Part shown: piece after piece, positions 1 to 46,017 of the stretch
Layout of the letters: each line of letters begins with the position of its first letter
How positions within the stretch are numbered: the stretch's first letter is position 1
Assembly: GCF_023161965.1 (NCBI RefSeq)
Contig: NZ_JALNTY010000002.1
Coordinates: 1 to 46,017, forward strand
Source of the DNA: Anaerosoma tenue
Lineage (GTDB): Bacteria; Actinomycetota; Coriobacteriia; Anaerosomatales; Anaerosomataceae
Direction: 5' to 3'
Length of the DNA: 46,017 nucleotides
The notes under the pieces: model-generated
Database searches by the model: none
Told to the model about the DNA's origin: nothing
Seen by the model: only the letters and a program-made list of their open reading frames with translations
Translations under genes and position numbers: made by a program

Positions 1-435
1 AGGCGGGAAGGTGAACTTCTTGAACCCGAGCAAGAGGCCGTAGTGGCGCTTGGTGTAGTCCACGGCGTTCTTCGTGGGCAGGTGCTCGCGGAACCGCTTG
101 GCCGCCATGAGCGTGTTGGCGCCGTAGTAGAAGGTGCCGAACAGGAACATCACCACGAAGGCGAAGTGGACGTTCATCCACGTCCAGACCCCTTCGCCGC
201 CTGAGACGAGCGCCGGTGTGAAGAACAGCCCGAGCGCGATGCCGCTGATGAGCAGCATCATCGTGCCCACGCCGTGCGTCCAGTGCGTGATCCGCGCCGG
301 GACGTCGTGGCGGAGCACACGCTCGCCTTCTATCACCGGATCCCTGCGTCTGCTGAGCCCGGCGGCGAGCACGCCGGCGAACGGCGCCAGCCACACCAAC
401 CAGGTAGCAGAATCGAACCACAGCGTCTCAGCCAT
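1..435 (-). CDS. Formate dehydrogenase-type cytochrome b (gamma) subunit, 3' end outside window
   Basis: The first 145 codons of a leftward gene are visible; the rest lies beyond base 1. The ATG at 435-433 follows a GGTGAGG ribosome-binding site. The protein starts with a membrane segment (residues about 9-23), then a basic stretch and the motif RITHWTHG, typical of the b-type haem subunit of formate dehydrogenase-N, hydrogenase and thiosulfate reductase complexes. A second hydrophobic segment (about 60-75) and a third (about 85-105) follow, with further histidines. Such subunits take electrons from a periplasmic or membrane oxidoreductase and pass them to quinone. The catalytic partner is not in the window, so the exact enzyme is inferred. 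Two dyad repeats lie directly upstream. Confidence 0.75.
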   Translation of the reverse strand, partial: MAETLWFDSATWLVWLAPFAGVLAAGLSRRRDPVIEGERVLRHDVPARITHWTHGVGTMMLLISGIALGLFFTPALVSGGEGVWTWMNVHFAFVVMFLFGTFYYGANTLMAAKRFREHLPTKNAVDYTKRHYGLLLGFKKFTFPP

Positions 436-473
436 GGCCTCACCCCTTTCCCCATATCCCCTCATGCCTGACA

Positions 474-531
474 CTCCACCTGCCGGGGTGGTACGCTGTG
501 CCGGTCGTCAACTCTCCACCTACCGGGATGG
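474..531. promoter_or_regulatory. Tandem dyad operator candidates upstream of cytochrome b gene
   Basis: Two 18-bp copies (474-491 and 514-531) of CTCCACCTRCCGGGRTGG lie exactly 40 bp apart. Each is itself an inverted repeat of CCACC and GGTGG around six bases (imperfect in the second copy). They lie between the leftward cytochrome b gene and the rightward Fic gene, just downstream of a possible leftward promoter. This suggests binding sites for a dimeric regulator. The regulator is unknown. Confidence 0.5.
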
Positions 532-538
532 ATAATCC

Positions 539-568
539 ATATTGTGAAGGCGGTTAGTGCATTGTCAA
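539..568 (-). promoter_or_regulatory. Possible sigma-70 promoter for the cytochrome b gene
   Basis: On the minus strand TTGACA (568-563) is followed after 18 bases by CAATAT (544-539). The -35 box is perfect and the -10 box weak. The dyad at 514-531 would lie at or just after the start point, a position suited to repression. Confidence 0.35.
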
Positions 569-578
569 TTCCCCAATA

Positions 579-1997
579 ATGGATAACTATTGGCCGGAGG
601 ATAGTGACAGTGGCCCGGATGCCCCCCAGGGAGTGACAGTGACCTCAGACGAACCACGCAGGGAGCGCCCACTGGCAGCATCGGACGTCGAGCGCATCAT
701 CGCGGTCGTCTCGCGCAACGACGTGCGCCATGCGCTTCTCCGCTCCACCGCCACGCCCGTACCGATGGAATCCCTCAGCGACCTTCCGCTGCCCGAGGGG
801 CTCACCCACGAGCAGACGCTCGACCTTCTCACCGCTCTGCAGCGGCTTGCCGCGATCTACTCGCCGATACCTGACCGCGAAGGACGTATGCACTGGTTCG
901 TGCAGACCCACCGGATCAGGCGGTCGCTCAGCACGATCGACCAGCACTGCACCACCTACTCACAGCTCTACGAACGTGTGATCAGCAGATCAGGCGCACG
1001 CTTCGTGGTGCAGTCGAACGTCGACGAGACCGTCGCGACCGCGCGGCTCGATGGCGTTGATGTGGACTACGAGACCGCCAAAGACCTCCTGCTCATGCGT
1101 CGACAGCCCCGAACGATCGAGGAGCGGCTGGTGGTCAACCACTACCGCCTCTCCGAGGAGCTCCAGGGGCTCGTGGACAGGCCCTGGACGCTCGCGACGC
1201 TGATCGACCTCTACGGCCAGCTCACCTACGGAATCCCCTCGCACCTCACCAGGACGCCCAGCGGTGTGGACAGGAGCACCGAAGACGCAGTGGTGCGCGG
1301 GCTGTGCTCCTACGCCAACGCCGCGCACCTGCAGAGCTGCACCCATCCTGCCGTCGTCGCTCTGATCATCCGCGCCGTCACGGCCTACTGGGACCTCTTC
1401 CCCGCATGGAACGGAATGATGTCGCGTATCCTGTTCCGCTTCGCGGCGCTCAAGACCGGATATCCCGTGCTCGGCTATCTGCCCATCTCGCGCTCGGAGC
1501 TGATGCTTCAGGAGGCCGCGGGGCCGCGGCCGACCGCCGCTGTCCCGGGACCCCCCGTGCTCGATTCCTGGCAGGAGACCAACTCCACGCCGTGGCTGGA
1601 CACCCAGCTCAGTCTCGTGGTGCATGCGCTGCACCAGCTTGGCTCCCGAATGGAGCGCGCCGCCGCCATCGACGAAGCCGTACAGCGCGAGTTGCGCGAG
1701 GACGAGACGCTCAACCACCGGCAGCGCTCGATCATCGGTCGGGCGCTCCGTATCCCCGACGCCACGTTCCGCATCGGCTACCACCGCAGCACCCACGGTA
1801 TCGGCTACGCGACGGCCCACCGCGATTTCGCAGAGCTCGTGGACAAGGGGTATCTGACCGAGTCGTTCGAAGGGCGCATGAAGGTCTTCCGTGCCGGCCC
1901 GGAGCTCGAACACCGCGTGGGTGCTCTCCAGGACGTCGGGCGCGAAGAGGACCATGAGATCCCCTTGCCGCCCGAGTTCGGCCTCGGCGGGCAGTGA
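579..1997 (+). CDS. Fic-domain-like protein with degenerate active site and C-terminal winged helix
   Basis: A 472-residue protein with Fic family layout: a helical N-terminal half, a Fic-like core around residues 250-300, and a C-terminal winged helix (about 395-450, with the pattern GIGYATAHRDFAELVDKGYL) as in many Fic transcription-linked proteins. The core signature normally reads HPFx(D/E)GNGRxxR. Here residues 272-283 read DLFPAWNGMMSR, so the catalytic His and the metal-binding acid are gone while F, N, G and the last R remain. AMP transfer is therefore unlikely, and a DNA-binding or scaffold role is inferred. The start is uncertain: the ATG at 579 has no clear ribosome-binding site, whereas a GTG about 20 codons in has AGGGAG in front. 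No operon partner is evident. Confidence 0.6.
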   Translation: MDNYWPEDSDSGPDAPQGVTVTSDEPRRERPLAASDVERIIAVVSRNDVRHALLRSTATPVPMESLSDLPLPEGLTHEQTLDLLTALQRLAAIYSPIPDREGRMHWFVQTHRIRRSLSTIDQHCTTYSQLYERVISRSGARFVVQSNVDETVATARLDGVDVDYETAKDLLLMRRQPRTIEERLVVNHYRLSEELQGLVDRPWTLATLIDLYGQLTYGIPSHLTRTPSGVDRSTEDAVVRGLCSYANAAHLQSCTHPAVVALIIRAVTAYWDLFPAWNGMMSRILFRFAALKTGYPVLGYLPISRSELMLQEAAGPRPTAAVPGPPVLDSWQETNSTPWLDTQLSLVVHALHQLGSRMERAAAIDEAVQRELREDETLNHRQRSIIGRALRIPDATFRIGYHRSTHGIGYATAHRDFAELVDKGYLTESFEGRMKVFRAGPELEHRVGALQDVGREEDHEIPLPPEFGLGGQ

Positions 1998-2037
1998 CAG
2001 GTCGCATCTGCCGGATCACACCTTTCACAACCTGTGC

Positions 2038-2048
2038 GTTGTATCAAC
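2038..2048. promoter_or_regulatory. Operator candidate for the XRE-MNT/HepT operon
   Basis: GTTGTATCAAC is an inverted repeat (GTTG-N3-CAAC) 25 bp before the antitoxin start codon, and a further GTTGTA half-site lies at 2059-2064. The downstream protein carries an XRE-type DNA-binding domain, so autoregulation is a natural inference. Confidence 0.4.
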
Positions 2049-2073
2049 TACTTCTGTGTTGTACCATCGCTCC

Positions 2074-2634
2074 ATGACACGACCGCTCGACATCGGCCCC
2101 GCCCTGATCGCCGCCCGCCATGCGGCGGGCATGCCGCAGCGCGAACTCGGCAGCGCCATCGGCGTGGCACAGCAGCAGATCGCGCGCTGGGAGACCTCGG
2201 GCTACCGAAATGCGTCGCTCGAGCGGGTGGACGCCGTTGCCGAGGCGTTGGGGTATGCGGCCGCGAAACTGCCGATTGCCGCCGAGGCACAGGCAACCTA
2301 CGCGGTCAGCGCTCTCACGCCCGCGGTCACACCGGTCCATGACCTCGGCGAGATCGCGGCTCGAGTCCGCGCGCACGGGCGGGAGCTGAGGGAGCGCTTC
2401 GGCATCGTGCGCATCGGTGTCTTCGGCAGTTTCGCGTACGGAGAGCAGACCGACACGAGCGATGTGGACCTGCTAGTGGAGATGCCCAGGCCGGGAGGGT
2501 TCCTCTTCGTGGAGGCGGCGCAGTACATAGAGGATCTGCTCGGCAGAGATGTAGACTTCATCGAACCACACGCCCTGCACCCGCGGATGCACGATCGCGT
2601 TCTCCGGGAGGCAGTCTATGTCTGGTCCGCGTGA
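2074..2634 (+). CDS. XRE-helix-turn-helix/MNT nucleotidyltransferase fusion antitoxin (MntA-like)
   Basis: A 186-residue protein. Residues 8-65 form an XRE/Cro helix-turn-helix (AAGMPQRELGSAIGVAQQQI region). Residues about 95-186 form a minimal nucleotidyltransferase with the defining GSx10DxD motif (G118, S119, D130, D132). MntA-type antitoxins neutralise the HepT RNase by adding AMP units to its tyrosine. The partner gene overlaps the 3' end by 17 bp, so the two form a type VII toxin-antitoxin operon. Most MntA proteins are only the MNT domain of about 100-140 residues; here an operator-binding domain is fused in front. ATG at 2074 was chosen because it lies after the operator-like dyad and begins the HTH domain. 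Confidence 0.85.
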   Translation: MTRPLDIGPALIAARHAAGMPQRELGSAIGVAQQQIARWETSGYRNASLERVDAVAEALGYAAAKLPIAAEAQATYAVSALTPAVTPVHDLGEIAARVRAHGRELRERFGIVRIGVFGSFAYGEQTDTSDVDLLVEMPRPGGFLFVEAAQYIEDLLGRDVDFIEPHALHPRMHDRVLREAVYVWSA

Positions 2635-3001
2635 CGAGTCGATCATCCTCGAGAGCCTGGTCGACGCCGCCAGTCGCCTCATCGACCTTGGCCGTGACGT
2701 GCCGCGTGATCACATCGGTGACGACCGCGACGATCGTGAGCGCATCCTCTGGAACCTCGTGGTCCTGGGTGAGTCATCCAAGCGGCTCTCGATCAAGGTA
2801 CGAAGCCGCTTCGCGGATGTGCCTTGGAGCGAGATGGCCCGCACACGCGACGTCGTGGCGCACCATTATGATGGCATCATCTGGCCCCGCGTAGCCGAGA
2901 TCATCCAGGACCGACTACCGTCGCTCCTGCCGCAACTGGCCTCGATTCGCGACACGGTGCGCGCCGAATTCGACGCGGCCGAAGCCGCGCGCGACCGGTA
3001 G
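2618..3001 (+). CDS. hepT: HepT-like HEPN ribonuclease toxin
   Basis: A 127-residue all-helical HEPN protein of the DUF86/HepT family. The catalytic signature Rx4HxY is intact (R77, H82, Y84, in the run RDVVAHHYDG). In the family the R and H cleave RNA, and the tyrosine is the residue AMPylated by the MntA partner. The ATG at 2618 has a good GGGAGG site six bases upstream inside the antitoxin gene, and the two reading frames overlap by 17 bp, indicating coupled translation. It ends eight bases from the convergent oraE gene. Intact catalytic residues suggest an active toxin. Confidence 0.88.
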   Translation: MSGPRDESIILESLVDAASRLIDLGRDVPRDHIGDDRDDRERILWNLVVLGESSKRLSIKVRSRFADVPWSEMARTRDVVAHHYDGIIWPRVAEIIQDRLPSLLPQLASIRDTVRAEFDAAEAARDR

Positions 3002-3009
3002 CGCGTCAA

Positions 3010-5334
3010 CTACATCCCACGCGCGCGCATAGTCTTCACGATGAAGCTCGCCACATCGAGACCCTTGGTCTTTCGGCCGAACCCTGCGTCCATCCCGCTC
3101 TCACGGGCGATCTCGTCGGTCACCTGCGTGCCGCCCGAGATGAACAAGAGCCTGTCACGCACGCCCTTCTCCTCGGCGAGCGCGGAGAGCTTGCGCATCA
3201 TCTCGCGATGCACGTCGGCGTGGGTGATGATCGTTGAGATGAGCACCACGCTCGCCGCGTGCTCGATGGCGGCGTCGAGCACCTTGTCGATCGGCACGCT
3301 CGTGCCCAGGTAGGTCACGGAAAAGCCCCATTTCTCAAGGCCACCGTGCTTGATGTCGATGATCTCGCGCATACCCACCGAGTGCTCGTCGTTGCCCACG
3401 GTGGCGGCCACGCAGCGCAGATTCCGCTCGTGCACGAAGTCGCGGATCTCCTCGTCGGTCAGCACGTCCGGCGGCTCCGGGATCACGAGCGTCGTGGGGT
3501 CGATCGCCACGGCGAGCCGGCCCTTCAGCTCGATGAGCGTGCCCTCGGCAGGATGCATCACGCGCTTGTGGATGACCTCGCAGTCGGTGAGGTTCATCGC
3601 CGAGCCGAGCTCAAGGGCCGCCGCCTCCGCCACCTGTTCGCCGGCGGGCAGGAACATCGTGACCACGACCACGCCGTCGCCCGACCACTCCACCTCGGGG
3701 GCGATAAGGTCCTTGCTGCGGGCTTCTGCGGTCTGCATAAGCCGCGTGGCCGCGTTGTCTTCGGGGTCGAGCTCGTCGATGAACGGCACCTTGGTGTCGT
3801 CGCAGAGCGTACACCCGCCCACCACCGCACAGGGTGCGTCTGCCGGATCGGCGCCGTACTCCGCCAGCAGCTCGAGGTGGTTGTGGCCGAAGTGGTGACA
3901 GACCGGCGCGAGGTAGTCGTCCGCGCGCGGGACGATCGAACCCGCGGCAACACCACCCTGACTGTCACGGCCGATGCCGTCATCGTTGGTCTCGGGATAC
4001 TCGCCGCTGTCCACGAAGTACGCCTTCTCCACGCCCGCGAAGTAGCCGCCGTCCTCGAGCATCGCCTCGAGGAAGAGCACCGCCCGCTCCTTGATCTCGC
4101 GGACGCGCGCCTTGAGCTCCGGCGACTCGCGGTCGATACGCACCATCTCGCGCAGACCGTCCATGCCCACCAGCGACTGCTTGGCGGTGTCCACTGCTGC
4201 CACGTTGTTGTAGTGCCACGGGACGTTCCGGCCCTCGTCGGGGGTTATCGTGGATTGGATATCCGCCGAGGTGAGCCGGGACACGAGCAGGTTCATCACG
4301 TGGCTGACTGTTGCGTCCCGGCCGTCGCTCTCCATATACCGGGTGTTCTGCTGCGCCCGCATCTTGAAGCGGCCGAAGAGATCCCGGAGCGCGACCGCAT
4401 ACGGGAGATCCATGCGCATGCACGGCGCCGGCGCCGCGTCCGGCGGCACGGTGGAGAGTGCGATATGGTCAGCCGGCATGCCCACCGTCTCCGAGAACGC
4501 GCAGTTGATGGCATGCTGCACCAGAAGCTCGGGCATCACCTTCCACGCCTTGATCGCCGTGGCGTTCGCGTTGTGCGCGCCGTCGATCTGCAGGATGCCC
4601 GCCGCTGCCATCACCTGCTTGGCCACAGCGGCGTCCACGAACGACCGGTACATGTTGATGTTGCGGTAGAGCACGTTGTACTGCGGGTCCTGGTGAGCGC
4701 CGTTCACGCCCTCCTCGGCGAACATCACCGCGATCTCCGGACCGGCCACGCCGCTCACGTACGAGTGGAAGTTGATGGGGCGTCCGACCTCGTCCTCGAT
4801 CAGGTCGAGCGCGCGTCGCGACAGGCGCACCTGCTTGCGTGTGACGGCGATGCCTCCCACGCCCTCCGGCGTGCCCTCGATGAGGCCGTCCATGTGGCTC
4901 TGTCCGGCGGTGCGGATCACCATGATATGGTCGGCGCCATGCCAGGCGGCCATGCGCATACGGCGGATGTCGTCTTCAGGGCGGCCCGAGGCGATCTCTG
5001 TCGTTATCACGCAGTCGGGCTGCGGATCGATCTCCTCGAAGTAGTGGGCCGCCGGAAGCGGCACGCTGCGTTTCACCGGCTCGGAGGTCTCGTGGTAGGT
5101 GAACTCATAGGCGCGCTGATCGGGCACCTGCCTGCGCCACGTCCAGCCACGGCGCCGGGGCCGGTATCCCTTAAGGCCCTTGAGCAGCGCCTCTACGTCG
5201 AGCTTCTCGCACGGGTCTAGCGGCGGGTCGGCAAGCGGACCACCGAAGCAGGGGCCGGATGTCCGCTTGCCGGGTCCCGCACTATCGGATGGAGATGCCG
5301 GCGGACGGTCCGGCGCGCCCGGGTGAACGCTCAT
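3010..5334 (-). CDS. oraE: D-ornithine 4,5-aminomutase, large subunit (adenosylcobalamin/PLP)
   Basis: A 774-residue protein matching OraE. A TIM-barrel-like catalytic part comes first, followed by a C-terminal Rossmann cobalamin-binding domain. In the latter the base-off signature DxHxxG is present as DEHSVG with H651. K662 lies exactly 11 residues after that histidine, the spacing of the PLP-binding lysine of OraE. The enzyme moves the terminal amino group of D-ornithine to C4, giving 2,4-diaminopentanoate. The ATG at 5334-5332 overlaps the oraS stop as ATGA, showing translational coupling. Longer N-terminal extensions are possible in this frame but overlap oraS. The protein acts in the cytoplasm as an OraS-OraE heterotetramer. 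It feeds Ord, OrtA and OrtB, which are encoded 5-8 kb away on the same strand. Confidence 0.95.
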   Translation of the reverse strand: MSVHPGAPDRPPASPSDSAGPGKRTSGPCFGGPLADPPLDPCEKLDVEALLKGLKGYRPRRRGWTWRRQVPDQRAYEFTYHETSEPVKRSVPLPAAHYFEEIDPQPDCVITTEIASGRPEDDIRRMRMAAWHGADHIMVIRTAGQSHMDGLIEGTPEGVGGIAVTRKQVRLSRRALDLIEDEVGRPINFHSYVSGVAGPEIAVMFAEEGVNGAHQDPQYNVLYRNINMYRSFVDAAVAKQVMAAAGILQIDGAHNANATAIKAWKVMPELLVQHAINCAFSETVGMPADHIALSTVPPDAAPAPCMRMDLPYAVALRDLFGRFKMRAQQNTRYMESDGRDATVSHVMNLLVSRLTSADIQSTITPDEGRNVPWHYNNVAAVDTAKQSLVGMDGLREMVRIDRESPELKARVREIKERAVLFLEAMLEDGGYFAGVEKAYFVDSGEYPETNDDGIGRDSQGGVAAGSIVPRADDYLAPVCHHFGHNHLELLAEYGADPADAPCAVVGGCTLCDDTKVPFIDELDPEDNAATRLMQTAEARSKDLIAPEVEWSGDGVVVVTMFLPAGEQVAEAAALELGSAMNLTDCEVIHKRVMHPAEGTLIELKGRLAVAIDPTTLVIPEPPDVLTDEEIRDFVHERNLRCVAATVGNDEHSVGMREIIDIKHGGLEKWGFSVTYLGTSVPIDKVLDAAIEHAASVVLISTIITHADVHREMMRKLSALAEEKGVRDRLLFISGGTQVTDEIARESGMDAGFGRKTKGLDVASFIVKTMRARGM

Positions 5335-5693
5335 CGCACGCCACCCCATCTCGCCTGAGCGATCTCCCATCCTTCTCCTCTGGCGAGCCGGGCCGCCGCT
5401 TCCGGCGCCCCCACCCCCCATTCGCGCATGGCCACGAGCACAACGTGTCCCGCCCCGTGCCCGAGCAACCCGCGCGTCTCACATTCGGCAACCACGGCCT
5501 TGCAGGTAAGGGAATCGATGCCCATGCGCATGAGCACGCTTCGCTCGATCGATGGGGAGGTGTGGGTGCGGGCGAGTTCCACGAGCGGATCGACACACCG
5601 CTGTGCGAGATCCCAGAAGCGCTGCTCGAGCGCTTGGTCGGACAGCTCCTCCAGATGCTTCCGAGACTCCGCGAACGTGTCCTCGCGCGCCAT
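5331..5693 (-). CDS. oraS: D-ornithine 4,5-aminomutase, small subunit
   Basis: A 120-residue protein of OraS size and sequence, with the run ERSVLMRMGIDSL at residues 50-62 and GLLGHGAGHVV at about 75-85, both typical of the family. It forms the aminomutase with OraE, the next gene, whose start overlaps the oraS stop. A strong site GGGGAGGGG lies just before the ATG. In clostridial ornithine operons oraS directly follows ortB. Here 4.7 kb of unrelated genes separates them, so oraS-oraE probably has its own promoter or depends on read-through from the thioredoxin genes upstream. Confidence 0.93.
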   Translation of the reverse strand: MAREDTFAESRKHLEELSDQALEQRFWDLAQRCVDPLVELARTHTSPSIERSVLMRMGIDSLTCKAVVAECETRGLLGHGAGHVVLVAMREWGVGAPEAAARLARGEGWEIAQARWGGVR

Positions 5694-5768
5694 GCAACCC
5701 CTCCCCGTCCGACGTATGCATTCGGCATCGGCCCTGATGCAAGAATAGCCGTGTTGGTCGGGTCTTCG

Positions 5769-6296
5769 CTACTCCACGTTCGCGTCGAGCTTGGCCCGGA
5801 GCTGCGTCTCGTCCAACGGGCCGACGTATGTCTCGATGACATCACCCGCGCCGGACACGAAGACGGATGTGGGGATGTACCGCGTTTGATACCGGTCGAG
5901 CACCGGAGCTGCTAAGGGATCGGTGGTGAGAGCGTCCACGTAGACCACCCGGCCGACGTACTCGGGCATCACCCTCGCGGCGACCGCCGCGATCTCGATA
6001 CACGAGGCTCAAGTGTCCGAGTGGATGAGCACGTAGGCGGGAGTGCCGGATGCGAGAGCGTCCTCGAGTGCCGCAGCGGGATCTCCCGCATCGATCTGCC
6101 CGGGAGCAGGCCCGGGGTCGCCGGAGGCGCCACCGCTCAGCAGGTAGACGAGCACGGCAACGAGCGCGAGAGAGAGCAGTGCGAGCGACGCCACCGCCAA
6201 ACGCCCGCCCGGCGCGCCGCCCGCTGCATCGTCGCCCGATGGAACCTCACTGCGTTCGTGCGCGCCGGTGCCGCTCCCCACGCTAAGCGCCCGCAC
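5769..6296 (-). CDS. Membrane-anchored thioredoxin-fold protein with in-frame UGA (UxxC), probable selenoprotein
   Basis: One frame runs from 6296 to 5769 with a single in-frame TGA (6011-6009, codon 96). The upstream part has a membrane anchor (residues about 32-55) and a linker, then the strand AYVLIHSDT. The downstream part continues without a break as ASCIEIAAVAARVMPEY, with a cis-proline motif (YIPTSVFVSG) and the last strands and helix of a thioredoxin fold. In the corresponding membrane-bound thioredoxin family the first active-site cysteine sits exactly at the TGA, so the motif is UASC in place of CxxC. A hairpin suited to a SECIS lies 17 bases after the TGA. Read as selenocysteine, the product is 175 residues; read as a stop, the active site is lost. 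The start is uncertain: GTG at 6296 overlaps the preceding gene by 14 bp, with no strong ribosome-binding site. A CxxC glutaredoxin-like gene precedes it, and oraS follows. Confidence 0.82.
5976..5991 (-). promoter_or_regulatory. SECIS-like hairpin downstream of the UGA codon
   Basis: On the transcribed strand CGCGGC-GGUC-GCCGCG forms a perfect six-base-pair stem with a GGUC loop (or a seven-pair stem), beginning 17 bases after the TGA at 6011-6009. Bacterial SECIS elements lie in the coding sequence shortly after UGA and carry G near the start of the apical loop. The E. coli fdhF element also has GGUC in its loop. GC-rich DNA forms hairpins easily, so this is supporting evidence only. Confidence 0.5.
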
Positions 6297-6525
6297 GCTC
6301 GAGGATCGATTTCACCTCGGCCATCTTGGGGAGCCTCCCCGCAAGCCGTACCTCGCCGTCAACCACGAGGCCCGGCGTGGACATGATCCCGTACTCCATG
6401 ATGTCGGTGAGTTCGGTCACCTTCACCACCGTGGCGTCCAGACTCATCTCATCCACGGCCTCCCGGACCACCTTCTCCAGCTGCTTGCACTTAGCGCATC
6501 CGGTACCGAGGATCTTGATCTCCAT
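6283..6525 (-). CDS. Small CxxC thioredoxin/glutaredoxin-like protein (redox-active disulfide protein 2 family)
   Basis: An 80-residue cytoplasmic thioredoxin-fold protein starting MEIKILGTGCAKCKQLEKV, with the CAKC redox pair at residues 10-13 and a cis-proline motif MSTPGLVVDGEV. It matches the TM0996/MTH895 group of minimal glutaredoxin-like proteins, often found beside ArsR regulators and ArsP-type permeases. GGAGAGGCGGG precedes the ATG. It lies between arsR and the membrane-anchored thioredoxin in the same leftward run. Passing reducing equivalents to the anchored partner is an inference from context. Confidence 0.85.
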   Translation of the reverse strand: MEIKILGTGCAKCKQLEKVVREAVDEMSLDATVVKVTELTDIMEYGIMSTPGLVVDGEVRLAGRLPKMAEVKSILERAGA

Positions 6526-6558
6526 GTGTGATCCCGCCTCTCCGGCCTTCAGGGCCTG

Positions 6559-6879
6559 TCAGAATCCTTCAATCGCCGCAGCCACGGCGGCGAGCACGTC
6601 GCGTTGAACCGTGTAGTAAACCCATGTGCCATCCTTGCGCGCGGTCACCAGACCGGCGTCTTTCAAGGCCGACATGTGATGCGACACGGTAGATGCCGCC
6701 AGGCCAAGATGCTCCGACAGCTTGCAGGCGCAGACCTCGTCCGTGGCGCAGCAGGTCTTGCCCTCTTCCGACGTCCGCTGCAGCAGGAAGCGCACGATCT
6801 CACGACGCTGAGCTGAGGCGAGCGCCTTGAGCGCGGCGTCAAGCCGATCCTCAGAGAGCCGCTCAGCAGCAGCCTGCAT
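6559..6879 (-). CDS. arsR: ArsR/SmtB-family metalloregulator, cysteine-rich
   Basis: A 106-residue winged-helix repressor of ArsR type with the recognition helix region LSEHLGLAASTVSHHMSAL and the wing KDGTWVYYTV. Four cysteines in the segment TCCATDEVCACK just before the recognition helix resemble the thiolate sites that sense arsenite or related soft metalloids. The ATG at 6879 is preceded by an excellent GAGGAGGA site and lies within the end of the preceding gene (17-bp overlap); a longer start at 6918 is less likely. It probably represses its own leftward operon and the divergent permease through the inverted repeats at 7752-7797. Confidence 0.88.
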   Translation of the reverse strand: MQAAAERLSEDRLDAALKALASAQRREIVRFLLQRTSEEGKTCCATDEVCACKLSEHLGLAASTVSHHMSALKDAGLVTARKDGTWVYYTVQRDVLAAVAAAIEGF

Positions 6880-7174
6880 GATCTCCTCCTCCGAGGACCG
6901 CTTGCACCACCGCATCAAGATCGACGCCAGCGTGGCATACGACCTCGCTATCCACCATCACCATGGGAAACGACGTCTGCTCCGCGATCAGCAGGTCGAC
7001 CACACGCGTGCGCTCAGCCGCTGGCAAAGCGTAGACGTCGCAGTCGGTCACGCGCCCGGGCAGACCTTGTGCCGCGAGCGCGGCCTCGAGGGCATGGACA
7101 CGCCACGCCGTGGGCATGTCTCAAGCGGAACCCTCGGGCCCCACGAACTCGACCTCCGAACCGGGGTCGCACAT
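6863..7174 (-). CDS. Small thioredoxin-fold protein with in-frame UGA, candidate selenoprotein
   Basis: Starting at the ATG 7174-7172 (GAGGCGG ten bases upstream) the frame reads 17 codons, a TGA (7123-7121, codon 18), then 85 more codons to 6863. The 17 residues include the strand SEVEFVGPEGSA. After the TGA come helix 1 (TAWRVHALEAALAAQG), the cis-proline strand TSFPMVMVDSEVVCHAG and a final helix, together a complete minimal thioredoxin fold. If translation began at the ATG after the TGA (7117), the first strand and the active-site residue would be missing. The TGA falls at the N-terminus of helix 1, where the redox cysteine belongs, so selenocysteine is the simplest reading. A stem-loop with GG in its loop follows directly (7120-7097). 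It overlaps arsR and follows the DUF2703 gene in the same frame. A stop plus a separate short gene remains possible. Confidence 0.6.
7097..7120 (-). promoter_or_regulatory. Second SECIS-like stem-loop after the TGA at 7123-7121
   Basis: On the transcribed strand GACAUG pairs with CGUGUC, followed by a one-base bulge and four further pairs closing a GGC loop. It begins directly after the TGA, slightly nearer than most known bacterial SECIS elements. It supports, but does not prove, selenocysteine insertion. Confidence 0.3.
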
Positions 7175-7186
7175 CAGGTCGCCGCC

Positions 7187-7735
7187 TCAACCACATCCCG
7201 GGCCGGTGACGAGCGTGACCGTGGGCGGAGCAGGCGTGCAGCACGTCGAGGCGGGATCGGCAGGTCTCGACGAAGCCTCCGCAGCGCGATCTTCGCGCGA
7301 GGACAGCGAGGAGAGGCCCGCCGATCCCGCCTCGCCTGCGAGCCCTGCGGCGGCCATGATGGCGTCGAAGACCACGTCACGGCCCACGGCCTCGGTCCGT
7401 ACGCCGCCGACCTCGATCTCGCGGCAGCAGACCGATTCCCCGACCAGATCGCTGCATGACGGACAGTCGCTCATCATGCTCACGCCGCCGAGCCACTCCT
7501 CGGCCGGACGTCCGTTCACCAGCACCCGGTTGGAGTCGTCGAGACGGCCGGAGGTCAACTCGCACTCAAGATAGTCGATCACCGCCACCGACGAGGGCAG
7601 CGCGGCTCGCGCGTCGGAAACGGCCGCACGCACGGCATCGTGAGTGTCCCCGCAACGGTCACAGGTGTTCCCGTCGACGGTGAGATAGTCGAACTCCACG
7701 ACGATGCGCGCCGGTCCGCTGCAGCAACCACTCAT
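7187..7735 (-). CDS. DUF2703-containing cysteine-rich protein
   Basis: A 182-residue protein starting MSGCCSG, with the DUF2703 core at residues about 10-120: a CDRCGDTHDAV motif, a strand VIDYLECELTSG, and the pairs CPSC and CC. A low-complexity tail ends in TVTLVTGPGCG. The domain has a thioredoxin-like look and often occurs near arsenic genes; its reaction is unknown. GGAGAGG seven bases upstream fixes the start at 7735. It is the first gene of the leftward operon, transcribed divergently from the permease. Its stop (TGA, 7189-7187) is in the same frame as the following thioredoxin-like gene. The residues around it (GPGCG before, GGDLMC after) leave open whether this TGA is also read through. 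Confidence 0.75.
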   Translation of the reverse strand: MSGCCSGPARIVVEFDYLTVDGNTCDRCGDTHDAVRAAVSDARAALPSSVAVIDYLECELTSGRLDDSNRVLVNGRPAEEWLGGVSMMSDCPSCSDLVGESVCCREIEVGGVRTEAVGRDVVFDAIMAAAGLAGEAGSAGLSSLSSREDRAAEASSRPADPASTCCTPAPPTVTLVTGPGCG

Positions 7736-7751
7736 CTGTGTACCTCTCCGA

Positions 7752-7797
7752 TTCGACAAGCATCCGGACGATGCCTATACTTCGATACTTGTCGAAG
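7752..7797. promoter_or_regulatory. ArsR-type operator between divergent DUF2703/arsR operon and permease
   Basis: Three half-sites are visible: TTCGACAAG (7752-7760), CTTCGA (7780-7785) and TCGAAG (7792-7797). The last two form the dyad CTTCGA-N6-TCGAAG. The first pairs as an inverted repeat with CTTGTCGAA at 7788-7796. Location between divergent genes with arsR in one arm supports shared repression. Confidence 0.55.
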
Positions 7798-7868
7798 CAT
7801 ACGACGTACACGTCGGCACGGCAAGACGTGAAGCGCGACGGGTAACGGACTGGGAAGAAGAGGAGCGC

Positions 7869-8885
7869 ATGGACCTGATCACCGGTGTGTTCGCGTGGAT
7901 GAACGATCAGCTTCTCAAGATGGTGTGGCTGAACGACCTCGTAGGTGCGTTCGTGTCCGACGTCCTGGGTCTCCCGCTGGGTGAGCGTCTCGGCGCCAGC
8001 ATCCAGTTCTTCCTGTACGACACGGTCAAGATCTTCGTGCTGCTCTCGGCGCTCATCTTCGCCATCTCGTACGTACAGAGTTACTTCCCGCCCGAGCGTA
8101 CGAAGCGGATCCTCGGGCGCTTCAACGGGATCTGGGGCAACGTCCTCGGCGCGCTGCTCGGCACCATCACGCCGTTCTGCTCCTGCTCCTCCATCCCGTT
8201 GTTCATCGGCTTCACCTCGGCCGGTCTCCCGCTCGGGGTCACCTTCTCGTTCCTGATCTCGTCCCCGCTCGTCGACCTGGCCTCGGTCATCCTGCTCGCC
8301 AGCATCTTCAACTGGCGGATCGCGATCGCCTACGTGGTGGTGGGACTCGTATTGGCGGTCGCGGGTGGCTCGATCATCAGTGCCCTCAAGCTCGAGCGCT
8401 ACGTCGAGCCATTCGTCTACGGCACCCATCTTGCCGACGCCGACCTGCCCGAGATGACCCGGCGCGACCGCATCGCGTTCGCGTGGCAGGCGGTGGCCGA
8501 CATCGTGAAGCGTGTGTGGCCCTACGTTCTGGCCGGCGTAGGTATCGGAGCGGTGATCCACGGCTGGATACCCGAGACGTGGGTCTCTGCCGTGCTCGGT
8601 ACGGCCAACCCGTTCTCGCCGGTGATCGCCACGATCGTGGGCGTGCCGATGTACGCCGACATCTTCGGAACGCTGCCGATAGCCGAGGCGCTGGTGGCCA
8701 AGGGCGTGGGCCTCGGCACCGTGCTCGCCTTCATGATGGCGGTCACGGCGCTCTCGCTGCCCTCGCTCGTGATGCTCAAGAAGGTCGTGAAGACGCCGCT
8801 GCTTGCCACTTTCTTCGGCCTCGTAGTCACCGGCATCCTGATCATCGGCTACGGCTTCAATGCGGTCGGCGCCTGGTTCGTCTAG
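7869..8885 (+). CDS. ArsP/DUF318-family permease
   Basis: A 338-residue integral membrane protein with about eight hydrophobic helices and the family signature GTITPFCSCSSIPLF at residues about 98-112, a cysteine-rich loop inside the membrane. The family includes ArsP, an exporter of trivalent organoarsenicals, but many members have no tested substrate. The ATG at 7869 follows GGAG, after a long leader containing the operator repeats. The divergent partners (metalloregulator, thioredoxin-like proteins) suggest that the substrate is a thiol-reactive metalloid or organometal. Substrate identity is inferred from context. Confidence 0.85.
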   Translation: MDLITGVFAWMNDQLLKMVWLNDLVGAFVSDVLGLPLGERLGASIQFFLYDTVKIFVLLSALIFAISYVQSYFPPERTKRILGRFNGIWGNVLGALLGTITPFCSCSSIPLFIGFTSAGLPLGVTFSFLISSPLVDLASVILLASIFNWRIAIAYVVVGLVLAVAGGSIISALKLERYVEPFVYGTHLADADLPEMTRRDRIAFAWQAVADIVKRVWPYVLAGVGIGAVIHGWIPETWVSAVLGTANPFSPVIATIVGVPMYADIFGTLPIAEALVAKGVGLGTVLAFMMAVTALSLPSLVMLKKVVKTPLLATFFGLVVTGILIIGYGFNAVGAWFV

Positions 8886-8916
8886 CAGCCGCCGTTGACG
8901 CGTGTCAGGGGGCGCA

Positions 8917-8948
8917 GATACACTTCTGGTGTATCCATCTGGTGTATC
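8917..8948. promoter_or_regulatory. Operator candidate of the RHH/PIN toxin-antitoxin operon
   Basis: GATACAC-TTCTG-GTGTATC (8917-8935) is a perfect seven-base inverted repeat, and a third GTGTATC follows at 8942-8948, just before the ribosome-binding site. Ribbon-helix-helix antitoxins typically bind such arrays to repress their own operon. Confidence 0.6.
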
Positions 8949-8963
8949 TGCGAGGTGATCGGC

Positions 8964-9257
8964 ATGGCGGTCTACAAGGTGAACGTGTCACTGCCTGAAG
9001 AGCTGGTGAGCGAGATTGATGAGGCCGCCGGCGACCTTGGAATGAGCCGCAGCGGTTTCATCGCCGAAGCGAGTTCCCGCTATGTCTCTGACATCAAGAA
9101 CCTGTCAACCGAGGAGCGTCGAAGCAAGGACATACAGCGGGCGCTCGCCGGCTTCGCGCGCATCGGGTCGAAGCTGACAGAACGGGATATCCAGGACCTG
9201 ATCGACCACACCCGCCGGGACAGGGAGCGCGACACACCCGGGGGGTGGCGACGGTGA
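8964..9257 (+). CDS. Ribbon-helix-helix antitoxin (VapB-like)
   Basis: A 97-residue protein with an N-terminal ribbon-helix-helix fold: strand YKVNVSLPEEL, helix VSEIDEAAGDLG, turn MSRSGFIAEASSRYV. An acidic-basic C-terminal tail would wrap the toxin. The ATG at 8964 has an almost complete anti-16S match (GAGGTGATC) directly upstream. Its stop overlaps the PIN gene start (GTGA at 9254-9257), which is characteristic of toxin-antitoxin pairs. The dyad array just upstream suggests autoregulation. Confidence 0.88.
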   Translation: MAVYKVNVSLPEELVSEIDEAAGDLGMSRSGFIAEASSRYVSDIKNLSTEERRSKDIQRALAGFARIGSKLTERDIQDLIDHTRRDRERDTPGGWRR

Positions 9258-9670
9258 GCGGAGCGATCGTCGTCGATTCCTCCATTGCATTCAAGTGGCT
9301 GTCCGCCCTCGGCGAGAACCGCGTCGACCTCGCGGTCGATCTGCTGCACCGGCACCTGACTGGCGAGACGATACTCATCGCGCCCGCCAGTCTGCCCTGG
9401 GAGGTGGCAAACGCCCTCAGATGGAAGAGGCGTATTCCATCCTCGGAGGTCATCGAGCTAATCGGTCATCTCGAAGCGATCCAGATCCACCTGATGGATG
9501 TGACCTACTCGCGCGTGCGGTCGGCTGCCGAACTCGCGTACAGCCATGGCCTCAGTGTCTATGATGCGCTCTTCCTCGACCTCGCCACGGAATTCGATTG
9601 CCCGCTCGTGACGGCGGACTACCGCGCCTTCGCCGACGTTGATACCTCGGTGGAGATTCGGCTTCTGTAG
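9254..9670 (+). CDS. PIN-domain ribonuclease toxin (VapC-like)
   Basis: A 138-residue PIN domain protein. The four acidic metal-binding positions are present: D8 (IVVDSS), E50 (LPWEVANAL), D104 (YDALFLDLA) and D122 (TADYRAF). PIN toxins cut tRNA or rRNA using Mg2+; the target here is unknown. The GTG start at 9254 was chosen because it overlaps the antitoxin stop; another GTG lies nine bases earlier. The pair sits inside the block that separates ortB from oraS. Confidence 0.88.
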   Translation: MSGAIVVDSSIAFKWLSALGENRVDLAVDLLHRHLTGETILIAPASLPWEVANALRWKRRIPSSEVIELIGHLEAIQIHLMDVTYSRVRSAAELAYSHGLSVYDALFLDLATEFDCPLVTADYRAFADVDTSVEIRLL

Positions 9671-9711
9671 ACGGCCTTCGCTCACGGCTCCCGCAACCCG
9701 GCGATCGACGC

Positions 9712-10110
9712 CTACTCCCCCGCCGGCCCGTCGTCCCCGCGCGGAACCGCTACCAGGGGGCCCTCCTTGAGAGCCGACACGTCCGGCATCGATGTGCCGG
9801 CCTGTGGGCACGGCGGGTACGGCTCACCCTTCTCGATGCGGAACGTGCCATCGCCCTGATAGATGCGCACCTCCCGATCCTGGTTCCACGGCGCCCGGTG
9901 GTTGAGCGGCATGTACGCGTAGCCGTGCTTCCTCGCCTTCCCCATCTGCTCGACCGTGACAACGTGGACACGGTCGCCGCACTTGAGGCACTCGTAGAAG
10001 TAGTCCTGATCATCGTGTGCGAGCACCCATGCGTGCCCGCCGTGCTGGATCGCGTCACGAAAACGCGTGACGTCGCCCCTCCCGTCCCTCTTCCCGTGCT
10101 TCGTGCCCAT
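9712..10110 (-). CDS. Uncharacterised protein with a CxxC pair
   Basis: A 132-residue protein that I do not recognise. It contains the strand-rich segment DYFYECLKCGDRVHVVTVEQMG around residues 35-57, whose CLKC could be half of a small metal site. Two further cysteines are absent except one near residue 107 (PPCPQ). A second segment (REVRIYQGDGTFRIEKGE) looks like a beta hairpin. The ATG at 10110 lies after GGGCGG. It is on the same strand and 267 bp downstream of ortB, so it may be the last gene of the ord-ortA-ortB transcript. No function can be assigned. Confidence 0.6.
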   Translation of the reverse strand: MGTKHGKRDGRGDVTRFRDAIQHGGHAWVLAHDDQDYFYECLKCGDRVHVVTVEQMGKARKHGYAYMPLNHRAPWNQDREVRIYQGDGTFRIEKGEPYPPCPQAGTSMPDVSALKEGPLVAVPRGDDGPAGE

Positions 10111-10157
10111 CACGGCACCGCCCTTCCGATCGGGCGGGGCGGCGCAAGATGCGACGC

Positions 10158-10184
10158 GAGCCGGCCCTCTGTCCGGGCCAGCTC
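10158..10184. terminator. Hairpin in the 267-bp gap after ortB
   Basis: GAGC-C-GGCCC then seven bases and GGGCC-A-GCTC form a nine-pair stem with one mismatch. No T-run follows on either strand, so it may only partly terminate the ortB transcript. The rest of 10111-10377 shows nothing convincing. Confidence 0.3.
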
Positions 10185-10377
10185 GCCTGACCCACGCTTT
10201 AGCTGCACTTGTACCGCGCCCGCAAGCTGTAGCTTCAAATCGGCGCTTCTCGCTTGGATCACCCTCATGAGGCTGTCTGCCCCTGCGGGACAGACCCTGT
10301 CTCGACCTCCGTGCCGAGTGTGTCACATGGCTATGACATCGTCGCTGTCTCTCCCGGACCCATGCTCTCGGACACCT

Positions 10378-11790
10378 CTACCCCGCACGCAACTCGGCTA
10401 TCGCCTCCTCGACCGCCACCGGTGTGGTGTTGGTGTCCTCGGCAAGGAAGACGATGTCGCCAGGAGTGGGTTCGTATCCTTCGGGGGCATGCCTGAGAGC
10501 GTTGCGGATGTACGATCGCCGCATCCGCACCAGGTCGAGGTCCTTGGCGCGTATCTGCTCCGGGCGCTCGGGTATCACGATCGCCGTGCCCGGCACGTTG
10601 TCGGCCGGATCGCCCTTCCGCACCTCCACGCCCTGCTCGCGCGCGAACGCCAGTTGCGACCAGTGATGCTTCCCGGCGCCGGTGTACTCCGTCTCCTGCA
10701 CCACCACCGTCGCGTCACGCGGCAGCTCGCGCGCCAGCGACATCGCTGCCGCCATCGCAGTGTTGCCGCTCGGCCCACGCTCCAGCCCTTCGAGCTTGGA
10801 GAGCGCCTCGGTCACATAGAAGACCTCGCCCTGGGTGACGGTGAGATAGCGGTCCATGTAGCGGAGCGACCGCGCAGCGTTGCGGGGCACGTCGGAGCGG
10901 TCGGGCCAGGTCGCGAACGGCACCCCAAAGCCCGTATGCCCGGTGGTGAAGCTCTTGCGATTGAAGTCGGTGTCGCTGGCCATGTGGAGTCCCGAGAGGT
11001 CCACCGACGCGCTCACGACCTGGGTGTCGTGCGCGCCCATCCTGCGCAGTCCGCGCGCCGTGCCGGTGGTGTTGCCGCCGCCGGCGTGTGTGACGACCAC
11101 ATGCGTGGGCGGCGCGCCGGTGAGCCCGATCATCTCCTCGGCCAACTCGGCGCCGAGCGACTCGATCCCCGACACCCCGAAGGGCGAGTACAGCGACGCC
11201 GAGAGGAATCCCGTCTCATCGAGCAACTCGAGCATGTGGAAGAAGAGCTCCGGACCCACCGTCATCTGGACGACCTCGGCGCCGAACGCCTCGCAGATGC
11301 GCGACTTCTCAACGATCTCGGGCTGTCCGATGTGCCGCGAATCGAAGGCCTCCTGGCAGATGATGCACTTCAGCCCCGCCCGGGCCGCCTGGCTGGCCAC
11401 GGCGGCGCCATAGTTGCCCGAGGTGGCTGCGATGACCCCCGGGAATCCCTTCTCGGCTGCCACATGGATGCTCATGCTTGCCCTGCGGTCCTTGAACGAG
11501 CCCGCCATGTTGGCCGCCTCGTCCTTCACGAAGATCCGCGCCCCATGGCCGGGCTCTGCGTACGACCGCACGAGGTCGGTCATGTTGCGTAGCTCCAGGA
11601 GCGGCGTGAGACCCACGCCCGCCGCGCGCTGGATCCCGCGGATGTCCTCCAGCGTATAGCCGTGGGCCGACATCATGCCTTCGTAGTCGAAGGCGATCGG
11701 GCTCCGCTCGAACTCGGCGTAGTCCATGCCGAGGGCACGCTTCATGATCTCGCCCTTGCGGGCCATGACCTGCTCGTAGCGGGTGGGCAT
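10378..11790 (-). CDS. ortB: 2-amino-4-oxopentanoate thiolase, beta (PLP) subunit
   Basis: A 470-residue PLP enzyme of the threonine synthase-like fold II family, the size of clostridial OrtB. The PLP lysine is K100 in MAGSFKDRRA. The phosphate-binding loops include ATSGNYGAAV and HAGGGNTTGTARG. With OrtA it cleaves 2-amino-4-oxopentanoate with coenzyme A to acetyl-CoA and D-alanine, the last step of oxidative ornithine fermentation. The ATG at 11790 lies one base after the ortA stop (TGAGATG), so the two are translationally coupled. Alternative upstream starts would run through ortA and are rejected. Confidence 0.95.
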   Translation of the reverse strand: MPTRYEQVMARKGEIMKRALGMDYAEFERSPIAFDYEGMMSAHGYTLEDIRGIQRAAGVGLTPLLELRNMTDLVRSYAEPGHGARIFVKDEAANMAGSFKDRRASMSIHVAAEKGFPGVIAATSGNYGAAVASQAARAGLKCIICQEAFDSRHIGQPEIVEKSRICEAFGAEVVQMTVGPELFFHMLELLDETGFLSASLYSPFGVSGIESLGAELAEEMIGLTGAPPTHVVVTHAGGGNTTGTARGLRRMGAHDTQVVSASVDLSGLHMASDTDFNRKSFTTGHTGFGVPFATWPDRSDVPRNAARSLRYMDRYLTVTQGEVFYVTEALSKLEGLERGPSGNTAMAAAMSLARELPRDATVVVQETEYTGAGKHHWSQLAFAREQGVEVRKGDPADNVPGTAIVIPERPEQIRAKDLDLVRMRRSYIRNALRHAPEGYEPTPGDIVFLAEDTNTTPVAVEEAIAELRAG

Positions 11791-11791
11791 C

Positions 11792-12130
11792 TCACTCACC
11801 CGCTTCCGGGTCCGCGAGCGCACGGTACTCGGCCACCCTGGCGCGGGCGTCACGGCCGATGGCCACGATCTCCGCCGGAGGAGTGCCGAAGGTGTGGGTG
11901 TACCCCGGCTCGATCTCCGAGAGGTGTCCGCGCACCACGCGGCCCGCCATCGTCTCCACATCCACCTCGTCGCCGATGAACGCGGGGCCGCGGGCGAACC
12001 CTTTCACCCACGCCCGCAGCGGCTGAGCGGCGGTGTCATCCGGAATCCCGGCCGCGCGCTGGCCCGGCTCAAGGAGCACGTACTCCACTTCCACCCAGTC
12101 ATCGGCATCGCATCGGATCGCGTCGCCCAT
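11792..12130 (-). CDS. ortA: 2-amino-4-oxopentanoate thiolase, alpha subunit
   Basis: A 112-residue protein of OrtA size, with an all-beta character and typical pieces such as VEVEYVLLEPGQRA (about residues 13-26), KGFARG and VETMAGRVVRGHL. OrtA is the small partner needed for OrtB thiolase activity. The gene starts ten bases after the ord stop and ends one base before the ortB start, in the order ord-ortA-ortB known from ornithine-fermenting clostridia. Assignment rests on both sequence and this synteny. Confidence 0.92.
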   Translation of the reverse strand: MGDAIRCDADDWVEVEYVLLEPGQRAAGIPDDTAAQPLRAWVKGFARGPAFIGDEVDVETMAGRVVRGHLSEIEPGYTHTFGTPPAEIVAIGRDARARVAEYRALADPEAGE

Positions 12131-12140
12131 CTCGCACTCC

Positions 12141-13151
12141 CTATTCGCTCGGCGTCCAGAACCGCGGGATCGGAAGATCGGTCACTGTGAGTATGCCCGC
12201 CGGCGCGTCGACGATCAGTGGGATGTAGTTGCCCGTCGACGCGTACGTACCCTTGCCGCCGGGGATCTCGGGCTTGTTCGACATGTGCACCTCCGGGTCC
12301 CCGACGATGCGGATGTAGTCGCCCGTCTCCACTCCCTCGAGCTCGGGATGTATCTGCTGCGGGTGCACGAGCTCGATCTTGAGCTCGCCGTTGCTGTAGC
12401 CCCGCCCGATGTGACGGCAGCCGCACACGTCGCCGGGAGCGACCTTCACGTGCGGAGTCTCCCGCGGCACCGATGTGACGATCGGCTCGCGCGTCTCAAC
12501 GACCTCGTCGATCTCCCAGCCGAGCGCATCGGCGATGAGCCCGATGGACTCGGGGAACCCGATATGGCCGACGATCGTGCCGTCGGCGACGCCCCGCTCG
12601 AACTCCTCCACGGTGGTGCCCACGCCCTGGCTCTGCATGACGGTGGGGCCGAACGGCGAGAGGTCGTTCACGCGCTCGGCCTCGATGCGATCGATCCGCA
12701 GGCAGATGGAGCTCCACGCCACGACGAGGGCGTCCAGGATGAAACCGGGATTGATACCGGTGCCGAGGATGGAGACATCGTGCTCCATCGCGAGCTCCTC
12801 GAAGCTATCCGCCCAGTCGGCATCGCTCGCCCACGGGTACGCCAGCTTCTCGGCGATACAGAGGACGTTCGCCCCGGCTTTCACGCACGCCTCGACCTGG
12901 TCGGAGACCTCGTGGAGGTTGCTTTGCGTGCAGATGCAGACCACGTCCGGCTCCTTGGCCAGCACGGACTGGGCATCGGTCGTCATGCACACGTCACAGG
13001 TCCGGCCGAGCAGCTCCCCCACGGGTCTGCCTTCTTTGGCCGGGTTGGTGACGATCGCCCCGACCAGCTCCACATCGTTGGGACGGTCAAGGATGAAGCC
13101 GAGCAGCCCCTGTCCCATCATGCCGGTGCCCCACACCGCGACCTTGATCAT
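12141..13151 (-). CDS. ord: 2,4-diaminopentanoate dehydrogenase
   Basis: A 336-residue NAD(P)-dependent dehydrogenase with an N-terminal Rossmann motif GTGMMGQG at residues 8-15 and a dihydrodipicolinate-reductase-like C-terminal half. It oxidises and deaminates (2R,4S)-2,4-diaminopentanoate, the OraSE product, to 2-amino-4-oxopentanoate. GGGAGGAG precedes the ATG. It is the first gene of the ord-ortA-ortB run. An inverted repeat at 13184-13206 in its leader is a possible operator. No ornithine racemase gene is in the window. Confidence 0.95.
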   Translation of the reverse strand: MIKVAVWGTGMMGQGLLGFILDRPNDVELVGAIVTNPAKEGRPVGELLGRTCDVCMTTDAQSVLAKEPDVVCICTQSNLHEVSDQVEACVKAGANVLCIAEKLAYPWASDADWADSFEELAMEHDVSILGTGINPGFILDALVVAWSSICLRIDRIEAERVNDLSPFGPTVMQSQGVGTTVEEFERGVADGTIVGHIGFPESIGLIADALGWEIDEVVETREPIVTSVPRETPHVKVAPGDVCGCRHIGRGYSNGELKIELVHPQQIHPELEGVETGDYIRIVGDPEVHMSNKPEIPGGKGTYASTGNYIPLIVDAPAGILTVTDLPIPRFWTPSE

Positions 13152-13183
13152 CGAGACTCCTCCCGTGACTATGCGAAAAGGAC

Positions 13184-13206
13184 GTATCGCTATGCACTAA
13201 CGATAC
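13184..13206. promoter_or_regulatory. Inverted repeat upstream of ord
   Basis: GTATCG and CGATAC flank 11 bases, 33 bp before the ord start codon. It lies between the ord start and the end of the cytochrome gene, where the ord promoter must be unless the gene is read from further upstream. A regulator site for ornithine genes is possible. Confidence 0.35.
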
Positions 13207-13246
13207 CCTGACCGCCCCGCGGGAGGAACTCCGGTGCCGCCCCGTG

Positions 13247-14854
13247 TCACATCCCGGACAACACCGGGGCCGTAAGGTCCGCCGCCGATGGGATCGGGAA
13301 CGGTGTTGCCGACGTCTCCTCGCCCGGGTCCACGAAGATGTGACAGCTCGTGCACTCCACCTGCGTGAAGTCGGGACCGGGGTGGCAGCGCAGGCAGTAC
13401 TGGTTCAGCCACGGCCGCTCCTCGTGCACCCCGATCGCGGGGTGCGTGAAGTGGACCTCCGACCAGGTGGTGGGTCGATGGCAATCGAGACACGCGGTGG
13501 GACCCACGTGCGGGATGTCGGCGATGTGGCAACTCTCGCAGGCGCGCGGAGCGTCGTCGCTGAAGCGCAGCGTCGGGTGGCAGAGCGTGCAGGGCCGCTC
13601 CGAGTGGGCCGTGCCGAGCTTGATCTCCCCCGGATGCTCCTCGAGGATGATCGCCGACCAGCGCGAGGGCGTGTGACACATCTCGCAGTCGTTGTACTGC
13701 ACTCCGTGCGGACCGTCATGACAGCTGTCGCACGTGCCCGAGCCGTCCCCGATGTTGACCGCGTACTTGTAGTTGGGGTGGCACGCATTGCAGCTCAAGT
13801 CACCGTGGATGCCCACGAGCTCGAACCTCGTTGCGTGCACGAAGGTCGACGGCTTGAACCCGGCGGTCGTATGGCAGTCCTGGCACGCCGTCAGCCCGCC
13901 GTGCGCCGTTCCGTGGCACCCCGTGCACACGGTCGGTGTCCCATCGTAGACGCCCTGCGGGTGGCACGCCTGACAATCGAGCTTGGTGTGACCGCCGGTG
14001 ATCCTGAAGTAGGAATCGTGGTCGAACGTCGAGGGGACGAAGCCGAACGGCGTGTGGCAGTCCTCGCACCTCGTAAGGTTCGTGTGAGCAACGGTATGGC
14101 AGCCGAGACAGACCGTAGGCGTACCGGCGAAGGTGTTGTTCTTGTGGCAGTCGGCGCAGTCGGCCTGCGTATGCCTGCCTTCGAGCTTGAAGAAGAGCGA
14201 GTGGTCGAAGCCGGGAAGCGGCTCCCACCCGCGTGACGGCTCGTGACAGTCCTCGCAGTTCGTGAGTCCGCCATGGTTGACCCCGTGACAGTCCACGCAT
14301 CCGCGATCCGGCGCGCCGGGGTCCACACCCGCGGTGTGGCACTCGAAGCACGAGACGCCTTCGTGGCCACCCTCAAGGGAGAGGTGTCCTTCCGGGACCG
14401 CCCGCTGGAGCGACCACGCCACCGCCGTGTGACACGGAGCGCATGCAACCGCACCTACACCGTGCGGTGAACGGGCGGCGTGGCACGTCTCGCAGTCGGG
14501 TGATATCGGTTCCTCACCCTCGGTATGGCAGCGCTCGCAACCGATGATGGCGTGGAAGGAGACGTTGAAGTCGGGGTTGTCGTGCGTGTAGTGCGTCACG
14601 AGCCACGACGACGTGGTGTGACACGACTCGCATGCGTCGTCGTTGTACGGCGCTTCGTGAGCGTAGTCGTGCTGTGGAGCCTTGCATGAGGTGCACGGCT
14701 GCGACCCCACTGCGGGGTGCTCCTGAGCCTCGGCAGACCCGGGCTGGTAGTGCGCGTACTGCACCACGACGAGGCCCGCCACGATGGCGAGCAGCGCCAC
14801 CAGGATCAGAACCCCTGCAACGGCGGACGTGCGCTTCCTGGCCTGTGGTGTCAT
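13247..14854 (-). CDS. Multihaem c-type cytochrome (21 CxxCH plus one CxxCK)
   Basis: A 535-residue protein with one N-terminal membrane anchor (residues about 10-35) and then 21 CxxCH haem-binding motifs spread to the C-terminus. A single CTSCK comes first, before the first CxxCH. CxxCK is the motif of the catalytic haem in NrfA nitrite reductase, so a 22nd haem is conceivable if a suitable lyase exists. Many distal histidines occur between motifs, as expected for bis-His haems forming a wire. The ATG at 14854 is chosen because it places the anchor at the very N-terminus; a GTG at 14893 is possible. It would face the outside of the cell and carry electrons between membrane and surface. It lies next to ord but has no proven link to it. 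Confidence 0.9.
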   Translation of the reverse strand: MTPQARKRTSAVAGVLILVALLAIVAGLVVVQYAHYQPGSAEAQEHPAVGSQPCTSCKAPQHDYAHEAPYNDDACESCHTTSSWLVTHYTHDNPDFNVSFHAIIGCERCHTEGEEPISPDCETCHAARSPHGVGAVACAPCHTAVAWSLQRAVPEGHLSLEGGHEGVSCFECHTAGVDPGAPDRGCVDCHGVNHGGLTNCEDCHEPSRGWEPLPGFDHSLFFKLEGRHTQADCADCHKNNTFAGTPTVCLGCHTVAHTNLTRCEDCHTPFGFVPSTFDHDSYFRITGGHTKLDCQACHPQGVYDGTPTVCTGCHGTAHGGLTACQDCHTTAGFKPSTFVHATRFELVGIHGDLSCNACHPNYKYAVNIGDGSGTCDSCHDGPHGVQYNDCEMCHTPSRWSAIILEEHPGEIKLGTAHSERPCTLCHPTLRFSDDAPRACESCHIADIPHVGPTACLDCHRPTTWSEVHFTHPAIGVHEERPWLNQYCLRCHPGPDFTQVECTSCHIFVDPGEETSATPFPIPSAADLTAPVLSGM

Positions 14855-14979
14855 CGACCCTGCCGATCCATGTGCGAGAACCGCGCCCGACACCGGCTGG
14901 CATACGAGCGTGCATGCATACGACCACAGGCTGTATGGTACGCGAAATCAGGGGCGTTTGCAGGGGGCGCGCAGCGGTA

Positions 14980-15708
14980 CTATCCGCCGAGGTATGCCCG
15001 CTTCAGTTCGGGGTTCTCAAGAAGCTCGGCTGCGGTGCCCTCGGTGAAGAGCCGCCCGCCCTGCAACACGTAACCGCGGTCGGCGATGGACAGAGCGGCG
15101 TTCGCGTTCTGCTCCACCACGAAGACCGCCACACCCTGCTCGTTCACCTGCTGGATGAGCTCGAAGTTCTGATCCACGAGCGCGGGCGACAGGCCCATCG
15201 ACGGCTCGTCCATGCAGATGAGCTTGGGTCGGCTCATCAAGGCCCGGCCGAACGCGACCATCTGCTGCTCACCACCGGAGAGCGTGCCTGCGCGCTGCTT
15301 GCGCCGCTCGGCGAGCTTGGGGAAGTACTCGTAGACACGCTCGAGGTCCTCGGCGATGCCTGAAACGTCGTTGCGCGTGTACGCCCCCATCTCCAGGTTC
15401 TCCACCACGGTGAGGTGCGGGAACAGCCGACGGTTCTCGGGTACGGTCGCGATGCCGCGCTTGATCCGCTCGGCGGTCCTGAGGTTGTTGATGACCTCCC
15501 CCTCCCAGAGCACCTGCCCCTTGGTGGGCTTCACGATGCCGAGGATGGTCTTCATGGTGGTCGACTTGCCTGAGGCGTTGCCGCCGAGCAGGCACACGAT
15601 CTCACCCGGATACACGGTGTAGTTCACGCCCTTGAGGATCTGGATACGTCCGTAGAAGGTCTGGACGTCCCGGAACTCAAGCAGTGGCGTCTGCTGCTCG
15701 CTTGCCAA
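14980..15708 (-). CDS. livF: Branched-chain amino-acid ABC transporter ATPase LivF
   Basis: A 242-residue ABC ATPase with Walker A GGNASGKST, signature LSGGEQQ, Walker B LICMDEPS and the short LivF-type C-terminus. Together with LivG it powers the LivHM channel. The TTG at 15708 is preceded by GGAGG at ideal spacing and overlaps livG by 32 bp. An ATG at 15747 would overlap by 71 bp and add 13 residues not typical of the family. It is the last gene of the five-gene liv set; 125 bp of non-coding sequence separates it from the cytochrome gene start. Confidence 0.93.
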   Translation of the reverse strand: MASEQQTPLLEFRDVQTFYGRIQILKGVNYTVYPGEIVCLLGGNASGKSTTMKTILGIVKPTKGQVLWEGEVINNLRTAERIKRGIATVPENRRLFPHLTVVENLEMGAYTRNDVSGIAEDLERVYEYFPKLAERRKQRAGTLSGGEQQMVAFGRALMSRPKLICMDEPSMGLSPALVDQNFELIQQVNEQGVAVFVVEQNANAALSIADRGYVLQGGRLFTEGTAAELLENPELKRAYLGG

Positions 15709-16465
15709 GATAGGCCTCCACAACCTGGGGGTCGTTGGCGACTTCATCGTAGGTGCCCTCGGCGATCTTCACGCCGTGGTCCATCGCGATGACCCGGTCG
15801 GACACACCCTCCACCACATGCATGTCATGCTCGATCATGAGGATCGTATAGCCCTTCTCCCGGAGCAGCTTGATCTGCTCCATCACCTCGTGCGATTCGG
15901 CGGGGTTCATGCCTGCCACCGGCTCGTCGAGGAGCAGTAGCGCGGGGTCAGAGGCCAGCGCGCGCGCGATCTCGAGCCGACGGCGGTTCGCGTACGAGAG
16001 CGAGTACGCCGGCTGCGACTGACGGGGACCCGAGAAACGCCCGGGGAACATGTCGAGGATCTCCCGCGCCTTCTCGCGCATCGCCCGCTCCTCACGGCGC
16101 ACGTTGGGGAGGCGCAGCATCGATGCGACGACACCGCCGCTGGTGACGGAGTGCATGCCCACCAGCACGTTCTCCATCACGCTCATGTTGGTGAAGAGCC
16201 TCAGCGACTGGAAGGTCCGCGAGATGCCTTTGTCGTGCACCACGTCGGCGCGCAGCCCGGCGACGCTCTCCCCTTTGAGGAGGATGTCGCCCGAGTGCGG
16301 CTCATAGAGACCGCTGATGAGGTTGAACGTGGTGGTCTTGCCGGAGCCGTTGGGCCCGATGATCGAGACGATCTCGTTCTCCTCGACGGTGAACGACAGT
16401 GTGTCGACGGCCTTGAGTCCGCCGAACGACATGGACACATCCTGCAGTTCGAGTACGCTGCCCAT
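15677..16465 (-). CDS. livG: Branched-chain amino-acid ABC transporter ATPase LivG
   Basis: A 262-residue ABC ATPase with Walker A GPNGSGKTT, the long LivG Q-loop insertion, a signature region SYANRRRLEIARAL and Walker B LLLDEPVAGMNP. GGAGGTG lies five bases before the ATG and overlaps the livM stop region. It forms the nucleotide-binding dimer with LivF. Confidence 0.94.
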   Translation of the reverse strand: MGSVLELQDVSMSFGGLKAVDTLSFTVEENEIVSIIGPNGSGKTTTFNLISGLYEPHSGDILLKGESVAGLRADVVHDKGISRTFQSLRLFTNMSVMENVLVGMHSVTSGGVVASMLRLPNVRREERAMREKAREILDMFPGRFSGPRQSQPAYSLSYANRRRLEIARALASDPALLLLDEPVAGMNPAESHEVMEQIKLLREKGYTILMIEHDMHVVEGVSDRVIAMDHGVKIAEGTYDEVANDPQVVEAYLGKRAADATA

Positions 16466-16467
16466 GC

Positions 16468-17613
16468 CTACACCTCCAGGTCCTTCTCGCCCTCTTCGAG
16501 GTCGAAGAGGGATTGCCGTGTCCGTTCCAGTTCGCGCGGATCCACTTCATGCGACTCACGCCGGAAGATCTTGTCGGGGATGAGTCCCTCGGGCCTGAAG
16601 ATGACCATCACCACGATGAGGATGCCGTAGATGAGCATCCGGTAGACCTCGAAATCGCTCCGTGCGGCGCCAGCGGCCTGCCGGATGATCTGCGGAAGCG
16701 CCTGCAGCACGATCGCGCCGATGATCACGCCGGGGATCGAGCCCATGCCGCCGAGGACGACCATGCAGACAACGATGACCGACTGCATGAAGAGGAACGA
16801 CTCGGGGCTGATGACGTTGCTGTAGTAGGCGAAGAGCGAGCCGGCGAACCCGGCGATACCGGCCGAGAGCACCACAGCGAGCATCTTGGCGCGCGAGGCG
16901 GTGATACCTGCCGAGACGGCGGCCAGCTCGTCTTCCCGGAGAGCGTTCCACGCACGCCCGATCCGCGAGTTCTTGAGGTTGGTGAGCAGCACCGCCAGCA
17001 CGATCACGCACACCAGCACGAGGTAGTAGTACTCCACAGGCTTGTCGATCACGAGCCAGGCGGCGAGCCCCTCGGCGCCACGATCGGCCGAGGAGGACAG
17101 CGCGGGCGGATAGATGCCCGTGATGCCGTTGGGGCCGTTGGTGAGCGGCACCAGGTTGGTGATCGTGAGCCGCACGATCTCGCCGAAGGCCAACGTCACG
17201 ATGGCGAGATAGTCACCGCGCAGGCGGAGCGTGGGCACACTGATCAAGAACCCTGCCACCATGGCGACCACCGCGCTCAGGGCGAGGACAGCCAGGAACG
17301 GCCACTGGAGGCCGAACTTGGGCGACGAGAGCAGCGCTGTCGTGTAGGCGCCGAACGCGAAGAACGCGATATAGCCGAGGTTGAGGAGCCCGGTCTCCCC
17401 CATCACGATATTGAGACCGAGCGACAGCATCACGAAGATCAGCGAGATCACGCCCACTCGCAGCCATGCCGTCTCCACGAGTCCCGCCACGTTCAGCAGC
17501 GGGAAGACCCCCGCGATCACGATCGCCAGCGCCCACCAGACCCAGCCGGGCAACCTGGAGAGCGCGTCATGAAGGCCCGACCTGCCATCCCGTGTCATCG
17601 TCTTGGCGGTCAT
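16468..17613 (-). CDS. livM: Branched-chain amino-acid ABC transporter permease LivM
   Basis: A 381-residue membrane protein with about nine to ten helices and the LivM motifs GETGLLNLGYIAFFAFGAY and VLGGMGSIPGVIIGA. The C-terminal tail is hydrophilic and charged. The start at 17613 lies three bases after the livH stop; a second ATG five codons in is possible. It pairs with LivH to form the translocation path. Confidence 0.93.
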   Translation of the reverse strand: MTAKTMTRDGRSGLHDALSRLPGWVWWALAIVIAGVFPLLNVAGLVETAWLRVGVISLIFVMLSLGLNIVMGETGLLNLGYIAFFAFGAYTTALLSSPKFGLQWPFLAVLALSAVVAMVAGFLISVPTLRLRGDYLAIVTLAFGEIVRLTITNLVPLTNGPNGITGIYPPALSSSADRGAEGLAAWLVIDKPVEYYYLVLVCVIVLAVLLTNLKNSRIGRAWNALREDELAAVSAGITASRAKMLAVVLSAGIAGFAGSLFAYYSNVISPESFLFMQSVIVVCMVVLGGMGSIPGVIIGAIVLQALPQIIRQAAGAARSDFEVYRMLIYGILIVVMVIFRPEGLIPDKIFRRESHEVDPRELERTRQSLFDLEEGEKDLEV

Positions 17614-17616
17614 CGG

Positions 17617-18837
17617 CTACACCTTCTCCGTGATTGCTTCGCCGAGGATGCCCGACGGCCGGAACATGAGGATGACCATGAGCACCGCGAACGCGATCAC
17701 CGGCTGCCATCGTGTGTCGATGCGCACCGAGGCGTTCATGAACATATACGCTGCCACAGCGGCCAGGAACACGTTGCCCATCATGAGCCGCATGGCGTGG
17801 GCGGCCGACACCGAGAGAAGCGCGTCCGTGCGCTCCGCCATGAGGACGCGCACGCCATAGTACGGCGTGAAGCGGTACACGTTCACGATGCTCTGCTCGT
17901 ACTCAGGCGTACGGCGGTCCGGAGAGATGTGCCCGACCCGCTGGCGCGGCACACGCACCATCTGCACGTAGAGGCCGAGCACCAGGCCGGCCAGCACGAA
18001 CCACGCGAGGAAGCCGAGGTCGACGCTCACGCCGTAGGTCTCGGTCATGCCGAGCACGATCGCGCCCACGACCGCCCCGGGGATGTTTCCGATGCCGCCG
18101 AGCACGGCAGCGGTGAACGCCTTGAGCCCGTAGAGGAAGCCCGCGTCGTACTTGAGCGAACCGTAGTACATCACCACGAGGAGACCACCGATACCTGCGA
18201 GTGCGGAGCCCACGAGGAACGTGAACGCGATGGTCCGGTTGGTATCGATGCCCATCATCTCAGCGGCTTCCATGTCCTGAGACGTCGCCCGCATCGCCTT
18301 GCCGATACGGGTGGACTTCACCAGGTACGTGAGGCCCACCATCAGCAGCGCCGAGACCGCGATGATCACCAGAGCGAGCACGCGGACCCTCACGCCGAAA
18401 AGCCCCACAGACGCAGAGGACAGCTCAAGTGTGGGGATGGTCACCGGCTTGGAGCCGAAGATGAGGATGATCAACTGCTGAAGAACGATCGAGACACCGA
18501 TGGCCGAAAGAAGCGGGATGATCCGCGAGCGCCCTCTCAGCGGCCGGTATGCGATGCGCTCGATCAGGAAGCCGAGCACCATGGGAACCAGGACGGCGAC
18601 CGCGAGAGCAGCCACCAGAGCGCCGGCAAGCATCAGCGGCGAACTGTCCGCATCGACACCGACGGCGAGCAGTGTGAACGCCGCCACATAGCCGCCCACG
18701 GTGAACACCTCGCCATGGGCGAAGTTGATGAATTTCAGCACGCCATAGACCATCGTGTAGCCGAGCGCGATCAGCGCGTAGATCATGCCTACGGTGAGAC
18801 CGCCTATGGTCACGCTTACGATGTGATCAAGGCTCAC
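17617..18837 (-). CDS. livH: Branched-chain amino-acid ABC transporter permease LivH
   Basis: A 406-residue membrane protein with LivH motifs near the start (GLTVGMIYALIALGYTMVYG, then FINFAHGEVF) and AVLGGIGNIPGAVVGA further on. It is longer than usual because of a hydrophilic insertion (residues about 290-330) followed by further hydrophobic helices. The GTG at 18837 has AAGGAG six bases upstream. It follows livJ after 172 bp that contain a strong hairpin. Confidence 0.92.
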   Translation of the reverse strand: MSLDHIVSVTIGGLTVGMIYALIALGYTMVYGVLKFINFAHGEVFTVGGYVAAFTLLAVGVDADSSPLMLAGALVAALAVAVLVPMVLGFLIERIAYRPLRGRSRIIPLLSAIGVSIVLQQLIILIFGSKPVTIPTLELSSASVGLFGVRVRVLALVIIAVSALLMVGLTYLVKSTRIGKAMRATSQDMEAAEMMGIDTNRTIAFTFLVGSALAGIGGLLVVMYYGSLKYDAGFLYGLKAFTAAVLGGIGNIPGAVVGAIVLGMTETYGVSVDLGFLAWFVLAGLVLGLYVQMVRVPRQRVGHISPDRRTPEYEQSIVNVYRFTPYYGVRVLMAERTDALLSVSAAHAMRLMMGNVFLAAVAAYMFMNASVRIDTRWQPVIAFAVLMVILMFRPSGILGEAITEKV

Positions 18838-18952
18838 GCGGTGCTCCTTGCCAGTGAGATGTGCCGCCCTGCCCTGTGCCGTGCATTCTGCACTATTCAC
18901 ACGGTCCGTGCATCAATGCACGCCGACTTCTTCGAGAAGCTCCGGGCTTACG

Positions 18953-18984
18953 CGGAGGGCGTAGGAGACTTCCTACGCCCTCCG
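18953..18984. terminator. Perfect 14-bp hairpin between livJ and livH
   Basis: CGGAGGGCGTAGGA, a four-base loop GACT and its exact complement form a 14-pair stem 26 bp after the livJ stop. No T-run follows. Between a binding-protein gene and its permease genes such stems usually stabilise the upstream mRNA and reduce read-through, giving more binding protein than permease. Confidence 0.6.
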
Positions 18985-19009
18985 GTCACTCATACGATCC
19001 GTAGCAGTA

Positions 19010-20236
19010 CTACTGGGCGGAGACCCAGTTACCCGCCTCGACCTTGTACCGCGGAACGTTCGACGGGGTCAGACCCTCGACCACGATGTCGCCCTTGGCG
19101 ACTGCCCCGCTCGCCTCGGTGGCAAACCCGAACGTACCGGTGACGCCCTCATAGGTGAGGCCCTGGAGCGCCGCGATGACGTCCTCGGTGTCGGTGGAGC
19201 CCGCCTGCTTGATAGCGGCGATCAGCGCGCCGAACGCGTCGTAGTTGTTCTGCGCGTACGGGCCGACTTCCTCGCCGTACGCCGCTGTGTACTTCTCGGC
19301 GAACGCAGCGTAACCAGGCTGCTGGTCCTCGGGGAAGCCGCCGAAGGTGGCGAGGCAACCCTCGGCGTTCTCTTCGCCACCCGACTCGGCCACGAACTCG
19401 GCCGAACGGATGCCGTCGCCGCCCATGAAGATCACGTCACCAAGACCGGCCTCGACCATCTGCTTCCGCATGAGGCCCGCCTCCGGGTGGTACCCGGTGA
19501 AGATGATAGCGTCGGGAGCGAACTCCTTGACGTTGGCCACCTGCGCCGACAGGTCCTTGTCGCCCGACTGGCAGTTCTGGCGCAGCGTCTCCACGCCCTC
19601 GGCCTTGAGCGTGGCCTCGGCCACGTCGGCAAGACCCACGGCGTACGCGCCGTTATCGTCCATCAGCACGACCTTCTCGGCGCCAAGCTCCATGGCCCAG
19701 ACCGCGAGGGCTTCGCCCTGGATGGCGTCGTTCCAGCAGGTGCGATAGAACGTGTCGGTACCGGTCTCGTTGGCCGCAGGCCCGGTGACCGAACCGCTGA
19801 TCTGCGGGATCCGGTTCTCGTAGTAGATCGGGATCGCCGAAAGCGTGGCGCCCGTGGTAAGGCTGCCGATCACGCCCACGACGCCCTCGTCGACCATCGT
19901 CTGCGCTACGACAGCCGACTCGGCAGGCTCGGCCTTGTCGTCAAGGATGACGAGCTCGACCTCATAGGTGGTGCCGTCCATCTCGAAGGTGCCGAAGTCC
20001 TCGAGCGCGAGCTCGACGCCGTTCTTCGCCGCAGCGCCGTAGTCCGGCAGCGGCCCGGTAAGCGCGGTCTGGACGCCGACCTTGATCGTCTCGACCTCTC
20101 CGCCGGTGGTGGTGTCCTGCCCGCCGTCGCCGTCGCCCTCATCCTCGGCAGCACAGCCTGAAAGGCTGAACATGCTGAGCGCGAGAGCGGCCGTGAGCAG
20201 CAGCGCAAGCGCCTTGCGTGTCCGCTCATGCCACAT
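19010..20236 (-). CDS. livJ: Branched-chain amino-acid ABC transporter substrate-binding lipoprotein
   Basis: A 408-residue periplasmic-binding protein of the LivJ/Leu-Ile-Val family. A lipoprotein signal (hydrophobic residues 8-24, lipobox LSGC with C28) is followed by an acidic linker and two lobes beginning IKVGVQTALTGPLPDYG. AAGGGGG lies six bases before the ATG. The following livHMGF genes provide the matching transporter. Amino-acid uptake would suit the ornithine-fermenting lifestyle, but the ligand cannot be read from sequence. Confidence 0.92.
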   Translation of the reverse strand: MWHERTRKALALLLTAALALSMFSLSGCAAEDEGDGDGGQDTTTGGEVETIKVGVQTALTGPLPDYGAAAKNGVELALEDFGTFEMDGTTYEVELVILDDKAEPAESAVVAQTMVDEGVVGVIGSLTTGATLSAIPIYYENRIPQISGSVTGPAANETGTDTFYRTCWNDAIQGEALAVWAMELGAEKVVLMDDNGAYAVGLADVAEATLKAEGVETLRQNCQSGDKDLSAQVANVKEFAPDAIIFTGYHPEAGLMRKQMVEAGLGDVIFMGGDGIRSAEFVAESGGEENAEGCLATFGGFPEDQQPGYAAFAEKYTAAYGEEVGPYAQNNYDAFGALIAAIKQAGSTDTEDVIAALQGLTYEGVTGTFGFATEASGAVAKGDIVVEGLTPSNVPRYKVEAGNWVSAQ

Positions 20237-20391
20237 GACGTACCCCCTTGCCTATCGAGATAGCACCGCTATCTGGTTGGTTGGGGGATTGTAACGCTTT
20301 GGTACCAATGAATCCAGCCCTGGATATGACCTACTCGCAATTGGATATCGGATAAGTCTACCCACATTGCTGAACGTGCCCGGCGCTCGGG

Positions 20392-22785
20392 TTATGCGCC
20401 CTCCTTCTCAGGGGCTTCGGCGCCAGCGCCATCAGCGGCTGCCGACAAGACCAGCGTGCCGTCCTGCGCATCCACCTCCACCGGGGTCCCCTTGGCGATC
20501 TGACGCCTGATGATCATGTCCGTTAGCGGATCCACGACCAGGCTTTGAATGGCGCGGCGGAGCGGGCGGGCGCCCATCGTCTGGTCGTACCCGGCCTCCA
20601 CCAGCACCTCGATAGCGGCCGGCGTGGCCGTGACGGGCACCGGCAGCCGCGAGAGCATGTTCGCGGCGATCTCGCGGAGCGTGTCGCGGCTCAGCGGATT
20701 GAAGAACACGATGGCGTCGAACCGGTTCAGGAACTCCGGAGCGAAGTGCCTGCCGAGCTCTCGCCGCACCGCGCGCTCCACATCCTTCTGCGTGAGCTCG
20801 TGCTCAGCGGTAGGCGCCTGGAAGCCTATGTCGCTCCTCTCGCCCTGGATCTGTGCCGAGCCCACGTTCGAGGTCATGATGATGACGGTGTTGCGACAAT
20901 CGACGTTACGCCCAAGGCCGTCCACGAAGCGACCTTCCTCGAGCAGCCCCAACAGGAGTTGGTGCACCTTGGGGTGCGCCTTCTCGATCTCGTCGAGCAG
21001 CACCACCGTATACGGGTTGCGCCGTATCCCCTCGGAGAGAATGCCGCCGCGCTCGGAGTCGCGGTAGCCGGGGGGCGAGCCGATGAGCCGCGAGTTGGCC
21101 CACTCATCCGTGCACTCGTTCATGTCCACGCGGACCATGCGGTTCTCGTCGTCGAAGAGCGCCTCGGTCACCGTCTTGGCGAGTTCGGTCTTACCGGTGC
21201 CCGTTGGGCCGAGGAACAGGAACCTGCCGATCGGGGCGTTCGGCTCGCCGGTGCCGGCGCGCGACTTGCGGATCGCCTTGGCCACGAGCGCGATCGCTTC
21301 CGGCTGCCCGGAGACCCGCTTTCGCATACGCTCCTCGAGCTCGAGAAGCTTGTCCATCTCGTCTTCCTGCAACTTGCCCACCGGCAGGTTGGTCATCATC
21401 GCGATGGTGAGTGCGATGTCCTCGTTGTCGATCACCAGCGTCTCTGGCAGCGCGGCCTGGCCCCTCTTGCCCTCGAAGAGCGCCCTGCGCTCGTCGCGGG
21501 ACAGCTCCCCCAGATCGGTGAACCCGTAGAAGGCCCGTAGCCGCTTCTGGGAGCAGGCTTTGTCGAGCACGGCGATCGCCTTGTCCGGCAGCCGCCGGTC
21601 AGGCATGTAGCGGATGGACATGTCCACCGCCGCAAGCAGCGCGTCGTCCAAGATGCTCACGTCGTGGAACGCCTGGTAACGCTCACGCAAGCCGAGCATG
21701 ATCTCGGCGGTGTCGTCGCGAGACGGCTCCGTGAGCGTGATGATGCCGAAGCGGCGCCACAGCGCCGGGTCCTTCTGCAGGAACTCGTTGTACTCGTCGG
21801 TGGTGGTGGCGCCGATCACGCGCATGCGTCCGTCGGCCAGCGGCTGCTTGAGCATGTTGGCGGCGTCCACCGCATCTCCCCCGCCTGCGGCGCCCGCGCC
21901 GGCAAGCATGTGGATCTCGTCGATGAAGAGGATCAGGTTGGGATCGGCCTGCGCCGCATCGATGAGCGTCTTCAACCGCTGCTCGAACTGACCGCGATAC
22001 ATCGTGCCGGCAACGAGCGAGCCCACCTCCACGGTGCGGATGGTCACGTTCCGCAGACTCTCCGGGACGTCGCCTTCCACGATCTCCACCGCAAGACCTT
22101 TCACGAGCGCCGTCTTGCCTACGCCGGCTTCACCGAGGATCAGTGCGTTGGGCGTCTTGCGGCCCGTCAGATGACCGATGAGTTCGAGCAGCTCGCTCTC
22201 ACGCCCGGTCACCGCGTGCAATTCGCCCTTGCGCGCCATCTCGGTGAGGTCCTGGCCGAGGTTGTCGAGATCGCTCTTGGGCGTCCCGCCCGGCGAGCTC
22301 GTCTCGGACTGCTCGGCCTCCTTGCGCTCGACGTAGCGCGAAGCATCCCAGCCGCTCTTGAGCATGTCCTTGAGCCGGCCCACCAGGGCGTCGGTGTCGG
22401 CCTTCTGCTCGGCGAGCACCTGTGCGGGGATACCGCCTTCATCGAGCAGCACGGCGAGCAGGATATGCGGCGCCTCCACGACGTCGCTGCCGAGCGACGA
22501 GGCCCAGCTGGCCGCCTCATCCAGCATCGTCTCGGCCTCAGGCGTGAAGACCGCTTGTCCCGTGCGCTTGCTCCCGGTCGGGTCCGCCTTCTTCCTGATG
22601 TCGGCCGAGAGCGCTCCCGTATCGATGCCCGCACCGCGGAAGCAGCGCTGTATCGCAAGATCCTCCAGGTCCATCACGCCGAGGAAGATGTGCTCCACGC
22701 CGATTCGATCATGACCCATACCCGCCGATGCCATGTCGGCCCTGCGCAGGGCTTGCCTGCCCGAGTCGCCCAGATTGTCGAGCAT
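20392..22785 (-). CDS. ClpB/ClpC-type double AAA+ unfoldase
   Basis: A 797-residue Hsp100 protein. A Clp_N double repeat (residues 1-145) is followed by AAA+ module 1 with Walker A GEAGVGKT (about 217-224) and Walker B ILFIDEIH, a short middle region, and AAA+ module 2 with Walker A GPTGTGKT (about 525-532), Walker B VVLLDEIEKAH and sensor GARPLRR. It lacks the long ClpB coiled-coil M-domain, and I see no clear ClpP-binding loop, so whether it disaggregates or feeds a protease is open. GGGAGGG lies just before the ATG. It follows a YbjN-like gene with a 38-bp gap. Confidence 0.88.
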   Translation of the reverse strand: MLDNLGDSGRQALRRADMASAGMGHDRIGVEHIFLGVMDLEDLAIQRCFRGAGIDTGALSADIRKKADPTGSKRTGQAVFTPEAETMLDEAASWASSLGSDVVEAPHILLAVLLDEGGIPAQVLAEQKADTDALVGRLKDMLKSGWDASRYVERKEAEQSETSSPGGTPKSDLDNLGQDLTEMARKGELHAVTGRESELLELIGHLTGRKTPNALILGEAGVGKTALVKGLAVEIVEGDVPESLRNVTIRTVEVGSLVAGTMYRGQFEQRLKTLIDAAQADPNLILFIDEIHMLAGAGAAGGGDAVDAANMLKQPLADGRMRVIGATTTDEYNEFLQKDPALWRRFGIITLTEPSRDDTAEIMLGLRERYQAFHDVSILDDALLAAVDMSIRYMPDRRLPDKAIAVLDKACSQKRLRAFYGFTDLGELSRDERRALFEGKRGQAALPETLVIDNEDIALTIAMMTNLPVGKLQEDEMDKLLELEERMRKRVSGQPEAIALVAKAIRKSRAGTGEPNAPIGRFLFLGPTGTGKTELAKTVTEALFDDENRMVRVDMNECTDEWANSRLIGSPPGYRDSERGGILSEGIRRNPYTVVLLDEIEKAHPKVHQLLLGLLEEGRFVDGLGRNVDCRNTVIIMTSNVGSAQIQGERSDIGFQAPTAEHELTQKDVERAVRRELGRHFAPEFLNRFDAIVFFNPLSRDTLREIAANMLSRLPVPVTATPAAIEVLVEAGYDQTMGARPLRRAIQSLVVDPLTDMIIRRQIAKGTPVEVDAQDGTLVLSAAADGAGAEAPEKEGA

Positions 22786-22823
22786 CGCGCCCTCCCGTCA
22801 CGTGGCTTGTGTGGCAGTGGAGC

Positions 22824-23312
22824 CTAGAACCCCCGGCCCGCCTTGTCCCCACCGAACTTCTGCTGGATCTCGTCGTCGTACTTGTCGGCCATCGCTGCGG
22901 CCACGCCGATCGCCACGTGAAGCTCCGCACGGTTGAGGAAGCTGCCGAGCAGCGTCTCTTCGAACCCCACCGCCCGCTGCTCCGGATGGATGGCGAGCCG
23001 CCCGAAGATGAACCGCGAGCTCTCCTGGGCGATGTACATCGCCAGGTCAGGCGTGATATCCAGGTTGAGGTTGGTCGGGGCGATTATCTGTACCACGGTC
23101 ATGTCCTCACCGAACTCCTGCGGCACAAGGTGCACCCTCACGCCCTCGCCGAACGGCACCAGGAAGTCATCACCCGAGTCCTTGAAGTACTTCAGGCCCA
23201 ACTCATCCAGGTACTTGGCGATGAGATCCCTGAGTTCCTGCACGCGCTCACTCTCGGCCACGCTGTCCACCCCCGTCGTTACGTCACCTGGCGCCGGCGT
23301 CCCCCGTTCCAC
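22824..23312 (-). CDS. YbjN/type III chaperone-like protein
   Basis: A protein of about 145-162 residues with the alpha-beta pattern of the YbjN/CesT-type chaperone fold: helix VQELRDLIAKYLDELG, strands with FLVPFGEGVRVHLVP, a strand pair VVQIIAPTNLNLDI and helix MYIAQESSRFIFGRL. Members bind peptides or partner proteins; no substrate is known here. The start is ambiguous: GTG at 23312 gives 162 residues, and GTG codons at 23270 or 23261 follow a G-rich stretch and give a more usual N-terminus. It is likely co-transcribed with the Clp gene. Confidence 0.65.
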   Translation of the reverse strand: MERGTPAPGDVTTGVDSVAESERVQELRDLIAKYLDELGLKYFKDSGDDFLVPFGEGVRVHLVPQEFGEDMTVVQIIAPTNLNLDITPDLAMYIAQESSRFIFGRLAIHPEQRAVGFEETLLGSFLNRAELHVAIGVAAAMADKYDDEIQQKFGGDKAGRGF

Positions 23313-23383
23313 CGGCGCATGCGTTCATTACTGTGTACCCCACACACTGCGGCGTCACCGCCGCCGGTCCTCCACGCGATACG

Positions 23384-23404
23384 CTGACGGGCGACGCCCG
23401 TCAG
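23384..23404. terminator. Perfect palindrome at the end of the WD40/STAND operon
   Basis: CTGACGGGCG-A-CGCCCGTCAG is a perfect 10-bp inverted repeat overlapping the stop codon of the last WD40 gene. No T-run follows, but its place marks the likely 3' end of the leftward operon. Confidence 0.5.
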
Positions 23405-25512
23405 TTTGAGCCCCCGATGATCTCAAGCACATGCAGCGCTCCACCCTCGTCGCCGCACGCGATCCGTTGGCGCGCGGGATGAGCCGCGACACACCGAACA
23501 GCGGCCGGAAGCGACACCACAAGGATGGGAAGCCCGGTCTCCGCGTCCCACAGGCGCACCGTGCGATCCCTGCCCGCAGAGGCGACCCAGCGTCCGCCGG
23601 GACCGAAGGCGACGCAGTCGACCGGGCCGCCGTGGCCTGTGAGGCAGCGGATCTCCTTACCGCTGCCGGCATCCCAAATTCGGACCGTCCCGTCGTGTCC
23701 GGCCGAGGCGATCGACCTGCCGTCGGGGCTGAACGCGCACGCGTTCACCTCGGCTGCATGGCCCTTCAGTACGTGCATGGCGGTCCGACGCGAGGTGTCC
23801 CAGACCTTCAGCGTGTGGTCCCAGCTCGAGGTGACGATCCGTGCATTGTCGGGGCTCAAGGCACAGCCGGTGATCCTTTCACCGTGAGCCTGGATGCTCC
23901 GCACCTCGCTCCCCGCAACGACGTCCCATATCCGGAGCGTCCGGTCGCCACCGCCCGAGACGGCGTGATGGCCGTCGAGCATGAAGGCACAGGCGTAGAC
24001 CGGGCGCAGGTGCCCTTTGAGCGTGCGTGCTTGCACACCGCGCCCGACATCCCACACGCGCAGCGTGTCGTCATCGTGGCCCGAGACGACCGTGGCGCCG
24101 TTGGCGCTGATCGCGCATGAGAGCCCGGCGGTCTTCGCGGTGCTGAGTGTGCGCAGCACCCGATCGCCGGCAGCGTCCCAGACCTTCACCGTGTCATCCG
24201 CGCTCGCCGACACGATGCGCGCCCCGTCGAGGCTGAACGCGCAGCCGTTGACCGCGGCGGTGTGGCCAGTGGAGACACGCGGCGGCGCGTCGGAGACCGC
24301 ATCCCAGACCCTCAGCGTGCGATCCTCGCTGCCCGATACGATCCACGTGCCGTCCGGGCTCACGGCGCAGGCCGAGACGCGCCCGGCATGCCCGACGATC
24401 GTGCGCATCTCGGCGCCGCTGCTCACATCCCACACCTTGAGGGTCTTGTCGTCGCTCGCCGAGACGACAGCGCTCCCGTCGGCGCTGAACGCGACCGCCT
24501 TGACGGTCGCCGAGGCCTCGACGCGATACACTTCCCCGCCTGCGCTCCTGGGGCCGAAAGCTCGTTCGACGGGATCGACGACTCCGCGTGCATCCCGCAG
24601 GTCGATGGTGGTGTAGGCGTCTCCGGCATCGTGGCCCCGCAGGACCTGCAGCGACCGTCCGCTGGCGGCGTCCCAGACCCTCACCGTGTCGTCCGCCGCT
24701 CCCGACGCGACCAGGCGACCGTCGGGGCTGAACGCACACGTGAAGACGCCGTACTTGTGCCCTTTGAGCGTGCGGACCTTGCGCCCGGTCGACGTGTTCC
24801 AGATGCGCACGGTCTTGTCGCTGCCCGCCGAGGCGATGAGAGAGCCATCGGGGCTGAACGCACAGCCATTCACACTACGCCTGTGGCCCTTCAGGACGCG
24901 GATCTGCGTGCCGCGCACGGCATCCCATACCCTCAGCGTCGTGTCCTCGGACGCGGAGACGATGAGCGACCCGTCGGGACTCACGGCACAGGCCGTCACA
25001 CGCCCTTCGTGCCCGGTGAGGCGGACGAGACGCTCGCCGGTCCGCGCGTCCCAGACCGCCACGGCACGGTCGTTACCCGCCGACACGATCCGGCTGCCGT
25101 CGGGCGTGAACGCGCACGCATTGGCGCCGCCGCGGTGCGCCTCCACCGCGTACACCTCAGCGCCGCTGGCGGCATCCCACACTCTCACCGACCAATCGCC
25201 GGCCGAGGCGATCCGCGTACCATCGGGGCTTATGGCGCAGCCTCGCACCTCGTCTGTATGGCCCGTCAGCGTGCGCGCCAGAGCCTTCGACTCGCCGAAG
25301 CGTGTCAGCAGCCTCGCCCACGGCGCGGCCCCCGGGCCGCTGCGGCGGTCGCGCTCGCCGCCCACCAGTGCGGCCACGGGGCCGTCGTCCCACTGCAGCC
25401 GGTTGTGCAGCTGCTGCCACACGGTCTCCGGATGGCCGGCGAGGACGTGCGACTCCTGCCCGAGCGCTCTTTCGAGGCTCTCGAGACTCGCGCGCTGTTC
25501 GCCTACGGTCAT
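23401..25512 (-). CDS. 14-blade WD40 protein (second of the STAND operon)
   Basis: A 703-residue protein. Residues 1-85 form a helical leader with ALGQESHVLAGHP and WQQLHNRLQW, shared with the two other WD40 proteins in this locus. Then 13 clear WD40 repeats of the type CAFSPDG...VWDA and one weaker last one make 14 blades, enough for two seven-bladed propellers. About 35 extra residues separate blades 5 and 6 (region DAYTTIDLRDARG). There is no catalytic domain. In STAND proteins such propellers sense the trigger and hold the ATPase inactive, so a sensor role is inferred. The ATG at 25512 overlaps the preceding stop as ATGA; GTG codons slightly upstream are less likely. Confidence 0.87.
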   Translation of the reverse strand: MTVGEQRASLESLERALGQESHVLAGHPETVWQQLHNRLQWDDGPVAALVGGERDRRSGPGAAPWARLLTRFGESKALARTLTGHTDEVRGCAISPDGTRIASAGDWSVRVWDAASGAEVYAVEAHRGGANACAFTPDGSRIVSAGNDRAVAVWDARTGERLVRLTGHEGRVTACAVSPDGSLIVSASEDTTLRVWDAVRGTQIRVLKGHRRSVNGCAFSPDGSLIASAGSDKTVRIWNTSTGRKVRTLKGHKYGVFTCAFSPDGRLVASGAADDTVRVWDAASGRSLQVLRGHDAGDAYTTIDLRDARGVVDPVERAFGPRSAGGEVYRVEASATVKAVAFSADGSAVVSASDDKTLKVWDVSSGAEMRTIVGHAGRVSACAVSPDGTWIVSGSEDRTLRVWDAVSDAPPRVSTGHTAAVNGCAFSLDGARIVSASADDTVKVWDAAGDRVLRTLSTAKTAGLSCAISANGATVVSGHDDDTLRVWDVGRGVQARTLKGHLRPVYACAFMLDGHHAVSGGGDRTLRIWDVVAGSEVRSIQAHGERITGCALSPDNARIVTSSWDHTLKVWDTSRRTAMHVLKGHAAEVNACAFSPDGRSIASAGHDGTVRIWDAGSGKEIRCLTGHGGPVDCVAFGPGGRWVASAGRDRTVRLWDAETGLPILVVSLPAAVRCVAAHPARQRIACGDEGGALHVLEIIGGSN

Positions 25513-27911
25513 CGCCGCCCTGACTTCCGCCACCACGGCTTCTTCTCATCCGTGTCACTCGCAGCCGAAGCAGGGTGGCTCGCGACGTGCGACGCATCCG
25601 TGAGCACGAAGTCGTTCACACGCAGCCGCAGGCCGCAACCGTGGGTAGGACACGTGAGATCCGAACCGCAGTCGCTCATCCTGACCGGATGCTCCTTCAG
25701 GCAGGCCGGGCAGCGGACCCGCAGTCCGTGCAGACCTTCTGTCGCCGTCACGATGACCGGGCCGCTGGGAAGGCCGATGAAGTCGAGGAAGTACATCGCA
25801 CCGTTCGCGTCTCCGCAGAGCGCGCGAAGCATCCACGTGTGCAGGGCTACTGAGAGCAGCCAATACGGCAGCGGGATCACCAACGCCTGCAGGCCGCTCT
25901 CCACGTTCCACACCCGCAGCGTCCCCGCTTCATCCACCGAAGCGATCCAGCAGGCGTCAGCGGTCACGGAGCAGCCCGTCACCGCACCTGTGTGGCCCGC
26001 GATCGTACGGCGCTCGACGCCCGTGGCCGCATCCCAGACCCTGAGCGTCGTGTCCTTGCCGGCCGAGACGATGAACACGGCATCGGGGCTCACCGTGCAC
26101 GCGGTGACCGCCCCATCGTGGCCTGCGAGTGTGCGTACCTGGCGACCCGTGGTCGCCTCCCACACTCTGAGCACACCCTCGCTGCCCGCCGATACCATCC
26201 ATGCGCCGTCGGGGCTCACTGCACAGTCTGTGGGCATGCCGGTATGCCCGCTCAGCTTCCGCAGCCCGTTGCCGGTGACCGCGTCCCAGACCCTGACCGT
26301 CTTGTCACTGTTCGCTGACACGACCGCGGCGCCGTCTGGGGTCACCGCACATGCCCGGAACCTCCCATACTCACCCGTAACCGGTCGGCCGCTGTGCGCC
26401 ACCAGCGTGCGGATCTCACTGCCAGTGGCGGGATCCCAGACCCTGAGCGTGTTGTCTGGGATGGAGCCAGGCTTCATACGGGTGGAACTCGCGGAGACGA
26501 TCCAGGTGGCGTCTGGGCTCACCGCGCAGTCGTTGACCGCGCCCTGGTGGCCCACAAGCGTGCGCGATTCTCTACACTCGCCCGCGTCCCAGACCTTGAG
26601 CGTTCCATCAAGACTGCCCGACACGAAGAAGCGTCCATCGGGGCTCGTGGCGCAGGCCGGTACGCCGGCATCGTGTCCTGTAAGCGGCGTGGGTCCTGCG
26701 AACCCCGATACCTGCCATACCCTCAGTGATCCGTCCTCGCCGCTCGAGACGGCGAGCGTACCGTCGCTCGCGATCGCACAACCACTCACCCGGCGACTAT
26801 GGCCCACGAGCGTGCACCGCTCCACGCCGGTGGCCGAGTCCCACACCTTGAGGGTCTCGTCGTCACTGGCCGAGAGGATCCACGCGCCGTCGGGGCTGAT
26901 GGCGCAGGCGTTGACTCCACCCGTGTGGCCCGTGAGCGTACGAAGTTCCTTGCCGGTGGCGACATCCCAGATCCTGAGCGTCTTGTCGGCGCCGGCCGAG
27001 ACGATCCGCGTTCCGTCGGGAGTCACCTCACACGCCCTCACCCCGGCGGTGTGACCCGTGAGCCTGCCCACCTCACGCCCGGTGTCCACATCCCAGATCC
27101 GCAGTGTGTTGTCAGGTGTAGAGTCCTGCCTCGCCCGGGACCCTCTCGTCAGGGGCTGCCTCCAGACGCTGGCCGAGACGACCCACCCACCATCGGGGCC
27201 GAACGCGCACGCCATGACCCCTGAGCTATGGCCTTCGAGCGTGCGGAGCTCCGCGCCGGTGGCCGCGTCCCAGATCTTGAGCGTCCCATCCGCGCTCGCC
27301 GAAACGACCTTGTCGCCATCCGGACTGAACGCGCAGCCATGCACCCAGCTGGTATGCCCGCAGAGTGTGTGGAGCTCCTTGCCCGTCAGCGCATCCCAGA
27401 TCCTCACCGTCATATCGCGAGCGGCCGTAGCGATCCGGGAACCATCTGGGCTGATCGTGCATGCCATGACCCCTGTGCCGCTTACTCCAGCGCTGTGACC
27501 TGCAAGGGCACGGAGTTCCTCGCCGGTGGACAGATCCCATACTGTGAGCGTGTTGTCGTCGCCCGCGGCAACGGCCCACCTCCCATCAGGGCTGACGTCG
27601 CATCCGTTCAGCCAGCCTCCGAGCGAATCCGAGCGCACGAGTGTACGGATCAGCGCCTCAGACTCGCGGAACGGATTCCGCGTCCTGATCCACGGCGTTC
27701 CTCCGGGCGCGCTCCGGCGTTCTCGCTCCATCTCAAGCAGCGAAGCCATCGGCCCCTGCCGCCACTGCAGCCTGTTATGCAGCTGCTGCCAGAGCAGTCC
27801 TGCATGCCTGTTCAGCACATGCGCTTCCCTGCCGAGAGCCGCATGGACCTCGGCTATCACAGCTCGCTCATCAAGCAGACCGGGTGCGCCCCCTGCCACG
27901 TGTCGTCTCAC
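25509..27911 (-). CDS. 14-blade WD40 protein with C-terminal zinc ribbon
   Basis: An 800-residue protein. Residues 1-85 carry the shared leader (ALGREAHVLNRH, WQQLHNRLQW, then ERERRSAPGGTPW). Thirteen clear WD40 repeats plus one degenerate one follow, again 14 blades. Blades 4 and 9 each hold an insertion before the last strand, ending in similar PDNTLRIWD/PDNTLRVWD. Residues about 728-765 form a cysteine-rich ribbon (RCPACLKEHP then LTCPTHGCG) that could bind zinc and a partner or nucleic acid. The GTG start at 27911 overlaps the RelA/SpoT-like gene stop as GTGA, so translation is coupled. The following WD40 gene overlaps its stop as ATGA. Confidence 0.88.
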   Translation of the reverse strand: MRRHVAGGAPGLLDERAVIAEVHAALGREAHVLNRHAGLLWQQLHNRLQWRQGPMASLLEMERERRSAPGGTPWIRTRNPFRESEALIRTLVRSDSLGGWLNGCDVSPDGRWAVAAGDDNTLTVWDLSTGEELRALAGHSAGVSGTGVMACTISPDGSRIATAARDMTVRIWDALTGKELHTLCGHTSWVHGCAFSPDGDKVVSASADGTLKIWDAATGAELRTLEGHSSGVMACAFGPDGGWVVSASVWRQPLTRGSRARQDSTPDNTLRIWDVDTGREVGRLTGHTAGVRACEVTPDGTRIVSAGADKTLRIWDVATGKELRTLTGHTGGVNACAISPDGAWILSASDDETLKVWDSATGVERCTLVGHSRRVSGCAIASDGTLAVSSGEDGSLRVWQVSGFAGPTPLTGHDAGVPACATSPDGRFFVSGSLDGTLKVWDAGECRESRTLVGHQGAVNDCAVSPDATWIVSASSTRMKPGSIPDNTLRVWDPATGSEIRTLVAHSGRPVTGEYGRFRACAVTPDGAAVVSANSDKTVRVWDAVTGNGLRKLSGHTGMPTDCAVSPDGAWMVSAGSEGVLRVWEATTGRQVRTLAGHDGAVTACTVSPDAVFIVSAGKDTTLRVWDAATGVERRTIAGHTGAVTGCSVTADACWIASVDEAGTLRVWNVESGLQALVIPLPYWLLSVALHTWMLRALCGDANGAMYFLDFIGLPSGPVIVTATEGLHGLRVRCPACLKEHPVRMSDCGSDLTCPTHGCGLRLRVNDFVLTDASHVASHPASAASDTDEKKPWWRKSGRR

Positions 27912-30412
27912 GCCCTCTTACGGACCTCGTAGCCCTGCCTGGCAAGCGTCTCCGGTATCGCGCGGATGAAGGCGCGATCGTACTCGCGGATGGGATCGGA
28001 CAGATCCGACCACGGAACGAGGTACGGCGAGAGCCGCTTCTTCACGTCCTTCATAGGCCCGTAGCGCCAGCCCTCAAGGAGCCGCTCGACGTTCCACCGG
28101 CCGTGCTCGATCTCGGCGAGGACCTCTACCTGCTTCTCAGGGATCACGTACAGCTCCGGTTCCCGGTCGGCAACCGGCACGGCCTCGAGGCCGATGAGAG
28201 CGAGTTTGGCGAAGATGTCGCCCGCGTGCTGCAGGCTCGAACGCCGGAACTCGGGGATGAGCTCGTCCCAGGAGGCCAACGCCGGCTCGTCGGGCCGGAG
28301 CTCGCGCTCCTTGTCCCGGCGGTACACCTCGTGCATCTCGCGCGCGATCGCCTCCCGAAGGCCCTCGGGCACCGGCACGCAGGTACCCCCCACATAGGCC
28401 CGTATCGAGGCGGCATCGGCCGGCATGTCGATCAAGCGCTCCGAGTCGCCCCACCGCGTATCGGGCACGAGCTTGGCGGCTTCGCGGCCGCTGTCGGTGA
28501 CTAGCGCCACCGTGGCGCCAAGGGCAAGCGCGATACGGTACTCGGCGGCCGAGATCCGCCCGCCGTTGATGCCGATGAGCCTCACCCGCGCGGGATCGAT
28601 CTCCGCAGCCACGATATCGATCCACGCCTGCAGCGGTCCCATGGGCGTGAAGCCCGCGTCATCGATCGCACGCACTTCCGAGTAGCGCTCATCGAGCGTT
28701 GCATCGATCGGCAGGAGCTTAGGGAGGTAGCTGAGCGCGTGGATGGCCGGGTTGCTCCCGGCCGCCTCGCCGACGAACCCGCTCACGCCCTCGCGCGTCC
28801 CGCCGCCGATGACGGTCCCGCAGAACTCGGCCATGCCGCGCACGAGCATGTCGCGATAGCGCTCGAACTCGTCGGCGCGCGCGGGGTCGCATCCGCCCGC
28901 CACCATCACGACCGGTTCGGCCACCGGAGCCGCACCTGTTGTGGCGAGTCCACGTACGACGGCGCTCGTCGCCTTGTCGGGGAAGCGGGCGGCCAGGGCC
29001 ACCTGCAGCAACCGCACCGCCCACGGGTATCCCGTGAGATGTGCGGCGGCCGGGCCTATGCGTTCGAGCATGCCCAGCGCCGTCGAGGGCTGGTGTGCCG
29101 CCTCGGAGCGCTCGACGCCCTTGGCGTATGCATCGAGAGCGGCGTAAGGATCGCCCTGCAGCAGATACAGGAACCCGGCCGTAAAGTACGAACCCGGGAT
29201 ATCCACGCTGGCAAGCGCGCGCGACTCGCAGGTGCGGATCGCAGCGGCGATCGCCGGCGCCGCCGCCGACGTGGGGCCGAGGTCGTTGCCGAGGGCGATC
29301 TGGTACTCCAGGTACCCGGCGAGCGCGTGAGGATCGTCCGGCAGCGCCTCGAAGGCGCGCTCGAAGGCCTCTCTCGCCTTCCGGTCGTCCACGCCGCGCC
29401 ACGACTCCGCGAGAGCAAGCAACGCCGACGCGCCGGCGTCCGGGTCCCCGGCCGCCTTCTCGAGCAGCGCCTGACCGCGCCGGTACGTCGCACCCTTGGG
29501 GGCGCCCCGCCCCTTGCCGCAGTACGCGACGCCGAGTTCGCGCAGAACCGGCGACTCGCCCGAACGCTCGAACGGAGACAGCGCGTCGATGGCATCCGCC
29601 CACGACTCGGCGGCGTTCGCCACTCCCGCGAGGCGGAGAGCAAGACCCATGTTCTCCGGATCGTTCTCACGGACGAACCGCAGCAGTTCGAGCTCCTCGG
29701 CCATCTGTTCGCGCGTCATGTACGCCTTGTAGGAGGAGACGAACCGCCGCATGTCGGCGTGGACGCGCGACATCGCGCCGTCGGCGGTCTCGAGCATCGC
29801 CGCCAGTCGCGCGTACTCGCGCCGCCACACCTCGGGCGCCTCGAAGCCGCCCTTGTACAGCAGGTCGTGGCCCACATCGGCCCACGCATGCTGCAGGAGG
29901 GTGCGTACCTGGATCTCGGCGCGCGGGTTGGACATGCCGCGCTTGCCGCCGTAGAGCCGCGCGGGAACCTTCACGGGGACGTCTTTGGTGGGGAACACGC
30001 CGCGCTTGAACGTGACGATGTAGTGGACCGAGCGGTAACCGAACTCGGCCGTCTTCAGGCGTCTGCCGATGTCCTCCGAGTTGGCCCAATCGATCTCGAA
30101 GTGCTCCTCGATGAAGCGCGAGACCCGCTCCACCTGCGCTTGCGTGTGCACGATGATGCGCCCTCCGCACAGGTCGGTGAGCTGGTCCACCGGTTGGCGG
30201 TACTTCTTGCACTTGCGCAGGCATTTCTCGGCGAAGCTGGGGATGCCCTTGGCGCGCACCTGCACGATGGCAAGCGGCGCGTACAGGTCGGCGGCGTGCT
30301 GCAGCACCTGCGCGAGGGTGTCGCCGAACAGCACGTAGTCGGACCGCCGTTTCGCGTACTCGGCAACCTGGGCGCTCGCCCACTCGGTGGTGCAGGGCTT
30401 CACATCGTCCAC
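27908..30412 (-). CDS. RelA/SpoT-type synthetase - TPR - SLOG - RyR multidomain protein
   Basis: An 834-residue protein with four parts. Residues about 20-190 are a RelA/SpoT nucleotidyl (pyrophosphokinase) domain with its active-site motifs intact: RAK at 53-55 with S59, D80 and R85, YRSVH at 126-130, and EIQVRT at 166-171. No HD hydrolase domain precedes it. Residues about 230-490 are helical, TPR-like. Residues about 497-650 look like a SLOG Rossmann domain (VVMVAGG, then IGGGTREGVSGFVGEAAG, then LIGINGG), a family that senses or processes nucleotides. Residues about 765-830 are a RyR domain (EIEHGRWNVERLLEGWRYG, then YLVPWSDL). The first domain should make (p)ppGpp or a related alarmone; the SLOG and RyR parts may bind a ligand. 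GTG 30412 has GGGGG upstream; an ATG at 30493 would overlap the ATPase gene. Located between the STAND ATPase and its WD40 partners. Confidence 0.85.
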   Translation of the reverse strand: MDDVKPCTTEWASAQVAEYAKRRSDYVLFGDTLAQVLQHAADLYAPLAIVQVRAKGIPSFAEKCLRKCKKYRQPVDQLTDLCGGRIIVHTQAQVERVSRFIEEHFEIDWANSEDIGRRLKTAEFGYRSVHYIVTFKRGVFPTKDVPVKVPARLYGGKRGMSNPRAEIQVRTLLQHAWADVGHDLLYKGGFEAPEVWRREYARLAAMLETADGAMSRVHADMRRFVSSYKAYMTREQMAEELELLRFVRENDPENMGLALRLAGVANAAESWADAIDALSPFERSGESPVLRELGVAYCGKGRGAPKGATYRRGQALLEKAAGDPDAGASALLALAESWRGVDDRKAREAFERAFEALPDDPHALAGYLEYQIALGNDLGPTSAAAPAIAAAIRTCESRALASVDIPGSYFTAGFLYLLQGDPYAALDAYAKGVERSEAAHQPSTALGMLERIGPAAAHLTGYPWAVRLLQVALAARFPDKATSAVVRGLATTGAAPVAEPVVMVAGGCDPARADEFERYRDMLVRGMAEFCGTVIGGGTREGVSGFVGEAAGSNPAIHALSYLPKLLPIDATLDERYSEVRAIDDAGFTPMGPLQAWIDIVAAEIDPARVRLIGINGGRISAAEYRIALALGATVALVTDSGREAAKLVPDTRWGDSERLIDMPADAASIRAYVGGTCVPVPEGLREAIAREMHEVYRRDKERELRPDEPALASWDELIPEFRRSSLQHAGDIFAKLALIGLEAVPVADREPELYVIPEKQVEVLAEIEHGRWNVERLLEGWRYGPMKDVKKRLSPYLVPWSDLSDPIREYDRAFIRAIPETLARQGYEVRKRA

Positions 30413-30440
30413 GCCAGAACCCCCATCCTCGGACTGCGGA

Positions 30441-32831
30441 TCATTCAGCAGGAAACGCCGCGAGCGCCGTCTCGTAGTCTTCCAGCAACGCATAGACGCC
30501 CGTGTAGAGCGTGCCTCCCGCGCTCTCCGGCCGCTCGATCACGCCAACGCGCGCGGCCTTCTCCTCCAGGAACGTGAAGTCGGTCAGCGCCTCGTAGACG
30601 GCCTGCCACTCCCTGGCGCCGGTGAGGTGGTACGGAAGCTCGCTCAGCGCTCGCGCGCGACCGCTCCACGAGCCGTCGCCTGCGGGATCGGCCATCGTGC
30701 GGAACATCGAGGCCAGCGTGGCATGGCGTGCGGCACGATTCCCTTCGAGGTACCGCTTCGTGGCCACCTCGGCCAGTTCGCGATGGTAGAAGGCGAGCAG
30801 CGACGCACCCTCCGACGAGCGCGTGCCCAGATAGGGCTGCAGGTCGAAGAACAGCCGCGACCAGACGACCACCGGCAACCGGGACGGAAGCGAGCCGTCG
30901 GCGGGCCGGTGCTCCGGCCGCGTGCGCTCATTGAACTCGCCGAGAACGCCCGTGTCCTGCTCGGCGGGGAAGAGGCTCAGGATCTCGTCCTCGGCAAGGC
31001 CCATCGCGTTGCGCGAAGCCGCAAGGTAGGCCAGCGTGCGGCCTACAAGGGTGGCGCCATGCTCGCGCTCGAGCCGCTCGTAGAGCGCGGCCACCATGTC
31101 GCGCACCCGGTCGCGGATCCCTTCAGGCTCGTCGTACGAGCTCCACCTGCGGGCCGTGGCGAACGCGAGCCGCAGGTGCAGCGGCCGCTGGCACTTCCCG
31201 AAGGCCGACATCACCGCATCGCGCTGCGGGCCCGTCAGCGTACGCTCGGCAAGGGCGAGCCACCTGTCGAGCAGCTTCTCCCCCTCGGCTACGCTCATCG
31301 GGCCGAGCTCGAGCAGCGCGGTCTCGGGCAGCATGTGCTGGAGCGTGCCGAGGGGACCGCTCATGGCGGCACGGTCTCCAGCGGCCTGCTCGCGCGGAGA
31401 GCGCTCATCCGCCTCTTCCGCGCGGATCGACGTGACGAGCCGCACGCCCTCCGGGAGCGAGGTGGGCAGCCAGGAGAACCCGTGCGCACCGTAGCCCGTT
31501 GAGAGCTGGTCGAGCGAGTCGATGAACAGGAGCAGCGGTCGCGTCGATCCCGCGGCCGCGAGCCGTTCGCGGAAGGCATGGACGAGCTCGTTGAAGTCGC
31601 TCGGCGTCTCTCCTTCCAGACCGTAGGCCGTGCCGATGTCCATGAAGAGGCTCTGCAGCAGGAGCCGAAGGTCGGCGGACGCCGGTGTGGCCCCGATGAA
31701 TCGATGGATGACGACGGCGTCCGCATGCGCGCCACGGGCGTCCTCGATCGCCTGGGCGAGCAGGGCCGACTTGCCCGAGCCGCCGTAGCCCCAGACCAAC
31801 AGCGGCGAGGCGTCGCCCGAGTCGAGATAACGAGCGATCGCCGCCCGGTACTCATCGCGCCCCGTGAACGACGACCCTCGCTCGATGCGGAAGAGCTCAT
31901 GTGCGGCCGCCTCGTCCGCCGAGGTGGTCTCGCTGCCGCCGAGCCGCTCGATCTCGGCGTCGATGACCGATGTGAGGGAGCCGAAGACGTCATTGCACAG
32001 CTGGTCGATGTGACCGGTCGACGGGGCGTCTCCATCCCATGCTGCCGAGTAGCGCTTCACGTTGCTCTCGCCTATGCCAGAGCGCAACCGCCCCTTGAGG
32101 TCTGCGAGCAGATCGACGGCTTCCGTATCGACGGCGCCTTCCAGCGTGAGATCACGGAAGCGTTTCGCCGCTGCGCTCTCCGGCAGCCCGCTTATCGTAC
32201 GCAGGAACGCGAACACGCTCTTGGCTTCGACCTCGTCGTCAAGCGCTCCGGCAAGGATCTCCTGCTCCGTCGCGGACGTCGTGTACTTCACGAGGGCATC
32301 CGGCCCCAGCTGCGCAGCCCCGGCGGCCGTGCGCAGAGCGGGCGCAAGAACCGCCTGCGCCTCGTTCCAGGCGGCCTCGGTCTCGTCGGTGCGTGGCTGG
32401 AGGCGGTAGACGCCGGCGAGCTCCTGGCCGGCTGGGGCCGCATTGGTGTCGAGCCTGTACCAGGTATCTGCCAGGACGGCCGCCTCCGGGTCCAGCTCCG
32501 CTCGCACCGCCTCGAACTCGGCGCGCGGGACCTCCTCCGGAAGGGGGCGCCATCCGTAACGGTCGCCGAGGAGCACGAGGAAGTTGGGTCGCGGTGTGAC
32601 CTCCTGGCAGCGGGCGATCTCGTCCAGACAGATGCGCATGGTCCGCTGACCGGCTGACGCCTCGTCGCCGATGCCCCACCTGAGGTCGATCGCCTGGAAC
32701 GAGTAGCCGCTCGCCGCACAGTGATCGCGCAGCCTCGGAAAGACGCGCTCCTGCAAGGCGTCCCGCTCGGCCTTGAGGTCGGCGAAAGTCGATGAGATGA
32801 AGACGCGGAAGACTCTATTCGCTTGTGCCAT
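30441..32831 (-). CDS. DUF4062-NACHT STAND ATPase
   Basis: A 796-residue protein. Residues about 6-95 are a DUF4062 domain (RVFISSTFADLKAERD, then LRWGI), a TIR-related fold common at the N-terminus of STAND proteins. Residues about 345-480 are the NACHT-type NTPase with Walker A GYGGSGKS (K354) and Walker B-like LLLFIDSLDQLS (about 436). A helical region follows and ends YALLEDYETALAAFPAE at the stop. In larger relatives this helical region is followed in the same chain by an ALxxxAHVL segment and WD40 repeats, which here are encoded by separate genes. ATG 32831 has GAGGGGGG in front and an ACTGTAC inverted repeat just upstream. STAND ATPases oligomerise on sensing a trigger; a defence or stress role is inferred. 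Confidence 0.9.
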   Translation of the reverse strand: MAQANRVFRVFISSTFADLKAERDALQERVFPRLRDHCAASGYSFQAIDLRWGIGDEASAGQRTMRICLDEIARCQEVTPRPNFLVLLGDRYGWRPLPEEVPRAEFEAVRAELDPEAAVLADTWYRLDTNAAPAGQELAGVYRLQPRTDETEAAWNEAQAVLAPALRTAAGAAQLGPDALVKYTTSATEQEILAGALDDEVEAKSVFAFLRTISGLPESAAAKRFRDLTLEGAVDTEAVDLLADLKGRLRSGIGESNVKRYSAAWDGDAPSTGHIDQLCNDVFGSLTSVIDAEIERLGGSETTSADEAAAHELFRIERGSSFTGRDEYRAAIARYLDSGDASPLLVWGYGGSGKSALLAQAIEDARGAHADAVVIHRFIGATPASADLRLLLQSLFMDIGTAYGLEGETPSDFNELVHAFRERLAAAGSTRPLLLFIDSLDQLSTGYGAHGFSWLPTSLPEGVRLVTSIRAEEADERSPREQAAGDRAAMSGPLGTLQHMLPETALLELGPMSVAEGEKLLDRWLALAERTLTGPQRDAVMSAFGKCQRPLHLRLAFATARRWSSYDEPEGIRDRVRDMVAALYERLEREHGATLVGRTLAYLAASRNAMGLAEDEILSLFPAEQDTGVLGEFNERTRPEHRPADGSLPSRLPVVVWSRLFFDLQPYLGTRSSEGASLLAFYHRELAEVATKRYLEGNRAARHATLASMFRTMADPAGDGSWSGRARALSELPYHLTGAREWQAVYEALTDFTFLEEKAARVGVIERPESAGGTLYTGVYALLEDYETALAAFPAE

Positions 32832-32851
32832 ATGCCCCCCTCGATACCCAG

Positions 32852-32880
32852 ACTGTACCCTTTGGGCATATGTGTACAGT
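32852..32880. promoter_or_regulatory. ACTGTAC/GTACAGT operator in the divergent conflict-locus promoter
   Basis: ACTGTAC (32852-32858) and GTACAGT (32874-32880) form a perfect seven-base inverted repeat with a 15-bp spacer, 21 bp upstream of the STAND ATPase start codon and in the divergent region shared with the lipoprotein gene. The binding protein is not in the window. Confidence 0.5.
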
Positions 32881-32981
32881 CCGTCACCCTGTGCCCGAAT
32901 CCTGCCCGGATACACTCGGCTCCGAGCGTGACTCCTCCTGTCTGGGAATGATGGTTCTGTCCGAGAAGGAGGACGGAAGAC

Positions 32982-33335
32982 ATGATCCGAGCGATGAGCC
33001 CGTGCAAACGCGGATCCTGGATGGTGGCGATCCTGCTCATGGCCGTGAGCCTGACGCTCGGGGGCTGTGGAGAGGAGACGGCCACCGGCACGATCGAAGA
33101 CTACGAAGCCGTGACGACCAACGCGGAGGAATCTCCCTGGATCGGTGTGCGTCTGGACGACGGAAGATACGTCAGGGCCTCTATAACGCGGGCTCAGGCG
33201 GATGAGACCGGCATCTCCGCTGAGACAGCGGCGGGGGGTGACCAGCAGGTGGAGGTCCTCATGCACTGGAAGCTGTCCTTGGGGGACATGACCTACTGGG
33301 AGTTCGTGCGTCTCGTGGAAACGGACGAGGAGTGA
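32982..33335 (+). CDS. Small lipoprotein
   Basis: A 117-residue protein with a lipoprotein signal peptide (basic start, hydrophobic residues 13-26, lipobox LGGC with C29). The mature part of about 88 residues is beta-rich and has the pattern TGTIEDYEAV then WIGVRLDDGRYVRASI, suggesting a small OB- or SH3-like barrel. It is not a family I can name. AAGGAGG lies upstream of the ATG. It is the first gene of the rightward arm facing the STAND ATPase gene and may be unrelated or a membrane component of the locus. Confidence 0.75.
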   Translation: MIRAMSPCKRGSWMVAILLMAVSLTLGGCGEETATGTIEDYEAVTTNAEESPWIGVRLDDGRYVRASITRAQADETGISAETAAGGDQQVEVLMHWKLSLGDMTYWEFVRLVETDEE

Positions 33336-33427
33336 CCGGGGGCAGTCTGTCGGCTTGTGCCGTCTCCGCTGTCCACCCCGACCTATACGCAGGCCCGGTC
33401 AGCGGAAAGCCCGCACGCGCAGTCCGC

Positions 33428-33478
33428 CACGGACGGGTATGAACACACCGATGCATGGGGGAGCATCGGTGGTCCGTG
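33428..33478 (+). promoter_or_regulatory. Long interrupted hairpin in the 5' leader of the 126-residue protein gene
   Basis: CACGGAC (33428-33434) pairs with GTCCGTG (33472-33478). After an 11-base one-sided bulge, CACCGATGC (33446-33454) pairs with GCATCGGTG (33463-33471) around an eight-base loop. The 16 pairs are all perfect and the structure ends 17 bases before the start codon at 33496. It could regulate translation, act as a small RNA, or be a protein-binding site. The rest of the 160-bp gap shows nothing more. Confidence 0.55.
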
Positions 33479-33495
33479 ATACACGAGGGGGCGTC

Positions 33496-33876
33496 ATGAA
33501 ACAGCACTGGCCCGATGACGATGTGATGGTCAAGCTGCTCGATCTCTACAAGCGGCGCAAAGCCGAGGCGCCAGGCGAGGAGTTCGGCTGGATCCAGTGG
33601 CTCTACGACACCGGAGAGAAATCCAAGGTCTCGCCCGAGGCCGTCGTGAAGGCGATCATGTCGCTCATGGAGGACCGGGCGGTCCTTGTGGTGGATGTGG
33701 TCAACGGAGTCATCCTGGTGCAGTCGGCGGTCTTCGAGTTCGCCGTGACCACGGGCAGCGAGCGGCTCTTCACGGACGTCGGCTTCAAGGACCTGCTCGA
33801 TCTCTTCCGCAGCCAGGGAATGGCGGTGCACGTGATCGAGGTGCGCAAGAACGGGTCCATCAAGTACCTCGACTGA
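33496..33876 (+). CDS. Uncharacterised 126-residue protein of the STAND/WD40 locus
   Basis: I do not recognise this protein. It has an N-terminal helical half (KLLDLYKRRKAEAP, then SPEAVVKAIMSLMEDRAVL), which resembles a winged-helix core with a wing VVDVVNGVILVQ, and a C-terminal half ending in strand VIEVRKNGSIKYL. GGGGG lies four bases before the ATG. Upstream is a long perfect hairpin; 34 bp downstream starts the third WD40 gene on the same strand, so the two are probably one transcript. A small regulator or adaptor of the locus is a guess. Confidence 0.65.
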   Translation: MKQHWPDDDVMVKLLDLYKRRKAEAPGEEFGWIQWLYDTGEKSKVSPEAVVKAIMSLMEDRAVLVVDVVNGVILVQSAVFEFAVTTGSERLFTDVGFKDLLDLFRSQGMAVHVIEVRKNGSIKYLD

Positions 33877-33910
33877 AGAGTTGGATGGCCCTCCGACGCC
33901 GGGGAGACCC

Positions 33911-36433
33911 ATGCCCGCTGGAACCGCAAGGAGCGAGCAACGGCTCGTGCTGGAACCTCTCGCGGACGCGCTTGGACGCGAAGCACACCGCTTGTTCCGC
34001 TCCCCCGAGCTGCTCTGGCAGCAGCTCTACAACCGCCTCATGTGGGATGACACCTCGCGCGGTACGACCGCGCTGAGCGAGCTGCTGACACGCGAGCGCG
34101 AACGCAGGGTGATGCGTGCCGACCGGTCCTGGTTGCGGCTCACCACACCGGTGCGGGAGTCGTCGGCGCTGCGCAGGTCGCTCGTGGGGCACGAGATGCA
34201 GGTCCGCGCATGCGTGGTGTCTGCCGACGCCGCCACCGTGGCCTCGGTGAGCTTCGACCGCACGCTGCGGCTCTGGGACGCGGCCACCGGGCTGGAACGG
34301 GCCCGGGTGACCACCGAGCCGGATCTGAACACGAGCGTCCTTGCAGCCTGCACCTCCAGGAACGTGATCGCGTGCGCCCGCGCGGACTTCGCGCTCTGCA
34401 TCCTTGACGCTGCCACGGGAGAGGTCCTGCACACGCTTACCGGCCACACGGCTGCCGTGACGCACTGCGCGTTCTCCCGGGATGGCCAGCGGTGCGCCTC
34501 GGCCAGCGAGGACGGGACTGTGCGCGTGTGGAGCATCGTCGACGGCGGGTCGATCGCGCTGCTTGCGAGCAGCGGGTCGCGCCTGCGGCGCATCGAGCTG
34601 TCGAGCGACGGGCGTCGCGCGGTCTCGGCGGGCTCGGGCGACACCGCCACCCTGTGGGACGTCGACCGGCAGTCGCGGATCGCCGACCTCGCCGGACATG
34701 ACGACTGCGTGAACTGGTGCGGCTTCTCGCCGGACGACCGGGTCGTCGCCACCGCAAGCGACGACGGGTCGCTACGCCTCTGGGACGCCGCGACCGGCAA
34801 GCCCGGCGCCGTGCTTGAGGGGCACGAAGATGCGGTCCTCTCGGCATCATTCTCCCCCGAGGGCGACCGGTTGGCCTCGACCGCACTCGACGACACGCTG
34901 CAGCTGTGGGACACGTCGACCGGCGTGGAGAGCGCCCTGCTGGAGGGGCATGGCGGCCCGGTCAACTGCTGCGCGTTCTCCCCCGACGGGCGCCTCGTGG
35001 CCTCGGTCAGCGATGACGAGCGCGTAGGTGTGTGGGACGCACGCACGGGAACGCTCCTGGCGATGCTCGAGGGACACTCTGACGCCGTGAACACCTGTGT
35101 GTTCGCGCCGGACGGCTCGTTCATCGCGACCGCCAGCGACGACAAGTCGGCGAAGTTGTGGGACGTCCCGGCCGGCGGCGCGCCTCGCGGCTGGAACGGG
35201 CACCGCGACTGGGTCGTCTCGATGGCGTTCTCCGGCGACAGCGCGTGGGCCGTCACCGGCGGGCGCGACGACACGGTGCGGCTCTGGGACCCGCCGTCGG
35301 GCCGCATCACTGCGGTGCTCGAGGAACACACCAAGACGCCGGAGTCGTGCGCCGCGCTCCCCAACGGACCGGTGTTCGCCTCGGCATCAGACGACGAGAC
35401 CCTCGTGTGGCTGCGTCAGGAGGATGGCACGGCGGCCGTGGTGGGACGTATGCCCGGCTCCGGGATCACATCATTCTCACACGACGCGCGCTACCTGCTG
35501 CTCGCGCAGGAACATACCCCGGTGCTCCTCGACCTCCACGAGGCCGAGGAGGCGATGCGGTACCACGGCCACACGGGTCCGGTCACGTGCGGATGCTTCT
35601 CACCCGACGACCGGCTGGTCGTCACGGGCGGCAGGGACCGCACGCTGCGCGTCTGGGACCGGGCGAGCGGAGAGCAGGTCGCGCTGCTCACAGGGCACAC
35701 CGACATCGTCGCCGACTGCGCCTTCTCCCCCGACGGCGACCTGGTCGCATCGGCAAGCTGGGACGGCACAGTGCGGCTGTGGAGCGTGCCAGAGGGACGA
35801 GAGCGGATGACGCTCTCGGGACATGCGCTGTCGTGCCGGGCGTGCGCGTTCACCGCGGACGGCCGCGCGGTCCTCTCGGCGAGCTCGGACACGACGGTGC
35901 GCTCATGGGACGTGACCACCGGCCGAGGCCGGGTCGTCTACTACGCGCTAGGCTGCATCGAGTGTCTGGCGGTCAGCCCGGATGGCAGGTGGCTGGGCGT
36001 GGGAGACTGGGGCGGCAACGCGTACTTGCTCGCGATCGAGGGATCTCAGCCGATGGACATCGAGTCGAGCGTGCCTGATGAGGGATCGGATGCCTCGGCG
36101 GTCATCGACTTCTATGCCGAGGACCTCCTCCAGAAGTTCGGTTTCGGCGACGGCGACATGCTCTACGACTTCGTCGAGGAACACGACCTCGGCGTGGATG
36201 ACCGGGAGCTTCTGATGGCCGTGGTCGAGCAACTCGTGGTGCCGCAGCTCGACCAGGCCGTGGAGACCTACACCCTGTGCACGCTCCACAACCCGATCCG
36301 GGCGCGCACCATCGACGGCGAAGAGGCGAGCATCTACTCCACTCTGACACCCGAGTACATCGAAGTCAGCGAGGCGGACATCATCCGCATCGCCCGGACG
36401 CTGCCCCCGTCCAACGACGATGAAGAGGTATAG
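33911..36433 (+). CDS. WD40 protein with C-terminal helical extension (third of the locus)
   Basis: An 840-residue protein. Residues 1-85 have the same leader as the two leftward WD40 proteins (ALGREAHRLFRSPELLWQQL, then TRERERRVM, then PVRESSALRRSL). About 15 WD40 repeats follow to residue about 715, several degenerate (blades 2, 10 and 11). The last 105 residues are unlike the other two: acidic and helical (ASAVIDFYAEDLLQKFGFG, then DRELLMAVVEQLVVPQLD) and may be an effector or docking domain. ATG 33911 follows GGGGAG; an in-frame TTG at 33881 is less likely. It lies on the opposite strand to the other components but within the same locus, suggesting an alternative sensor for the same ATPase. 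Confidence 0.85.
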   Translation: MPAGTARSEQRLVLEPLADALGREAHRLFRSPELLWQQLYNRLMWDDTSRGTTALSELLTRERERRVMRADRSWLRLTTPVRESSALRRSLVGHEMQVRACVVSADAATVASVSFDRTLRLWDAATGLERARVTTEPDLNTSVLAACTSRNVIACARADFALCILDAATGEVLHTLTGHTAAVTHCAFSRDGQRCASASEDGTVRVWSIVDGGSIALLASSGSRLRRIELSSDGRRAVSAGSGDTATLWDVDRQSRIADLAGHDDCVNWCGFSPDDRVVATASDDGSLRLWDAATGKPGAVLEGHEDAVLSASFSPEGDRLASTALDDTLQLWDTSTGVESALLEGHGGPVNCCAFSPDGRLVASVSDDERVGVWDARTGTLLAMLEGHSDAVNTCVFAPDGSFIATASDDKSAKLWDVPAGGAPRGWNGHRDWVVSMAFSGDSAWAVTGGRDDTVRLWDPPSGRITAVLEEHTKTPESCAALPNGPVFASASDDETLVWLRQEDGTAAVVGRMPGSGITSFSHDARYLLLAQEHTPVLLDLHEAEEAMRYHGHTGPVTCGCFSPDDRLVVTGGRDRTLRVWDRASGEQVALLTGHTDIVADCAFSPDGDLVASASWDGTVRLWSVPEGRERMTLSGHALSCRACAFTADGRAVLSASSDTTVRSWDVTTGRGRVVYYALGCIECLAVSPDGRWLGVGDWGGNAYLLAIEGSQPMDIESSVPDEGSDASAVIDFYAEDLLQKFGFGDGDMLYDFVEEHDLGVDDRELLMAVVEQLVVPQLDQAVETYTLCTLHNPIRARTIDGEEASIYSTLTPEYIEVSEADIIRIARTLPPSNDDEEV

Positions 36434-36477
36434 AATCGGAGAGTGTGCGGCATGCGGGGGACCGAGGGAGGCGCTCC

Positions 36478-36891
36478 ATGGATCGTCCACTGGGCGTGGC
36501 AGGCAAGGCCATCGTACGAGGTGGCGGGGGGAAGATCCTGCTGCTGCAGCGCGCAGCCACCAGCGGCCACGACCCCGGCCTCTGGGAGCTTCCCGGTGGC
36601 AAGATGGACTACGGCGAGCAGTTGCCCGAGGCCCTCGCACGCGAGGTGGTCGAGGAGACGGGGCTCACCGTGTCGGTGGGCCGTCCGATCCTCACCTGGC
36701 ACTTCACCAAGGAGCCCTTCTGGGTCACCGGCGTGACCTTCATCTGCGACCTCGTAGGCGGCGAGATGACACTGAGCAGTGAGCATGACGATGTGGCATG
36801 GCTCACGCCCACAGAAGCCCTCGCCTACCCGCTGAGCACACGCATGGCCGAGCAGATCGAGGCGTACGTGCGCGAGTCCGAGGTCCGTTAG
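36478..36891 (+). CDS. Nudix hydrolase
   Basis: A 137-residue Nudix protein with the complete box Gx5Ex7REUxEExGU at residues 41-63 (catalytic EExG at 59-62) and the MutT-like strand KILLLQRA before it. The family cleaves nucleoside diphosphates linked to another group, such as oxidised NTPs, ADP-ribose or alarmones. Substrate cannot be read from sequence. GGGAGG lies six bases before the ATG. It starts 44 bp after the third WD40 gene and precedes the TrkA-N gene by 33 bp. Given the RelA/SpoT-type synthetase nearby, turnover of a nucleotide signal is an attractive inference. Confidence 0.9.
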   Translation: MDRPLGVAGKAIVRGGGGKILLLQRAATSGHDPGLWELPGGKMDYGEQLPEALAREVVEETGLTVSVGRPILTWHFTKEPFWVTGVTFICDLVGGEMTLSSEHDDVAWLTPTEALAYPLSTRMAEQIEAYVRESEVR

Positions 36892-36924
36892 ACGACCCTG
36901 CTCGCCACGCAGAGGAGGAACCCC

Positions 36925-38247
36925 GTGGCCGATCCGATACACCGCCGGCGCACGAGACTGGCCGAGTGGTGGAGCGAGGTGCACTGGTACGTCCTCGCAG
37001 GGCTGGCAGGTGCCGCGTTCATCCTCGGCATCATCGGTTTCAGGCAGTGGTATGCGGATCACGGCGTCACCGGCACATCCATCTGGGACGCCATATACCG
37101 GTCGCTCCAGCTGTTCACGCTCGAATCGGGTTCGGCCGAGGCGCCCGTGCCGCTCTCGCTGGACATCGCCCGCTTCCTCGCCGTGATCGCCGCGGTCTAC
37201 GGAGCCGCTGCCGCGGTCCTCGCCGTCTTCGGGGAGCGGATGGCGCGGCTTCGCATCCGCAGAGCCAAGGGGCATGCGGTCGTCTGCGGACTCGGCGAGC
37301 GCGGACTGCATATCGCCGAGGACCTCCGTCGCGAGGGCTACCGTGTCGCGGTGGTGGAGCGGGACCCCGACGCTCCGTTGCTCGACCGGGTGCGAGCGGC
37401 GGGAGCCGTTGTGATCGTGGGCGACGCGACCGACCCGGCAACGCTCCGCAAGGCGCGGGCCGATCGCGCCAGGTACGTGATCGCGGTATGCCCCGAGGAC
37501 GGAGACAACGCGGAGATCACCGTCCGCGTCCGAGAACTCGCCGCAAGCGCGCCGGTGGGACCGCCCGTGACCGTGATCGCGCACATCGACGACACCGAGC
37601 TCTGCATGCTTCTCCGCGAGCGCACGTCTGGCGACCGGGACGGCCGCGTGCGACTCCGCTTCTTCAGCGTCCCCGAAAGCGGCGCGCGGGCGATGCTCGA
37701 TGCCGTACCCCTCGTACCCCGGACCGCGGACCGCCGGCTGCACATCGTGGTGGTCGGCATCGGCAAACTCGGCAGAAGCCTTGTGAGCATGGCGGCGGAG
37801 CACTGGCTCGCAAGCGGTGGGACGGACGGCCTGAGGCCACGCGTGACGATGATCGACCAGAACGCAGCCGCCAAAGCCGACCTGCTGCGGGTCAGGGTGC
37901 CCCGGATCGACGAGGTGTGCGATATCGTACCGCTCACGATGCCGAAGAACGCACCCGAGTTCGAGCGTGGGGCCTTCCTCTACGGTGAGGACGGGGCGCT
38001 CGACGTGGACGCAGTGTATGTGTGCCCCGACGACGACGTGCACTCCGTTGCGGCAGCGCTCACCATCCAGCGTCACACCCGTGATGCCGATGTGCCCATC
38101 GCAGTCCGGATGACCCGCGAGGGCGGACTCGCAACGCTGTTGGCGGACACGCCCACAGATGCCTTCTCCGACATCAGGGCCGTCGGCGTGCTCGATCGCT
38201 CGTGCGGAACCGGATCACTGCTGCGGGACGAGCCCTCCGCGGGGTGA
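36925..38247 (+). CDS. Two-TM protein with tandem TrkA-N (RCK-like) NAD-binding domains
   Basis: A 440-residue protein. Two membrane helices (residues about 20-39 and 80-103) flank the segment YRSLQLFTLESGS where a potassium channel would have its pore and TVGYG filter; no filter sequence is present. A first TrkA-N Rossmann domain follows (GLGERG at 122-127) and a second with GIGKLG at about 278-283. Related actinobacterial proteins with the same LQLF segment often carry a C-terminal RyR domain; this one lacks it. A ligand-gated channel-like or NAD-sensing membrane protein is inferred. GTG 36925 has GGAGG at good spacing. It follows the Nudix gene in the same run. Confidence 0.8.
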   Translation: MADPIHRRRTRLAEWWSEVHWYVLAGLAGAAFILGIIGFRQWYADHGVTGTSIWDAIYRSLQLFTLESGSAEAPVPLSLDIARFLAVIAAVYGAAAAVLAVFGERMARLRIRRAKGHAVVCGLGERGLHIAEDLRREGYRVAVVERDPDAPLLDRVRAAGAVVIVGDATDPATLRKARADRARYVIAVCPEDGDNAEITVRVRELAASAPVGPPVTVIAHIDDTELCMLLRERTSGDRDGRVRLRFFSVPESGARAMLDAVPLVPRTADRRLHIVVVGIGKLGRSLVSMAAEHWLASGGTDGLRPRVTMIDQNAAAKADLLRVRVPRIDEVCDIVPLTMPKNAPEFERGAFLYGEDGALDVDAVYVCPDDDVHSVAAALTIQRHTRDADVPIAVRMTREGGLATLLADTPTDAFSDIRAVGVLDRSCGTGSLLRDEPSAG

Positions 38248-38289
38248 GCCACGGGACCCGCGACGCCGCGAGATGCGATACTGCATGAC

Positions 38290-39231
38290 ATGCTTGCCGA
38301 CGTCGCTCTTCTCACAGCGGGACTCATACTGCTGGCCATCGGCGCCGAGGCGCTAGTGCGGGGCGCGAGCGCCCTGGCGCTCCGGCTCGGTATCGCGCCG
38401 CTCGTGGTGGGCCTCACCGTGGTCGCGTTCGCCACCGGCGCCCCTGAGCTTGCCGTGAGCATGAAGGGCGCCGTGTCGGGCAACAGCGGGATCGCGCTCG
38501 GCAACGTCATCGGCTCCAATATCAGCAACATCGCGCTCGTCCTCGGCGTGGCTGCGCTCGTACGTCCCATGAAGGTCGAGGCCCGACTCGTGCGCCGCGA
38601 GATCCCGCTCATGATCGCCGCTACGGCGACGCTGTTCGTGCTCTTGCTCGACGGACTCCTCGGCCGGATCGATGGAGCACTGCTGATGGCTGGCGCGGTC
38701 GCGTACACCGTGTTCGCATACCGCGGCGCGAGCGAAGGCGACAAGCCCGCGGTATCGAGTCAGTTCGACTCCGCCATCGAGCGGCTGCGCACACCCTTCC
38801 TGAGCCTCGCTCTCATCGCTGGCGGCGTGGCGATCCTGGTGGTGGGCGCCAACGTGCTCGTAGAAGGCGCAGTATCGATCGCCGGAGCGCTCGGCGTGAG
38901 CCAGGCGGTGATAGCGCTCACCGTGATCGCGATCGGAACGAGCCTTCCCGAGCTCGCCACGTCGGTGACAGCAGCGCGCAAGCGGCAGGCAGACGTCGCG
39001 TTCGGCAACGTGATCGGCTCGAGCACCATCAACATCCTGGGGATCCTGGGGCTCACCGCCCTCATCAGGCCCATCGTGGTGGAGGGTCTCCGACCGCTCG
39101 ATCTCGGCATGTTCCTCGGCACGGCGCTGTTCATACTGCCGATGATGGCCCGCGGGTGGGTGCTCAGCCGCCTGGAGGGCTTCCTCCTGGTCGCCGCGTA
39201 CGTGCTGTACCTGACCTCGCTGGTCGGGTGA
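38290..39231 (+). CDS. CaCA-family Ca2+(or K+)/Na+ antiporter (YrbG-like)
   Basis: A 313-residue membrane protein with about ten helices in two inverted halves. Each half carries the alpha-repeat of the family: FATGAPELAVSMKGA with GNVIGSNISNI in the first, and IGTSLPELATSVTAA with GNVIGSSTINI in the second. The acidic residues of both repeats that bind cations are intact. It exchanges Ca2+ or another cation for Na+ or H+ across the membrane. The ribosome-binding site is weak. It lies 42 bp after the TrkA-N gene and may be in the same transcript. Confidence 0.9.
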   Translation: MLADVALLTAGLILLAIGAEALVRGASALALRLGIAPLVVGLTVVAFATGAPELAVSMKGAVSGNSGIALGNVIGSNISNIALVLGVAALVRPMKVEARLVRREIPLMIAATATLFVLLLDGLLGRIDGALLMAGAVAYTVFAYRGASEGDKPAVSSQFDSAIERLRTPFLSLALIAGGVAILVVGANVLVEGAVSIAGALGVSQAVIALTVIAIGTSLPELATSVTAARKRQADVAFGNVIGSSTINILGILGLTALIRPIVVEGLRPLDLGMFLGTALFILPMMARGWVLSRLEGFLLVAAYVLYLTSLVG

Positions 39232-39237
39232 GCGTGC

Positions 39238-39267
39238 GGACCGGGCACCCGGTCGGGCACCCGGTCC
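39238..39267. terminator. Bidirectional terminator-like hairpin between antiporter and CWB2 gene
   Basis: GGACCGGG and CCCGGTCC form a perfect eight-base stem around a loop that holds part of a CGGGCACCCGGT direct repeat. It lies between two convergent genes. The T-run is minimal. Confidence 0.5.
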
Positions 39268-39291
39268 TTGAATGTGAGGCACGCGCCGCCA

Positions 39292-41697
39292 CTACCAGCC
39301 GAGAGCCGTCTCAAGCGCTGTCCGCACGCCCGCACTGACGGCGGACGGCCCGCCGAACACATCGAGGTACAGCACCTTCGCCCTGTTCGAGGCAAGAGCG
39401 CCCTTCGTCACTACCGGCAGGGAGTCGCTGGCCGTGAGCAGCACGACTCCGCCGCCCATGCCGATCCGCGCGCCACCGGCAAGCGCATCGGGATAGTTCT
39501 CACCCGTTGCCACACCCACATGACTCCAGGACGCGAGCCCTCCCTGGATCGCCTTGTTAGCGATCTGCGCGGCGGTGTCGTATCGGTCGCTGCCAGACCA
39601 CCGCGAGAGCTCCGCTCCACCGTTGCCGATCACGATCGCATCGATCGAGGCCTTCGTGCCGGCGGACACGGCTGTGAGGCCACCCGCTACCACACCTCCA
39701 CGGATGTCCAGGTCATTCAGAGCGGTGGCGGTAGCCGCAGGCAGCGTGTTCGTGGCCGTGAGCAAGATCGGCACACCCTGAGAGAAAGCGAGCGGCGAAA
39801 GCGACAGGGCGTCCGGGAACGAATCCCCACGCGCGATGAAGGCCACCTGCCCGAACGCGGCCCCCTGATGGTCAGCGATCGCCCGCGCGACCTTCGCGGC
39901 CGTCGCATACCGGTCGCTACCGGATATCAGGGTCACGTTGTAGTCGCCGTCCAGTGCGTCGAACACCGCCTGGCTCACTGCCGCGGGGCCCCCGATGATG
40001 AACACCGTCTCGACCCCTCGCGAGGCAAGGAAGGCCGCGGTCACGCCCGGCAGCGCCGCTGACCGGGTGAGGACGAGCGGACACTCGTACGCTCCCGCAA
40101 GCCCTGCCGCCGACAGAGCGTCGGGGAAGTTCTCCCCGCTCGCGACCACTGCGTACTCGGCCGTCTCGAACGTCGCCTCCGCGATCTCCACGGCCGTGGC
40201 ATAGCGATCCTCACCCTCAAGAGGGGTGAGGACGAGCGGAGGCTTCTCGAAGAAGCCCATGTCGGCGATCGAGGAGCCATCACCGTCGCCGTCCTGAGGG
40301 CGAAGTGTGCCGTAATAGTCCCCCGCCGGAGCGACAGCGGTGTTCGCAGTGTCGATGCAGGGGGAGCCCATCGCCAAGCGCGCGTCATGTCCGGCCAGGT
40401 CGATGAAGTGCGGATCGTCGTGGATCACGCCGCTCCCGATGCCGTTCCCATGGGTGCCTGGCGCCGAGTCGTACAGACAGGAGTACTCGATGATCTGCGC
40501 GTTCTCTATATCGGCATCGAGCGCGGGATTCCAGTAGATGGAGTTGTAGACATCCAGTTGCCCAGGACCCTGCCAGTATGCAGCGCTATCTGTGCCCGTG
40601 CACTGCACGACCGTGTCATTCGTCTCGCTCAACGAAGCACTGGTGAGGTACCACGCAGCCCCCTCACCGGTGGCACTGTGCCCACCGATGACGTTGTTCC
40701 GGGCCTCAGCGGTGCAGTTCTCCAGGTAGGCGAATCCGCCGCTCCCACCGTTCGCGTCATTACCCGCCGCATCGTTGACCTCCATCGAGACCGAGGCGCC
40801 GAACAACCACATCGCCCCACCACTGCCGCCCGCAGCGTTCTCGATGAACGAGTTGCGATTGATGGTGACCATCTGGCCGCCGGTGCTGCTCACCCTGATC
40901 GCACCGCCACTCGAACCTGCCGCGTTGTCGGCGAACGTGTTGCCGTAGATGATGATGCCCGAGTCCACCGGAGCGAGCTGGATCGCACCGCCTACTCCTG
41001 AGGCGGAGTTGCCCTGGAAAACGTTGTCTCTGATGGTGGCCGACACGCTGCCACTGATCCTGATGGCACCGCCCTCGGCGGCACTGTTGAGCAGGAACTC
41101 ATTCGATACAACGGCAGGAGCGGTCGCCAATGGTGGATTGGCGACCATGCTAAGCGCTCCACCCGTCGGTGCGGATGATGCGTTCCCGGCGAAGACGTTG
41201 TCCTTGATCCTCGGCCAGCCAGCACTCGTGGCGTTGTTCAGGTAGATCCCCACAGCCGACTTCGAGATGGTTCCGCTGTTGGTGAACGTGAACCCCTCGA
41301 TCGCGTCGCCGTCGGAGAAGCCCTGACACGCCATGACCTGGTCGGAGCCATCACCTTGGATCACGGTCGACTCGGCGCCCGCGGTGCCGATGAGCGTCTG
41401 ACCGTAGTTCAGGAGCGGGAAGACCTCAAGGTTCGCCGAGTCATACATCCCGGGTTCGACCATGATCGTGTCGGGCCCCGTGGAAACCGCGAGAGCGTGG
41501 GTGATCGTCTTGAACGGGTCGGCCTCGGTACCAGGATTGCCGTCGTCACCCTCCACGGCGTCGACCCAGTAGGTCATGATCGTCGTCTGCGCCGCCAGCG
41601 GAGGCGCCGAGAAGCCGACGGCAGGCATCACCAGCATCAGGCACGCGGCCACCGTGAACACCCGGACAAGTCGTGATCTGTACACACGACCAACCAT
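39292..41697 (-). CDS. Secreted beta-helix protein with three CWB2 cell-wall-binding repeats
   Basis: An 801-residue exported protein: signal peptide (residues 1 to about 36), a parallel beta-helix of polymorphic outer-membrane/pectate-lyase type (about 45-480) beginning TYWVDAVEGDDGNPGTEADP with repeated GGAIR-type turns, then three CWB2 repeats (about 488-801), each starting G(E/S)DRY(A/D)TA and containing ENFPDAL-type motifs. CWB2 modules attach proteins to anionic cell-wall polymers of Gram-positive bacteria. ATG 41697 follows GAGGGGG. Its paralogue is divergently encoded at 41891, and a CRP-like palindrome lies 28 bp upstream of this start. A surface adhesin or S-layer-like role is inferred. 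Confidence 0.9.
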   Translation of the reverse strand: MVGRVYRSRLVRVFTVAACLMLVMPAVGFSAPPLAAQTTIMTYWVDAVEGDDGNPGTEADPFKTITHALAVSTGPDTIMVEPGMYDSANLEVFPLLNYGQTLIGTAGAESTVIQGDGSDQVMACQGFSDGDAIEGFTFTNSGTISKSAVGIYLNNATSAGWPRIKDNVFAGNASSAPTGGALSMVANPPLATAPAVVSNEFLLNSAAEGGAIRISGSVSATIRDNVFQGNSASGVGGAIQLAPVDSGIIIYGNTFADNAAGSSGGAIRVSSTGGQMVTINRNSFIENAAGGSGGAMWLFGASVSMEVNDAAGNDANGGSGGFAYLENCTAEARNNVIGGHSATGEGAAWYLTSASLSETNDTVVQCTGTDSAAYWQGPGQLDVYNSIYWNPALDADIENAQIIEYSCLYDSAPGTHGNGIGSGVIHDDPHFIDLAGHDARLAMGSPCIDTANTAVAPAGDYYGTLRPQDGDGDGSSIADMGFFEKPPLVLTPLEGEDRYATAVEIAEATFETAEYAVVASGENFPDALSAAGLAGAYECPLVLTRSAALPGVTAAFLASRGVETVFIIGGPAAVSQAVFDALDGDYNVTLISGSDRYATAAKVARAIADHQGAAFGQVAFIARGDSFPDALSLSPLAFSQGVPILLTATNTLPAATATALNDLDIRGGVVAGGLTAVSAGTKASIDAIVIGNGGAELSRWSGSDRYDTAAQIANKAIQGGLASWSHVGVATGENYPDALAGGARIGMGGGVVLLTASDSLPVVTKGALASNRAKVLYLDVFGGPSAVSAGVRTALETALGW

Positions 41698-41725
41698 GAC
41701 AGCCCCCTCACCCACAGACGCATGC

Positions 41726-41741
41726 TGTGACGCAAGTCACA
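41726..41741. promoter_or_regulatory. Perfect CRP/FNR-type palindrome
   Basis: TGTGACGCAAGTCACA matches the CRP consensus TGTGA-N6-TCACA in all ten fixed positions and lies between the two divergent CWB2 genes. It is 28 bp from the leftward start codon, suited to repression there, and 149 bp from the rightward start, suited to activation. Confidence 0.6.
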
Positions 41742-41823
41742 CAATGGGACATACCCTGCGCGGCGTTTCAATCACCGCCGGTTCCCTGCAGCGCCGCCGC
41801 GGGTACATAGTCATGTCCTTCGC

Positions 41824-41867
41824 GCAGGCGGGACAGGTGCGTCAGGGGATGTCACCTCCAAGCCTGC
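41824..41867 (+). promoter_or_regulatory. Structured leader of the rightward CWB2 gene
   Basis: GCAGGC (41824-41829) pairs with GCCTGC (41862-41867), and inside it AGGTG (41835-41839) pairs with CACCT (41853-41857). The stem ends 23 bp before the start codon, close to the G-rich ribosome-binding site. I could not match it to a known riboswitch class. Confidence 0.35.
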
Positions 41868-41890
41868 CCTCTCGTGACGGGGGGTTCATC

Positions 41891-44185
41891 ATGAGATCTC
41901 GTACGCTCGTCGCGGTTGCCCGCATCGGGCTCTGCACCGTCCTTACCTGCATGTTCGTTCCGCTCTTCCCCGGCGTGGCGGCGGCCACACCGCCTCCCCC
42001 GAAGACCATCCGTGTGAACGTCGCCGCCGGCAGCGACATCACGGGCGATGGAACGATTGCCAGGCCCTACAAGACGATCGAATTCGGTGTTGCGCAGGCT
42101 ATCGCCGGCGACACCGTGCGGATCGCACCCGGTACGTACTACCCACCGGACACCATACAGATCCCCAGTGGCGTCAGACTCATCGGCGCCGGACTGGGGC
42201 GCACCGTGGTGTGGGGTGCGGGCGGACCCAGCGGGCCGATCTTCAACATGTTGAACTGCAGCGATGAGACGCTCATCGAGGGTCTTGAGATCCACGGCGG
42301 CGGCGGGTCCAGTGGTGGAGCCATCCTGATCACGGACGGTGCACCAGTGATCCAACGCAACGACTTCATCGACAATAGCGTGAGCTTCTACGGTGGCGCG
42401 ATCTACATGTACGCCAACTCATCAACCTGTGCGCCAGTGATCGCGCACAACGTGTTCATCGGTAACGAAGCGGTCGAGCAAGGTGGTGCGATATACGCCG
42501 ACCACAGCGACCCATACATCTTCCGCTGCTCCTTCAAGAACAACGCCGCCTCGGGCGCGGCGCCGCTCGGCGGAGGTGGCGCGGTGTACTTCCATGAAGG
42601 AGAAGGGCGGATCGAGCGTTGCACCTTCGAGGATAACGACGCCCCGAGCGGCAACGGAGGGGCCATCACTGTCCAGGAGAACACGGGCATCGTGAAGATC
42701 AGCGAGACTCTCTTCGATGGCAACACCTCGGGCGTGCACGGTGGAGCTGTCTGGGGCTGGGAGACGTACGTGCAGACGATCGTTCGGAACTGCCGCTTCG
42801 AGAACAACATCTCGGGCAGCTACGGTGGAGGCATGCGGCTGTACAACGCTGCCGCCGTGGTGGAGGGCAGCAGCTTCTACGGCAACACGGCCAACGCGGG
42901 GGTCACCCCCGGAGGCCTCGACATCTACGATGCTGATGCGGATCAACCAACATCCGTGGACTCATGCATCTTCCACTTCAACGGGGTCGACGGCATCACT
43001 AACCCCGGGACCAGCTGCAACGTCACCGTGACCTACTCCTGTCTGGACCACGCACAGGCAGGAACCGGGAACATCATCGGCCAGGACCCCTTGTTCATGG
43101 CCTCGACATGGGCGCTGCGACTCTGGGCGGCGTCACCCTGCATCGACGCCGGCAACCCGGCATCGACCCTCACCACGGACTGGGAGATGCTCGCCAGGCC
43201 CAAGGACGGGGATGGCAACGGGGTGGCGCGCGTTGACATGGGCAGCTACGAGTACGGTACGACCGTGGGTCGCCTTGCCGGCAGCGATCGCTACTCCACC
43301 TCGTGTGCCGCGGTACAGGACCGGTTCGCCGAGTCCCCGGTGGCGATCATCGCCACCGGCCGCGACTTCCCTGATGCTCTCTGCGCCGCCGGACTGGCTG
43401 GCGCGTACAAGGCTCCGGTGCTCCTGTCCGACACGAGCAGCCTTCCAGCCTCGGTCCGCGCGAAGCTGATCGCGATGGAGACGCGCGAGGCGATCATCGT
43501 AGGCGGTACAGGCGTGATCTCCCAGACCGTCGTGACTGCACTGGAGGCGATGGGAATCGACGTGACCCGCATATCTGGTGCAGACCGGTACGCTACTTCT
43601 CGCGCAGTGGCCGATCACCTGGCCGGCATGGGCTACACGGAATCGTGCTACGTGGCCCGGGGTGACGATTTCCCTGACGCATTGGCGCTCGCACCGCTCG
43701 CCGCTCAGTTCGCGGGGCCCGTACTCCTCACACAGACGAACAGCCTTCCATCTGCAACGCTAGGGGCCCTTCGCAGCTACGGCTATGAGTACGCGCTCGT
43801 CGCTGGCGGGACATCCGCAGTATCGGCTGCCGTATACGACGCCATCAAGGCCGAGATACCCGCTGATCAGACCTGGCGCGCCCAAGGCGCGAACCGCTAC
43901 GAGACAGCTGCAGCGGTCGCGAAATGGGCATGGGACGCTGACCTCTCTAACGGCGAGTTCGTAGGACTTGCGGTAGGCGACAACTTCCCGGACGCCCTTG
44001 CAGGAGGCGCAGCGTGCGGCTACGAACGCGGTGTCCTGCTCCTCACGACGAAGGACAGCCTTCATGCCGCCGCGGCAGACTACCTCGATGACCGCCTCGC
44101 GGTGCGCCGCGAGGTCTGGGTCCTCGGCGGCACTGCCGTGATCAGCGACACGGTGCTCGCGGACTGCCGGAACCTGCTGCCGTAG
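41891..44185 (+). CDS. Secreted beta-helix protein with three CWB2 cell-wall-binding repeats (paralogue)
   Basis: A 764-residue exported protein with a signal peptide (residues 1 to about 31), a right-handed beta-helix (about 40-450) starting KTIRVNVAAGSDITGDGT with repeated GGAIY/GGAV turns and the PCIDAGNP motif, and three CWB2 repeats (about 458-764) with RYSTS, RYATS and RYETA starts. It has the same architecture as the gene at 39292-41697, with divergent sequence, pointing to an old duplication. GGGGGG lies six bases before the ATG. The same CRP-like site and its own structured leader may control it. Confidence 0.9.
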   Translation: MRSRTLVAVARIGLCTVLTCMFVPLFPGVAAATPPPPKTIRVNVAAGSDITGDGTIARPYKTIEFGVAQAIAGDTVRIAPGTYYPPDTIQIPSGVRLIGAGLGRTVVWGAGGPSGPIFNMLNCSDETLIEGLEIHGGGGSSGGAILITDGAPVIQRNDFIDNSVSFYGGAIYMYANSSTCAPVIAHNVFIGNEAVEQGGAIYADHSDPYIFRCSFKNNAASGAAPLGGGGAVYFHEGEGRIERCTFEDNDAPSGNGGAITVQENTGIVKISETLFDGNTSGVHGGAVWGWETYVQTIVRNCRFENNISGSYGGGMRLYNAAAVVEGSSFYGNTANAGVTPGGLDIYDADADQPTSVDSCIFHFNGVDGITNPGTSCNVTVTYSCLDHAQAGTGNIIGQDPLFMASTWALRLWAASPCIDAGNPASTLTTDWEMLARPKDGDGNGVARVDMGSYEYGTTVGRLAGSDRYSTSCAAVQDRFAESPVAIIATGRDFPDALCAAGLAGAYKAPVLLSDTSSLPASVRAKLIAMETREAIIVGGTGVISQTVVTALEAMGIDVTRISGADRYATSRAVADHLAGMGYTESCYVARGDDFPDALALAPLAAQFAGPVLLTQTNSLPSATLGALRSYGYEYALVAGGTSAVSAAVYDAIKAEIPADQTWRAQGANRYETAAAVAKWAWDADLSNGEFVGLAVGDNFPDALAGGAACGYERGVLLLTTKDSLHAAAADYLDDRLAVRREVWVLGGTAVISDTVLADCRNLLP

Positions 44186-44283
44186 ACCGCTGTGATTCCG
44201 GGGCATCCGGGCCTTCAGAGACATCAGATGCCCGGCGCCGCGAGCACGGGCAAGCATGGCTGAACCCGACCGGGTACCGGATA

Positions 44284-44315
44284 GGCCCTCTGTGCACCGC
44301 AGATGCCGGAGGGCC
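44284..44315. terminator. Hairpin after the rightward CWB2 gene
   Basis: GGCCCTC and GAGGGCC form a perfect seven-base stem with an 18-base loop about 100 bp past the stop codon. A weaker CCGGGGCAT/ATGCCCGG pair lies just before it. There is no T-run. The rest of 44186-44402 shows nothing convincing. Confidence 0.35.
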
Positions 44316-44402
44316 CATGCTTCACGCATCCGCCTGTCAGTCACACGGCGTATGCTATCGAAGCATCCGGTCGTGATCGTTGACACGTGAGGAGTGGTCG
44401 AG

Positions 44403-44615
44403 TTGCAGCGGTGCGATACGTGCCGGTATTGGGTGGAGGCGGGTGGGTTCGTCGGGTGTCATCGTGATGCGGCGTCGGTGTGGCTGCAGCGGCTATACAT
44501 AGAGTTGAGGGCTGCGCAGGCTTTGCGGGAGTTCACGATCAAGCCGGAGCACCGTCTCGCGCTGGCGGCGGGTTCGTGGTGTGGGGAGTGGGAGGCACGG
44601 GAAGCGGACAGTTAG
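44403..44615 (+). CDS. Small cysteine-motif protein
   Basis: A 70-residue protein beginning RCDTCRYW within the first eight residues, with a third cysteine in GFVGCHRDA and a fourth in SWCGEWE at the C-terminus. The spacing CxxC...C...C suggests one structural zinc or iron site. Similar small proteins of this CxxCRxW...WCGEW type occur in phages and bacterial genomes without known function. The TTG at 44403 is eight bases after GAGGAG, better placed than the GTG at 44394. It is a single gene without close neighbours. Confidence 0.6.
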   Translation: MQRCDTCRYWVEAGGFVGCHRDAASVWLQRLYIELRAAQALREFTIKPEHRLALAAGSWCGEWEAREADS

Positions 44616-44785
44616 CCGCTCTCTCCATGCCTCCACGCACGACATCACCCGTCCACAATCCCCGGTCCTCCCGCGTATGCCCACAGCCACTCGCCCGCGA
44701 GCTACCCTTCGGGATCGCCTGACGCTACGTAGATCGACAATGCGTTGACACAACAGACCCGAGGATTCTGCTGGCAAACGCTCCT

Positions 44786-44825
44786 GAAAAGCAACAGGCC
44801 CCGGGCTCTGTAAGCCCAGGACCTG
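44786..44825 (-). terminator. Rho-independent terminator of the initiator tRNA gene
   Basis: On the minus strand an interrupted GC-rich stem (CAGGTCCTGGGCT pairing with AGCCCGGGGCCTG) is followed by TTGCTTTT. It begins nine bases after the encoded CCA of the tRNA. Sequence 44616-44785 shows no gene. Confidence 0.75.
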
Positions 44826-44834
44826 CGTCTTTGT

Positions 44835-44910
<76 letters not shown>

Positions 44911-45081
44911 GTGGACGGTCACTATAGCATGCGTCGGTGGGCCGTGCAAATCATCCGGACACCGGAGTTGCGGCTGTTCGGCCCCGATGTTCGACTCTGG
45001 AGAGATACCATAAAGGGGTAATGCGACCATGGCCGCAAGACGATACTCTGATAAGGAGCGTCATACCTTGGGGGTGACAGG

Positions 45082-45822
45082 GTGGACTCGCGCGGAAGAT
45101 GGTCGGCTGCTGCAGCACTGGTGATAGCGCTCGCGCTCGCAGGCGCTCTGATCGCCTTCAACTCGAATGACCCCGAAACCGAGCCCGGATCCCCACCGAG
45201 CGCTGTGGAATCGCCACTAGAACACGGCGCGACGGACCCGGCAGAACAGCCCGACGCCGAGGATGACGAGGCCGCTGCCGTCGAGTCGCCACTGGCTGCC
45301 ACACCCGTGAGGGCCCCCGCCCGTCGCCGTGCGCTGGCGGTGAGCGACACACCGTCCGCGCCTGACAGCGGCGATACGGGCGATACCGATGACGAGTCCG
45401 ACAACGGCGCCGATGACGAGTTCCAGCGCTACCTCGAGGAGACGCGCGCCGTCGTGGAGGCGGACCCGTCCTCGCTGCAGGCGATCGCAGGCGAGATCGT
45501 CGCAGCCCTTGGCGCAGGCGATGCGGACGCACTCGGGGATCGCGTGGCGAGCGATGAGGGCTCTCAATCGGAGTTCGTCACCTATCTCGCCGAACGGTAC
45601 CCCGCCATCGTGACGAGCGCCCCCTCCGGCACCGTGAACGTCTTCACCGCAGGTGAGGCGACCATCTACATGGCCTATGCGGTGGTCACCTGGGAAGATG
45701 CCGGACTGACCTCGGAACACACCATCCCGATCCCGATGAGGTTCGTTGACGGTCGGTGGTACCTGACATCCGTTCAGCACTGGGCGGACTCGCTTGAGTT
45801 CGTGCAATCGATACAGCTCTAG
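45082..45822 (+). CDS. Membrane-anchored protein with disordered linker and C-terminal alpha-beta domain
   Basis: A 246-residue protein with one N-terminal membrane helix (residues about 8-26), a long Pro/Ala/acidic linker (27-115) with two copies of the run AVESPL, and a C-terminal domain (about 116-246). The latter has helix FQRYLEETRAVVEAD, helix LQAIAGEIVAALGAGDADAL and strands TVNVFTAGEATIYMAYAVVTW and IPMRFVDGRWYL, which look like an NTF2-like fold. I cannot name a family. GGGGGTGAC precedes the GTG start. It lies upstream of another exported protein on the same strand, 25 bp apart, so the two are likely co-transcribed. Confidence 0.75.
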   Translation: MDSRGRWSAAAALVIALALAGALIAFNSNDPETEPGSPPSAVESPLEHGATDPAEQPDAEDDEAAAVESPLAATPVRAPARRRALAVSDTPSAPDSGDTGDTDDESDNGADDEFQRYLEETRAVVEADPSSLQAIAGEIVAALGAGDADALGDRVASDEGSQSEFVTYLAERYPAIVTSAPSGTVNVFTAGEATIYMAYAVVTWEDAGLTSEHTIPIPMRFVDGRWYLTSVQHWADSLEFVQSIQL

Positions 45823-45847
45823 GCTGCAACGTGAGGGGGCTTTGGAG

Positions 45848-46017
45848 ATGAGCAGCGCACATCATCACTCATCCATCGACGCCAGGTACCACCTGGCCGC
45901 GCTTGCCACACTCCTCGTCCTGGCGCTGCCCGCCACCGCATTCGCCGCTGCCCCCACCACCCCTCTGCTCGCCGACGTCTATGTGGACGGCGCCGGATCG
46001 GTCACCGTGGAGTGGAA
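45848..46017 (+). CDS. Secreted protein, 5' end only
   Basis: Only the first 56 codons are present; the gene continues past the window. It starts MSSAHHHSSIDARYHL, followed by a typical signal peptide (hydrophobic residues about 17-30, cleavage likely after AFAAA) and a beta-rich start to the mature part (LLADVYVDGAGSVTVEW). GGAG is directly in front of the ATG, with further G-rich sequence upstream. Function cannot be judged from this fragment. Confidence 0.7.
   Translation, partial: MSSAHHHSSIDARYHLAALATLLVLALPATAFAAAPTTPLLADVYVDGAGSVTVEW

Follow-up and report, generated by a model that had tools for sequence, protein, structure and literature searches.

The window examined here, a 46,017-nucleotide stretch of the Anaerosoma tenue genome (contig NZ_JALNTY010000002.1, positions 1 to 46,017), contains a thioredoxin gene interrupted by an in-frame TGA, and its product is almost certainly a selenoprotein in which UGA is recoded as selenocysteine (Sec), as judged by sequence comparison. 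The best explanation of the locus as a whole, to which we assign a probability of roughly 0.87, is a membrane-anchored Sec thioredoxin made by SECIS- and SelB-dependent recoding and engaged in metalloid-linked thiol chemistry at the cell surface. The thioredoxin family is known; what is new is the operon and its double-Sec partner. Coordinates of all features are given in Table 1.

Table 1. Features of the Sec thioredoxin locus, in window coordinates
Feature	Position	Strand	Details
Membrane-anchored selenocysteine thioredoxin, putative CDS	5769..6296	-	175 aa; Sec at 96; stop TAG 5771-5769
Bacterial SECIS hairpin, candidate	5975..5992	-	7 bp; loop GGTC 5985-5982; starts 16 nt after TGA
In-frame TGA, putative Sec	6009..6011	-	Codon 96; opens the U-A-S-C active site
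Predicted transmembrane anchor	6138..6200	-	LAVASLALLSLALVAVLVYLL; read from sequence; hydrophobic residues about 33-53
MTH895/ArsE family thioredoxin-like protein	6283..6525	-	GTGCAKCKQ; TIGR00412 109.8 bits (cut-off 62); PF13192 99.6 bits
ArsR/SmtB family regulator	6559..6879	-	EVCACKL motif; NF033788 77.4 bits (cut-off 55)
DUF2703 + small thioredoxin-fold domain, putative second selenoprotein	6863..7735	-	Two in-frame TGAs; C-terminus ...GCC
Second in-frame TGA of the DUF2703 gene	7121..7123	-	EGSA-U-DMP; TGA in window + 20 relatives, Cys in 5 others
First in-frame TGA of the DUF2703 gene	7187..7189	-	GPGCG-U-GG; TGA in 29/29 aligned members
Palindrome between divergent genes	7780..7797	-	CTTCGACAAGTATCGAAG; similar one at equivalent place in relatives
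ArsP_1 family permease	7869..8885	+	Likely start ATG 7869; PF03773 216.6 bits (cut-off 32.3)

An in-frame TGA at the active site of a thioredoxin

On the minus strand, the frame 6296..5769 opens with a GTG and closes with a TAG; its only TGA, at 6011-6009, lies in the context HSDT-TGA-ASC, exactly as an earlier sequence-only reading of this DNA had described it. Translation may start at either of two in-frame GTG codons, one at 6296 and one at 6281. Translation with table 11 yields an ORF of 95 aa and another of 67 aa, which bears out the expectation that standard gene callers split the gene in two. The joined product matches Pfam PF00085 across the TGA (residues 85-171, E = 4e-4), with thioredoxin sequence on both sides of it, again in line with the sequence-only reading; the score of the single sequence is 20.7 bits, slightly below the curated cut-off of 23.5. 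The family profile (A4) retrieved PDB thioredoxins with E = 7.9e-19, and when the predicted model of the domain (pLDDT 93) is superimposed on E. coli thioredoxin, the TM-score is about 0.74. Both the active site, U96-A-S-C99, and the cis-Pro motif YIPT are present, and in alignment A2 both active-site columns and the Y, P and T of YIPT are invariant. The label "membrane thioredoxin" given earlier fits a protein with one hydrophobic segment followed by the thioredoxin domain, and we infer from this arrangement that the domain would lie outside the cytoplasm.

In a read-through search covering 199 related genomes, many proved to have the gene. Among orthologues in the same order, codon 96 is TGA in seven (the window included) and Cys in 31, with no other residue among those read. 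The three closest relatives (G020, G025 and G016; 53-58% identity) likewise carry TGA at codon 96, in the motifs UTSC, UASC and UVSC. More distant orthologues mostly have Cys (CPSC, CDPC, CQPC and others), the TGA exceptions being G056, G012 and G029. On the tree, the Sec and Cys labels require three changes, most deep forks being poorly resolved. Codon differences past the TGA in Sec orthologues are mostly at third positions. Since independent genomes carry the same TGA, a base-call error, which the sequence-only reading had raised as a possible objection, is excluded in practice. A scan of genome_contigs with the Sec thioredoxin found no relative. The genome that contains the window also holds two other UGA thioredoxins with a UPSC motif and a SECIS-type hairpin: one is lipoprotein-like (L052, G000:C3:59338-59733), and one is fused to a rhodanese (L053, G000:C2:357807-358205).

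A downstream hairpin that accompanies the TGA

A GGUC-loop hairpin had been placed 17 bases downstream of the TGA, which is right to within one base. Positions 5992-5986 pair with 5981-5975, corresponding to offsets 19-25 and 30-36 from the T of the TGA. All target-type Sec forms (7/7) have a hairpin with a GGTC loop at offsets 19-36, with 6-7 of the 7 pairs formed, and their base changes stay paired at offsets 21/34 and 22/33. For 17 Sec paralogues the hairpin lies three bases further on; its loop reads GGTCG in 13 of them and CGTGA or GGTCA in the rest, and compensatory changes at offsets 27/35 give GC, CG, TA and AT. In the 31 Cys orthologues the hairpin is not kept and pairing is worse (Mann-Whitney p = 2.5e-5, 7 vs 31; p = 3.5e-10 with the 17 Sec paralogues added, 24 vs 31), although these p values overstate the significance, because related sequences are not independent. 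When hairpin energy was compared with that of synonymous-codon shuffles, the mean z was -1.82 for Sec forms and +0.17 for Cys forms; the hairpin is therefore not dictated by the amino-acid sequence alone. Rfam reported only a tRNA-Met in the window, and the failure to match the SECIS is as expected, because bacterial SECIS elements are too variable for Rfam.

Selenocysteine machinery in the genome

The sequence-only reading had proposed looking for selA, selB, selC and selD. All four are present in the genome that contains the window (2.1 Mb, 99% complete), where selD (371.9 bits), selA (612 bits), selB (380 bits) and tRNA-Sec (72.5 bits) lie side by side in a 5-kb cluster (contig C4:155460-160440), all above the curated cut-offs. 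The selD gene carries an in-frame TGA of its own, in the motif AG-U-AAK, which is the known Sec position of SelD. Across the order, tRNA-Sec was found in 52/69 genomes. Neither selA, selB nor tRNA-Sec was found in the assemblies of three genomes with TGA forms (G016, G025 and G012), which are drafts with several UGA selenoprotein genes each. Because the sel genes of the window's genome all lie together in a single cluster, the simplest reading, not a proven one, is that they fall in a gap of these draft assemblies. As expected, the 99% complete genome G040, without selA, selB and tRNA-Sec, has a Cys form and no TGA match. The sel genes, the exchange of Cys and TGA and the Sec-only hairpin thus support the earlier claim that this UGA stands for selenocysteine.

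The operon and its conservation

The operon comprises, in this order, the genes for the DUF2703/double-Sec protein, ArsR, the ArsE-like protein and, at its end, the Sec thioredoxin, and the ArsP permease gene is divergent. The ArsE-like gene overlaps the start of the thioredoxin gene by 14 bases. The cysteine motif of the regulator stands where E. coli ArsR has ELCVCDL, which we take to be its arsenic-binding motif. A palindrome of the type CTTCGA-N6-TCGAAG occurs in the divergent gap of 5/5 loci (the window, L080, L081, L082 and L088), with no second copy within the window, and it is a probable ArsR operator. G020 and G025 share this gene order, G016 has most of it, and other relatives retain parts. 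For 8/9 relatives read, Sec and Cys forms alike, the thioredoxin gene adjoins the ArsE-like gene and is near ArsR and ArsP. In G004, G010 and G066, which have the Cys form, it is directly followed by a gene for a DsbD_TM membrane electron carrier, suggesting the electron source of the thioredoxin; in the window this partner is not adjacent to the Sec thioredoxin gene. DUF2703 is a thioredoxin-like family present in actinobacterial ars clusters (PMC6514093).

A putative second selenoprotein with two in-frame TGAs

The sequence-only reading did not mention two more Sec-type TGAs in the neighbouring upstream gene. The DUF2703 domain of this gene matches PF10865 with 89.7 bits (cut-off 23.6), and relatives conserve the stretch that lies between and past the two TGAs. 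The TGA at 6865-6863 was rejected as a further Sec codon: it is the stop of the DUF2703 gene and overlaps the arsR start. Some genomes have the double-TGA domain as a standalone gene of about 115 aa, in which the first ~13 residues, ahead of the first TGA, are likewise conserved. The domain was found in 31 of the 298 genomes of the class searched, most with exactly two TGAs, and no homologue was found outside the order, the other classes sampled included. No Cys form of the first TGA was found in the relatives searched. A scan of genome_contigs with the second selenoprotein returned one named locus, HGW-Actinobacteria-7. A SECIS has moderate support at the first TGA (mean z -1.25), and at the second there is no clear signal (mean z -0.76).

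The double-TGA domain matched no family in Pfam or NCBIfam, and none of its 29 members matched PF06953 (ArsD); nor did it show homology to the Sec thioredoxin. A review of 119 prokaryotic selenoprotein families and subfamilies includes none with DUF2703 or the double-TGA motif (PMC13188914), and the domain appears to be an unlisted double-selenocysteine family. Its AlphaFold model (pLDDT 79, poor near the Sec loops) shows strands and helices arranged in the order typical of thioredoxins. Among solved structures, SA0789 and ArsD come nearest, with modest scores. Against the ArsD-like fold, Foldseek gave a probability of 0.97-0.99 and a TM of 0.44-0.52, and the structural Z was 6.3-6.8, a range that may mean only a common arrangement. 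Profile comparison with ArsD gave a weak match (hhalign 42.7% over 29 columns), and the hits of profile A3 among PDB chains were discounted, since they look like chance.

Fusions of DUF2703 with ArsD have been reported (PMC3091736), and ArsD binds As(III) through Cys12, Cys13 and Cys18 (PMC12607644). The second selenoprotein resembles the arsenic metallochaperone ArsD (PF06953) in its predicted thioredoxin-like fold with soft ligands past the first strand, in its fusion with DUF2703 and in its location in an ars-type operon. Unlike the CC...C arrangement of ArsD, with its CC-x4-C metalloid site, the double-TGA domain has CGU...U, that is, CGUGG and a second Sec or Cys. Because the C-G-U sits in the region of the As(III)-binding cysteines of ArsD, a Sec-bearing metalloid chaperone is plausible by analogy, and we infer that the DUF2703 fusion protein would handle metalloids.

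Relation to known systems

Sec thioredoxins with a UxxC motif (Trx, PF00085) are a verified selenoprotein family (Table 1 of PMC13188914) and have been counted in seven genomes (PMC1794560). The sequence-only reading had not noted that this family is already verified. Because UxxC Sec thioredoxins are established, the thioredoxin itself is a further member of a known family, and it shares with the others the thioredoxin fold, UxxC, a SECIS hairpin just past the UGA and Cys homologues. Unlike them, it is membrane-anchored, is located in an ArsR-type operon and belongs to the class Coriobacteriia, and its motif is U-A-S-C in contrast to their G-P type. It also resembles SaoT (NF040730) of the Sao organometal system, a UxxC thioredoxin-like selenoprotein near an ArsP/SaoE-type permease. 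Identity with SaoT or the Sao system was rejected: no NF040730 match was present among the NCBIfam matches up to E = 10, and the permease scored 97 bits as SaoE, far below the cut-off of 325.

Alternative explanations and proposed mechanism

If the TGA were a real stop, the locus would be either a pseudogene in decay or a pair of separate short ORFs. The 95-aa and 67-aa ORFs given by standard callers agree with this, and DNA alone cannot prove readthrough; however, distinct genera, whose orthologues are 53-58% identical, share the TGA and have no further stop, the hairpin at a fixed distance is kept only alongside the TGA, codon changes after the TGA are mostly at third positions and the genome has a complete Sec machinery, so that we consider a real stop highly improbable. 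Readthrough of the UGA as another amino acid, by a near-cognate tRNA or a general reassignment of TGA, is extremely improbable. TGA is an ordinary stop elsewhere in the window, for instance at the end of the DUF2703 gene where it overlaps arsR; only Cys substitutes at codon 96 in homologues; and tRNA-Sec (72.5 bits) and selABD are in the genome.

Under Sec recoding, SelB and Sec-tRNA would read the UGA, aided by the SECIS hairpin 16 bases downstream, a step whose basis is comparative. If the protein follows the thioredoxin mechanism, the selenolate at residue 96 would attack either a disulfide or a metalloid that is bound, with Cys99 then resolving the intermediate. Judging by the neighbouring genes, this thiol chemistry at the cell surface is most likely linked to the export of arsenic or a similar soft metalloid. 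On reasoned grounds, a role of the Sec thioredoxin in metalloid chemistry is fairly probable. The genes recognised in the operon include neither an arsenate reductase nor an arsenite pump, so that a metalloid as the substrate is a guess from ArsR, ArsP, ArsE and DUF2703. It is also possible, at rather less than even odds, that the protein is a general extracytoplasmic thiol reductase, acting for example in cytochrome c maturation or envelope repair, with the metalloid neighbours incidental. The family is close to general thioredoxins, the Cys orthologues adjoin a DsbD_TM carrier, and a gene for a CxxCH-rich multihaem protein (13247-14893) is 5 kb away, all of which would suit such a reductase; the adjacency to the ArsE-like gene and the presence of ArsR and ArsP nearby in 8/9 relatives, in Sec and Cys forms, argue against it. 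A more specific proposal within the metalloid reading, which we put forward tentatively, is that the operon is a selenium-based metalloid system, in which the DUF2703 fusion would be an ArsD-like chaperone whose two Sec residues bind a soft metal or metalloid and the Sec thioredoxin would be its partner at the membrane.

With the Sec thioredoxin, a known selenoprotein family gains a member that is membrane-anchored and operon-linked, and the close relatives of this protein provide a clean natural comparison, in which Sec and Cys replace each other as the SECIS hairpin is gained or lost. Taken together, the two selenoproteins suggest a use of selenium in metalloid defence by an order of anaerobic actinobacteria. 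If the reading as a selenium-based metalloid system is true, the DUF2703 fusion would represent a new double-selenocysteine protein family, overlooked by annotation because table 11 callers cut each gene at its UGAs.

Neighbouring genes

Genes for D-ornithine 4,5-aminomutase (OraS and OraE) and for what look like further ornithine degradation enzymes flank the metalloid operon (3010-5693 and 10378-13151, both on the minus strand), and OraS and OraE hold the same place in several relatives. Adjoining the permease at 8895-9670 (+), a small ribbon-helix-helix-like gene is followed by one for a PIN-domain protein (PF01850), a probable toxin-antitoxin pair. At 1891-3001 (+), helix-turn-helix/nucleotidyltransferase-like and HEPN-like ORFs stand in a row and, from their translations, have the look of a toxin-antitoxin system. 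The product of 13247-14893 (-), of 548 aa and with many CxxCH motifs, is likely a multihaem cytochrome.
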